Below, piece after piece: positions 1 through 37,373 of a stretch of 37,373 nt of DNA (position 1 is the stretch's first letter; the number at the start of each line of letters is the position of its first letter). A program made the translations under genes and the position numbers. This DNA comes from Treponema sp. (GTDB lineage Bacteria; Spirochaetota; Spirochaetia; Treponematales; Treponemataceae), in contig JAILRG010000144.1 in assembly GCA_024698325.1 (NCBI GenBank), positions 1 to 37,373 on the forward strand, given 5' to 3'. The notes under the pieces are model-generated. The model saw only the letters and a list, made by a program, of their open reading frames with translations. It ran no database searches and was not told the DNA's origin.

Positions 1-443
1 TCCTTTCTTTTTCCCCAATTAGAATAAAATTTTTTTGGAAGAGAAATAATTATTTCTGTTTTTGTTTTGCATTTTTTGAAGCTATCGCTATTTTCTCGAT
101 GGCAACAACCGATGACAATTTGACCTGCAATTATGGGATAAATATTTTTTCCAATTACGATGTCATCAACTTTGAAAGTATGCCGAGATCCGTCTAAAAA
201 ATATTTAATTTTGTCAGAATGAATGTCATGTATTAACCGTGAGGGGATTTCTACAGAAAGAACATTTGATGTATCCGTTTCTGCATATTTTTGACCTTTT
301 GTGTCATAAGAGACTTCATCACGGTCATATCCTTCTGGTGTAAATAAATCATTCGCATTATCATCAAGAGAAAATTTTCGTGTATTGTAGCAATGAAAAT
401 TACCTTCATTATGCTTATCAATATAACTTAATATTTGCCCCAT
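1..443 (-). CDS. hypothetical protein, 3' part cut by window edge (possible NurA-like nuclease)
   Basis: An open frame starts at an ATG at 443 and runs without a stop to the left edge, giving about 147 residues of a longer protein. I do not recognise it with confidence. It has no signal peptide or membrane segment. The middle holds a 'FLDGSR' stretch followed by 'YPIIAGQIVIGCCHRE'. That layout (an Asp-Gly-Ser motif on a beta strand, then a hydrophobic strand) recalls the first catalytic motif of NurA-type nucleases, but this is a weak resemblance seen by eye. The gene is much richer in A+T than the core genes to its right. It is transcribed divergently from the XRE regulator at 566, from which it is separated by 122 bp holding two copies of a 14-bp repeat. 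The pairing suggests an acquired, regulator-controlled module that continues outside the window. Confidence 0.65.
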   Translation of the reverse strand, partial: MGQILSYIDKHNEGNFHCYNTRKFSLDDNANDLFTPEGYDRDEVSYDTKGQKYAETDTSNVLSVEIPSRLIHDIHSDKIKYFLDGSRHTFKVDDIVIGKNIYPIIAGQIVIGCCHRENSDSFKKCKTKTEIIISLPKKFYSNWGKRK

Positions 444-447
444 AAAT

Positions 448-521
448 AAAATTACTCACAGAAATAATGTATAAAACTAATTTACTCCTAGTTAGTTAGT
501 ATAGCACAAAATTACTCACAG
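448..521. promoter_or_regulatory. divergent control region with a 14-bp direct repeat (candidate operators)
   Basis: The sequence AAAATTACTCACAG occurs at 448-461 and again, identical, at 508-521, exactly 60 bp apart. One copy lies just upstream of the minus-strand ATG (443), the other about 45 bp upstream of the XRE start (566). Between them is a TAGTTAGTTAGTATAG stretch that could carry -10 elements. Paired identical sites next to a small HTH gene are typical of autoregulated operators, so these are the likely binding sites of the XRE protein. Binding is inferred. Confidence 0.45.
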
Positions 522-565
522 TTACAAACAATTTTGGCAATTTTGCTTGCTTTAATTGAGTATAT

Positions 566-886
566 ATGGAAAAACATCAGTCGCAATTCATTATGAATTT
601 AAAATATTACAGGGAACTACGCGGACTTTCCCAAGCCGAACTTGCTGGAATCATGGAATGTGGAACTGGTACGATTGGAAATCTAGAAGCTGGTTCCTCC
701 AAGCCTTCGTTCGATTTATTAATAAAGCTTGCCTATGCTTTAGAAGTAGAGCCATGCGATTTATTTTTGAGAAATTCAAGTAATGCACAAAAAGAAATAT
801 GCGATTTTTTACGAATGGAACTTCCACAGTATATAAAAGAAATTACCGATAAAAAATTTCCAATTCAAGAAACTGATAATAATTAA
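566..886 (+). CDS. XRE-family helix-turn-helix transcriptional regulator
   Basis: A 106-residue cytoplasmic protein. Residues of about 10-66 form a classic Cro/C1-type HTH: 'LKYYRELRGLSQAELA' (helices 1-2), 'TGTIGNLEAGSSKPS' (recognition helix and turn) and 'LLIKLAYALEVEPCDLFL' (helices 4-5). The remaining 40 residues are polar with no recognisable domain; they could be a dimerisation or ligand tail. The start is the first ATG before the HTH, with only a weak GAG upstream. It is divergent from the truncated ORF at 1-443, and the pair shares an AT-rich composition and a control region with duplicated 14-bp sites, so it probably represses itself and that neighbour. A strong terminator follows at 994. 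Family assignment is secure; the regulated function is unknown. Confidence 0.85.
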   Translation: MEKHQSQFIMNLKYYRELRGLSQAELAGIMECGTGTIGNLEAGSSKPSFDLLIKLAYALEVEPCDLFLRNSSNAQKEICDFLRMELPQYIKEITDKKFPIQETDNN

Positions 887-993
887 AATATAATTCTTAC
901 AAATAAAGCACTTAAAATTAATCAAGAACAGTAGGAAAACACAGTGCGTTTTTCTATATTTACACGAGTTTTCATCTTCCTATAAAAACAAAC

Positions 994-1036
994 ACGCCCC
1001 TTGCAAGGAATCTCTTCCTCTTAAGGGAGCGTTTTC
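994..1036 (+). terminator. Rho-independent terminator of the XRE gene
   Basis: Stem segments ACGC/GCGT, CCCTT/AAGGG and AGGAA/TTCCT nest around a TCTC loop, with a small internal loop and one bulged A. A GTTTTCATTTT tail follows on the plus strand. Confidence 0.7.
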
Positions 1037-1056
1037 ATTTTCTACGATTTAAAACG

Positions 1057-1086
1057 CACGAGGTCAGCCAAATGGCTGACCTCGTG
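1057..1086. repeat. perfect 14-bp inverted repeat, 2-nt loop
   Basis: CACGAGGTCAGCCA is followed by AA and its exact reverse complement. There is no T tract, so it is not an obvious terminator on the plus strand. It lies between the XRE terminator and the nifJ terminator. Confidence 0.7.
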
Positions 1087-1106
1087 TCATCTTTGAAATT
1101 GATTTG

Positions 1107-1147
1107 GCACGCCTGCGCATTTTGCATAGCAAAACAGCAGGTCGTGT
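1107..1147. repeat. second hairpin unit with TTTTGC-ATA-GCAAAA core
   Basis: The core TTTTGCATAGCAAAA (1120-1134) is a 6-bp stem with a 3-nt loop. It is flanked by GGCACG-CCTGC on the left and GCAGG-TCGTG on the right, which can pair with one bulge. The outer sequence GCACG...TCGTGTCAT also bounds the hairpin at 1057-1086. The core resembles the hairpins inside the 67-bp repeats at 9899 and 9985. Confidence 0.5.
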
Positions 1148-1164
1148 CATGGCGTTTTAAACCG

Positions 1165-1183
1165 CAGACGGCTTGACCGTCTG
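1165..1183 (-). terminator. probable terminator of nifJ
   Basis: CAGACGG/CCGTCTG, a 7-bp stem with a CTTGA loop (plus-strand reading), begins 14 bp past the nifJ stop. On the minus strand it is followed by CGGTTTAAAA, a modest T tract, so strength is uncertain. Confidence 0.5.
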
Positions 1184-1196
1184 TCGGCTTTCAAAA

Positions 1197-4100
1197 CTAT
1201 TTGTACAGCTCAATAAGCTTCTGGAGGTGTACGAAGCGTTCCTTAGCTGCCTGTTCGTTGCGGTCGAAGAGCACTTTTGCGCGCTCCGGGAACTTGCGGG
1301 TCAGAGCTGAGTAGCGTGTTTCGTTGTTCAGGAATGCCTGGTAAGAGCCGTCGCCTTCTTTTGAAGTCAGCGTGAACGGATTCTTGCCTTCTGCCTTGAG
1401 AGCCGGGTTGAAGCTGAAGAGGTTCCAGTAGCCAGCCTTTACAGCTGCCTTCATCTCGTCCTGGCAGTGGTTCATACCGCCCTTAACGCCGTGCAATTCA
1501 CACGGTGCGTAGCCGATAATCAGTGACGGACCGTTGTAAGCTTCTGCTTCCTGGATTGCTTTGAGAGCTTGTGCGGGGTTAGCGCCCAGTGCAATCTGTG
1601 CTACGTATACATAGCCGTAGCTCATTGCAATCTCAGCAAGAGATTTCTTGCCCATCTCTTTACCAGCTGCTGCGAACTGACAGACTTCACCAATGTTAGA
1701 AGCCTTAGATGCCTGTCCACCGGTATTTGAGTACATTTCAGTATCGAATACCATGACGTTTACGTTCTCGCCGGAAGCAAGTACGTGGTCAAGGCCGCCG
1801 AAGCCGATGTCATAAGCCCAACCGTCACCGCCGAAAATCCAGACAGATTTCTTCGGGAGGTAAGCTTTCTTCTCAAGGATCGGTTTTACGCAGTCGCAGT
1901 TTACTTTCTCAAGTTCTGCAACAAGAGCGTCGCTTGCAGCGCTGTTGGTCAGCGTATTGTCCTTGGTTTCCATAAACTTAGCAAATGCGTCTTTGAGACC
2001 TGCAGTTGCCTTGTCGCCCTCTGCGATTTCCTTGATTGATTCAATCAGGTTGTCGCGGATATACTTCTGGCCAGAGTACATACCCAGACCGTGCTGTGCG
2101 TTGTCCTCGAACAGAGAGTTAGACCAAGCCGGGCCTTTCTTTGAGTTCTTGTTGACAACATACGGGCTTGTTGCTGCCGGGCCGCCCCAGATTGAAGAAC
2201 AACCGGTAGCGTTAGAAATGTACATGTGCTCGCCGAAGAGCTGTGTAATCAGGCGGGCATAGCTTGTTTCTGCACAACCTGCACATGAGCCTGAGAATTC
2301 AAGCAGCGGCTGGTTGAACTGGCTTGCCATAACAGCCGGAAGTCCGTCTGCTTCGGGTTTCTTTGAAACATTTGCAACCAGGTAGTTCCATGCGGGCTGC
2401 TCGCTGAGTCTTGTCTCCTGCGGAACCATGGTGAGAGCCTGTACCGGACAGACAGTGGTACATTCGCCACAGCCCATACAATCAAGGGGAGAAACAGAAA
2501 TCGTGAACTTGTAGTCCTTGATTTTTGCGTTCTTTGCAGCAACAGCCTTGCCGCCGTTCTTCTCGACCTCTGCAGCTTCTGCATCGGTGAGCAGGTACGG
2601 GCGGATTGTTGCGTGTGAACAGACGAATGCACAGTTGTTACACTGAATACATTTTGCGCTGTCCCATTCCGGTACGTTGACAGCTGTACCGCGTTTCTCG
2701 TACTGAGAAGCGCCAAGCTGGAACTGACCGTCTGCGATGTCCTTGAATGCAGAAACGGGCAGGTTGTCGCCGTCCATCAAAGCAATCGGGTTCATCAGCT
2801 TTTCTACCATTTCTACGGTAGCTTTTTCGCCCTTGAGTGCGGGTTTTGCTGCATCTGCCGGCGGGTTAGCCCAGCTTTCCGGAATCTTAACCTCGTGCAG
2901 AGCGTTTGCACCCTGATCGATTGCCTGGCAGTTCATGTCTACCACTTCCTGTCCCTTCTTAGAGAACTTGGCAACGACCTTTTCCTTCATGTACTTGATA
3001 GCCTCTTCCGGCGGAAGCACTTTTGCAAGTGTGAAGAATGCTGACTGCAGAACAGTTGAAGTGCGCTTTCCAAGACCAATCTTGGTTGCGATATCAACAG
3101 CGTCTACAGTGTAAACTTTAATCTTGTTGTCGTAAATGTACTTCTTTGAAGCAGCCGGCAGGTGTTTGTCCAGCTCTTCGTCTGACCACTGACAGTTAAT
3201 CAGGAAGATGCCGTTCGGCTTAACATCCTGCACCATCTTGTAGCCCTTGATGATGTATGACTGGTTGTGGCAGGCAACAAGGTCAGCCTGGTTGATGTAG
3301 TACGGGCTGCGGATCGGTTTGTCGCCAAAGCGCAGGTGGCTGATGGTGATACCGCCAGTCTTCTTTGAGTCGTACTGGAAGTATGCCTGGATGTATTTGT
3401 CAGTGTGGTCACCGATGATCTTGGTAGAGTCTTTGTTTGCACCGACTGTACCGTCACCGCCGATACCCCAGAATTTGCACTCGATGGTGCCTTCTGCAGA
3501 AGTAATCGGAGCCGGTTTGACTTCCGGCAAAGACAGGTTGGTAACATCATCCACGATACCGATAGTAAAGCGGCTCTTGGGCTCTGCTTTCTCAAGCTCT
3601 TTGTAGATTGCGAATACGCTTGAAGGCGGTGTGTCTTTTGAACCCAGGCCGTAGCGTCCGCCAACGAGTGTAATGTCGTTCAGGCCTGCTTCGCGCAATG
3701 TTGTTGCAACGTCCAGGAAAAGCGGTTCGCCAAGAGAACCCGGTTCCTTGGTGCGGTCAAGAACTGCCAGCTTTTTAACGGTCTTGGGAAGCACGTTAAG
3801 GAATGCTTCTTTGACCCACGGGCGGTAGAGGTGAATCTTGATAAGACCAACTTTCTCGCCTTTCTTTGAGAGGTAGTCGATGACTTCTTCTGCAACATCG
3901 CAGATTGAGCCCATAGCGACGATTACGCGGTCTGCGTCCGGTGCGCCATAGTAGTCCATCAGCTTGTAGTTGGTGCCCAGCTTCTTGTTCACCATGTCCA
4001 GGTACTTCTGTACTACTTTCGGCAGGTTGTCGTATGTTGAGTTACAAGCTTCGCGGTGCTGGAAGAAAACGTCGCCGTTTTCGTGTGAGCCGCGCATTGC

Positions 4101-4739
4101 CGGGTGCTCAGGGTTCAAAGCGTGGTCTCGGAATGCTTTTACAGCGTCCATGTTGACCATGTCTTTCAGGTCAGCATAGTCCCAAAGCTCGATTTTCTGG
4201 ATTTCGTGTGACGTGCGGAAGCCGTCGAAGAAGTTGATGAACGGAACGTGGCCTTCGAGTGCTGAAAGGTGTGCAACCGGAGCCAAGTCCATGATTTCCT
4301 GCGGGTTTGATTCTGCCCACATTGCAAAGCCAGTCTGGCGGCAGGCGTATACGTCTGAGTGGTCGCCGAAGATGTTCAAAGACTGTGTTGCAACGGTACG
4401 TGCTGAAACATGGAAGACTGTCGGCAGCTGCTCTGCTGCAATCTTGAACATGTTCGGAATCATAAGGAGAAGACCCTGTGATGCGGTGAATGTAGTTGTC
4501 AGCGCACCAGAAGCAAGAGAACCGTGCACAGTACCCGCTGCACCAGCCTCTGATTCCATTTCGATAACCTTCGGTTTGGTGCCGAAGATATTTTTCTGTC
4601 CGTTTGCTGACCACTGGTCAACAAAGTCTGCCATCGGTGAAGACGGCGTAATCGGATAGATACCAGCTACTTCAGTGAACGCATACGCTACGTGCGCTGC
4701 CGCCTGGTTTCCGTCCATTGACTGTTTCTTTCTGGACAT
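1197..4739 (-). CDS. nifJ: pyruvate:ferredoxin (flavodoxin) oxidoreductase
   Basis: Converts pyruvate and CoA to acetyl-CoA and CO2 and passes two electrons to ferredoxin or flavodoxin, the central step of fermentative pyruvate use in anaerobic spirochaetes. The 1180-residue length is that of the single-chain homodimeric enzyme. In order: N-terminal pyrimidine-binding domain with 'YPITPSSPM' (28-36); domain II; gamma domain with 'GIGGDGTVGANK' (425-436); two ferredoxin-type clusters, Cys 697/700/703/707 and 754/757/760/764; the proximal-cluster cysteines 819, 822, 847 and 1080; and the TPP-binding core 'GGDGWAYDIGFGGLDH' (970-985) with 'SNTGGQASKAS'. All cluster ligands are present, so it should be active. 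The start follows a perfect AGGAGG 4 nt upstream. It is transcribed alone: the next upstream gene ends more than 120 bp away and a hairpin follows. Its codon use is that of a highly expressed gene. Confidence 0.98.
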   Translation of the reverse strand: MSRKKQSMDGNQAAAHVAYAFTEVAGIYPITPSSPMADFVDQWSANGQKNIFGTKPKVIEMESEAGAAGTVHGSLASGALTTTFTASQGLLLMIPNMFKIAAEQLPTVFHVSARTVATQSLNIFGDHSDVYACRQTGFAMWAESNPQEIMDLAPVAHLSALEGHVPFINFFDGFRTSHEIQKIELWDYADLKDMVNMDAVKAFRDHALNPEHPAMRGSHENGDVFFQHREACNSTYDNLPKVVQKYLDMVNKKLGTNYKLMDYYGAPDADRVIVAMGSICDVAEEVIDYLSKKGEKVGLIKIHLYRPWVKEAFLNVLPKTVKKLAVLDRTKEPGSLGEPLFLDVATTLREAGLNDITLVGGRYGLGSKDTPPSSVFAIYKELEKAEPKSRFTIGIVDDVTNLSLPEVKPAPITSAEGTIECKFWGIGGDGTVGANKDSTKIIGDHTDKYIQAYFQYDSKKTGGITISHLRFGDKPIRSPYYINQADLVACHNQSYIIKGYKMVQDVKPNGIFLINCQWSDEELDKHLPAASKKYIYDNKIKVYTVDAVDIATKIGLGKRTSTVLQSAFFTLAKVLPPEEAIKYMKEKVVAKFSKKGQEVVDMNCQAIDQGANALHEVKIPESWANPPADAAKPALKGEKATVEMVEKLMNPIALMDGDNLPVSAFKDIADGQFQLGASQYEKRGTAVNVPEWDSAKCIQCNNCAFVCSHATIRPYLLTDAEAAEVEKNGGKAVAAKNAKIKDYKFTISVSPLDCMGCGECTTVCPVQALTMVPQETRLSEQPAWNYLVANVSKKPEADGLPAVMASQFNQPLLEFSGSCAGCAETSYARLITQLFGEHMYISNATGCSSIWGGPAATSPYVVNKNSKKGPAWSNSLFEDNAQHGLGMYSGQKYIRDNLIESIKEIAEGDKATAGLKDAFAKFMETKDNTLTNSAASDALVAELEKVNCDCVKPILEKKAYLPKKSVWIFGGDGWAYDIGFGGLDHVLASGENVNVMVFDTEMYSNTGGQASKASNIGEVCQFAAAGKEMGKKSLAEIAMSYGYVYVAQIALGANPAQALKAIQEAEAYNGPSLIIGYAPCELHGVKGGMNHCQDEMKAAVKAGYWNLFSFNPALKAEGKNPFTLTSKEGDGSYQAFLNNETRYSALTRKFPERAKVLFDRNEQAAKERFVHLQKLIELYK

Positions 4740-4861
4740 ACGTCCTCCTATAAAAGTTATGGGAAAGTTAAGAAAAAACTTTAATACAAATACAGAATAA
4801 ACCTATAAAGCAAATCTTTCAAGCAAAAGAAAGATACAGTGTTTGTATAATACCGCCACTT

Positions 4862-6760
4862 TTAGTTCTTGTTTTCGGCATAATAGTGTTCTAACGCCGG
4901 CCTGCAGGTAACGAAAATCACCTCAAGGTCGGGGTCAAACTGCTTTCCCATGCCGTCAATCATGATTTTGTTTGCCTGTTCAAAGCTCATAGGTTCTTTG
5001 TAGCAGCGTTCGCTTACCAGCGCATCGTAGACGTCTGCCACAGCCATGATGCGGGCTTCAAGCGGAATCCCCTCCCCTGCTTTGCCGCCGGAGTTTCCTT
5101 CCGGGTAGCCGCTGCCATCCCAGCGTTCGTGGTGGTAGCGGGCAATGTTGTAGGCGATGTCTACAAAGGTTTTTTCTTCAATATCCCGGAGAACCAGATT
5201 TACGATTTCGCCACTGTGTTCGGAATGTGTTTTCATAATAGAAAACTCTTCGTCGGTTAGCTTTCCGGGCTTGCAAAGGATGCTTGTGTCGATAAAAATC
5301 TTTCCCAGGTCGTGCATTGGAGCTGCGCGAATAATGTCTTCCCCGATTTTTTGAGTTATTGCCTTAAATTTGGGATGCGCAGTTCCTTCTTTGTTGCGTC
5401 GCTGGATTTCTTCCACAAGATATTTAACTACGGCACTGGTGCGTTTTACATGGCCGCCGGTGTTGCCGTCGCGGGAGCCAATCATATCACCGAGGCTTGC
5501 GACGATTCGCTGCTGTATTTCCTGAATATGCAGGGTGCGTTCTGCGACCTCATTACTTAAATCGGTGGCAAAGCGCTCCATCATCTGGGCGTTTTCTTCC
5601 CGTTCCCGCACTTCTTCATCTACATCGCGCAGGCCGAAAATGACTTCTACAGGTTCGTTTTGTTTGTTGCGCTTACAGACGATGATGCTTGAGCGGTACC
5701 AGCGGGCGGTTCCCGGGCCGTGTAAATCCGCGCTCTTAAAATCTGTGTGGAATGTGTCGTTGTTGAGAAGCCGCTGCTTTAAGGTTTTGATATCGTAAAA
5801 TTCCCGGACTTCTTTACTGCAGCCGGAGCCGTAAAATGTTGTCGGCACGCCTACTAATGCGGCTGTTGCGCTGGTGTATTTTTCGAAAAAGCGATGCAAG
5901 AGTTCTGTTGCGCGGATTTCCTGGAAGCTGTCTTCGAGAAGGTTTACCTTATACAAAATGGCATAAATACGGGAAACGGCACGAAGCACGGTGTTAGATT
6001 CCCGTTTTAAGTTAGAGAATGTCAGGATAAAGGTGATTCTGATGACTAACAGCATAATCCAGACGGCAAAGGCTGCAATCAGCAGCTTGGGTTTGGTTCC
6101 CTGCAGAATGCCGCGGGTAAGCATGTAGTAGATGGTGCTGTTAAAGGCTAGATTCTGTCCCTTTAAGTGATAGAAAATAAAACCGATGATTGTTTTTCCC
6201 GCTTCGTCGCTAAATGCTTTTACCGGAAACTCCCCCGAGATTTCTGATGGCCGGTACAAAATGTAATCTCCGGGAGACAGCGGAATGTACAAATCCTGAG
6301 AAACGTAAAAATGTTGCAGCGTGATGTCTTCATCCTTGTAGTCGCGTAAATCCAGTTCCTGCGAAATCATTTTGCCGGTTTCTGGTATTGTCTGGTGAAT
6401 GTCCACGGTGCCACACCAGGAATTATTGATGTAGCATTCTTTTAAGACATCAATTCTTAATTTCCAGTCTGAGATGACGTAATCGCTGTAATTTTTGACG
6501 GTGCAGTCGTAGGTTGTGCCGGTAAATGTAACGATTTGATTCTGGAACGCTATATCACGCTTATCCCACGAATCAGCAATGCCTGCACGCGGGTGTAAAT
6601 CGACCGTACATTCTGTGCTTTCGCCCTCGGTAACTGTTCTTTCGGTGTGGTTGAATGTATACGTGGTGTAAAGATGCAGCATAAACCCGCTGAAAATTGC
6701 GAGTAAAGAGATGATAAATAAGCAAAGAATGATAACGTTAGTTTTCGTTTCCTTTTCCAT
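4862..6760 (-). CDS. membrane-anchored HD-GYP c-di-GMP phosphodiesterase with periplasmic sensor
   Basis: A 632-residue inner-membrane protein predicted to hydrolyse cyclic di-GMP. Membrane segments lie at about 8-30 and 226-248, leaving a periplasmic domain of roughly 195 residues. Within it, 'NYSDYVISDWKLRIDVL' and 'YINNSW' (Trp99, Trp115) resemble the strand-and-tryptophan pattern of family 2 carbohydrate-binding modules, so it may sense a polysaccharide; that is inference by eye. A PAS-like region (about 265-385) and a helical linker lead to the HD-GYP domain (about 425-615): 'HDLGK' at 483-487, 'HHERWDGSGYP' at 543-553. All metal-ligand motifs appear intact. It is the second gene of an operon: the upstream EAL gene ends 16 bp before it, and its AGGA site lies in that gap. 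Placing two unrelated c-di-GMP phosphodiesterase types in one operon points to control of motility or attachment. Confidence 0.93.
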   Translation of the reverse strand: MEKETKTNVIILCLFIISLLAIFSGFMLHLYTTYTFNHTERTVTEGESTECTVDLHPRAGIADSWDKRDIAFQNQIVTFTGTTYDCTVKNYSDYVISDWKLRIDVLKECYINNSWCGTVDIHQTIPETGKMISQELDLRDYKDEDITLQHFYVSQDLYIPLSPGDYILYRPSEISGEFPVKAFSDEAGKTIIGFIFYHLKGQNLAFNSTIYYMLTRGILQGTKPKLLIAAFAVWIMLLVIRITFILTFSNLKRESNTVLRAVSRIYAILYKVNLLEDSFQEIRATELLHRFFEKYTSATAALVGVPTTFYGSGCSKEVREFYDIKTLKQRLLNNDTFHTDFKSADLHGPGTARWYRSSIIVCKRNKQNEPVEVIFGLRDVDEEVREREENAQMMERFATDLSNEVAERTLHIQEIQQRIVASLGDMIGSRDGNTGGHVKRTSAVVKYLVEEIQRRNKEGTAHPKFKAITQKIGEDIIRAAPMHDLGKIFIDTSILCKPGKLTDEEFSIMKTHSEHSGEIVNLVLRDIEEKTFVDIAYNIARYHHERWDGSGYPEGNSGGKAGEGIPLEARIMAVADVYDALVSERCYKEPMSFEQANKIMIDGMGKQFDPDLEVIFVTCRPALEHYYAENKN

Positions 6761-6776
6761 ACCGTGTTCCTAAAGC

Positions 6777-8501
6777 TTAAGGTTCAGAAGTCTCCCATTG
6801 CATTCCTTTTGCCCTGGTGAATTCCCTGCATTCTTCAAGAGGTAGCGGCTTGCTGAACAAATAGCCCTGCGCTTTATTGCAGCCGACTTTCTTTAAGAAA
6901 TCAAAATGTTCCTGTGTTTCTACGCCTTCGGTAAGCGCCTGAAGCCCCATTTCCTGAGCGGCATAGACTATGTAATACAAGAGCGTGCCGGCATTGGGAT
7001 TGTTTTTCATGCTGCGCAGGAATTTCATATCCAGTTTGAGGAGGTCGAACGAGTATTCACTAAGAACATTGAGCGAAGAGTAGCCGCTTCCAAAGTCATC
7101 AATCCAAATCTGATACCCGTTTGCGCGGAAGCGGTCAATTTCGTACTTTAGCGCTCCCGTTGTATCGTTTAGCGAGCTTTCGGTGATTTCGATGTCCAGA
7201 AGATATTTGGGCATGTTGTATTTTTCGCAGTAGCCGTTAACAATGTCGAAAATATTGCACAGCTGGAAGTCCAGCCGCGACAGGTTTACTGATACCGGAA
7301 CAACAGGTTCCCCTGCATCGCTCAGTTTGTTGTAGTCGGCGCAAACCCTGTGCACAATGTAGCTGTCGAGCTTATGAATCAGATGAAAGTTTTCGAGCGT
7401 TTCGATAAAGTCCTGCGGAGACAGCATGCCGTGTACCGGATCCTGCCAGCGCGCTAATGCCTCGTATCCGCAGATTTCCCCTGTGGCGACTCTGATGACC
7501 GGCTGGTAGAACACTTTGATAAAGTCGTTTTCAATTGCTTCGTCGATGTGGTCTGCAATGTACTGCTGAGTGCGCAGTTTTCTGCTGATGTCAGTATCGT
7601 ATACTGCGAAGTGAACGTCGTAGTGTTGTTTGATGTTGTTGCAGGCCAGTCTGGCCCTGTCGCAGGCAAATCCTGCTTCGTCGCAGGTGTCTTCCAGGTA
7701 GTAAATGCCGGCTTTTAGCTCTATGCGGACGCCGGGAATGATTTTCTTTACTTTCTTGTAGACATCCTCGACTAGCTCCTCGACATTTGGCGCATGTGTG
7801 CAGACGATAAAGTGGTCGTTTGAAAGCCGCGCTGCAAAATGCTCCGGAAAAGCCTGATGAATGATGGCAGAAACGTCGCAGAGCAGCTCGTCTCCTTTCT
7901 GGAAGCCGTAGCGCTCGTTGAACAGCTTAAAGCTTGCGATGTCAAAATGGACGAATGCCATGCCCTTTAGGCGGTCTTCGCGGGAGAACAATTTTTTCTG
8001 CACTTCTTCATGGAAGTAGCGCATATTGAACAGCCCGGTTAAAAGGTCGTTGTTGCGGCTCAGGGCAAAGACGTGTTCTTCGGCAAAGCTGGAGTTGGAA
8101 TGGTTAAAGTATTCATCCTTGTCCATGTCTACGATGAATACGTAAAAGTAGCTTTTGCCGTTCGGACTGTGGACGAGATGGCCGAAATCTTCGACATAGC
8201 GGATTTTATTGTCTTTTGTTTGAATGCGGTAGCGGACATAGTCGTGCCGTTTGCCGGAATGAAGCGTCTGGCTCTGTATCGCATTTTCGATTTTGTATAA
8301 GTCTTCGTGATAAACCATGCCCATAAAGCTGTTATTGGTAAAGGCGCGAAAATCTTTTATGTCGGTACAGCCGAAGAGTTTTATGACGTTTGCATCAGCA
8401 TACACTATTTCCTCGGGTTCTTGTGCGTTGTAGATGAAGAAACCGCCGGGAACAGAATCTGGAATGGTGTAATAATCAGCAGCGAGGTCGTTATCCGTCA
8501 T
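6777..8501 (-). CDS. PAS - degenerate GGDEF - EAL protein, predicted c-di-GMP phosphodiesterase
   Basis: A 574-residue cytoplasmic protein with no membrane segment. Residues of about 17-130 form a PAS domain ('PGGFFIYNAQEPEEIVYAD'). Residues 150-305 are GGDEF-like, but the active-site motif reads 'RLSNDHF' (225-231) in place of RxGGDEF, so this domain cannot make c-di-GMP and may only bind GTP or act structurally. The EAL domain (about 315-565) keeps 'YEALARW' (346-352), 'NLSR' (406-409), 'IEITESS', 'DDFGSGYSS' (468-476) and 'EGVET' (525-529), so it should cleave c-di-GMP to pGpG. It is first in the operon with the HD-GYP gene. An AGGGA site lies 6 nt before the ATG. It is divergent from pfp, with a 114-bp shared promoter region. 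The domain call is firm; the signal sensed by the PAS is unknown. Confidence 0.94.
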   Translation of the reverse strand: MTDNDLAADYYTIPDSVPGGFFIYNAQEPEEIVYADANVIKLFGCTDIKDFRAFTNNSFMGMVYHEDLYKIENAIQSQTLHSGKRHDYVRYRIQTKDNKIRYVEDFGHLVHSPNGKSYFYVFIVDMDKDEYFNHSNSSFAEEHVFALSRNNDLLTGLFNMRYFHEEVQKKLFSREDRLKGMAFVHFDIASFKLFNERYGFQKGDELLCDVSAIIHQAFPEHFAARLSNDHFIVCTHAPNVEELVEDVYKKVKKIIPGVRIELKAGIYYLEDTCDEAGFACDRARLACNNIKQHYDVHFAVYDTDISRKLRTQQYIADHIDEAIENDFIKVFYQPVIRVATGEICGYEALARWQDPVHGMLSPQDFIETLENFHLIHKLDSYIVHRVCADYNKLSDAGEPVVPVSVNLSRLDFQLCNIFDIVNGYCEKYNMPKYLLDIEITESSLNDTTGALKYEIDRFRANGYQIWIDDFGSGYSSLNVLSEYSFDLLKLDMKFLRSMKNNPNAGTLLYYIVYAAQEMGLQALTEGVETQEHFDFLKKVGCNKAQGYLFSKPLPLEECREFTRAKGMQWETSEP

Positions 8502-8527
8502 ATATCGTCCCTTATATTTCTAGCTTT

Positions 8528-8555
8528 TTGGACTATGGTGCGTTACACTTACGAT
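8528..8555 (+). promoter_or_regulatory. candidate promoter of pfp
   Basis: TTGGAC (8528-8533), a 16-bp spacer and TACGAT (8550-8555) lie about 60 bp upstream of the chosen pfp start. An alternative -10, GATACT, overlaps it. A GGAG ribosome site precedes the ATG. Confidence 0.35.
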
Positions 8556-8615
8556 ACTGTAATTTTAATGGCAAAATGCCGTATTTACAAGAAAAACAAA
8601 AATGCGGAGAAGAAA

Positions 8616-9860
8616 ATGAAAAACGCAATTGTCGGTCAGTCTGGTGGTCCCACTTCGGTGATTAACGCAAGCCTTGCCGGTGTCTTTGAAGCTGCACGCG
8701 ACCGCGGTGCCGAGCATGTTTTCGGCATGGTTCACGGCATTCAGGGACTTTTGCAGGAAAAGTACGTGGATTTAGGTGAAAAGCTTCACGGCGCTCTGGA
8801 TATAGAGCTCTTAAAACGTACGCCTTCAAGCTATTTGGGAAGCTGCCGCTACAAGCTTCCGGAGCTAGATGCTCCCGATGCAGGGCCGGTATATGAAAAA
8901 ATCATGGCGCTGCTTGAAAAACTCAATATCGGCTATTTCTTCTATATTGGTGGAAACGATTCCATGGATACGATAAACAAGCTTGCCATGTACGGGAAGC
9001 AGATTGGCAGCGACATTCGTTTTATCGGTGTTCCAAAGACGATTGATAATGACTTGTGCGTAACTGATCATACCCCGGGCTATGGCAGCGCGGCAAAATA
9101 TATTGGCACGGTAATGAAAGAAATCATCCGGGATGCCACTGTGTACGGCACTAACTATGTAACGATTGTGGAGATAATGGGACGCAATGCCGGATGGCTT
9201 ACAGCCGCTGCTGCTCTTGCAAAAAGTGAGGACTGCGAAGGCGTGGATATGATTTGTCTGCCGGAAGTGCCGTTCAATGTTGACCGGTTTGTGGAAAAAG
9301 TAAAGCGTATGCAGGCACAGAAAGCCAGTGTGGTGATTGCGGTAAGCGAGGGTGTAAAGCTTGAGGATGGCCGCTACGTCTGTGAGCTAGCCGATGACGT
9401 GCATGCTGTCGACGCATTTGGTCACAAGGCGCTTACAGGAACGGCGCGGTTCCTTGCGAATACGGTTGCCCGCGCACTGAATACAAAAACCCGCAGCATA
9501 GAGCTTTCTACGCTGCAGCGCTGTGCCGGCCATGTAACCAGCCGTACCGATATTACCGAGGCGTATCAGGTGGGTGGCGCTGCCGTTAAGGCTGCATTTG
9601 AGGGGCACACCGGCGAAATGGTTGCCATCAAGCGCCTGTCTAATGCGCCGTACCAGTGCACTACGGAGCTGCATCCTATCAGCGAGGTTGCTAATCTTGA
9701 AAAGAAAGTGCCGCTTGAATGGATAAATGAAGATCACACGCAGATGCTTCCGGCATTTATTGAATACGCAATGCCGCTCGTGCAGGCAGAGCTTACGCCT
9801 ATTTACGTGAGCGGCCTTCCGCATCATATCTACCTGGAAGAGCGCAAATCTGCTGAGTAA
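8616..9860 (+). CDS. pfp: 6-phosphofructokinase, probably pyrophosphate-dependent
   Basis: Phosphorylates fructose 6-phosphate to fructose 1,6-bisphosphate. The 414-residue length and the opening 'NAIVGQSGGPTSVINASLAGV' match the clostridial PPi-dependent enzymes of about 415 residues. Motifs: 'GGNDSMDT' in place of the ATP enzymes' GGDGS, and 'PKTIDNDL', whose Lys is associated with pyrophosphate use; 'MGRNAGW' binds fructose 6-phosphate. The phosphoryl donor is therefore inferred to be PPi, which makes the step reversible and saves ATP. The frame stays open upstream to 8307, but that part runs antisense through the neighbouring EAL gene and is not protein-like; the ATG at 8616 has GGAG 7 nt upstream and starts exactly at the conserved N-terminus. 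Transcribed alone, convergent with mgtC. Confidence 0.93.
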   Translation: MKNAIVGQSGGPTSVINASLAGVFEAARDRGAEHVFGMVHGIQGLLQEKYVDLGEKLHGALDIELLKRTPSSYLGSCRYKLPELDAPDAGPVYEKIMALLEKLNIGYFFYIGGNDSMDTINKLAMYGKQIGSDIRFIGVPKTIDNDLCVTDHTPGYGSAAKYIGTVMKEIIRDATVYGTNYVTIVEIMGRNAGWLTAAAALAKSEDCEGVDMICLPEVPFNVDRFVEKVKRMQAQKASVVIAVSEGVKLEDGRYVCELADDVHAVDAFGHKALTGTARFLANTVARALNTKTRSIELSTLQRCAGHVTSRTDITEAYQVGGAAVKAAFEGHTGEMVAIKRLSNAPYQCTTELHPISEVANLEKKVPLEWINEDHTQMLPAFIEYAMPLVQAELTPIYVSGLPHHIYLEERKSAE

Positions 9861-9898
9861 GCCCTTTGCGGCTCGTCCTGCACCAGCAGCACATCCCC

Positions 9899-9965
9899 GT
9901 CGCCCGCCCGGCGCATGGACGCGCACAGATGAATGCTTGACGAGTTTGCAAGGCAAACTCGCTGA
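9899..9965. repeat. 67-bp intergenic direct repeat, copy 1
   Basis: About 90% identical, without gaps, to 9985-10051. The conserved parts are a GC-rich head (GCCCGGCGCATGGACGCGCA) and a tail with the hairpin CGAGTTTGC-AAG-GCAAACTCG, then CTGA. It lies just past the pfp stop. The centre-to-centre period of the pair is 86 bp. Confidence 0.85.
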
Positions 9966-9984
9966 ATAAACTCTAGACAAGGAT

Positions 9985-10051
9985 GTCGCCAGCCCGGCGC
10001 ATGGACGCGCACACATAAAAGCCTGACGAGTTTGCACAGCAAACTCGCTGA
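9985..10051. repeat. 67-bp intergenic direct repeat, copy 2
   Basis: Second copy of the element at 9899-9965, with seven substitutions and no gaps. Its hairpin reads CGAGTTTGC-ACA-GCAAACTCG, so the stem is conserved and the changes fall in the loop and the linker, as expected for a structure under selection or recently copied. Confidence 0.85.
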
Positions 10052-10085
10052 GTTATAGCTAGACATGGAAGTCTAGCTATAACTC
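10050..10085. terminator. perfect 15-bp hairpin at the mgtC stop codon, possible terminator
   Basis: GAGTTATAGCTAGAC, a 6-nt ATGGAA loop and the exact reverse complement. It abuts repeat copy 2 and overlaps the last bases of mgtC. It sits between convergent genes but has no T tract on either strand, so intrinsic termination is uncertain; it could instead protect the mRNA 3' end. Confidence 0.5.
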
Positions 10086-10809
10086 ACATTTCCTCAATGT
10101 GGTAGACATAATCCAGCGTGCACAGGGCTTCTATAATCTCTTTATGGGTTTTGTATTTTTTAAGCTCTGTGCTGCTGATGGAAATTGCGATGGAGTAGAC
10201 ACTCAGTCCGCTGTTGGCATAGGCCGGGTTCATTTCGATGGCGTCGATGCGAAGGCCCAGCTTGCGGATTGTGGTGACAAAGTTCTGCAGGTTCAGGCTG
10301 TTTTTTAACTCCAGGTGAATCTCGAAGTGATTGGAGCGGTTTTTCAGGTAGAATTCCAGCACAGGCAGGTAGTTCAGGCAGAACAAAAGCAGTGCATACG
10401 AAACCAGCGTTACGGTGTAAAAGCCGGCTCCCAGCGCAAGTCCGAGAATACAGCTTGCCCAGAGCGCGACCGAGGTTGTTAAGCCCATAATCTGATTGCG
10501 GGAGCTGAAAAACAGCGTGCGCGTTGCAATGCGGGCTGCCGCTAAAACTGACGCTGCTGACAGAAAGAAGAAGCTGGTACCAAAGGTGCGCGCAATATAA
10601 ATGTCGAGCATCATAACGACGGTGCCAGCAAGCGTAACGACGATAAACGTGCGGAACCCCGCCGAATGCCGCTTGCTGGAGCGTTCCCAGCCCAAGACGG
10701 CAGACAGCACCAGAGATGCAAACAGTCTGAGCAAAATTGAGCTGGTGTTAAGTGTAATTGACCAGCTGCCAAGCAGGGCTGCAATCGGGTCTATAATCTG
10801 TGTATTCAT
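10084..10809 (-). CDS. MgtC/SapB family membrane protein
   Basis: A 241-residue inner-membrane protein. The N-terminal part (about 20-165) has four or five hydrophobic helices and the family signature: 'GWERSSKRHSAGFRTF' followed by 'VTLAGTVVMML', and later 'GLTTSVALWASCILGLALGAGFY'. The C-terminal 75 residues are soluble and ACT-like, as in full-length MgtC proteins. The family is linked to magnesium limitation, acid adaptation and ATP synthase control, but the role of most members is unproved. Its ATG overlaps the stop of the upstream antiporter gene in an ATGA, so the two are translationally coupled and probably act together on ion or proton balance. A perfect hairpin covers its stop codon. 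Confidence 0.88.
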   Translation of the reverse strand: MNTQIIDPIAALLGSWSITLNTSSILLRLFASLVLSAVLGWERSSKRHSAGFRTFIVVTLAGTVVMMLDIYIARTFGTSFFFLSAASVLAAARIATRTLFFSSRNQIMGLTTSVALWASCILGLALGAGFYTVTLVSYALLLFCLNYLPVLEFYLKNRSNHFEIHLELKNSLNLQNFVTTIRKLGLRIDAIEMNPAYANSGLSVYSIAISISSTELKKYKTHKEIIEALCTLDYVYHIEEM

Positions 10810-12260
10810 CGGGGCCTCCTGAAACTTTCTGTATATCCTTTCGGTATTTCTCCAAAAATAGTGGCAGAATGGCGTTCAGCCGCTTCTGTGTAGGCTTCTT
10901 CTTCCTCGTTTACCGTGTGCAGCGGCAGTTCCTCCTGGATTTTCTGAATGCGCTCAATAAGAATTTCCAGCTGCGTTTTTTCCTTGCCGTCGGGAGCGGT
11001 TGTGCTGACCGGCGCCAAATCTTCGAGCTTGTTTGAGTATGATTTTGAAAGATAAAGCGCAAGCTTTCCGCAGGCGGGTCCAATCAGTTCGTAGAGGACG
11101 CTTGAAGCAAGTATAATCGTTAGGAGTGCATCGCCGGCCTCTCCTTGCAGCGTGCGAGCGCCCAGTTCGGCAAGGCCTATGGCAACGCCTGCCTGCGGAA
11201 TGAGCGCAAGTCCCAGATACCGCCGCGTGTTGGGGCTTTTGTGCACAAGGAAACAGCCTGCCCATGCACCGCTGTATTTTCCGGCGATGCGGGCGATAAA
11301 GTACAGCACGCCAATCAGAAGGAGTGACGCGCTTCCTACGGCGCCGGAGGGATTTACAAGTGACTGCAGGTCAAAAGACATGCCGCTGCGGACAAAGAAA
11401 AGCAGCAGAAGCGGCGGGCTAAAATAGCTGAGCTGCTTAAAAAGCTTGTCGTCGTCAGTCATGTTGATGTAGGTGGTTGCCATGCTCATGCAGCCGAGAA
11501 GCGGAGACACTTCGAAAATGGTGCATATGCCGCAGAACGAAAACAGCATGGCAACGGCAATAATCAGGCGGTTGTCGGTGGAGCGCGTTTTTGGGCGCAG
11601 CATAATCATCAGCAGAACGCCAAAAAGAATGCCCAGAAAGAGAACGCCGCAGTTGGTAAGCACCGGCACAAAAATCCGCCGTATCGAAAAAGCGCCGCCT
11701 GCATAGGAATGTACTGCGATGGAGATGGCGACGCTGTAGGCAACGAGCGCTACAATGTTATCGAAGGCGACTACCTGCAGCAGTGTTTCGACAAAATCTC
11801 CCTTAGCGCCAGTCTGGCGGATTGTCATCATCGTGGAAGCTGGAGCGGTGGCCGCGGCAAGTGCTGCAAGAACAACTGAAAATGCCAGTTCGAGGTGCAG
11901 AATCCAGAATGTTACAATAAAGACGAATGTGCTGGCAGCCATTGCTTCCAGCAAAGTAATGGCAATGACCTTTACGCCGTTTTTGCGCAGCGTGTCGGTG
12001 CGGAAAAACTCGCCGGTGCTAAAAGCTATAAAGGCAAGCGCAATATCGGAAAGAAAGCTGGTGCCGGAAATAATCTGCCGTGGGACTAAGTTCAGACAGA
12101 ACGGGCCAATAAGAATGCCTGCTATGATGTACGCAGTCACATTGGGGAGCCTGAGTCGTTTAGTAACCCGGGTCATTAAAAAACCGGCTATAAGCGCCAT
12201 TGAAATTGAAATAATAACAGTTGCGGCAGGTGTACTGCCGGCGTAAATCCGTGAAAGCAT
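10806..12260 (-). CDS. CPA2-type cation:proton antiporter (KefB/NapA-like)
   Basis: A 484-residue protein with about 12 hydrophobic helices over residues 10-415, and no RCK/TrkA nucleotide-binding domain afterwards; the last 65 residues are a charged tail with 'EDLAPVSTT' and a Glu-rich segment. Motifs such as 'NVTAYIIAGILIGP' and 'FIAFSTGEFF' in helices 2-3, and 'ALIPQAGVAIGLAELGA' near helix 11, are those of the Na+/H+ or K+/H+ exchanger superfamily. The ion is not determined by the sequence. It has its own promoter (TTCGCA-17-TATACT, 12282-12310), a GAGG site 8 nt before the ATG, and a 4-bp overlap with mgtC downstream, making a two-gene ion-homeostasis operon. Confidence 0.88.
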   Translation of the reverse strand: MLSRIYAGSTPAATVIISISMALIAGFLMTRVTKRLRLPNVTAYIIAGILIGPFCLNLVPRQIISGTSFLSDIALAFIAFSTGEFFRTDTLRKNGVKVIAITLLEAMAASTFVFIVTFWILHLELAFSVVLAALAAATAPASTMMTIRQTGAKGDFVETLLQVVAFDNIVALVAYSVAISIAVHSYAGGAFSIRRIFVPVLTNCGVLFLGILFGVLLMIMLRPKTRSTDNRLIIAVAMLFSFCGICTIFEVSPLLGCMSMATTYINMTDDDKLFKQLSYFSPPLLLLFFVRSGMSFDLQSLVNPSGAVGSASLLLIGVLYFIARIAGKYSGAWAGCFLVHKSPNTRRYLGLALIPQAGVAIGLAELGARTLQGEAGDALLTIILASSVLYELIGPACGKLALYLSKSYSNKLEDLAPVSTTAPDGKEKTQLEILIERIQKIQEELPLHTVNEEEEAYTEAAERHSATIFGEIPKGYTESFRRPR

Positions 12261-12281
12261 AGATAAGCCTCTATTTTTTTC

Positions 12282-12310
12282 AGTATAGCACGCAAAAACA
12301 GTTTTGCGAA
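12282..12310 (-). promoter_or_regulatory. promoter of the antiporter-mgtC operon
   Basis: On the minus strand: TTCGCA (12305-12310), a 17-bp spacer, and TATACT (12282-12287). Distance to the ATG at 12260 is 21 bp, leaving room for the GAGG ribosome site. Confidence 0.5.
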
Positions 12311-12332
12311 TTTTTATTCTTAAGATTTTAAA

Positions 12333-12350
12333 CTCTCAGTTTAATGAGAG
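12333..12350 (-). terminator. weak hairpin at the end of the clostripain-like gene
   Basis: CTCTCA/TGAGAG, a 6-bp stem overlapping the TAA stop codon at 12341-12343, followed on the minus strand by TTTAAAATCTT. A weak terminator at best. Confidence 0.35.
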
Positions 12351-13867
12351 ATATGCTGTTCCCAGAGCCTTAGTAGCATACCCCAGTTTTTGCTGTAGCC
12401 GGTTTTTTCGCTGTAGGATGACCAGAGTCCGGACAGTCTGGGTTGCGTAACAATCGTAAGGCCTAGCTGGCAGTCTTCGCAGGTAAACTCGGTTTGACTC
12501 AATTCGGCAAGTTCAATAAAAGCAGAAAGATTCTTTTGATAGATGCAGTTTTCGGATACGGCATCATACTGGAATGCATTACAGTTGAACGAGCCATACC
12601 CCATTTTTCCCATCCAGGAAGTCTGAATGATGCGGGTAAGGTCAGAGGATACGGCACTGGCAGCCTGTTTGATTTCTGCGGGGATGTTGCAGTCTTCGGA
12701 GGCCTGGCAGAGATTCCGGCAGAAATAGCCGATGTCGTTTACATCTGCATAGGTTGCGCTGTAAGCCATGCCCTTGCAGTTATCAACATTGCTGCGGTCT
12801 TGCTTTAGGAAGGTGTCGTAGACTGTTACGGCAAGCTCTTCGTCTTTTAGCAGCAGCCCGGCGAGCGCGTCTATGTCCCTGTACAGCGATTCCTGGAGTT
12901 CTGCACGAAGGCTATATTGTACCTGCGTCAGCACGGTGTCGTAGCTGGTTCTGTCCCTGTTGTCATTTGTCTTTGCGCAATAAGATTTCATGTTGTAGGC
13001 ATAGGATGCGACTACTAACTGGCCGAAATCATCCCCTGAGCTGACATTCGGCAGGTTTCTGAAAATGACGTCGTATTTATTTGCATACGATATGTTGGGG
13101 CTTGCAAGCAGGTAATCGGCGCAGCCGCTCAGCAGATAGGCGATTTCCGCCGAGCCTTGCAGACAGCAGTCCATCCAGATTGTGTTTATGTGAATGTTTG
13201 CGTAATTGATGGCGTCTCTTATGTCAACAGCTGTCAGTATGGTATTGCTGCTACTGGTTTCGTCGGCGCAAAGAGAGCGGGCGGCGGAAAATCCACCGCT
13301 GACGTTTTCAAATTCGGTGCCGTTTCCGTGGTTGTTTAGTACCAGCACGGTGTTGTCAGAAGAAAAATGATTGTTCGCCCACTGCAGAAAGCTTGCAAGC
13401 GTCTGAACGTCGCCCATATCAGGTTCGGCCGTAAGCCACGAAGAAGCTGTAGCCGTCAAGTCCTCGGTGTCGGCGGCGAGCCACCAGTCTGTCTGTAAAT
13501 CTGGCGACAGCTCCATGCTGCTGCCAAGTTTGTAAATGCCGGCTTCCGGATGAATGCGGGTGTTTTTCCATTTTTTTGCTTCGGACTCACTTTGCCCGTC
13601 CCATAAAACGATGACAGTTGCAAGCGGGCTTGCGGAAGAACCGTCACGAAGCTGCGAAAGTCCATATTCGGCATAGAAAATGTCTTTCCAAAGCTCATCA
13701 TTCAGATTATTGTCAGCGTCACAATAGATAAGGAAAAGCCAGTCACTATTTTTTGGGGAACCTTCTTCTTCCGTCGGTGTGTTGAATAAAGCACAGGCTG
13801 ACAGCAGCGTCAGCGTGATACAGAGAAAAAATGCTTTTAAAACTAACCAACGCAGGTATCTGTGCAA
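12341..13867 (-). CDS. clostripain-like (C11) cysteine peptidase lipoprotein
   Basis: A 508-residue surface or periplasmic lipoprotein: a basic start, a hydrophobic segment and lipobox 'LSAC' with Cys25. The peptidase C11 fold is shown by 'LIYCDADNNLNDELW' near the N-terminus, a His in 'LVLNNHGNGTEF', and a Cys in 'TIWMDCCLQGSAEIAYLLSG'. Known C11 enzymes carry His and Cys at these places and cut after Arg or Lys. Here the usual D-A-C-L-M is D-C-C-L-Q, so two cysteines are adjacent. The start codon is TTG, with AGGGG upstream; no ATG precedes the signal peptide. It lies 58 bp downstream of the MMPL exporter on the same strand and may be read from it. Substrate unknown; secreted proteins or gut peptides are plausible. 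Confidence 0.87.
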   Translation of the reverse strand: MHRYLRWLVLKAFFLCITLTLLSACALFNTPTEEEGSPKNSDWLFLIYCDADNNLNDELWKDIFYAEYGLSQLRDGSSASPLATVIVLWDGQSESEAKKWKNTRIHPEAGIYKLGSSMELSPDLQTDWWLAADTEDLTATASSWLTAEPDMGDVQTLASFLQWANNHFSSDNTVLVLNNHGNGTEFENVSGGFSAARSLCADETSSSNTILTAVDIRDAINYANIHINTIWMDCCLQGSAEIAYLLSGCADYLLASPNISYANKYDVIFRNLPNVSSGDDFGQLVVASYAYNMKSYCAKTNDNRDRTSYDTVLTQVQYSLRAELQESLYRDIDALAGLLLKDEELAVTVYDTFLKQDRSNVDNCKGMAYSATYADVNDIGYFCRNLCQASEDCNIPAEIKQAASAVSSDLTRIIQTSWMGKMGYGSFNCNAFQYDAVSENCIYQKNLSAFIELAELSQTEFTCEDCQLGLTIVTQPRLSGLWSSYSEKTGYSKNWGMLLRLWEQHISH

Positions 13868-13925
13868 AGGGCCCCCTGATTGCGATGGTTAATTTTAAGG
13901 CTATTTTTTAGATTTTGTCAAAATT

Positions 13926-16589
13926 TTATTTTTGTGGTGATGAAGGCGCTTTAAAATGCCCGGGTGATTGTGAATCTTGTGGGGCCGGTGCAGAGGGCGG
14001 TTGCGCTGATTTTGCCTGAGGAAGAGCCGTGCAGAACGCGCAGAGGCAGGCTGTTGTAAGCCCGGCAGTAACGGTCAGGCCGATTGTGTGAACGGGAGCA
14101 AAGCTGATAAAGGTTAATGCGCCAAAGGACACGGCTGTCGTTAAAAAGGAAAGGCCGATGGCGAATCTGTTGAGATGAGAATCTGCCTTGTCGTCGTCTG
14201 CAGCAGCGCCTTCTATGGCGTAGATGATGTAATCAAGCCCGAGTCCGAAAACAAGCACCATGCCCGTAACGCTGAAAAAGCCGACGGGTTTTCCGGTAAG
14301 CGTAAGGACGGCAATGGTCGTCAGTACGGTGGTTAGCGGAATCAGGGCGATGCGGAAGAGGACTCGCGCCGGATAAAAGAATGCAAGCAGTATTAGGACA
14401 AGTACAAAGGCTGCCGACAGCAGTTTGAGCATGATGGCTGTCAGCTGATTCAGTTCTGTGCCGACATCGGACACTTTGTTTACGAAGGCGACTCCCGGAA
14501 TATCTGCCGCAAGGTCGCGAAAAACGGCTTCTTCAGCTGCCGTGTGGAGCGGCATAACGACGCTGCAGAAAACACCGTCAACTTCCCCGAGCCAGAGATT
14601 TGCAATAATGCTTTTTACGGCGGCTGGCAGGCGGCTTTCCAGGCTGATGCGCTTTTTGGCTGCAGCCTTGTACTGTGTGGCAAATCGTGCGGTGCCTGCC
14701 TCCGCGCTAAAGCCAAGCGTTTCGTACTGACTTTTTGCAAGCGGAAGTAATGCCTCTGCCGCCCTGTAGCTTTGTTCCTGCGTTTTTACTGAGGGAATAA
14801 AGCTGGTGACGGCCAGATAACTCTGCAATAATCCGCCGTTAGTGGCAGCGTCGAGTCTCTGCGTAAGCATTTCTTCTGTTTGAAGCACTGCCTCGGGACT
14901 GTCGCCGGAAACAAGGTAGTACCAGCCGGCAGAGCCGTAGTCCAGTACCTGTGCCGTAATCTTTTCGCTTTCGAACAGATGTTCGCTCATTGTATACATA
15001 TCCCGCAGGTTGTTATCAATCTGCAGTTGGTTTCTTAGAGCTAGCAGCGTAATGGCTGCCAGCGCGAGGATAATTACTGGTACGCGTGTGGTAAAATGCC
15101 GTGCAGAAAAATTGCGTGCGGTGCAAAGCCGTGTGCCAAAAGACTGTGGGGAACGCGGCGGCACAGTGCCAGATGCAGGCTTTTTCCAAAATGCGCCGTG
15201 TTTGGGGAGCGTTCTGGCCGGTGCGGCAGGAAGCGGGAGTGACGGGTACAGGCAGAGCACCCACAGAAATGCGCTCAGCAGGCCGGTAAACAGGAAAACG
15301 GCAACCTGTCGTAAAAACGGAAACGGCGCAAGAAATAAAGATGCAAAGCAAATCTCGGTGGAGATAAAACTCAGGAGAATTCCCCGGCGAATCTTTCTGC
15401 TGACAGCGTTTCCATCTGCACAGGCGGCATCAGCTTTCCAGTGCACGAAAAAATGAATTGAATAATCAAGGCTGGTGCCGATAAGCGTCGTTCCGAACAC
15501 AAAGGTCAGCACGTGGATTTCACGGAAAAACAAAAGCACTGTCACGAGGCCCGTCCCGCAGGAAACGGCAACGGCAAGTGCAGAAATCAACGCGGGAAGC
15601 GGACTGCGGAAAATATACAGGAACAGCAGGATTATGAGCAGGATTCCGGCTATGGAAATGACCGTCACCTGTTTCTGGACGCTGGAAGCGCTTTCCCAGC
15701 TGTGGAACGGCACTCCGCTGTAGGCAAAACGTACGCCGCTGTCGGCGGTTATTGCGGCGCAGCTTTTGTAGATGGCAGGGACTGCAGCGCTGCTTGTCGT
15801 AAGCGATGTGGAATCTGGCGTTAAAATGCCTCGCAGGAGTACGAACCAGAGGCCGTCATGCTCTGCTGCAAGTACGCCCTCGTGTATCTGCATGGCGCCA
15901 GTGTTGGCTCCTGCAAGCGAAAGAATCCTCAGCAAGGCGCCTCCGGCAAGGTCAAAAGGGTCGTCTTCCAGAGAGGAAAAGTCTGTAAGCCCGTACATGC
16001 CCATGCCGAAAATGCGGGAAAGCGCTTCTTCGGCTACTGTTTCTGCCCTCCCCTGCTCCAGCGATTCGATGGTGTCTCCGTCCAGGAGGACGAAGCGGTT
16101 GTCTGATAAAAAGCCGGTAAGCTCCGAGGCCATGTCGCTTCCAGCATAGAGCGAAAGTTCTTCAAAACAGGCTGGAACGGCGGGCAGAGCCGGCATTTCG
16201 GCTTCTGGCGCTGCCAGTCCGGAAGCAGCCGATTCGAGGTCAGTAGCTTCGGCTGATTTTTCGGGCGCTGCGTTCGGCAAAAACGCGCGGTAGAACCTTT
16301 CGGCAGCGGCTTTCGCGCGGGAAAAATCTTCGCTGTAAGCAAGCAGCGTCACAGACCTGCTGGTACGGCTCCCTAGCGCGGCGTCTGCTTTTGCTGCCTG
16401 TTTAAGGCTGTGGGACGGCGGCAGAATGTCAAAAAGGCTGGTATTAAAACGGGGTGCGGGCAGAACAGCGAGCGAAAGCAAAAAAGCCGCTGCAAGTGCT
16501 GCGTAAAAAATCAGGCAAATCAGCGCAAGCCGTGCAGAACGCCGCGTGCAGGGCGCCTTTCGTGCCAAAAAATCAGTGTGAAAAGTCAT
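13926..16589 (-). CDS. RND-superfamily (MMPL-like) lipid exporter
   Basis: An 887-residue inner-membrane protein with the duplicated RND/MMPL layout: one helix (about 22-44), a large periplasmic domain (about 46-315), a group of five helices (320-460), a helix near 510-525, a second periplasmic domain (to about 715) and five more helices (720-860). It includes 'FVFGTTLIGTSLDYSIHFF' and 'GMVLVFGLGLDYIIYAIEG', the paired helix-4-like segments with the proton-relay Asp. This is the predicted-exporter type found next to LolA-like proteins, GT2 and thioesterases in aryl-polyene/flexirubin loci, and the same partners are here. The start has no ribosome site, but an extended -10 (TGATACAAT) ends 7 nt before the ATG. 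Likely cargo is a lipid or lipid-linked glycan; unproved. LolA and UppP lie upstream on the same strand. Confidence 0.9.
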   Translation of the reverse strand: MTFHTDFLARKAPCTRRSARLALICLIFYAALAAAFLLSLAVLPAPRFNTSLFDILPPSHSLKQAAKADAALGSRTSRSVTLLAYSEDFSRAKAAAERFYRAFLPNAAPEKSAEATDLESAASGLAAPEAEMPALPAVPACFEELSLYAGSDMASELTGFLSDNRFVLLDGDTIESLEQGRAETVAEEALSRIFGMGMYGLTDFSSLEDDPFDLAGGALLRILSLAGANTGAMQIHEGVLAAEHDGLWFVLLRGILTPDSTSLTTSSAAVPAIYKSCAAITADSGVRFAYSGVPFHSWESASSVQKQVTVISIAGILLIILLFLYIFRSPLPALISALAVAVSCGTGLVTVLLFFREIHVLTFVFGTTLIGTSLDYSIHFFVHWKADAACADGNAVSRKIRRGILLSFISTEICFASLFLAPFPFLRQVAVFLFTGLLSAFLWVLCLYPSLPLPAAPARTLPKHGAFWKKPASGTVPPRSPQSFGTRLCTARNFSARHFTTRVPVIILALAAITLLALRNQLQIDNNLRDMYTMSEHLFESEKITAQVLDYGSAGWYYLVSGDSPEAVLQTEEMLTQRLDAATNGGLLQSYLAVTSFIPSVKTQEQSYRAAEALLPLAKSQYETLGFSAEAGTARFATQYKAAAKKRISLESRLPAAVKSIIANLWLGEVDGVFCSVVMPLHTAAEEAVFRDLAADIPGVAFVNKVSDVGTELNQLTAIMLKLLSAAFVLVLILLAFFYPARVLFRIALIPLTTVLTTIAVLTLTGKPVGFFSVTGMVLVFGLGLDYIIYAIEGAAADDDKADSHLNRFAIGLSFLTTAVSFGALTFISFAPVHTIGLTVTAGLTTACLCAFCTALPQAKSAQPPSAPAPQDSQSPGHFKAPSSPQK

Positions 16590-16596
16590 CGGCTGG

Positions 16597-16602
16597 ATTG
16601 TA
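16597..16602 (-). promoter_or_regulatory. extended -10 for a leaderless MMPL exporter transcript
   Basis: TACAAT on the minus strand, preceded by TGA (extended -10), ends 7 nt before the ATG at 16589. The -35 region is poor. No Shine-Dalgarno sequence exists for this gene. Confidence 0.4.
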
Positions 16603-16618
16603 TCAGCAATCAGTTTTT

Positions 16619-17368
16619 TTAGAAAGCAAACAGGCGCGCTTCTTCCTCGCTTAAAGAAGTAGAAAAACGCTGTTCTGAAAAATCGTAGCGTATGCTGTCG
16701 CCGCTTGGTTCGTTCATGGTGATGGAAGTGATGAGCGAGCGCGCTGCATGCAAAGATTGTGCCGGACTTTTGCTGGTGCCGGTCATCACAATAGAAGAAA
16801 TCATCTGCTGTAAGGTACTGTCTTTAGGTTTTAATGCCGCCTGCCAGCTGTTCTTTTCCGCTGTCTGCTCAAAAAATACCGTAAAATGCTCTGTCAGCAT
16901 GGCCGCATCTCCGCGGAAAACGGAGCTGATGACTGCAGAGAGTTCCCGGAATGTTGCGTTTCCTGCGGCGTCGAGTTTTGTCTGCTTTCCGCTGGCAGTG
17001 GTCTGAAGGATTCCCCGCTCCGAGACAGTCATGGTGGAAGCAAACGGCTTTTTTGTCTGCCAGACGATGCCGCCGGCGGATGCCGTGCTGTTGGCGGCGA
17101 TGATGTAGGTGCCGCTTGAAACGATGGAACGGTTTATTGTAGCGATGTGCTTTGTCTGCGTAAAATTTCCGCGCTGCACGGCGGCTTCAGAAAGAGCCGT
17201 ACAGATTTCCGTAAAAGCCGGACTGTTTTCACTGGAGAGCGGATGGTCGTATACGTCTGCCGCCGGGAACCACAGCACAGCCGCTGTCAGCGCAAGAACT
17301 GCAGCCTTGCACTTACGCGACTGTCTGTCAGAAACACTGTCGGTATGCCAGAAACGGATAGCTTTCAT
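16619..17368 (-). CDS. LolA-like outer-membrane lipoprotein carrier protein
   Basis: A 249-residue secreted protein. After a basic start, residues of about 22-38 are hydrophobic with a likely cleavage at 'AADVYD'. The mature part has the LolA/LolB beta-barrel signature: 'GNFTQTKHIATINRSIVSSGTYI', 'GGIVWQTKKPFAST' and 'FTVFFEQT'. In the family this half-barrel carries an acyl chain across the periplasm. It stands 29 bp upstream of the MMPL exporter and 34 bp downstream of uppP. LolA-like proteins paired with such exporters are a known feature of aryl-polyene-type loci, so its cargo is more likely the exported lipid than general lipoproteins. Sequence similarity to true LolA is low and the start is uncertain because no clear ribosome site is seen. 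Confidence 0.75.
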   Translation of the reverse strand: MKAIRFWHTDSVSDRQSRKCKAAVLALTAAVLWFPAADVYDHPLSSENSPAFTEICTALSEAAVQRGNFTQTKHIATINRSIVSSGTYIIAANSTASAGGIVWQTKKPFASTMTVSERGILQTTASGKQTKLDAAGNATFRELSAVISSVFRGDAAMLTEHFTVFFEQTAEKNSWQAALKPKDSTLQQMISSIVMTGTSKSPAQSLHAARSLITSITMNEPSGDSIRYDFSEQRFSTSLSEEEARLFAF

Positions 17369-17402
17369 GCTTGGTCTAGGGGAAACGCTGCTTGTTCTGC
17401 GA

Positions 17403-18257
17403 TTACAGGAAGATAAGGCCTAAAACGCCAAGCGGAATCAGGTATGCTGCGAACCATTCCAGGCGTCCCTTGCGGATAAGGCGCATAAGCCAGGTCAGGG
17501 CGAGGTAGCCGGCAGCAAAAGCGGCGGCGCAGCCTGCGATGACAGGAGAAGCTCCGATAGAGCCGGCAACGGCGTCCAAATCTTTCAGTTCCAGAATGAA
17601 TGCGCCTAAAATTGCGGGAATAGATACGATGAATGAGTATTCACCGGCAGAAACGCGGTCAACACCGGAAAAAAGTGCGCCTGCGATGGTAGAGCCGCTG
17701 CGGCTGACGCCCGGAAGCGTGCCGATGCCCTGTGCAAAACCGATAATCAGCGCCTGCCACCAGCGCACGCCTGTAAAGGGACGGTCGCCGCGAACGCCGC
17801 TGGAAGCAGCGTAATGCAGTGAAATAAGCTTATCTGTTACTGCGCTTCCAATTAAGATTGCTGCGGTAAACAGGAAGCCGATGCAGGTAGCGTATATGGA
17901 AAGCTCCGGAATGAATTTGCTGGTAACAAAACCGATGACGCCGGTTACAGCTGTCGTGATGATAATCGTCAGAATCATGCGGCGGTCTTGTTTTTCGGCG
18001 ACAGCGGATGTGTGGCGGGGCAGCGGACGACGGAAAATCCAGCGGAATAATACACTGATGAGTCGCCCGATAATTCTGCGGAAGTACAGCAGGACGGCGC
18101 AGAGCGTTGCCACATGCAGGAATACGTCAAACAGGAGCGGAACGTCGTTCAGTCCCAGTAAAATTTGCGCAAGCTTAAGATGTCCGCTTGAAGAAATCGG
18201 CAGGAATTCAGCAATTCCCTGAATTACGCCTAACAGAATACCTTGAAATGTCGTCAT
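17403..18257 (-). CDS. uppP: undecaprenyl-diphosphate phosphatase
   Basis: A 284-residue integral membrane protein of the BacA/UppP family. It removes a phosphate from undecaprenyl diphosphate, recycling the lipid carrier for peptidoglycan and glycan export. Both catalytic motifs are intact: 'GIAEFLPISSSGH' (14-26) and 'PGVSRSGST' (182-190). Roughly eight hydrophobic segments are seen, with a charged cytoplasmic loop around residues 70-93 that is longer than usual. AGGTGG stands 4 nt before the ATG and an extended -10 TGCTACAAT lies upstream at 18277-18285. It is the first gene of the unit uppP-lolA-MMPL and is divergent from the GT2 gene, which suggests that carrier-lipid supply is tied to this envelope locus. 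Confidence 0.95.
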   Translation of the reverse strand: MTTFQGILLGVIQGIAEFLPISSSGHLKLAQILLGLNDVPLLFDVFLHVATLCAVLLYFRRIIGRLISVLFRWIFRRPLPRHTSAVAEKQDRRMILTIIITTAVTGVIGFVTSKFIPELSIYATCIGFLFTAAILIGSAVTDKLISLHYAASSGVRGDRPFTGVRWWQALIIGFAQGIGTLPGVSRSGSTIAGALFSGVDRVSAGEYSFIVSIPAILGAFILELKDLDAVAGSIGASPVIAGCAAAFAAGYLALTWLMRLIRKGRLEWFAAYLIPLGVLGLIFL

Positions 18258-18276
18258 AAAACCACCTTTTGGCGTT

Positions 18277-18309
18277 ATTGTAGCAAAAACGGTAGGTAAA
18301 TGCTACAAT
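18277..18309. promoter_or_regulatory. symmetric divergent promoter of uppP and GT2
   Basis: ATTGTAGCA (18277-18285) and TGCTACAAT (18301-18309) form a 9-bp perfect inverted repeat with a 15-bp spacer. Each arm reads as an extended -10 element (TGC-TACAAT), one for each divergent gene. Each promoter's -35 zone covers the other's -10, so the two should compete for RNA polymerase. The arm facing GT2 ends 7 nt before its ATG. Confidence 0.55.
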
Positions 18310-18316
18310 AATCGGC

Positions 18317-19081
18317 ATGAAGAATGGCATTATAATTCCAGTCTACCGGCATGGAAAAGCTTGTACTGCCGTCGTGGCGTCTCTTGCTCCGCTGAATCTG
18401 CCCATCATCCTTGTTGACGACGGAAACGAAACTGAGACCAAGAACTATCTCGCTCAGATTGCCGGTACCTATCCTGATGTTGTTACGCTGGTGACTCTTG
18501 AACGCAACAGCGGAAAAGGCGGTGCATTTGCAGCCGGCATGGAAAAAGCCCGGGAGATGGGGCTGACGCATGTGCTTCAGATAGATGCCGACGGTCAGCA
18601 CGACACCAGCAGCATTCCATTTTTCTTTGAGCGGGCGGCAGAAAATCCGTCAGCACTTATCTGCGGCTACCCTCAATATGATGAAACAGCGCCAGCTCAC
18701 CGCAAAAACGGCCGCAAGTTTGCCAACGGCTGGACGAACCTCGTGTGCTGGAAGCGGGATATTGCCGATGCGCTCTGCGGATTCCGCATTTATCCGGTAG
18801 AAGAAACCTGGCGCTTTACTCATTCGGCCCGGTTTGACAGGCGCATGGGCTTTGATATCGACATTCTTGTCCGCCTTATCTGGCGGGGGCTAAGCTACCG
18901 CTTTTATCCGGTGTGGGTGACCTATCCCAGCGACGGCATTTCTAATTTTCACGCCGTCCGGGACAACATACGCATTTCTGCCGTGTTTACACAGTTGTGC
19001 TGCGGCATGATTCTCAGAAGCCCCGTGCTGCTGTTTCGTGTGCTGCGCCGCAAGTTTTTCGCAGGGAGATACTATGAGTAA
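18317..19081 (+). CDS. family 2 glycosyltransferase of the aryl-polyene-locus type
   Basis: A 254-residue GT-A fold enzyme. 'IIIPVYRHGKACTAVVASL' opens the fold, 'ILVDDGN' (31-37) binds the nucleotide, 'NSGKGGAFAAGM' follows and 'LQIDADGQHD' supplies the metal-binding DxD-like Asp pair; 'CGFRIYPV' and 'MGFDIDILVRLIWRG' are further GT2 blocks. The C-terminal 'YPSDGISNFHAVRDNIRIS' closely recalls the GT2 part of the GT2-acyltransferase proteins of aryl-polyene gene clusters; here no acyltransferase domain follows. Donor and acceptor are unknown. There is no ribosome site, and the -10 TACAAT ends 7 nt before the ATG, so the mRNA is probably leaderless. It overlaps the YitT gene by 8 bp and is divergent from uppP-lolA-MMPL. 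Confidence 0.88.
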   Translation: MKNGIIIPVYRHGKACTAVVASLAPLNLPIILVDDGNETETKNYLAQIAGTYPDVVTLVTLERNSGKGGAFAAGMEKAREMGLTHVLQIDADGQHDTSSIPFFFERAAENPSALICGYPQYDETAPAHRKNGRKFANGWTNLVCWKRDIADALCGFRIYPVEETWRFTHSARFDRRMGFDIDILVRLIWRGLSYRFYPVWVTYPSDGISNFHAVRDNIRISAVFTQLCCGMILRSPVLLFRVLRRKFFAGRYYE

Positions 19082-19955
19082 ACCGCCAATTCACAGTGCT
19101 TACAAAATCCCGCATCCGGCAGTGCGCTTTCTCTTAATTTGTCTTGGCGCCGTGCTGATGTCAGTAAACCTTAACACGTTCGTCCATTCTGCAGGGCTGC
19201 TTCCCGGCGGATTTACTGGAGTTGTGCTTCTGCTGCAGGAGGTGTTCCTTCGCTTTTTCGGCATTCATATTCCGTTCAGTGCGCTTTTGTGGACGATGAA
19301 TGCAATTCCGGCTGCCATCAGCTTTAAGCTCATCGGCAAAAATTTTACGCTCTACTCCTGCCTGATGATTGTTATTTCCGGTTTTTTGACGGATCTGCTT
19401 CCCTCGTTCCCTGTGACGGGGGATTTGCTTTTGTGCGCTGTATTCGGCGGTATCGTGAACGGTATTGCAGTGTCGCTGTGCCTTTCTGCTGATGCTACCA
19501 GCGGCGGCACGGATTTTATCGCAATTCTGATTTCCGAGCGTACGGGGCGCAATGCCTTTAACGCCATACTTGCAGGAAATGTAATCGTCCTTTTGGTGGC
19601 GGCGCTGCTTTTTAGCTGGGACCGGGCGCTGTATTCCATTATCTTTCAGTATTCCTCGACGCAGATTGTAAACTTCCTGTACCGCCGCTATGCGAAGACA
19701 ACGATGCTTGTCATTACAGAAAAAAGCGACGAGGCGTACCAGATTATCCGGGATGTGGGAAAGCACGATGCCACGCTTTTTGTGGGAACCGGGTGCTACA
19801 CCGGTAAGCCCAAAAAAATGCTCTATTCAGTTTTGAGCGGAGAGGAATCGCAGATGATTGCTACAGAAATTCGGCGCATAGATCCCGGTGCATTTATTAA
19901 TATCCTGCAGTCGAAGCAGATTCTCGGGCGCTTTTTCCGGCGGCCGACGAACTGA
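19074..19955 (+). CDS. YitT family membrane protein (DUF161/DUF2179)
   Basis: A 293-residue protein with five to six hydrophobic segments (about residues 15-205), including 'GGFTGVVLLLQEVF' and 'SADATSGGTDFIAILIS', then a soluble C-terminal domain (about 215-290) with 'VGTGCYTGKPKKMLYSVLS', the DUF2179 signature. The family is widespread and its transport or sensing role is not established. The ATG at 19074 is chosen over a more upstream in-frame start (19038) because GGGAG lies 6 nt upstream and it gives the usual N-terminus; this overlaps the end of the GT2 gene by 8 bp, so translation is coupled. Its link to the GT2/thioesterase function is positional only. Confidence 0.88.
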   Translation: MSKPPIHSAYKIPHPAVRFLLICLGAVLMSVNLNTFVHSAGLLPGGFTGVVLLLQEVFLRFFGIHIPFSALLWTMNAIPAAISFKLIGKNFTLYSCLMIVISGFLTDLLPSFPVTGDLLLCAVFGGIVNGIAVSLCLSADATSGGTDFIAILISERTGRNAFNAILAGNVIVLLVAALLFSWDRALYSIIFQYSSTQIVNFLYRRYAKTTMLVITEKSDEAYQIIRDVGKHDATLFVGTGCYTGKPKKMLYSVLSGEESQMIATEIRRIDPGAFINILQSKQILGRFFRRPTN

Positions 19956-19972
19956 CGGCCTGTAGCTGAAGC

Positions 19973-20002
19973 TTGCACACGGTTAGCCCAGTGCGATACA
20001 CT
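19973..20002 (+). promoter_or_regulatory. promoter of the thioesterase gene (leaderless)
   Basis: TTGCAC (19973-19978), 18-bp spacer, TACACT (19997-20002). The -10 ends 6 nt before the ATG at 20009, and there is no ribosome site, so the transcript should begin at or next to the start codon. Confidence 0.5.
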
Positions 20003-20008
20003 GATGCC

Positions 20009-20461
20009 ATGGCGAAAAGATTAGACCCGCATACGCTGACTGCAGAAGTAGTCTTTAAGATTGAGTTTTATGAAGTGGATTCCATGCGCATAGCCTGGCA
20101 CGGCAATTACATCAATTATTTTGATAAAGCCCGCTGTGCCTTGCTGGATAAAATTGGGTATACCTATCTTGATATGGAAGAGAGCGGTTATGTATTTCCT
20201 GTTACCGAAGTCAAAGTGAAGTACATGAAATCCCTGCGCTTTGGGGATACCTGCCGGGCAAAAGCCATCCTTGATGAATACGAGAACATGCTGCGCATGC
20301 ATTTCGAGCTGTATAATGCCGAAACCGGCGAGCTGACGACAAAAGGCACGGTCAGTCAGATGTGCGTGGAAGTAAAAACGGGCGAGAGTCAGTTTGTCTG
20401 CCCGAAAGTGTTTACAGATAAAGTTGAGGCGCTGTTACGGGCGCAGCAAACTGCAGAGTAA
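20009..20461 (+). CDS. hotdog-fold acyl-CoA/acyl-ACP thioesterase (YbgC/4HBT family)
   Basis: A 150-residue cytoplasmic enzyme. The diagnostic block 'VDSMRIAWHGNYINYFDKAR' (Asp-x17-Arg pattern of 4-hydroxybenzoyl-CoA-type thioesterases) is followed by 'IGYTYLDMEESGYVFPVTEV' and 'VKYMKSLRFGDT', and the strand 'TTKGTVSQMCVEV' ends the fold. It should cleave acyl or aryl thioesters from CoA or carrier protein. The type with WHGNY is common in aryl-polyene clusters. The start at 20009 is preferred to an in-frame upstream start at 19973, because the upstream stretch coincides with a good promoter. It lies 53 bp after YitT on the same strand. No acyl carrier protein, ketosynthase or ligase is present in the window, so the natural substrate is unknown. 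Confidence 0.88.
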   Translation: MAKRLDPHTLTAEVVFKIEFYEVDSMRIAWHGNYINYFDKARCALLDKIGYTYLDMEESGYVFPVTEVKVKYMKSLRFGDTCRAKAILDEYENMLRMHFELYNAETGELTTKGTVSQMCVEVKTGESQFVCPKVFTDKVEALLRAQQTAE

Positions 20462-20462
20462 C

Positions 20463-20622
20463 GGCGGCGCCGTACTTTCAGCATTGACAGTAAGGCAGGG
20501 CGCGCCAGAAAGGTTTGCCTGCCGGAAAGACTTGCGTGCCAGGCTCCCCCCGGCATTGCCGGTGCCAGTAATGCTGGCATAGCCCGTGCTATGCCAGAAC
20601 TGCCCGTACTGTCAGCGCCGCC
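20463..20622. repeat. 160-bp nested inverted-repeat element between convergent genes
   Basis: The ends GGCGGCGC (20463-20470) and GCGCCGCC (20615-20622) pair exactly. Inside, GACAGTA and GGCAG (20486-20498) pair with CTGCC and TACTGTC (20600-20613). The centre holds three further hairpins: GCCTG/CAGGC (20517-20544), CCGGC-ATT-GCCGG (20550-20562) and CTGGCATAGC-CCGT-GCTATGCCAG (20574-20597); a TGCCAG/CTGGCA pairing (20563-20579) competes with the last. The whole forms a multi-armed fold on either strand. No T tract is present. It fills nearly all of the space between the thioesterase and ABC ATPase stops. Confidence 0.65.
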
Positions 20623-20631
20623 TGCAGGTGG

Positions 20632-21495
20632 TTAGTCGCCAGCCTTGCGTTCGTTAAGGTCTTTAATCGCTTCGCTTACATCCTGCAAGTGTTTTCTGGT
20701 GTATTCTTCGCCGTCTTTTAAGAGTACATGTGGCACGCCGTATGCTTTTTCGAGCGCATCTTTTGTAAGCACTTCTTCCGGAGTGCCCATGTCCATGTCA
20801 CGGTTCGGGTAAAACAGCAGCACGGTATCAGCATAGCGGCGCGTTAAATCCAGTTCGTGCATGGAAAGATAGATTGAAGTGCCGGTTTTATGTACGAAAT
20901 CGCGCAGATACGCGAGCGCGCGCTCTTTTTGAGGCTCTTCCATGGCGAAAAGCGGTTCATCCATAAAAATGCTTGCGCTTCCGTACAGCAGAGCAAACGC
21001 GAGAAGTACGCGCTGCATTTCGCCTTTGCTGATGCCGGTAAGGGTATGATTAAGGACGCCTTCAAGTTCAAATACATCGATACATTCTGAAAGCAGGTCA
21101 GCATTGCTGTCCCGGATGCCGGATGCCTTTGCCTTAAGTGTGCCGCCAGCATACACCTGAGCCAGCAGCTCGCTCACCTTGTCCTGGCTTTCAAATTCCA
21201 TGTTCTGGTAAATGACGGATGCCAGCAGGTTTTTCGGCTCCTGTTCCAGCAGTGCGGGATTTTGTCCCAGCAGGGTAACGCTTCCTGTCTGCGGCATCAG
21301 TCGTCCGCTTGCAAGCAGGAGCAGCGTGCTTTTTCCGCAGCCGTTCTGACCGACAAAGCTGACAAAGCCCTGCGGCAGTTCCGCAGAAAAATGCTCGAAA
21401 ACCGGGCGCGGCACAATCTGCTTGCCGTCTGCATCTATATCGCCTTCAACCGGCGGATAGGTAAAAGAAACATCATTGAATTGAAGAAATTGCAT
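20632..21495 (-). CDS. orphan ABC transporter ATP-binding protein
   Basis: A 287-residue ATPase with Walker A 'GQNGCGKST', Q-loop 'SVIYQNMEF', a signature reading 'ISKGEMQRV' (not the usual LSGGQ), Walker B 'SIFMDEPLF' and an H-loop 'YLSMHELD'. Its general shape is like importer ATPases of the FepC/ECF type. No permease or binding protein is adjacent, so the partner must be encoded elsewhere. An acidic insert ('EGDIDADGKQ') sits in the first beta sheet. The frame stays open to 21564, but the ATG at 21495 starts the conserved 'LQFNDVSFTY' strand and is preceded, 6 nt away, by a TACACT -10 element; no ribosome site is seen. It is convergent with the thioesterase and divergent from putP. Confidence 0.88.
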   Translation of the reverse strand: MQFLQFNDVSFTYPPVEGDIDADGKQIVPRPVFEHFSAELPQGFVSFVGQNGCGKSTLLLLASGRLMPQTGSVTLLGQNPALLEQEPKNLLASVIYQNMEFESQDKVSELLAQVYAGGTLKAKASGIRDSNADLLSECIDVFELEGVLNHTLTGISKGEMQRVLLAFALLYGSASIFMDEPLFAMEEPQKERALAYLRDFVHKTGTSIYLSMHELDLTRRYADTVLLFYPNRDMDMGTPEEVLTKDALEKAYGVPHVLLKDGEEYTRKHLQDVSEAIKDLNERKAGD

Positions 21496-21501
21496 AAAGT
21501 G

Positions 21502-21530
21502 AGTGTAGCGAAAAAAACACCGCAAGGAAA
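21502..21530 (-). promoter_or_regulatory. candidate leaderless promoter of the ABC ATPase
   Basis: On the minus strand TTTCCT (21525-21530), 17-bp spacer, TACACT (21502-21507); 6 nt separate the -10 from the ATG. Confidence 0.4.
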
Positions 21531-21542
21531 GCCCGCACCCCA

Positions 21543-21571
21543 TTGCAAGCCCCGGCTTTTTCACTCATAAT
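21543..21571 (+). promoter_or_regulatory. promoter of putP
   Basis: TTGCAA (21543-21548), 17-bp spacer, CATAAT (21566-21571). The leader is about 28 nt and carries an AGGAG ribosome site 7 nt before the ATG at 21606, unlike the leaderless neighbours. Confidence 0.5.
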
Positions 21572-21605
21572 GCGGTTACTGCATTTTTACTACAGGAGAA
21601 AAAGT

Positions 21606-23123
21606 ATGATTTCAGCACGACTTGCCAGCTTGCTGGCATTTGCCTTGTATCTGGCTTTTATGGTGTATATTGGCCTCAGGAATGCAAAGCGCAATAACAG
21701 CGCAATGGACTTCTTCCTTGGCGGCCGCAACGTCGGTCCCTGGATGACCGCTTTAAGTGCAGAAGCAAGCGACATGAGCGGCTGGCTTCTGATGGGCTTG
21801 CCGGGCCTTGCCTACCTGGGCGGCATGAAAGAAGCGTTCTGGACGGCAGTTGGACTTGCTGTCGGCACATACTTGAGCTGGCTGATTGTTGCAAAGCCGC
21901 TTCGTAAATGCACCGAAGCCTTTGGCAATTCTATTACGATTCCGGAGTTTTTGACAAAACGCTTTAATGATGACAAGCATCTGATTGCCACAGTCATGGT
22001 GATTTTTAACCTGCTGTTCTTTACGATTTACGTTGCTTCCGGCTTCGTTGCCTGTGCCAAGCTTCTGAATTCTGTCTTTGGCCTGCCCTATCACGCCGGT
22101 CTGACAATCGGCCTTGTTGTCATTTTGTCTTATACGATTATGGGCGGGTATCTTGCAGTCTGCTCGACGGATTTCGTACAGGGAATGCTGATGTTCATCG
22201 CGCTTCTGATTACCGGCGTGACCATGCTGGTCGTGCTTGGCGGTCCCTCTGAGGCATTCGCAAAAGTCGCAGATTTCAGCCGGCGGGCAATGAACGGTGA
22301 TTTTAACTCGGTAAGTGAAAAAATGCAGGCAGCATTTACGCGTAACCAAAGCTTCAGTGTTGTATCAATCATCTCTGCTGTCGTATGGGGCTTGGGCTAT
22401 TTTGGTATGCCGCATTTTATCGTGCGCTTTATGGGTATTCGCAGTGCCGAGGAAGTAAAGCTGAGCCGCCGCATTGCGATTGTATGGGTTATCATCGCCC
22501 TTGGTGTTGCAGTTCTTGCAGGCTCTCTGGGTACGGTATATCTTCCGGATGTGCTGAACACTAGTGCCGCAGAAACCGTCTTCAGCGAGACAATCAAACT
22601 GATGTTCCCGGCATTCTTAGGCGGCATCTTCCTGTGTGCCATTCTTGCGGCGGCGATGAGTACTGCTGACAGCCAGCTGCTGGTAGCTTCATCATCCTTC
22701 AGTCAGGACATTTACAAGGGCCTTATTAACAGAAAGGCTACTGACAAACAGGTGCTTACTGTGAGCCGCGTAGCCGTATTTGCGATTGCTGCTGTAGCCT
22801 ATGTGATTGCCCTTGATCAGAACAGCTCGATTTTCAGTCTTGTAAGCTATGCATGGGCTGGTTTTGGCTCAACGCTTGGTCCGCTCATTTTGCTTGCGCT
22901 GTTCTGGAAGCGCACGACCCGCAACGGTGCAATGGCAGGTCTTGTCGCGGGCGCAGTTACCGTCATCATCTGGCACGCTCTCCACGGCGGCATCTTTGAC
23001 GTGTATGAAATCCTGCCGGGCTTTATGTGCTGCGGCCTTGTTGCCGTAATCGTAAGCCTGTGCGGTAAGGCCGATCCGGAAGTACTTGCAAAATACGAAG
23101 CCTACCGTTCAGGAGCAAACTAA
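21606..23123 (+). CDS. putP: sodium/proline symporter
   Basis: A 505-residue member of the solute:sodium symporter family with about 13 membrane segments. The PutP hallmark 'FFLGGRNVGPWMTALSAEASDMSGWLLMG' region (residues 34-62) includes the conserved Ser-rich Na+ site, and 'AAMSTADSQLLVASSSFSQDIY' in the eighth to ninth helices is diagnostic. It should import proline with Na+. ProA and ProB are encoded about 8 kb downstream, which supports an interest in proline, for osmotic protection or nutrition. The ATG at 21606 has AGGAG upstream; an earlier in-frame start at 21543 lies inside the promoter. Transcribed alone: a terminator follows at 23176. Confidence 0.94.
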   Translation: MISARLASLLAFALYLAFMVYIGLRNAKRNNSAMDFFLGGRNVGPWMTALSAEASDMSGWLLMGLPGLAYLGGMKEAFWTAVGLAVGTYLSWLIVAKPLRKCTEAFGNSITIPEFLTKRFNDDKHLIATVMVIFNLLFFTIYVASGFVACAKLLNSVFGLPYHAGLTIGLVVILSYTIMGGYLAVCSTDFVQGMLMFIALLITGVTMLVVLGGPSEAFAKVADFSRRAMNGDFNSVSEKMQAAFTRNQSFSVVSIISAVVWGLGYFGMPHFIVRFMGIRSAEEVKLSRRIAIVWVIIALGVAVLAGSLGTVYLPDVLNTSAAETVFSETIKLMFPAFLGGIFLCAILAAAMSTADSQLLVASSSFSQDIYKGLINRKATDKQVLTVSRVAVFAIAAVAYVIALDQNSSIFSLVSYAWAGFGSTLGPLILLALFWKRTTRNGAMAGLVAGAVTVIIWHALHGGIFDVYEILPGFMCCGLVAVIVSLCGKADPEVLAKYEAYRSGAN

Positions 23124-23175
23124 ACGCTGTTGCTGCGCCTGCAGATAGCGGCGCGCACTGTAAGTGCACGGCATG

Positions 23176-23206
23176 CGCAGTGTATTTTGCACTGCGTTGT
23201 CGTTTT
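23176..23206 (+). terminator. terminator of putP
   Basis: CGCAGTG/CACTGCG, a 7-bp stem with a TATTTTG loop, followed by TTGTCGTTTTTAT. Confidence 0.65.
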
Positions 23207-23223
23207 TATCCTATTCGCAGTCG

Positions 23224-23251
23224 TTTCATGAAAAATACCTTGCTATATACT
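23224..23251 (+). promoter_or_regulatory. promoter of the pectate lyase gene
   Basis: TTTCAT (23224-23229), 16-bp spacer, TATACT (23246-23251). The predicted start of transcription is near 23258, about 26 nt before the ATG. Confidence 0.5.
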
Positions 23252-23263
23252 GATTCAATCAGT
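23249..23263. promoter_or_regulatory. palindromic operator at the pectate lyase promoter
   Basis: ACTGATT-C-AATCAGT, a perfect 7-bp dyad around one base. It overlaps the end of the -10 and the predicted start site, an ideal position for a repressor. A wider AAAAATACC/GGTATTTTT inverted repeat (23231-23239 and about 23272-23280) encloses it. Confidence 0.5.
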
Positions 23264-23283
23264 ACATGCGGGGTATTTTTTTT

Positions 23284-26046
23284 ATGAAAAAAGCGTTTTA
23301 TGGACTATGTGCACTGGCAGTTCTTTTTGCGGCCGCCGGTTGTGCAAGCAGCAGTGGTGATGACGGCGACAGTACGGTCGCGCTGACAGATATATCGCTC
23401 GATACGGCGCTGTCAGCAATTAAAACCGAAACCGGGTATATGCTTTCGCTGAATAACGAGGTATCTGTCAGCCCGGATTTTACGCCAGAAAATGCCACAA
23501 ACAAGGGATATACAATTACTGTCGTCTCAGAGGGTGACGAAGAGGCTGTCAGCTGGGATTCTTCGGAATGCGTACTGAAAGGAGCTGCCATAGGAAGCAG
23601 CACGGTAACAGTCACTGCCTCATACGACGAGACGATTTCAAAGAGCTACACCATTTCGGTGGCCGAAGTTGCTTTGACAGGCCTGTCGCTGTCAGCCGAA
23701 ACATGCTATCTGGGCCGGACTGCAAGTGTGACCCCGGCGTATACCCCGGCCAATGCTTCATATAAAACACTTACCTGGAGCTCTTCTGACGAAAATATTG
23801 CGACTGTCGACAGCTCCGGCACGATAACAGGAGTTGCGGAAGGCACGGTAACGATTACTGCGGTAAGTGCCGCGGACGATTCTGTCAGCGCAGAACTGGA
23901 ACTGACGGTTAAGCCGGTTTTGCCTACAGCGCTCAGCCTTAAAAAGAGTGCGTTTGTCGTGCAGGCAGGCGGTTCCTGTGACATCGTGCCGTGTTTTACT
24001 CCGGAAGACACGACAAATCAGGCAGTTACGTTTGTGTCAGATAACGACAATGTGACTGTCAGCGACTCGGGCGTTGTAAGCGTTTCTGACAGCGTGACGA
24101 GCGGCACCAAAGTATCCGTTACCGTAAAAAGCGTCGCAGTACCAAGCCTTACCGCAACAGCGACCGTTACAGTAACGGATGGAGAAACATTCATCATTGA
24201 CGATGAAAACTCGGCATACGGCTTTGTAAGCAGCACGGGTTCTCTGTCATCTAATCAGAATTATTCCGGCTTTTCGGGCAGTTCTTTTTTTGAAGGCTTT
24301 AGCCAGGGAACGGGCGACAGCCTGGTTTATTCAGTGTATGCGGCGGCAGAGCAGGATGCGGCGGTGTTGCTCCACTATGCATACTGGGGTTCCAAAACCG
24401 ATTTGCGCGGAGCATACATTGTCGTAAACGGCGCTGTCGACAGTGACATACTTTATCTTAACTGGACAAGTAAAAACGGCAAAAATGACAATATTAAAAG
24501 CTATGATACCGCCGGAAATGCTCTCACCTATCATCAGATTTGGGAAGATTCCAATGAAATTACGGTACATCTTGATGCCGGCGAAAACCAGATTCGTGTT
24601 ATAGCAGTGCCGAGCGGAACCGAAATGCCGGACGCGGTCTACCCTTCCGGTGTTGATACGACAGCGACGACCTGTACCTATACGGCAAGCGGCTATCTAT
24701 CCAATATCGACTACATTCAGATTAGGGGAAGCGGTCTTGGGGCCGGTTCCAATAGCCTTGCCTTCTACTCTGTTGCTGCAAGCGGCGATTTTGGAAGCGC
24801 AACTGTCACTCCAGTTCAGGATTTCTACAAAGAAGGCGCCTCCGTTACGCTGAGTGCAACTGCAAACAGCGGGTACCAGTTTGATGTCTGGCATGGCCGG
24901 ACGGCTTCCGGCGATTTTGTCGCTTCCACGGAAGAAAACTACACGTTCACAATTTCTGATGACGTAACGGTTTCTGCGCATTGTATCCCCTCAGGCTACA
25001 CGCCGGACTCTGCCCTGACCGGATATGCTGGAATTACTGCTGACAGGAGCGATGCTGCCTATACAATCAGCGGCGGCGCAGGCGGCGAAACACTGACAAT
25101 CAGCTCGCTTTCTGACTTAACGGCTGCTGCCAGCAAATTATCTGGAGATACGCCGTATATCGTCAAGTTTACCAGCAGCAGCAGAATTTGCACGAGCAAC
25201 AACAAGAGCATCATCTGCTCTATCGGCTCGAACAAAACGCTGTATGGCGTGGTGACAGGCGCAGGTCTTAAGAACATAGAGCTTCGCGTCAGCGGGCAGA
25301 ACGTGATTATCCGTAACCTGATTCTTGGTGAAGTTATCGCCTATGACACGCTTTCAGACTATGCTGGCAGCGGAAACGATGCGCTGTCGCTGAATGGTGC
25401 AAGACATGTGTGGGTAGACCATTGCGAACTGCGGTCAAATACAACGCCTCTGGATATAAACGGAAAGACGGTGACTAACTCCAGCGACAGTGATTTTGCG
25501 AAGGACTGGTATGACGGGCTGCTGGATATAAAAAATGGCGCGACATGGATTACGGTCAGCAACTGTTATTTCCACGACCACTACAAGGCCTGTCTGTGTG
25601 GTTCCAGCGACGAAGGACCCGGAGTCAATTCAGAGGGCTACAGCGACAGTGATATGCGTGTTACGTTTGCGAATAATTACTGGTACAACATCAATGCGCG
25701 CCAGCCGCTTTTCAGGTATGGCAAGGCGCATATCTACGGCAGCTATTTTGATGCCGGATCTTTCAGTGGAAGCGCAAGCTTTATAAACTGCCGCGCTGGC
25801 AGCGAACTGTACATTGAGGGAAACACGTTTACGGGCACAAAAAGTGACAGCTACACAATCGGCTTTTACTATGCGGATTCAAGTAAGGCCTATGGAACAA
25901 CGTCTGGAACGTGGGTCAGTGTGAATAACAGCGGGGTTTCCAGTAAGACAGGAACCAGCTATAGGCCAGCGTATGGGGTAAGCGGCAGCACTGCCCCGTC
26001 AGCAAAGCCGGACGGAGTTGGTGCCACAATCGCATCTTCACTCTGA
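23284..26046 (+). CDS. multidomain pectate lyase lipoprotein (PL1)
   Basis: A 920-residue exported lipoprotein; signal peptide and lipobox-like 'AAGC' with Cys20. In order: three Ig-like Big_2 domains (about 31-125, 129-208, 213-299), a CBM35-like carbohydrate-binding domain (about 302-480) with 'AVLLHYAYWGSKTDLRGAYI' and 'LSNIDYIQIRG', an InlB-type beta repeat (about 495-565), and a PL1 pectate lyase (about 575-920). The lyase shows 'VWVDHCEL' (709-716), 'YDGLLDIKNGA' (743-753) and 'NARQPLFRYG' with Arg806 and Arg811, matching the RxPxxR active site, so it should split polygalacturonate by beta-elimination at the cell surface. The ATG at 23284 is used because it starts the signal peptide; 18 nt upstream another in-frame start exists. 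Regulation by a palindrome at its promoter and a yesU-like gene about 0.8 kb downstream support pectin use. Confidence 0.93.
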   Translation: MKKAFYGLCALAVLFAAAGCASSSGDDGDSTVALTDISLDTALSAIKTETGYMLSLNNEVSVSPDFTPENATNKGYTITVVSEGDEEAVSWDSSECVLKGAAIGSSTVTVTASYDETISKSYTISVAEVALTGLSLSAETCYLGRTASVTPAYTPANASYKTLTWSSSDENIATVDSSGTITGVAEGTVTITAVSAADDSVSAELELTVKPVLPTALSLKKSAFVVQAGGSCDIVPCFTPEDTTNQAVTFVSDNDNVTVSDSGVVSVSDSVTSGTKVSVTVKSVAVPSLTATATVTVTDGETFIIDDENSAYGFVSSTGSLSSNQNYSGFSGSSFFEGFSQGTGDSLVYSVYAAAEQDAAVLLHYAYWGSKTDLRGAYIVVNGAVDSDILYLNWTSKNGKNDNIKSYDTAGNALTYHQIWEDSNEITVHLDAGENQIRVIAVPSGTEMPDAVYPSGVDTTATTCTYTASGYLSNIDYIQIRGSGLGAGSNSLAFYSVAASGDFGSATVTPVQDFYKEGASVTLSATANSGYQFDVWHGRTASGDFVASTEENYTFTISDDVTVSAHCIPSGYTPDSALTGYAGITADRSDAAYTISGGAGGETLTISSLSDLTAAASKLSGDTPYIVKFTSSSRICTSNNKSIICSIGSNKTLYGVVTGAGLKNIELRVSGQNVIIRNLILGEVIAYDTLSDYAGSGNDALSLNGARHVWVDHCELRSNTTPLDINGKTVTNSSDSDFAKDWYDGLLDIKNGATWITVSNCYFHDHYKACLCGSSDEGPGVNSEGYSDSDMRVTFANNYWYNINARQPLFRYGKAHIYGSYFDAGSFSGSASFINCRAGSELYIEGNTFTGTKSDSYTIGFYYADSSKAYGTTSGTWVSVNNSGVSSKTGTSYRPAYGVSGSTAPSAKPDGVGATIASSL

Positions 26047-26059
26047 TGCATAAAAAATC

Positions 26060-26086
26060 ATGGGCTGCCTGTTTCTGGCAGCCCAT
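26060..26086. terminator. bidirectional terminator between the lyase and the 26109 gene
   Basis: ATGGGCTGCC/GGCAGCCCAT, a perfect 10-bp stem with a 7-nt loop. On the minus strand it is followed by GATTTTTTATG, a good T tract, so it serves the minus-strand gene best; the same hairpin likely also ends the lyase mRNA. Confidence 0.7.
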
Positions 26087-26108
26087 ATCTGTCTGTGTAT
26101 ACATCTAG

Positions 26109-26759
26109 TTATAAATCTACCAGTGCAATTACCTTAAAAGTAAATTCCTGAATGCCGAATTCCCTGTCATTGGACGGGAAGATAACCGGCTCGTCATCAT
26201 TTTCGTGCTTCATTACGCGCCAGTTGGAAATGATGCCTGGCTCCTGATTCAGCTTTAATTCCATAACCTGAGTGTTGTCTCCGCGCGAAACATTGATGAA
26301 TTCAGTGCGGTCTGTAAAGCGTACGAGCATTGCGCCGAATGTGTCGTTCATAATGACGGCGGCATTGTGCTTTTTGAATTCAGCCAGCGTTGAAATTGAC
26401 TGGCGCTTTAAGAGAGAACCTGCAATCAGTTCGTTTGCAGAAAGGTTTTTGATTATGGCAGGGACGACCATTTCACCGCTAAAGTCCGTCGGTTTATCCT
26501 GCTTGATGTCATACGGCGTAGTCAGAATAACTACATCCCATTCATTGTCATTGATGATTTTTAAGCAGCAGTCGATGAGCTTCCCTTTTTCGTCGCGACA
26601 GGTTACTAATGCGCGCCTTTTTTCGTCCAAAAATACAGGTTCACTAACAATTTCCAGACCATGCAATTTAACATTGGTCCAGTTTGAAGCTTTGTATTCA
26701 CCGGAAGTGATGATTAGAACGCCTTTTTCAATGTTTTCTACGGCGACTTTTTTAAACAT
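26109..26759 (-). CDS. uncharacterised cytoplasmic protein
   Basis: A 216-residue protein that I do not recognise. There is no signal peptide, membrane segment or cofactor motif. It reads as a beta-rich protein with alternating hydrophobic strands: 'KGVLIITSGEYKASNW', 'RRALVTCRDEKGKLIDCCLKI' (one of two Cys pairs or singles) and 'GAMLVRFTDRTEFINVSRGD'. The segment 'NELIAGSLLKRQSISTLAEFKKH' is helical. A GGGGG site stands a few nt before the ATG. It is convergent with the pectate lyase across a shared terminator and divergent from the yesU-like gene, with 77 bp between the starts. The position suggests, without proof, a role related to the carbohydrate genes. Confidence 0.7.
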   Translation of the reverse strand: MFKKVAVENIEKGVLIITSGEYKASNWTNVKLHGLEIVSEPVFLDEKRRALVTCRDEKGKLIDCCLKIINDNEWDVVILTTPYDIKQDKPTDFSGEMVVPAIIKNLSANELIAGSLLKRQSISTLAEFKKHNAAVIMNDTFGAMLVRFTDRTEFINVSRGDNTQVMELKLNQEPGIISNWRVMKHENDDEPVIFPSNDREFGIQEFTFKVIALVDL

Positions 26760-26836
26760 AAATTCCCCCTTAAAACGAGGAGATTTTATCTCATTTTTTT
26801 GCTTTACGCAACTTTTCCATAATGATAAGCTGAGGC

Positions 26837-27499
26837 ATGGAACAACAGCTTATCTATGATAATCCCCTGTCCTGCGCGGAAGATGTAGCAGGTTTTGTGA
26901 TGGAAGGAACTGTAAATGTCTCTTTTCCTGATGGCAAGATGCGCCTGGAAAGCGTCCTTGATCCGGCCTTAGGCCAAAAGGCAAACTATGTATTTTGGTG
27001 TCCCGTGGAATTTCCGTCAGATGTACGGATTGAATGGGATTTTCAGCCACTGCAGGAACCGGGGCTTGCCATGCTCTTTTTTGCGGCTGCCGGCAAAGAT
27101 GGGACGGATATGTTCAGTCCGTCGCTGGAAAAAAGAACGGGAGAATATCAGCAGTATCACCATGGAGACATACATGCATTCCATGTTTCGTATTTCCGCC
27201 GCATGTGGGAAGAAGAACGCTCGTTCCATACCTGTAATCTGAGAAAGAGCTATGGTTTTCATTTAGTGGCTCAGGGCGCAGATCCGATGCCGGACACCGA
27301 TGAAATAAAAGGCCCCTATCACTTGTGCGTATGCAAAAAGGCAGAGGTGGTTACTTTTTCCATAAACGGGCTTGAGCTTTTCAGCTTTAAGGATGATGGC
27401 TCGACATTTGGCCCGCTGCTTAAAGGGGGCAGAATCGGATTCAGGCAGATGGCTCCGCTTGTCGGCGAATACAGCAATCTTAAAGTGTACGCGCTGTAA
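26837..27499 (+). CDS. yesU: YesU-like protein (DUF1961)
   Basis: A 220-residue protein of the DUF1961 family, whose founding member YesU of Bacillus subtilis lies in the rhamnogalacturonan-use cluster and has a concanavalin-like beta-sandwich fold. Matching blocks: 'FWCPVEFPSDVRIEWDFQPL', 'GLAMLFFAAAGKDG', 'YHHGDIHAFHVSYFRR', 'NLRKSYGFHLVAQGADP' and 'LLKGGRIGFRQMAPLVGEYSNLKVY'. No signal peptide, so it is cytoplasmic and would act on imported oligosaccharides, perhaps as a glycan-binding or hydrolytic protein; activity is not established. Together with the pectate lyase about 0.8 kb away, it supports pectin or rhamnogalacturonan use. A -10 candidate (CATAAT at 26818 or GATAAG at 26824) leaves at most a very short leader, and the GAGG is too close to the ATG to serve. 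Confidence 0.85.
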   Translation: MEQQLIYDNPLSCAEDVAGFVMEGTVNVSFPDGKMRLESVLDPALGQKANYVFWCPVEFPSDVRIEWDFQPLQEPGLAMLFFAAAGKDGTDMFSPSLEKRTGEYQQYHHGDIHAFHVSYFRRMWEEERSFHTCNLRKSYGFHLVAQGADPMPDTDEIKGPYHLCVCKKAEVVTFSINGLELFSFKDDGSTFGPLLKGGRIGFRQMAPLVGEYSNLKVYAL

Positions 27500-27509
27500 G
27501 CGGTTTTAG

Positions 27510-27538
27510 TTGCCCAAACGAAAGGGATTCAGTATCTT
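27510..27538 (+). promoter_or_regulatory. promoter of slyD (leaderless)
   Basis: TTGCCC (27510-27515), 17-bp spacer, TATCTT (27533-27538). The -10 ends 6 nt before the ATG at 27545. No ribosome site lies between. Confidence 0.5.
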
Positions 27539-27544
27539 AAAGGC

Positions 27545-28078
27545 ATGAAAATCGAAAGAACAAAGGTAGTGCAGATTCACTACACACTCACAGACAAAGA
27601 CGGCAATCAGATTGACACATCTCGCGGGGCAGAGCCGTTGGAATACATGCAGGGCTTTGGAAGCATCATCCCCGGACTGGAAAGCCAGCTTGAAGGAAAA
27701 GAACCGGGCGATACGTTTACTGCAGTTATTGCGCCTAAAGACGGCTATGGGGAATATGATGAGCAGATGGTCGCAAAAGTTCCGCGCTCACAATTTGATG
27801 CAGAGCTGCCGATAGAAGTCGGTCAGCAATTTCAGGCGGAGTCTCCTGCCGGTGCAATGACAGTTCGTGTTACAGAAGTCACGGATGACATGATTACCGT
27901 TGATGCAAATCACGAGCTGGCAGGAAAAGAGCTGCATTTTGATATTGAAGTTGTTTCTGTTCGTGATGCTACAGCGGAAGAGTTGGAAGTGACAGATTCC
28001 TGCGGATGCGGAGATTCCTGCTCCAGCGGTGGCTGTGGCGGTGGTTGTTCTGGCTGCAGCGGTTGCGGCGGATTCTAA
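27545..28078 (+). CDS. slyD: FKBP-type peptidyl-prolyl isomerase with Cys-rich tail (SlyD-like)
   Basis: A 177-residue cytoplasmic protein. Residues 1-69 and 120-145 form the FKBP barrel ('VVQIHYTLTDKDGNQIDTS', 'MQGFGSIIPGLESQLEGKEPGD'), and residues of about 70-120 are the IF chaperone insert of the SlyD type. The tail (about 150-177) is Gly- and Cys-rich with seven Cys ('CGCGDSC', 'CGGGCSGCSGC'), lacking the His-rich part of E. coli SlyD, so it may still bind Ni or other soft metals. SlyD aids folding and nickel delivery to hydrogenases in other bacteria; no hydrogenase gene is seen here. It has its own leaderless promoter. The overall call is strong, the metal role inferred. Confidence 0.94.
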   Translation: MKIERTKVVQIHYTLTDKDGNQIDTSRGAEPLEYMQGFGSIIPGLESQLEGKEPGDTFTAVIAPKDGYGEYDEQMVAKVPRSQFDAELPIEVGQQFQAESPAGAMTVRVTEVTDDMITVDANHELAGKELHFDIEVVSVRDATAEELEVTDSCGCGDSCSSGGCGGGCSGCSGCGGF

Positions 28079-28095
28079 ATAACCGTTGTTACTGC

Positions 28096-28124
28096 TTGCT
28101 AAATCTGATTTTTAGCTTTACTAT
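28096..28124 (+). promoter_or_regulatory. promoter of the 28131 gene (leaderless)
   Basis: TTGCTA (28096-28101), 17-bp spacer, TACTAT (28119-28124). Six nt separate the -10 from the ATG. Confidence 0.5.
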
Positions 28125-28130
28125 TTTGAT

Positions 28131-28622
28131 ATGACTTTAAAGCAGAAATACGAACGCTGCCTGCAGGATTCTGAAAACTTTATCAATGCAGGCGCAGATG
28201 GAGTGACGCCCTCGTATCAGTCGGGCAAAGTGCTGGCAGAGTTCTTTAACAAAGAGCTTGATTATACCGATATCAATATTCACCACAGTTATCCGGTGGA
28301 GAAAATTGCAGCGTTAAAAGAGGACTGGGACCTGAAAATCCGGTTTATGTTGCGCAAGAGTGAGATAAACCAGTTTTCACCGTTGAATGCTCCGCATGTT
28401 TTCCAGTATCTGTCAACGCTTGCTGATTCTGACTGGATGAAAAGCGAGCCGGTGGATAGTGCGGCAAAAGAAATTGTGCGCGGGCTTACAGAAGCGCTAA
28501 AGCCAATACAGGAAGGTCTTTCGATAAAGACGGTTACTGTAGAATGGGCAGTGCATGTGCCTGATTGTACAACTTTCTACGTCAACTTTTTGTATAAGTA
28601 TGACGAAGGAATTATGGACTAA
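28131..28622 (+). CDS. uncharacterised cytoplasmic protein, 163 aa
   Basis: A protein of 163 residues that I do not recognise. It is soluble, acidic and probably alpha/beta: helices 'LKQKYERCLQDSENFINAGA' and 'AAKEIVRGLTEALKPIQEGL', and a strand-like end 'VEWAVHVPDCTTFYVNFLYKY'. There is no metal or nucleotide motif. The reading frame is well supported: a consensus promoter (TTGCTA-17-TACTAT) places transcription start on the ATG, and a terminator shared with the convergent chemoreceptor gene follows. Function is unknown; a spirochaete-specific protein is likely. Confidence 0.75.
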   Translation: MTLKQKYERCLQDSENFINAGADGVTPSYQSGKVLAEFFNKELDYTDINIHHSYPVEKIAALKEDWDLKIRFMLRKSEINQFSPLNAPHVFQYLSTLADSDWMKSEPVDSAAKEIVRGLTEALKPIQEGLSIKTVTVEWAVHVPDCTTFYVNFLYKYDEGIMD

Positions 28623-28718
28623 ACACGATTTTGGTTTTAGTCTGCTTATGTTTTGAAGTGCTTGCCATTCCAAAGCCTAAGCAAGCCAGTATGCTAAGCG
28701 GCTCCCGTGCCGCACAAA

Positions 28719-28740
28719 AAAGGCGCCGCAAGGCGCCTTT
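28719..28740 (-). terminator. bidirectional terminator of the chemoreceptor and the 28131 gene
   Basis: AAGGCGCC-GCAA-GGCGCCTT, a GC-rich 8- to 9-bp stem with a GNRA loop on the plus strand. On the minus strand it is followed by TTTTTTGTG, making it a strong terminator for the chemoreceptor gene. Confidence 0.8.
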
Positions 28741-28758
28741 ACTTATCTGTAAATACTA

Positions 28759-30861
28759 TCAGACCTTAAAGCGGTCAATCTGGTTACCGATTGTCTCGAT
28801 AGACTCCTGGACTTTGCCGGAAATTGTGCTGAGGTCGGCTCCCGTTTCGTTAATCTTGCGTGCGCCATCGCTCATTTCTTCCATGCTTTCTTTCATGTTG
28901 TTTGTAGCATCTTTCAGATTATGCATTTCGGTGCTGATTTTTTCGCTTCGGCTTGCCATGGCTTTGGAAGCGTTGCTGACTTCGACAGTGCTGTCATTCA
29001 TGGTCTTAAGTGCCTGGCTAATCTGCTTTGAACCTTCGTTCTGCTCTTCCATTGCGCTCTTAATCTGAATGACAAGCTCATCGGTAATCTTGATGCCGTC
29101 AGAAACTGCCGTGAAGGCCTCGTTTGATTCGGTAGAACTGGTAACAACTTCGGAAATTGATTCCTTGATGTTATTCAACTGCTCGCCGATTGTACGAGAC
29201 TGCTTTGAAGATGTTTCTGAAAGTTTTCGGATTTCACCTGCAACAACGGCAAAGCCCTTGCCCGCATCGCCTGCGTGGGCTGCTTCGATAGCTGCGTTCA
29301 TAGCGAGCAGGTTTGTCTGCTGAGCGATATTCTCGATTGCAAGGTTTGCTTCCTGAAGCATCTGTGACTGATTTTCAATCTGTTTGATGCGTTCGTTAAC
29401 AGCATGCTGCTTGTTGATACCGTTTTGTGCATTTTCTGCCAGCGCTTCGAATGAAGAAGCCATTTTTTCGACAGACTGGTTTACTGATGTAATATTACCA
29501 ATCATCTGCTCGACGGCAGCGCTTGCCTGAGAAACACCGGAAGACTGAGAGTCAATCATGGTGTTAAGCGTAGAGATGTTAGATGAGATTTCGCCGACAG
29601 CTTCTGCGGTCTGCTGCACGGTCGTATTCTGCATGTCAATCTGGTGGTGGATTCCGTCGATGTTTGCGATAATCTCGGTAATGGCGCTTGATGTATCCAT
29701 TGTACTCTGTGTCAAATCGCTGCCGGCACCGCTCAGTTCAGATTTGGAATTTTTTACGTCTTTCATAATCTGTTGCAGCTTGTCGAGGAATGCATCGAAC
29801 TGAATGATCAGGTCGCCGATTTCATCACGGATAAAGAGCTTGCAGCGCTTTGTCAAATCTGCATCTCCGGTAGAAAGCTCGTTCAGGAAGTTTGAAACAT
29901 TGTAAATACGCCACATCAGCCAGTGAACAAAGCGGTAGCCGATAATAATCAGCAGAAGAATCAGCAGAATGCTTACCGGTATAACAATTTTCATTGCATC
30001 GGTGATGATGGACTGTACAATCGCCATACTCTTTGCGACAAACAGCATGCCGGTAACTGTTCCGTCATCATTTTTAAGCGGTCTGTAGACGCTGGCGTAT
30101 TTTGTAGATCCGATTACGACATCACCCTTGAACTCTTCGCCTTTTCCTAAAACAGTGTTTGTAACATCACGGTTATCAACAACCGTTCCAAGCCAGGAAT
30201 TGTCAAGTGTTGTTGCAACACGCTTTGAGCCGTCACAAACAGTACATTCTACGTCGTAGCCGTTCTTTACCATGCCGATAAAACTTTCGGAGGTTAAGTC
30301 AAATCCGGCGATTGCACAGGCGGCAAGGACACCGTCTACGCGTATCGGGTGCGAAGCAACAACAGCAAAAGGACAGTCCCCAAAGGCTGTGTATGCATAT
30401 GCAGGAGTTCCTCGCAGAGCCTGCTGAACAACATACTGTGATGAAAGGTTTGTACCTAATTTTGCGCCGTCGCCACCAATGACGATGCCTTTTGTGTCTA
30501 CAACAACAAGAATATCGACGCCGTATTTTATGGTACGGCTCTTTGTTGCCGCATCGACCTGCTGGTTATTACCGGTGCGGAGGTGTGGAATTACAACAGC
30601 TCCAGTAGCAAGAATTTCAGCAAAGCGACCTGCGCTTTCTTCCCAGTCAACAAGAGTTATATCAACCCCTTCACTGGTGTGTAAAAGACCTTCCTGTGTA
30701 TTATTGACAATGCCTCGATCAAGAATGATGAGCGTAATTGCAGCGATTCCCGCACAGCTAACAATTACGGCAGTAGCAATAAGCGCAACAAGTTTTGTAA
30801 GAATCTTTACGTTGTGCTTCGGATTTGGGTCAAATCTATCAAGTTCTTTCTTTTGAGCCAT
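28759..30861 (-). CDS. methyl-accepting chemotaxis protein with Cache sensor
   Basis: A 700-residue membrane receptor. Helix 1 at about 23-47, a periplasmic double-Cache domain (to about 290) with '[33 protein letters not shown]' like a small-molecule sensor, helix 2 at about 297-318, a HAMP segment ('[17 protein letters not shown]') and a long coiled coil. The signalling tip is intact: '[38 protein letters not shown]'. It should pass ligand signals to CheA/CheW and steer the periplasmic flagella. AGGAG lies 5 nt before the ATG, and a TTTACT-18-TATAAT promoter precedes it. It is transcribed alone between two unknown leaderless genes. Confidence 0.96.
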
Positions 30862-30891
30862 ATTAACTCCTGATTATCAAATGTACTTATT

Positions 30892-30921
30892 ATTATAACA
30901 CGTTTTTCAATTTTCAGTAAA
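30892..30921 (-). promoter_or_regulatory. promoter of the chemoreceptor gene
   Basis: On the minus strand TTTACT (30916-30921), 18-bp spacer, consensus TATAAT (30892-30897), 30 bp from the start codon. Confidence 0.55.
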
Positions 30922-30934
30922 GAAAAATCATTAC

Positions 30935-30963
30935 TTGAACAAACGTCTTTTTTCTTTTAGTAT
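30935..30963 (+). promoter_or_regulatory. promoter of the 30970 gene (leaderless)
   Basis: TTGAAC (30935-30940), 17-bp spacer, TAGTAT (30958-30963), with only GGCGGC before the ATG. Confidence 0.55.
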
Positions 30964-30969
30964 GGCGGC

Positions 30970-31512
30970 ATGGTTAAAGGGGACTTAATCAACGAATTCG
31001 TTGATGCAGATGTTGTAAAAGCAATGGATTTGCTGCTTACTGGCAGTGATATCGAACAGGTGCGTAACAGTGCGAAGACAATTTCTCGTGTCTTTTTAGG
31101 CGGCGTTGACTATGACGCAGGCACCAGTGACCGGAAAGAAACCGAAAAGCATCTGATTTCCAGTTTCCAGAAAAACACAGCGCTGCTTGTTCAGAAGACC
31201 TGGGTAGAAAAAGATGATGTAGCATTGAAGGAACAGGTGCTCTACAAGCTTGAGCAGCTTTCTCCTGCTATGGCTGAAGGCAGCTGGAATAAAATCTATC
31301 CTACGTTCCGGGAAATTATCATAGATATCGTGTATCTGATGTTCGGTACACAGTCAAAGAGCAAGGATTTTGATGAATATGCCCTGCGTATCGATCCCGA
31401 GTTTGGCATTTTCTGGTGGTACTTCAGCAACCTGCCGGAATCAATGGACTGGAACAATGACAAGTGCTTCTATGCGCTTTTAAGTGGAATCGTTTTTCTT
31501 GCAAACTACTAA
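30970..31512 (+). CDS. uncharacterised cytoplasmic protein, 180 aa
   Basis: A helical, soluble protein of 180 residues that I do not recognise; it is rich in Lys, Asp and Leu. Visible parts: an N-terminal helix 'NEFVDADVVKAMDLLLTGSD', 'NSAKTISRVFLGGVDYD', and an aromatic C-terminal region 'EFGIFWWYFSNLPESMDWNNDKCFYALLSG'. No enzyme motif is seen. The frame is supported by a leaderless consensus promoter and a textbook terminator 6 bp past the stop. It is divergent from the chemoreceptor, with about 108 bp between starts, but a role in chemotaxis cannot be claimed. Confidence 0.75.
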   Translation: MVKGDLINEFVDADVVKAMDLLLTGSDIEQVRNSAKTISRVFLGGVDYDAGTSDRKETEKHLISSFQKNTALLVQKTWVEKDDVALKEQVLYKLEQLSPAMAEGSWNKIYPTFREIIIDIVYLMFGTQSKSKDFDEYALRIDPEFGIFWWYFSNLPESMDWNNDKCFYALLSGIVFLANY

Positions 31513-31517
31513 TAAAC

Positions 31518-31542
31518 ATCCGGCCTCGTGCCGGATTTTTTT
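31518..31542 (+). terminator. Rho-independent terminator of the 30970 gene
   Basis: ATCCGGC/GCCGGAT, 7-bp stem, CTCGT loop, then a run of seven T. Confidence 0.9.
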
Positions 31543-31609
31543 ATGCCAGCAGCCGTATATGCTGGTGCAGAAAATGCCGGTCATCTGAGTTCAGCATAAT
31601 TGCACATAC

Positions 31610-31638
31610 TTGCGTACCACTGTTGGTTTATATACAAT
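31610..31638 (+). promoter_or_regulatory. promoter of the proA unit (leaderless)
   Basis: TTGCGT (31610-31615), 17-bp spacer, TACAAT (31633-31638). Seven nt separate it from the ATG at 31646. It overlaps an upstream in-frame start, which argues against that start. Confidence 0.55.
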
Positions 31639-31645
31639 CAGTTTT

Positions 31646-32932
31646 ATGACGATAACAGATACTTGCAAAAGTTTACACGCTGCACAAAGCGCGCTTGCCC
31701 TTCATACGGCGGCGCAGAAAAATCATGCATTGCGTTGCGTAGCAGAAGCGATTTCTGCGAACCGCAGCGCCATTATTACGGCAAATAAGGCTGATTTGGA
31801 CGCAGCCCGGGCTAACGGCATGAGCGAGGCTCTGCTGGAGCGCCTGATGCTGGACGAAAAGCGTATTGACGGCATCGTTCAGAGCATGGAAGTTGTTATT
31901 TCGCAGGAAGATCCGATTGGCGAAGTAACTGCCGGCTGGAATACGCCTACAGGCCTTTCCATAAAGCAGGTGCGCGTGCCGCTTGGTGTAGTTGCAATTA
32001 TCTACGAAAGCCGCCCGAATGTGACGGTAGATGCATTCTGTCTTGCGTACAAAAGCGGAAATGCAATTCTTCTGCGCGGTTCTTCGAGCGCACGGAATTC
32101 AAATCTGGCGCTGCTTGCGGCGATTCAGCAGGGGCTTAAGGCAGCCGGCTCTGATGGAGTTAGCGGCGCGGTAGCCTTGTGCGAACCGGAAGCTGACCAC
32201 AGCGATGTAACTGCCATCTTAACTGCGGTCGGGTTAATCGACTGCGTTCTGCCGCGTGGTGGGGCGAAGCTTATTCAGAATGTCGTTCAAAATGCAAAGA
32301 TTCCTGTCATAGAGACGGGCGCAGGTATCTGTCATCTGTTTGTGGATGAAAGCGCAGATCTTGAGAAGGCAGCTCGGATTGCAGAAAACGCAAAAATTCA
32401 GCGGCCGGGAGCCTGTAATGCCATTGAGTGCATTCTGGTACATAAAGCTGTAGCGGCGGCGTTTCTTCCGAAGCTGTCAGCGGCTCTTAACGGGCGCGTA
32501 GAACTGCGCTGTGATGAAGAAAGCTACGGCCTGCTGTCAGCTTCTACGGAACTGCCGGAACAGGCTGCTACTGCCCGCAGGGTTGTTCGCGCTGCCAGCG
32601 CAGATTTCGGCTTTGAGTTTTTGGATTTGATTTGCGCCGTTAAAATTGTTTCTGATATTGAAGAAGCTGTCAGCTATATCAACAGCCATTCAACGCATCA
32701 CAGTGAGTCTATCTGTACAAATAACCGCGCTCATGCGCGTGCTTTCCAGGCACAGGTGGACAGCGCCTGCGTATATGTGAATGCCAGCACTCGGTTTACT
32801 GATGGCGGCGAGTTTGGTTTTGGCGCAGAACTGGGAATCAGCACGCAGAAGCTGCACGCACGCGGCCCTATGGGCATAAAAGCCTTAACAACCACGAAAT
32901 TCCTGATTGACGGCGACGGTCAGGTTCGCTAG
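31646..32932 (+). CDS. proA: glutamate-5-semialdehyde dehydrogenase (gamma-glutamyl phosphate reductase)
   Basis: The 428-residue enzyme reduces gamma-glutamyl phosphate with NADPH to glutamate 5-semialdehyde, the second step of proline synthesis. It shows the ALDH-superfamily layout: 'VRVPLGVVAIIYESRPNVTVDA' (nucleotide-binding half), 'KSGNAILLRGSSSARNSN', and the catalytic Cys257 in 'QRPGACNAIECILVH'; 'FTDGGEFGFGAELGISTQKLHARGPMG' region ends the domain. The start at 31646 is preferred to an upstream in-frame start (31610) because the latter lies within the -35 element. The lipoprotein gene follows after 6 bp and proB after that, so the usual proB-proA order is inverted here. Confidence 0.96.
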   Translation: MTITDTCKSLHAAQSALALHTAAQKNHALRCVAEAISANRSAIITANKADLDAARANGMSEALLERLMLDEKRIDGIVQSMEVVISQEDPIGEVTAGWNTPTGLSIKQVRVPLGVVAIIYESRPNVTVDAFCLAYKSGNAILLRGSSSARNSNLALLAAIQQGLKAAGSDGVSGAVALCEPEADHSDVTAILTAVGLIDCVLPRGGAKLIQNVVQNAKIPVIETGAGICHLFVDESADLEKAARIAENAKIQRPGACNAIECILVHKAVAAAFLPKLSAALNGRVELRCDEESYGLLSASTELPEQAATARRVVRAASADFGFEFLDLICAVKIVSDIEEAVSYINSHSTHHSESICTNNRAHARAFQAQVDSACVYVNASTRFTDGGEFGFGAELGISTQKLHARGPMGIKALTTTKFLIDGDGQVR

Positions 32933-32938
32933 CAGGGG

Positions 32939-33322
32939 ATGAAAAAGCTTTTTGCGCCGCTGCTTTGCTGTCTGATTCTTGCGGCCTGCAAGGCTCACGT
33001 GCCTGCAGGCTGGCAGGCGTATGATTACGCCGAATACGACGGCACGCTGTACATCGGTCATACGGAAAAAAATGGCGGCGTGCTGCATCTGGTACTCTGC
33101 GGCTCTTTTTCCGGAATAGAAGCAAGCGTCAAAATTACGCATGCCTGTACCCGGACGCAGTTTTCTGCGCTAAAGGCCGTGCTGGAAGCGCAGGGGTGCC
33201 GCTACCTCGGCGAGGTGGCAACGCCAGATACGAGTGGTTATCCTGATTTATCGGCATATATCTCGATGGTATTTTCCAGCGATGAACTGCATGAACTGTG
33301 GGCAGGGTATGGACTGGAATAG
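32939..33322 (+). CDS. small lipoprotein encoded between proA and proB
   Basis: A 127-residue lipoprotein: signal peptide 'MKKLFAPLLCCLILAAC' with lipobox LAAC, Cys17 lipidated. The mature part is a short beta-rich domain: 'AYDYAEYDGTLYIGHTEKNGG', 'HLVLCGSFSGIEASVKI', and a helix 'TRTQFSALKAVLEAQG'. Not recognised; no homologue comes to mind. It starts 6 bp after proA, with AGGGG directly before the ATG, so translation probably depends on proA. It lies 42 bp upstream of proB, suggesting expression with the proline genes. Its role is unknown; insertion of an envelope gene in a biosynthetic unit is unusual. Confidence 0.75.
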   Translation: MKKLFAPLLCCLILAACKAHVPAGWQAYDYAEYDGTLYIGHTEKNGGVLHLVLCGSFSGIEASVKITHACTRTQFSALKAVLEAQGCRYLGEVATPDTSGYPDLSAYISMVFSSDELHELWAGYGLE

Positions 33323-33364
33323 GGGCTTGAAATCTGCTAGTATGCAGGAAAAAGGACAAAAAGA

Positions 33365-34201
33365 ATGGCAGACATCACGATAAAAGAGACGATTAGCCTC
33401 GCGCGCAAAATCGTTATAAAAATTGGCTCAAACACGCTGGCAAAATCAGACGGAACAATCAACCATGAGTTTTTGCATAATCTGTCCGCATCCTGTGCAG
33501 CGCTTATCAAACAGGGAAAGCAGATTGTCATTGTGTCATCCGGTGCTCAGGTCGGCGGGCTTTCTACTATCAGCGGATGGGCGCGCCGCAAAGACATTCA
33601 TTACCGTCAGGCACTTTGCGCAATCGGTCAGGTGGAGCTTATCGACAAATGGCGGGAAGCTTTTAACGAACATGGAATTCATATCGGCCAGCTCCTGTTA
33701 ACGCGCGATGATTTTGAAAATGACCACCGCTCATTGAACATCCGCAACACGCTGTTCACGCTGGTGGATGAGGGAGTCGTGCCTGTCATCAATGAAAACG
33801 ACTCTGTTTCGATTGAAGAGTTCAGCATTGGTGATAACGATAACTTAAGCGCACAGACCGCTATTCTCTGGAGCGCGGATTTGCTGATTCTGTTCAGCGA
33901 TATTGACGGCGTATACACGGATAATCCTAAGACAAATCCGAAGGCAGAGATTATTGAAACCGTGCATGATGTGCAGGATTTGCGTAAGCAGATAACAATC
34001 GGCGCTACCAACAGCTTCGGTACCGGCGGAATTGAAACAAAGCTGCAGGCTGCCGAAAAAGCGGCAAATTTCGGTATTCCTACTATCCTTGCTAACGGCG
34101 GCAAAACCGACATTATTACAAGGCTGGCTGACGGCTCAGAAAAAGCGACGCTGTTCCTTGCAGACGAAGACTGTCTGCGCAGGGTTTTAGGAAGCCGCTA
34201 G
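33365..34201 (+). CDS. proB: glutamate 5-kinase, short form without PUA domain
   Basis: Phosphorylates glutamate at the gamma carboxyl with ATP, the first and feedback-controlled step of proline synthesis. The 278 residues hold one amino-acid-kinase domain: 'KIVIKIGSNTLAKSDG', 'VIVSSGAQVGGL', 'VPVINENDSVSIEE', 'FSDIDGVYTDNP' and 'SFGTGGIETKLQAAEKA'. The C-terminal PUA domain of E. coli ProB is missing; short forms are known in other bacteria and remain active. AAGGA lies 8 nt before the ATG. A TAGTAT element between the lipoprotein gene and proB could be a second promoter. Its last 15 bp overlap the convergent marR gene. Confidence 0.95.
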   Translation: MADITIKETISLARKIVIKIGSNTLAKSDGTINHEFLHNLSASCAALIKQGKQIVIVSSGAQVGGLSTISGWARRKDIHYRQALCAIGQVELIDKWREAFNEHGIHIGQLLLTRDDFENDHRSLNIRNTLFTLVDEGVVPVINENDSVSIEEFSIGDNDNLSAQTAILWSADLLILFSDIDGVYTDNPKTNPKAEIIETVHDVQDLRKQITIGATNSFGTGGIETKLQAAEKAANFGIPTILANGGKTDIITRLADGSEKATLFLADEDCLRRVLGSR

Positions 34202-34645
34202 TTGTACATATATCCGTTGTAAGAGCGTCAGCAATGTCTGGCGCTCTTCTTCTGTCAGACAGTCTCTGAGCATTTTTTCGTGTTCATGCCGGCGGCTGTC
34301 AGCAAACTGACATTCTTTCTTCCCTTTTTCCGTCATGACTACGTTTTTGGTAAGCCGGTGATTCACGGCGATTTCTGTTTGTATCATTCCTTTTGATTCA
34401 AGTCTCTTTAAAAGCCCGTTTACTGTCGGATGGGATACGGCAAGGAATGCTTCGATTGCTTTCTGTGTCGTCTGATTATTGTTTTTGGCAATAAAACTCA
34501 TCACACGCAACTGGCTTAGCGTAAGCCCAGACTCCCGCAAATCTTCGTTCGCGTGCTTTTCGAGCGTATCGTGCAGTACCTTTATCATGTAGCCGATGTC
34601 CTGTTCGTGTTTATCCTGTATCTGAATGGTAGTGTTCTGGTCCAA
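34187..34645 (-). CDS. MarR-family transcriptional regulator
   Basis: A winged-helix repressor of 152 residues from the TTG at 34645. The DNA-binding part reads 'GLTLSQLRVMSFIAKNN', 'TQKAIEAFLAVSHPTVNGLLKRLESKGMI' and the wing 'NHRLTKNVVMTEKGKKE'; the long terminal helices dimerise. An in-frame TTG at 34747 would add 34 residues, but that stretch is not MarR-like and holds a promoter (TTGACT-17-TAGGGT); GAGG 8 nt before the inner TTG fits it. Such repressors usually release DNA on binding toxic or phenolic ligands. It is divergent from the besC-like operon, with two perfect TGTAGC-NN-GCTACA dyads between, so it probably controls efflux and perhaps itself. Its 3' end overlaps proB by 15 bp. 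Confidence 0.9.
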   Translation of the reverse strand: MDQNTTIQIQDKHEQDIGYMIKVLHDTLEKHANEDLRESGLTLSQLRVMSFIAKNNNQTTQKAIEAFLAVSHPTVNGLLKRLESKGMIQTEIAVNHRLTKNVVMTEKGKKECQFADSRRHEHEKMLRDCLTEEERQTLLTLLQRIYVQLAAS

Positions 34646-34664
34646 ATTTTTAACCTCGCCCGTA

Positions 34665-34693
34665 ACCCTAGACGACTGCAGGCAGATAGTCAA
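34665..34693 (-). promoter_or_regulatory. promoter of marR
   Basis: On the minus strand TTGACT (34688-34693), 17-bp spacer, TAGGGT (34665-34670), followed by GAGG and the TTG start. It supports the shorter MarR protein. Confidence 0.5.
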
Positions 34694-34754
34694 TGAAAAA
34701 TTTGCCGTAAAAATGCTCTGGCTGATATAAAAACTGTTATATAACAATATGTTA

Positions 34755-34770
34755 CTGTAGCCTGCTACAG
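34755..34770. promoter_or_regulatory. MarR operator 1
   Basis: CTGTAGCCTGCTACAG, a perfect dyad of 7-bp arms around a CT core, directly upstream of the besC-like promoter's -35. Confidence 0.6.
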
Positions 34771-34776
34771 ATTCGC

Positions 34777-34805
34777 TTGCTTATTTAATGTCAGAAGACT
34801 ACAGT
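34777..34805 (+). promoter_or_regulatory. promoter of the besC-like efflux operon
   Basis: TTGCTT (34777-34782), 17-bp spacer, TACAGT (34800-34805). Predicted start of transcription near 34812, just upstream of operator 2. Confidence 0.5.
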
Positions 34806-34814
34806 TCACTTACA

Positions 34815-34828
34815 TGTAGCTTGCTACA
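34815..34828. promoter_or_regulatory. MarR operator 2
   Basis: TGTAGC-TT-GCTACA, the same dyad as operator 1, lying at the predicted start of transcription; the centres are 59 bp apart. Binding here would block RNA polymerase. Confidence 0.6.
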
Positions 34829-34856
34829 GTTTGAAGAGAAAAACGGCGGAGGTTAT

Positions 34857-36302
34857 ATGAGACGATACATGAACGCTTTTCAGAAAATGACAGCGTTATC
34901 AAAAAGAATACTAGTTGCAGCGACAGGGGTTTGCTTTGCAGGCGCAGTGCTGTCGGCAACGGAAGCTGCGGCTGTTACGCAGGGAACGGCAGCAGAAACT
35001 GGAAAAACGATTGTGCTGACCGTGGATGATGCGGTTGAAAAGGCACTGATTGCCCATCTGGACGTGCAGCGCGGAAAGATTACGCTGGAGCAGGCGGCGC
35101 GCGAATATAAGCATGCATGGAACAGCGTGCTTCCTTCGATTACTGCAAGCGGTAGCGGGAGCGAAACCCGCGTTACCGAAGACAGCGATACTGATACGGT
35201 TAGTCTGAAGGCGGGAGTTAGCGCAAGCCTTTCGATTGATGCAGGCCTTGGAAGCAAAATCAAAGGATTAAAGGCAAGCTACGAGGCGGGAAAGGCGACT
35301 TTTGAAGATACGGTTCGCCAGACAGAAAGCGCTGTTCGTGCTTCGTTCTACAATCTTTTGTATTTAAAGGAAAAGTGGGAATCTGCAAAGTCTACCTGCG
35401 AAAGCTACCAGCGCCAGTACGACCAGACAAGCGCAAAGGCAAAGCGCGGCATGGCAAGCGAACTTGACCTTTTGACTGCACAAGTCAATCTTGAAACGGC
35501 AAAACCCGATGTTGACAGCGCTGAGCAGACATATATGAATGCGCTGACTTCATTTTTAGACACTATCGGCTATGAACTTGAGCCGGGCGATAAGGTGACG
35601 CTTGAAGGCTCGCTTGATTATGCGGAGACGGCAAAAGCGGCTGACTACACGCTTCTGGAAACCTGCGTGGAGCAGTCGAGCGAGGTGCGTGCGCTTGAAG
35701 ACAAGCTTCGCATTGCGGCCTTGAGCCGCGACAGTCAGAAAGGCTCACTGTATTTTCCGTCGCTTACAGCAAGTGCTTCTGTCTACCCTTTGAACTGGCA
35801 GAACGAAAAAGTGAGCGGTTCAACGACAGATACACCGAACTGGAGCGTGTCGCTGGGATTGAGCCTGCCGTTAGATAGCTATCTTCCCGGCTCTTCTGCG
35901 CGGGATACGATTGCCTCCCTTACCGATACGGTAAAAGATTATGAGCTGCAGCTTGAAAACAAAAAAAAGACGGTGCGCACCGAGACGATGGAAAAACTTA
36001 AGGGCATAGAGCTTTCACAGAAGAACCTGAAAGCGCGCCACCTGAATGTGGAGCTTGCCCAAAAGTCCTACGAGATGACCGAGGATGCGTATAGCCGCGG
36101 TACCAAAGACCTGCTTACCTTGCAAAGCGCGCTCGACACGCTGAGAACGGCACAACTGCAGCTGCGCGAGGAGCAGTACACGCTTATCAGCAGTGTGCTT
36201 GATCTGGAACAGTCGCTGTCGCTTCCATCTGGAACGCTTTTTACTGATACAACCGGCGCCGAGACTTCTGGTGCCGAAACTTCCGTCGCTGAGGCAAACT
36301 AA
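34857..36302 (+). CDS. besC: TolC-family outer-membrane efflux channel
   Basis: A 481-residue exported protein; signal peptide of about 39 residues ending 'SATEAAA'. It has two outer-membrane-efflux repeats with long helices: 'VDDAVEKALIAHLDVQRGKITLEQA' opens the first, and 'ESVAKS'-type coiled coils with Gln, Lys and Glu run through it, with 'KRGMASELDLLTAQVNLETAK' and 'SRGTKDLLTLQSALDTLRTAQLQL' the two copies of the family's characteristic turn. It forms the trimeric exit duct of a tripartite pump. The ATG at 34857 has GGAGG 4 nt upstream and begins the signal peptide; an earlier in-frame start at 34788 overlaps the promoter. First gene of a besC-besA-besB-like operon. The name follows the Borrelia BesABC pump, by analogy. 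Confidence 0.93.
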   Translation: MRRYMNAFQKMTALSKRILVAATGVCFAGAVLSATEAAAVTQGTAAETGKTIVLTVDDAVEKALIAHLDVQRGKITLEQAAREYKHAWNSVLPSITASGSGSETRVTEDSDTDTVSLKAGVSASLSIDAGLGSKIKGLKASYEAGKATFEDTVRQTESAVRASFYNLLYLKEKWESAKSTCESYQRQYDQTSAKAKRGMASELDLLTAQVNLETAKPDVDSAEQTYMNALTSFLDTIGYELEPGDKVTLEGSLDYAETAKAADYTLLETCVEQSSEVRALEDKLRIAALSRDSQKGSLYFPSLTASASVYPLNWQNEKVSGSTTDTPNWSVSLGLSLPLDSYLPGSSARDTIASLTDTVKDYELQLENKKKTVRTETMEKLKGIELSQKNLKARHLNVELAQKSYEMTEDAYSRGTKDLLTLQSALDTLRTAQLQLREEQYTLISSVLDLEQSLSLPSGTLFTDTTGAETSGAETSVAEAN

Positions 36303-36314
36303 GGAGATACACTG

Positions 36315-37313
36315 ATGAAACTTACGAAGAAAAAGATTGCAATGATTTTGGCTGCCGCAGCCATTCTGGTGGCGCTGGCAAGTCTTCCAAAAAAGAAAAT
36401 GCAGATGCCGCTGGCAGAGGAAACGGTCTACACCGTAAAGACACAGGAGCTTGAACGCACCAACTTACAGGAATACCTGCGCTTAAACGGCACCGTAAAG
36501 GCTGAAAACACGATTTCTGTCTATCCGGACATCGGCGGAAAACTTACCAGCGTTCCGGTTACGCTCGGAACCTATGTAAAAAAAGGTCAGCTGATTGCTG
36601 AAGTCGATCCGTCTTCTCCGGGGTCCTACTACAGTGCAAGCCCGGTCTATGCGCCTATCTCAGGCTACATCACCTCGCTTCCGCTTACCACGGGCACCAC
36701 TGTTACCACCTCAAGCGTCATCGCTACAATCGGCAACATCGAAAAGCTGCAGATTGAATGCAAAATCCCGGAAAGCAAAATCTCCGTGCTCAAAAACGGC
36801 CTTACCGCAGAAGTCGGCCTTGAAGCCTACAAGGGCGTTTCGTTCCCTGCGCATGTGTTCCGCATTTCTCCGGTCGTGGACGAAACGAGCCGCACCAAGG
36901 AAGTCTACCTGCTGTTTGACACCGACGACACCAGAATCAACGCCGGCATGTATGTAAAAATTCACTTGAACACCGTGCTGCATGAAAATGCAATTACCGT
37001 GCCCACCGACTGCATCCAGACCCAGAACGGCCAGCAGTATGTGTATGTGTTCACGGCAAAGGGCGAAGCCGGCGACAGTGACGGCACGGGCGCTGAGGGA
37101 GCTGCCAGCGCCGCAGGTAGCGGGAATGCTGCAGGTAGCGGAACTGCCGCCAGCTCCGGCACCGTAAGCCAGCGCTTTATCACCACCGGCGCCACTGTAG
37201 ACGGCATTGCCGAAGTCACCGAGGGCTTAAACGAAGGCGAGCGCGTCGTTGTAAGCGGCATGCAGGTGCTTGCTGACGGCGTAAAAGTAAAGGAAGTGGG
37301 AGGCGCTAAATGA
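36315..37313 (+). CDS. besA: RND efflux periplasmic adaptor without alpha-hairpin (BesA-like)
   Basis: A 332-residue inner-membrane-anchored adaptor (hydrophobic segment about 8-24, no lipobox Cys). The two lipoyl halves, 'ISVYPDIGGKLTSVPVTLGTYVKKGQLIAEVD' (about 67-98) and 'VYAPISGYITSLPLTTGTTV' (about 111-130), are joined by only some 12 residues, so the alpha-helical hairpin of AcrA is absent. Borrelia BesA is the known precedent for a hairpinless adaptor. A beta-barrel and membrane-proximal domain follow. An odd insertion of about 35 Gly, Ala and Ser residues (250-284) lies in the membrane-proximal part and is encoded by an 18-bp tandem duplication. AGGAG lies 8 nt before the ATG. It overlaps the next gene in an ATGA. 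Confidence 0.93.
   Translation: MKLTKKKIAMILAAAAILVALASLPKKKMQMPLAEETVYTVKTQELERTNLQEYLRLNGTVKAENTISVYPDIGGKLTSVPVTLGTYVKKGQLIAEVDPSSPGSYYSASPVYAPISGYITSLPLTTGTTVTTSSVIATIGNIEKLQIECKIPESKISVLKNGLTAEVGLEAYKGVSFPAHVFRISPVVDETSRTKEVYLLFDTDDTRINAGMYVKIHLNTVLHENAITVPTDCIQTQNGQQYVYVFTAKGEAGDSDGTGAEGAASAAGSGNAAGSGTAASSGTVSQRFITTGATVDGIAEVTEGLNEGERVVVSGMQVLADGVKVKEVGGAK
37110..37145 (+). repeat. 18-bp tandem duplication in the besA-like gene
   Basis: Two adjacent 18-bp units (37110-37127 and 37128-37145), 15 of 18 bases identical, encode 'AAGSGN' and 'AAGSGT' in the Gly/Ala/Ser insertion of the adaptor. It looks like replication slippage. Confidence 0.75.
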
Positions 37314-37373
37314 GTCTTTCAAAAAAGGTGCTTGAGCACCCTGTCTTAACTATCTGTACCTTTGCGCTCATCG
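37310..37373 (+). CDS. besB: RND-type efflux permease, N-terminus only (window edge)
   Basis: The ATG overlaps the adaptor stop (ATGA) and the frame is open to the edge: 'MSLSKKVLEHPVLTICTFAL', the typical N-terminal basic residues and first membrane helix of RND/AcrB-like pumps ('...P.LT......L'). About 21 residues are visible. Its place as the third gene of a channel-adaptor operon makes the assignment likely. Confidence 0.7.
   Translation, partial: MSLSKKVLEHPVLTICTFALI

Follow-up and report, generated by a model that had tools for sequence, protein, structure and literature searches.

What does this locus export, and does it do so as part of a system of its own or as a detached piece of a known one? 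The window, by which we mean the whole 37,373-nucleotide stretch of Treponema DNA analysed here, holds at positions 13,926 to 20,461 a compact group of membrane, carrier and lipid-modifying genes that the initial annotation had read both as a split locus resembling half of an aryl-polyene (APE) cluster and as a possible new pathway. We consider it very likely that these genes are the glycosyltransferase half of ApeJ together with ApeK, ApeL and ApeM of the canonical aryl-polyene lipid pathway, which in this Treponema of gut type is broken into at least four loci. The likeness to half of an APE cluster was correctly recognized: the GT2, thioesterase, LolA-like and MMPL genes of the window form the membrane-export quarter of the pathway, and the rest of it lies in three other places of the genome. 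Gene names follow the E. coli gene list (Table 1 of PMC8253772).

Six window genes in two divergent sets

All six predicted open reading frames were found in place and their proposed families confirmed, with an MMPL exporter, a LolA-like carrier and UppP on the minus strand facing a GT2 glycosyltransferase, a YitT protein and a thioesterase on the plus strand across a 59-bp gap (18258..18316). The exporter ApeM (13926..16589, minus strand, 887 aa) is of the MMPL/RND inner-membrane type (Pfam MMPL, 3.8e-11; HAE3/HpnN profiles match weakly), carries the Asp-Tyr pairs of MMPL transporters at D375-Y376 and D786-Y787, both invariant in an alignment of 7 exporters, and is 42-57% identical to exporters that relatives encode within or near APE blocks. 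Its neighbour ApeL (16619..17368, minus strand), a LolA-like periplasmic lipid carrier with a signal-like segment at its N-terminus, matches the NCBIfam model LolA2_flexi at 5.6e-19 and 68 bits, below the model cut-off of 125 bits. The AlphaFold model of ApeL (pLDDT 80.9, built from four sequences only) resembles LolA crystal structures, with a best Foldseek E value of 3.8e-13, and in almost every genome of the genus with both genes, ApeL immediately precedes ApeM. The undecaprenyl-diphosphatase UppP/BacA (17403..18257, minus strand; BacA, 2.4e-65) begins the minus set, 34 nt ahead of ApeL.

On the plus strand, the glycosyltransferase half of ApeJ (18317..19081; GT2 profile, 4.7e-16) keeps the DDG and DAD motifs and is 59-66% identical to the GT2 proteins of APE blocks in most relatives. 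It is followed by a YitT/DUF2179 membrane protein with a putative pathway role (about 19074..19955, plus strand; Pfam, 1.4e-48) and by ApeK (19973..20461, plus strand), a YbgC/FadM-type hotdog thioesterase (Pfam 4HBT_2 and 4HBT, 6.5e-10) that is 71-77% identical to the ApeK proteins of loci L007 and L008, where the gene lies at or adjoining ApeL-ApeM. Within each set the genes are closely spaced (gaps of 34 and 29 nt in the minus set; a near-overlap, then 17 nt, in the plus set), which suggests two predicted transcription units.

More than 13 kb of unrelated genes flank the ape genes of the window on either side. Directly downstream of ApeM and on the same strand is a clostripain-family (C11) peptidase with a lipoprotein-like N-terminus (12341-13867), and annotation of the relatives' loci with the same seeds labelled no homolog of it. 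Further along, positions 23266-26046 encode a secreted, lipoprotein-like pectate lyase that carries Big_2 and InlB B-repeat-like domains.

The rest of the pathway is encoded elsewhere in the genome

Ketosynthase, carrier-protein and ligase genes had been noted as absent, with the proposal to look for them elsewhere in the genome; the absence holds within the window but not for the genome, where these genes were found on contigs C103 and C38. A ketosynthase search of the window genome, a draft of 148 contigs that is about 90% complete, led to five places. Contig C103 (L013, 1-6390) carries nine ape genes on alternating strands, namely ApeI (+), ApeG (-), the acyltransferase half of ApeJ (+), ApeH (-), ApeC (+), ApeO (-), ApeP (-), ApeF (-) and ApeE (-), and their families comprise a ketosynthase, an ApeI-like and a second dehydratase, two carrier proteins (the ACPs ApeE and ApeF), a ligase, a truncated ketosynthase (PF13723), an LpxL-like acyltransferase and a COG4648-type membrane protein. 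ApeG, ApeH and ApeI are separate genes here, whereas relatives fuse G-H or G-H-I. On C38, ApeN (DUF3261), ApeQ (a FabG2-type reductase) and ApeR (a PRK09116 ketosynthase) form a group in which a FolE-like gene on the opposite strand separates ApeQ from ApeR. C61 carries ApeD, of the PF01553 type; we rejected the LpxL-like acyltransferase as a candidate ApeD, as the gene order of E. coli shows it to be the acyltransferase half of ApeJ. The ORF of 504 aa that follows ApeD on C61 (L061, 593-3021) looks by eye like a fused shikimate-pathway dehydratase/dehydrogenase.

Comparison with solved structures agrees with these assignments. The best solved match of ApeO is one chain of the X. doucetiae complex 6QSP (1.6e-66) and that of ApeC the other chain (5.4e-8), the A. 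baumannii ApeO-ApeC structure 7F28 being second best for both. ApeI, which also matches the Pfam ApeI-like family, finds its best solved match in 6QSR, which we take to be the Xenorhabdus ApeI-ApeP complex. For ApeQ the best match is 7CZC, followed by 6NRP, whose sequence is that of A. baumannii ApeQ, and TIGR01831 scores above its cut-off; ApeR reaches 587 bits with PRK09116 against a cut-off of 470. ApeH resembles 4-coumarate ligase and is a candidate aromatic-acid:ACP ligase. ApeP matches generic FabZ models only, and its name also rests on its position in relatives' APE blocks, while ApeG, which has no Pfam match, was named by similarity to the G-H fusions of relatives.

Together the contigs hold what marks an APE pathway: ApeO with ApeC, ApeR with ApeQ, the carrier and ligase set ApeE/F/H, paired ApeI/ApeP dehydratases, the transport set ApeG/L/M/N, and ApeD/ApeJ for the lipid anchor with the thioesterase ApeK. 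Clustering at a single locus, which is usual though not essential, is replaced by a spread over at least four contigs. No match to the methyltransferase ApeB was found in this roughly nine-tenths complete genome; 14 of the 17 relatives searched have one. ApeB excepted, the pathway has apparently been broken up while staying complete. Because the APE enzymes are encoded in the same genome and relatives hold one complete APE block, the earlier suggestion of a previously undescribed pathway is unsupported.

From one block to several: gene layouts in relatives

Related Treponema have the same genes either as one block or as several. In G160, locus L011 (contig C131) is a single block in E. coli order, B-C-D-E-F-GHI-J-(acyltransferase)-K-L-M-N-O-P-Q, and such compact layouts probably show what the original arrangement looked like. 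Other genomes break at recurrent joints that leave the blocks B-C-D, E-F-GH-I-J, K-L-M and N-O-P-Q-R, and the window genome is the most scrambled among those examined. ApeM and ApeO share a contig in 62 genomes, where they are less than 7 kb apart in 46, 7-20 kb apart in 4 and more than 20 kb apart in 12 (30 kb in G066 and 100 kb in G090, for example); they lie on different contigs in 43 more genomes, which says little in drafts.

That the scattering is an artefact of assembly or binning is a reading that the 148-contig draft invites, with C38 and C103 both ending beside ape genes, and we hold it to be extremely improbable. The ape genes of the window sit between unrelated flanks of more than 13 kb, and C38 and C103 resemble the window in tetranucleotide profile (correlation 0.97), loci of other species reaching no more than 0.87. 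C61 correlates with the window at 0.87 and, at only 4 kb, cannot confirm its binning. The scattering is also not just assembly breakage, because in G182, assembled as a single contig, 281 kb separate K-L-M (near 165 kb) from N-O-P-Q-R (near 447 kb). Since C38 and C103 end close to ape genes, the two may nevertheless belong to one larger locus.

In a tree of four concatenated proteins the window genome is sister to G120, G214, G205, G114 and G147, all of them split. Seven of 12 per-gene trees agree (M, J-acyltransferase, N, Q, R, L and P, with R and L grouping with part of the split genomes only), whereas those of O, C, H, D and J place the window genome elsewhere, with support that is mixed and in some cases weak.

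Co-occurrence links the exporter to the polyene enzymes

Across 215 genomes of the family, 105 have both ApeM and ApeO, 92 have neither, 14 have ApeM only and 4 have ApeO only, an association whose Fisher p of 7e-40 takes no account of common descent and is descriptive only. Second ApeM-like exporter copies occur in G155 (C18), G186 (C56), G113 (C19) and G014 (C10); that of G155 is remote from other ape genes, and that of G186 adjoins an ApeL-like gene.

These patterns bear on the possibility that the window genes are a stand-alone exporter of another glycolipid or of a spirochaete outer-membrane lipid, unlinked to APE enzymes. The window genes are indeed physically apart from the polyene enzymes, ApeO went undetected in 14 of the 119 genomes with ApeM, and the two second copies that we checked, in G155 and G186, are away from other ape biosynthetic genes. 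We nonetheless judge this reading very improbable: ApeM and ApeO co-occur strongly, the nearest relatives of the window proteins lie inside complete APE blocks, and the window genome has a single copy each of ApeM, ApeJ, ApeK and ApeO. Gene presence, family membership, collinearity in relatives, co-occurrence and physical scattering are established for the ape genes.

The expectation that the window's neighbours would be conserved together holds for ApeL-ApeM and mostly for ApeK-L-M, but not for UppP or YitT. We rejected UppP as a pathway part, as it is single-copy in 11 of 13 genomes and occupies other places in all ten relatives with a copy; the copy in the window is the sole one of its genome, and UppP is a housekeeping gene and an accidental neighbour of the ape genes. 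YitT follows ApeJ directly also in G205 (L042, 8077-9706, C38), where the protein is 71% identical and the ape layout a different one. As a conserved part it is unsupported beyond G205, being located elsewhere or undetected in the other genomes. The YitT-ApeJ adjacency in two genomes may serve as a lead and is no evidence of function.

Promoter-like boxes and the fate of the scattered genes

The gap between UppP and ApeJ contains a perfect 10-bp inverted repeat (18275-18311), TTATTGTAGC-N17-GCTACAATAA, with a TACAAT facing outward in each arm, the plus-strand copy lying 7 nt before the ApeJ ATG. This repeat could be a two-way promoter or operator. An operator shared by the ape genes was rejected, the repeat not being found on the other ape contigs.

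Boxes of this -10-like kind are widespread in the window genome, where one lies 4-9 nt before the first ATG in 12.6% of 261 genes against 3.1% in shuffles (G000 contigs, about 400 kb sampled), most commonly ending 6-7 nt before it; a sigma-70 scan, by comparison, found promoter-like sites no more numerous than in shuffles. A -10-like box near the ATG has been read as a mark of leaderless genes (PMC3160421), and our counts suggest that leaderless transcripts are common in this spirochaete group. Most relatives tested show the signal, compact ones such as G160 and G186 included, and for that reason the genome-wide signal does not explain the scattering. Leaderless promoters as a mark separating scattered from compact lineages therefore failed genome-wide, G160 and G186 being positive and the split G066 negative.

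The excess that distinguishes the window genome is specific to the ape genes themselves. A box 6-9 nt before the ATG precedes 8 of its 17 ape genes (M, J, J-acyltransferase, G, N, D, I and E), compared with 3 of 44 in the larger-block genomes G160, G113 and G186 (p = 0.0008, the comparison genomes having been chosen after the result) and 31 of 218 in all other genomes (p = 0.002). All genomes were treated alike in guessing start codons, with scans of up to 40 codons, and those of ApeE and ApeD are especially uncertain. The alternating strands of C103 and the 8 boxed genes are consistent with separate, leaderless transcription, and the boxes suggest independent transcription for many of the scattered pieces.

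Lost gene order, the missing ApeB match and the alternating strands of C103 might instead mark decaying remnants of an APE cluster whose product is no longer made. This seems to us improbable, as the ape reading frames are open on all four contigs, motifs are kept where checked (in ApeM, in ApeJ and in the ApeO alignment), many ape genes have their own -10-like box, and other split genomes retain the same gene set. Returning to a near-complete but broken-up pathway, we offer as a tentative idea, possible rather than probable, that the APE pathway is dissolving gene by gene in this Treponema group, its genes acquiring short leaderless-type promoters of their own so that it would persist as a dispersed regulon and not as a cluster. 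If pieces gained their own promoters, operon structure would no longer be needed. Were this so, nature would have set up in this lineage a test of what holds biosynthetic clusters together, and pathways of this kind would be missed or under-called by standard cluster-finding software.

A proposed route from starter to outer membrane

From the families present we infer the catalytic and transport steps, the product and its expression. By analogy with E. coli and Xenorhabdus, ApeH would load an aromatic starter onto an ACP (ApeE/F), ApeO-ApeC with ApeR would extend the chain, and reduction by ApeQ followed by dehydration by ApeI/ApeP would yield a conjugated aryl polyene, which ApeK may edit or release. 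ApeD, the ApeJ glycosyltransferase and the separate LpxL-like acyltransferase would then attach it to a glycolipid anchor, after which ApeM would hand the lipid on to ApeL, moving it across the inner membrane or out of it, with the LolB-like ApeN as the presumed receiver at the outer membrane.

Comparison with known systems

The closest reference is the apeA-R cluster of E. coli CFT073, in which the transferase and acyltransferase parts of ApeJ are one gene (PMC8253772). All of ApeC-ApeR have a family counterpart in the window genome, and in compact G160 the order of the genes from B to Q is unchanged. The window genome differs in having its ape genes in at least four places, the halves of ApeJ as separate genes, and no ApeB found. 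Solved APE enzymes are available from Xenorhabdus doucetiae and Acinetobacter baumannii (6QSP, 6QSR, 7F28, 7F27 and 6NRP/7CAW; PMC8358021, PMC8041823); these are the best or second-best solved relatives of ApeO, ApeC, ApeI and ApeQ, although ApeC and ApeI are distant from them in sequence. Exporter, LolA, glycosyltransferase, ligase and FabG-like functions also occur in the flexirubin cluster of Chitinophaga pinensis (PMC3992019), and the LolA of the window matches LolA2_flexi and the FabG of its genome matches FlxB, both below cut-off. The surroundings of the ape genes give no hint of the dialkylresorcinol genes (darA/darB) or of the tyrosine ammonia-lyase of that pathway.

The near-complete scattered pathway, along with the 12 of 62 genomes in which ApeM and ApeO are more than 20 kb apart, suggests that the distribution of APE pathways in gut spirochaetes may be underestimated. 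Within a single genus the layouts grade from compact to scrambled, a series in which the reasons for cluster persistence can be tested. The open-access literature that we searched, consisting mostly of titles and abstract openings, held no description of APE genes scattered one by one. An APE cluster has been predicted in the gut spirochaete Treponema_D sp900541945 (PMC8863827), to which we take the Treponema of the window to be related; it was reported as one cluster, its genes not being studied singly and scattering not being mentioned. The occurrence of APE clusters in gut Treponema is already on record (PMC8863827), and what the window and its genome present is an ordinary pathway in an unusual arrangement.
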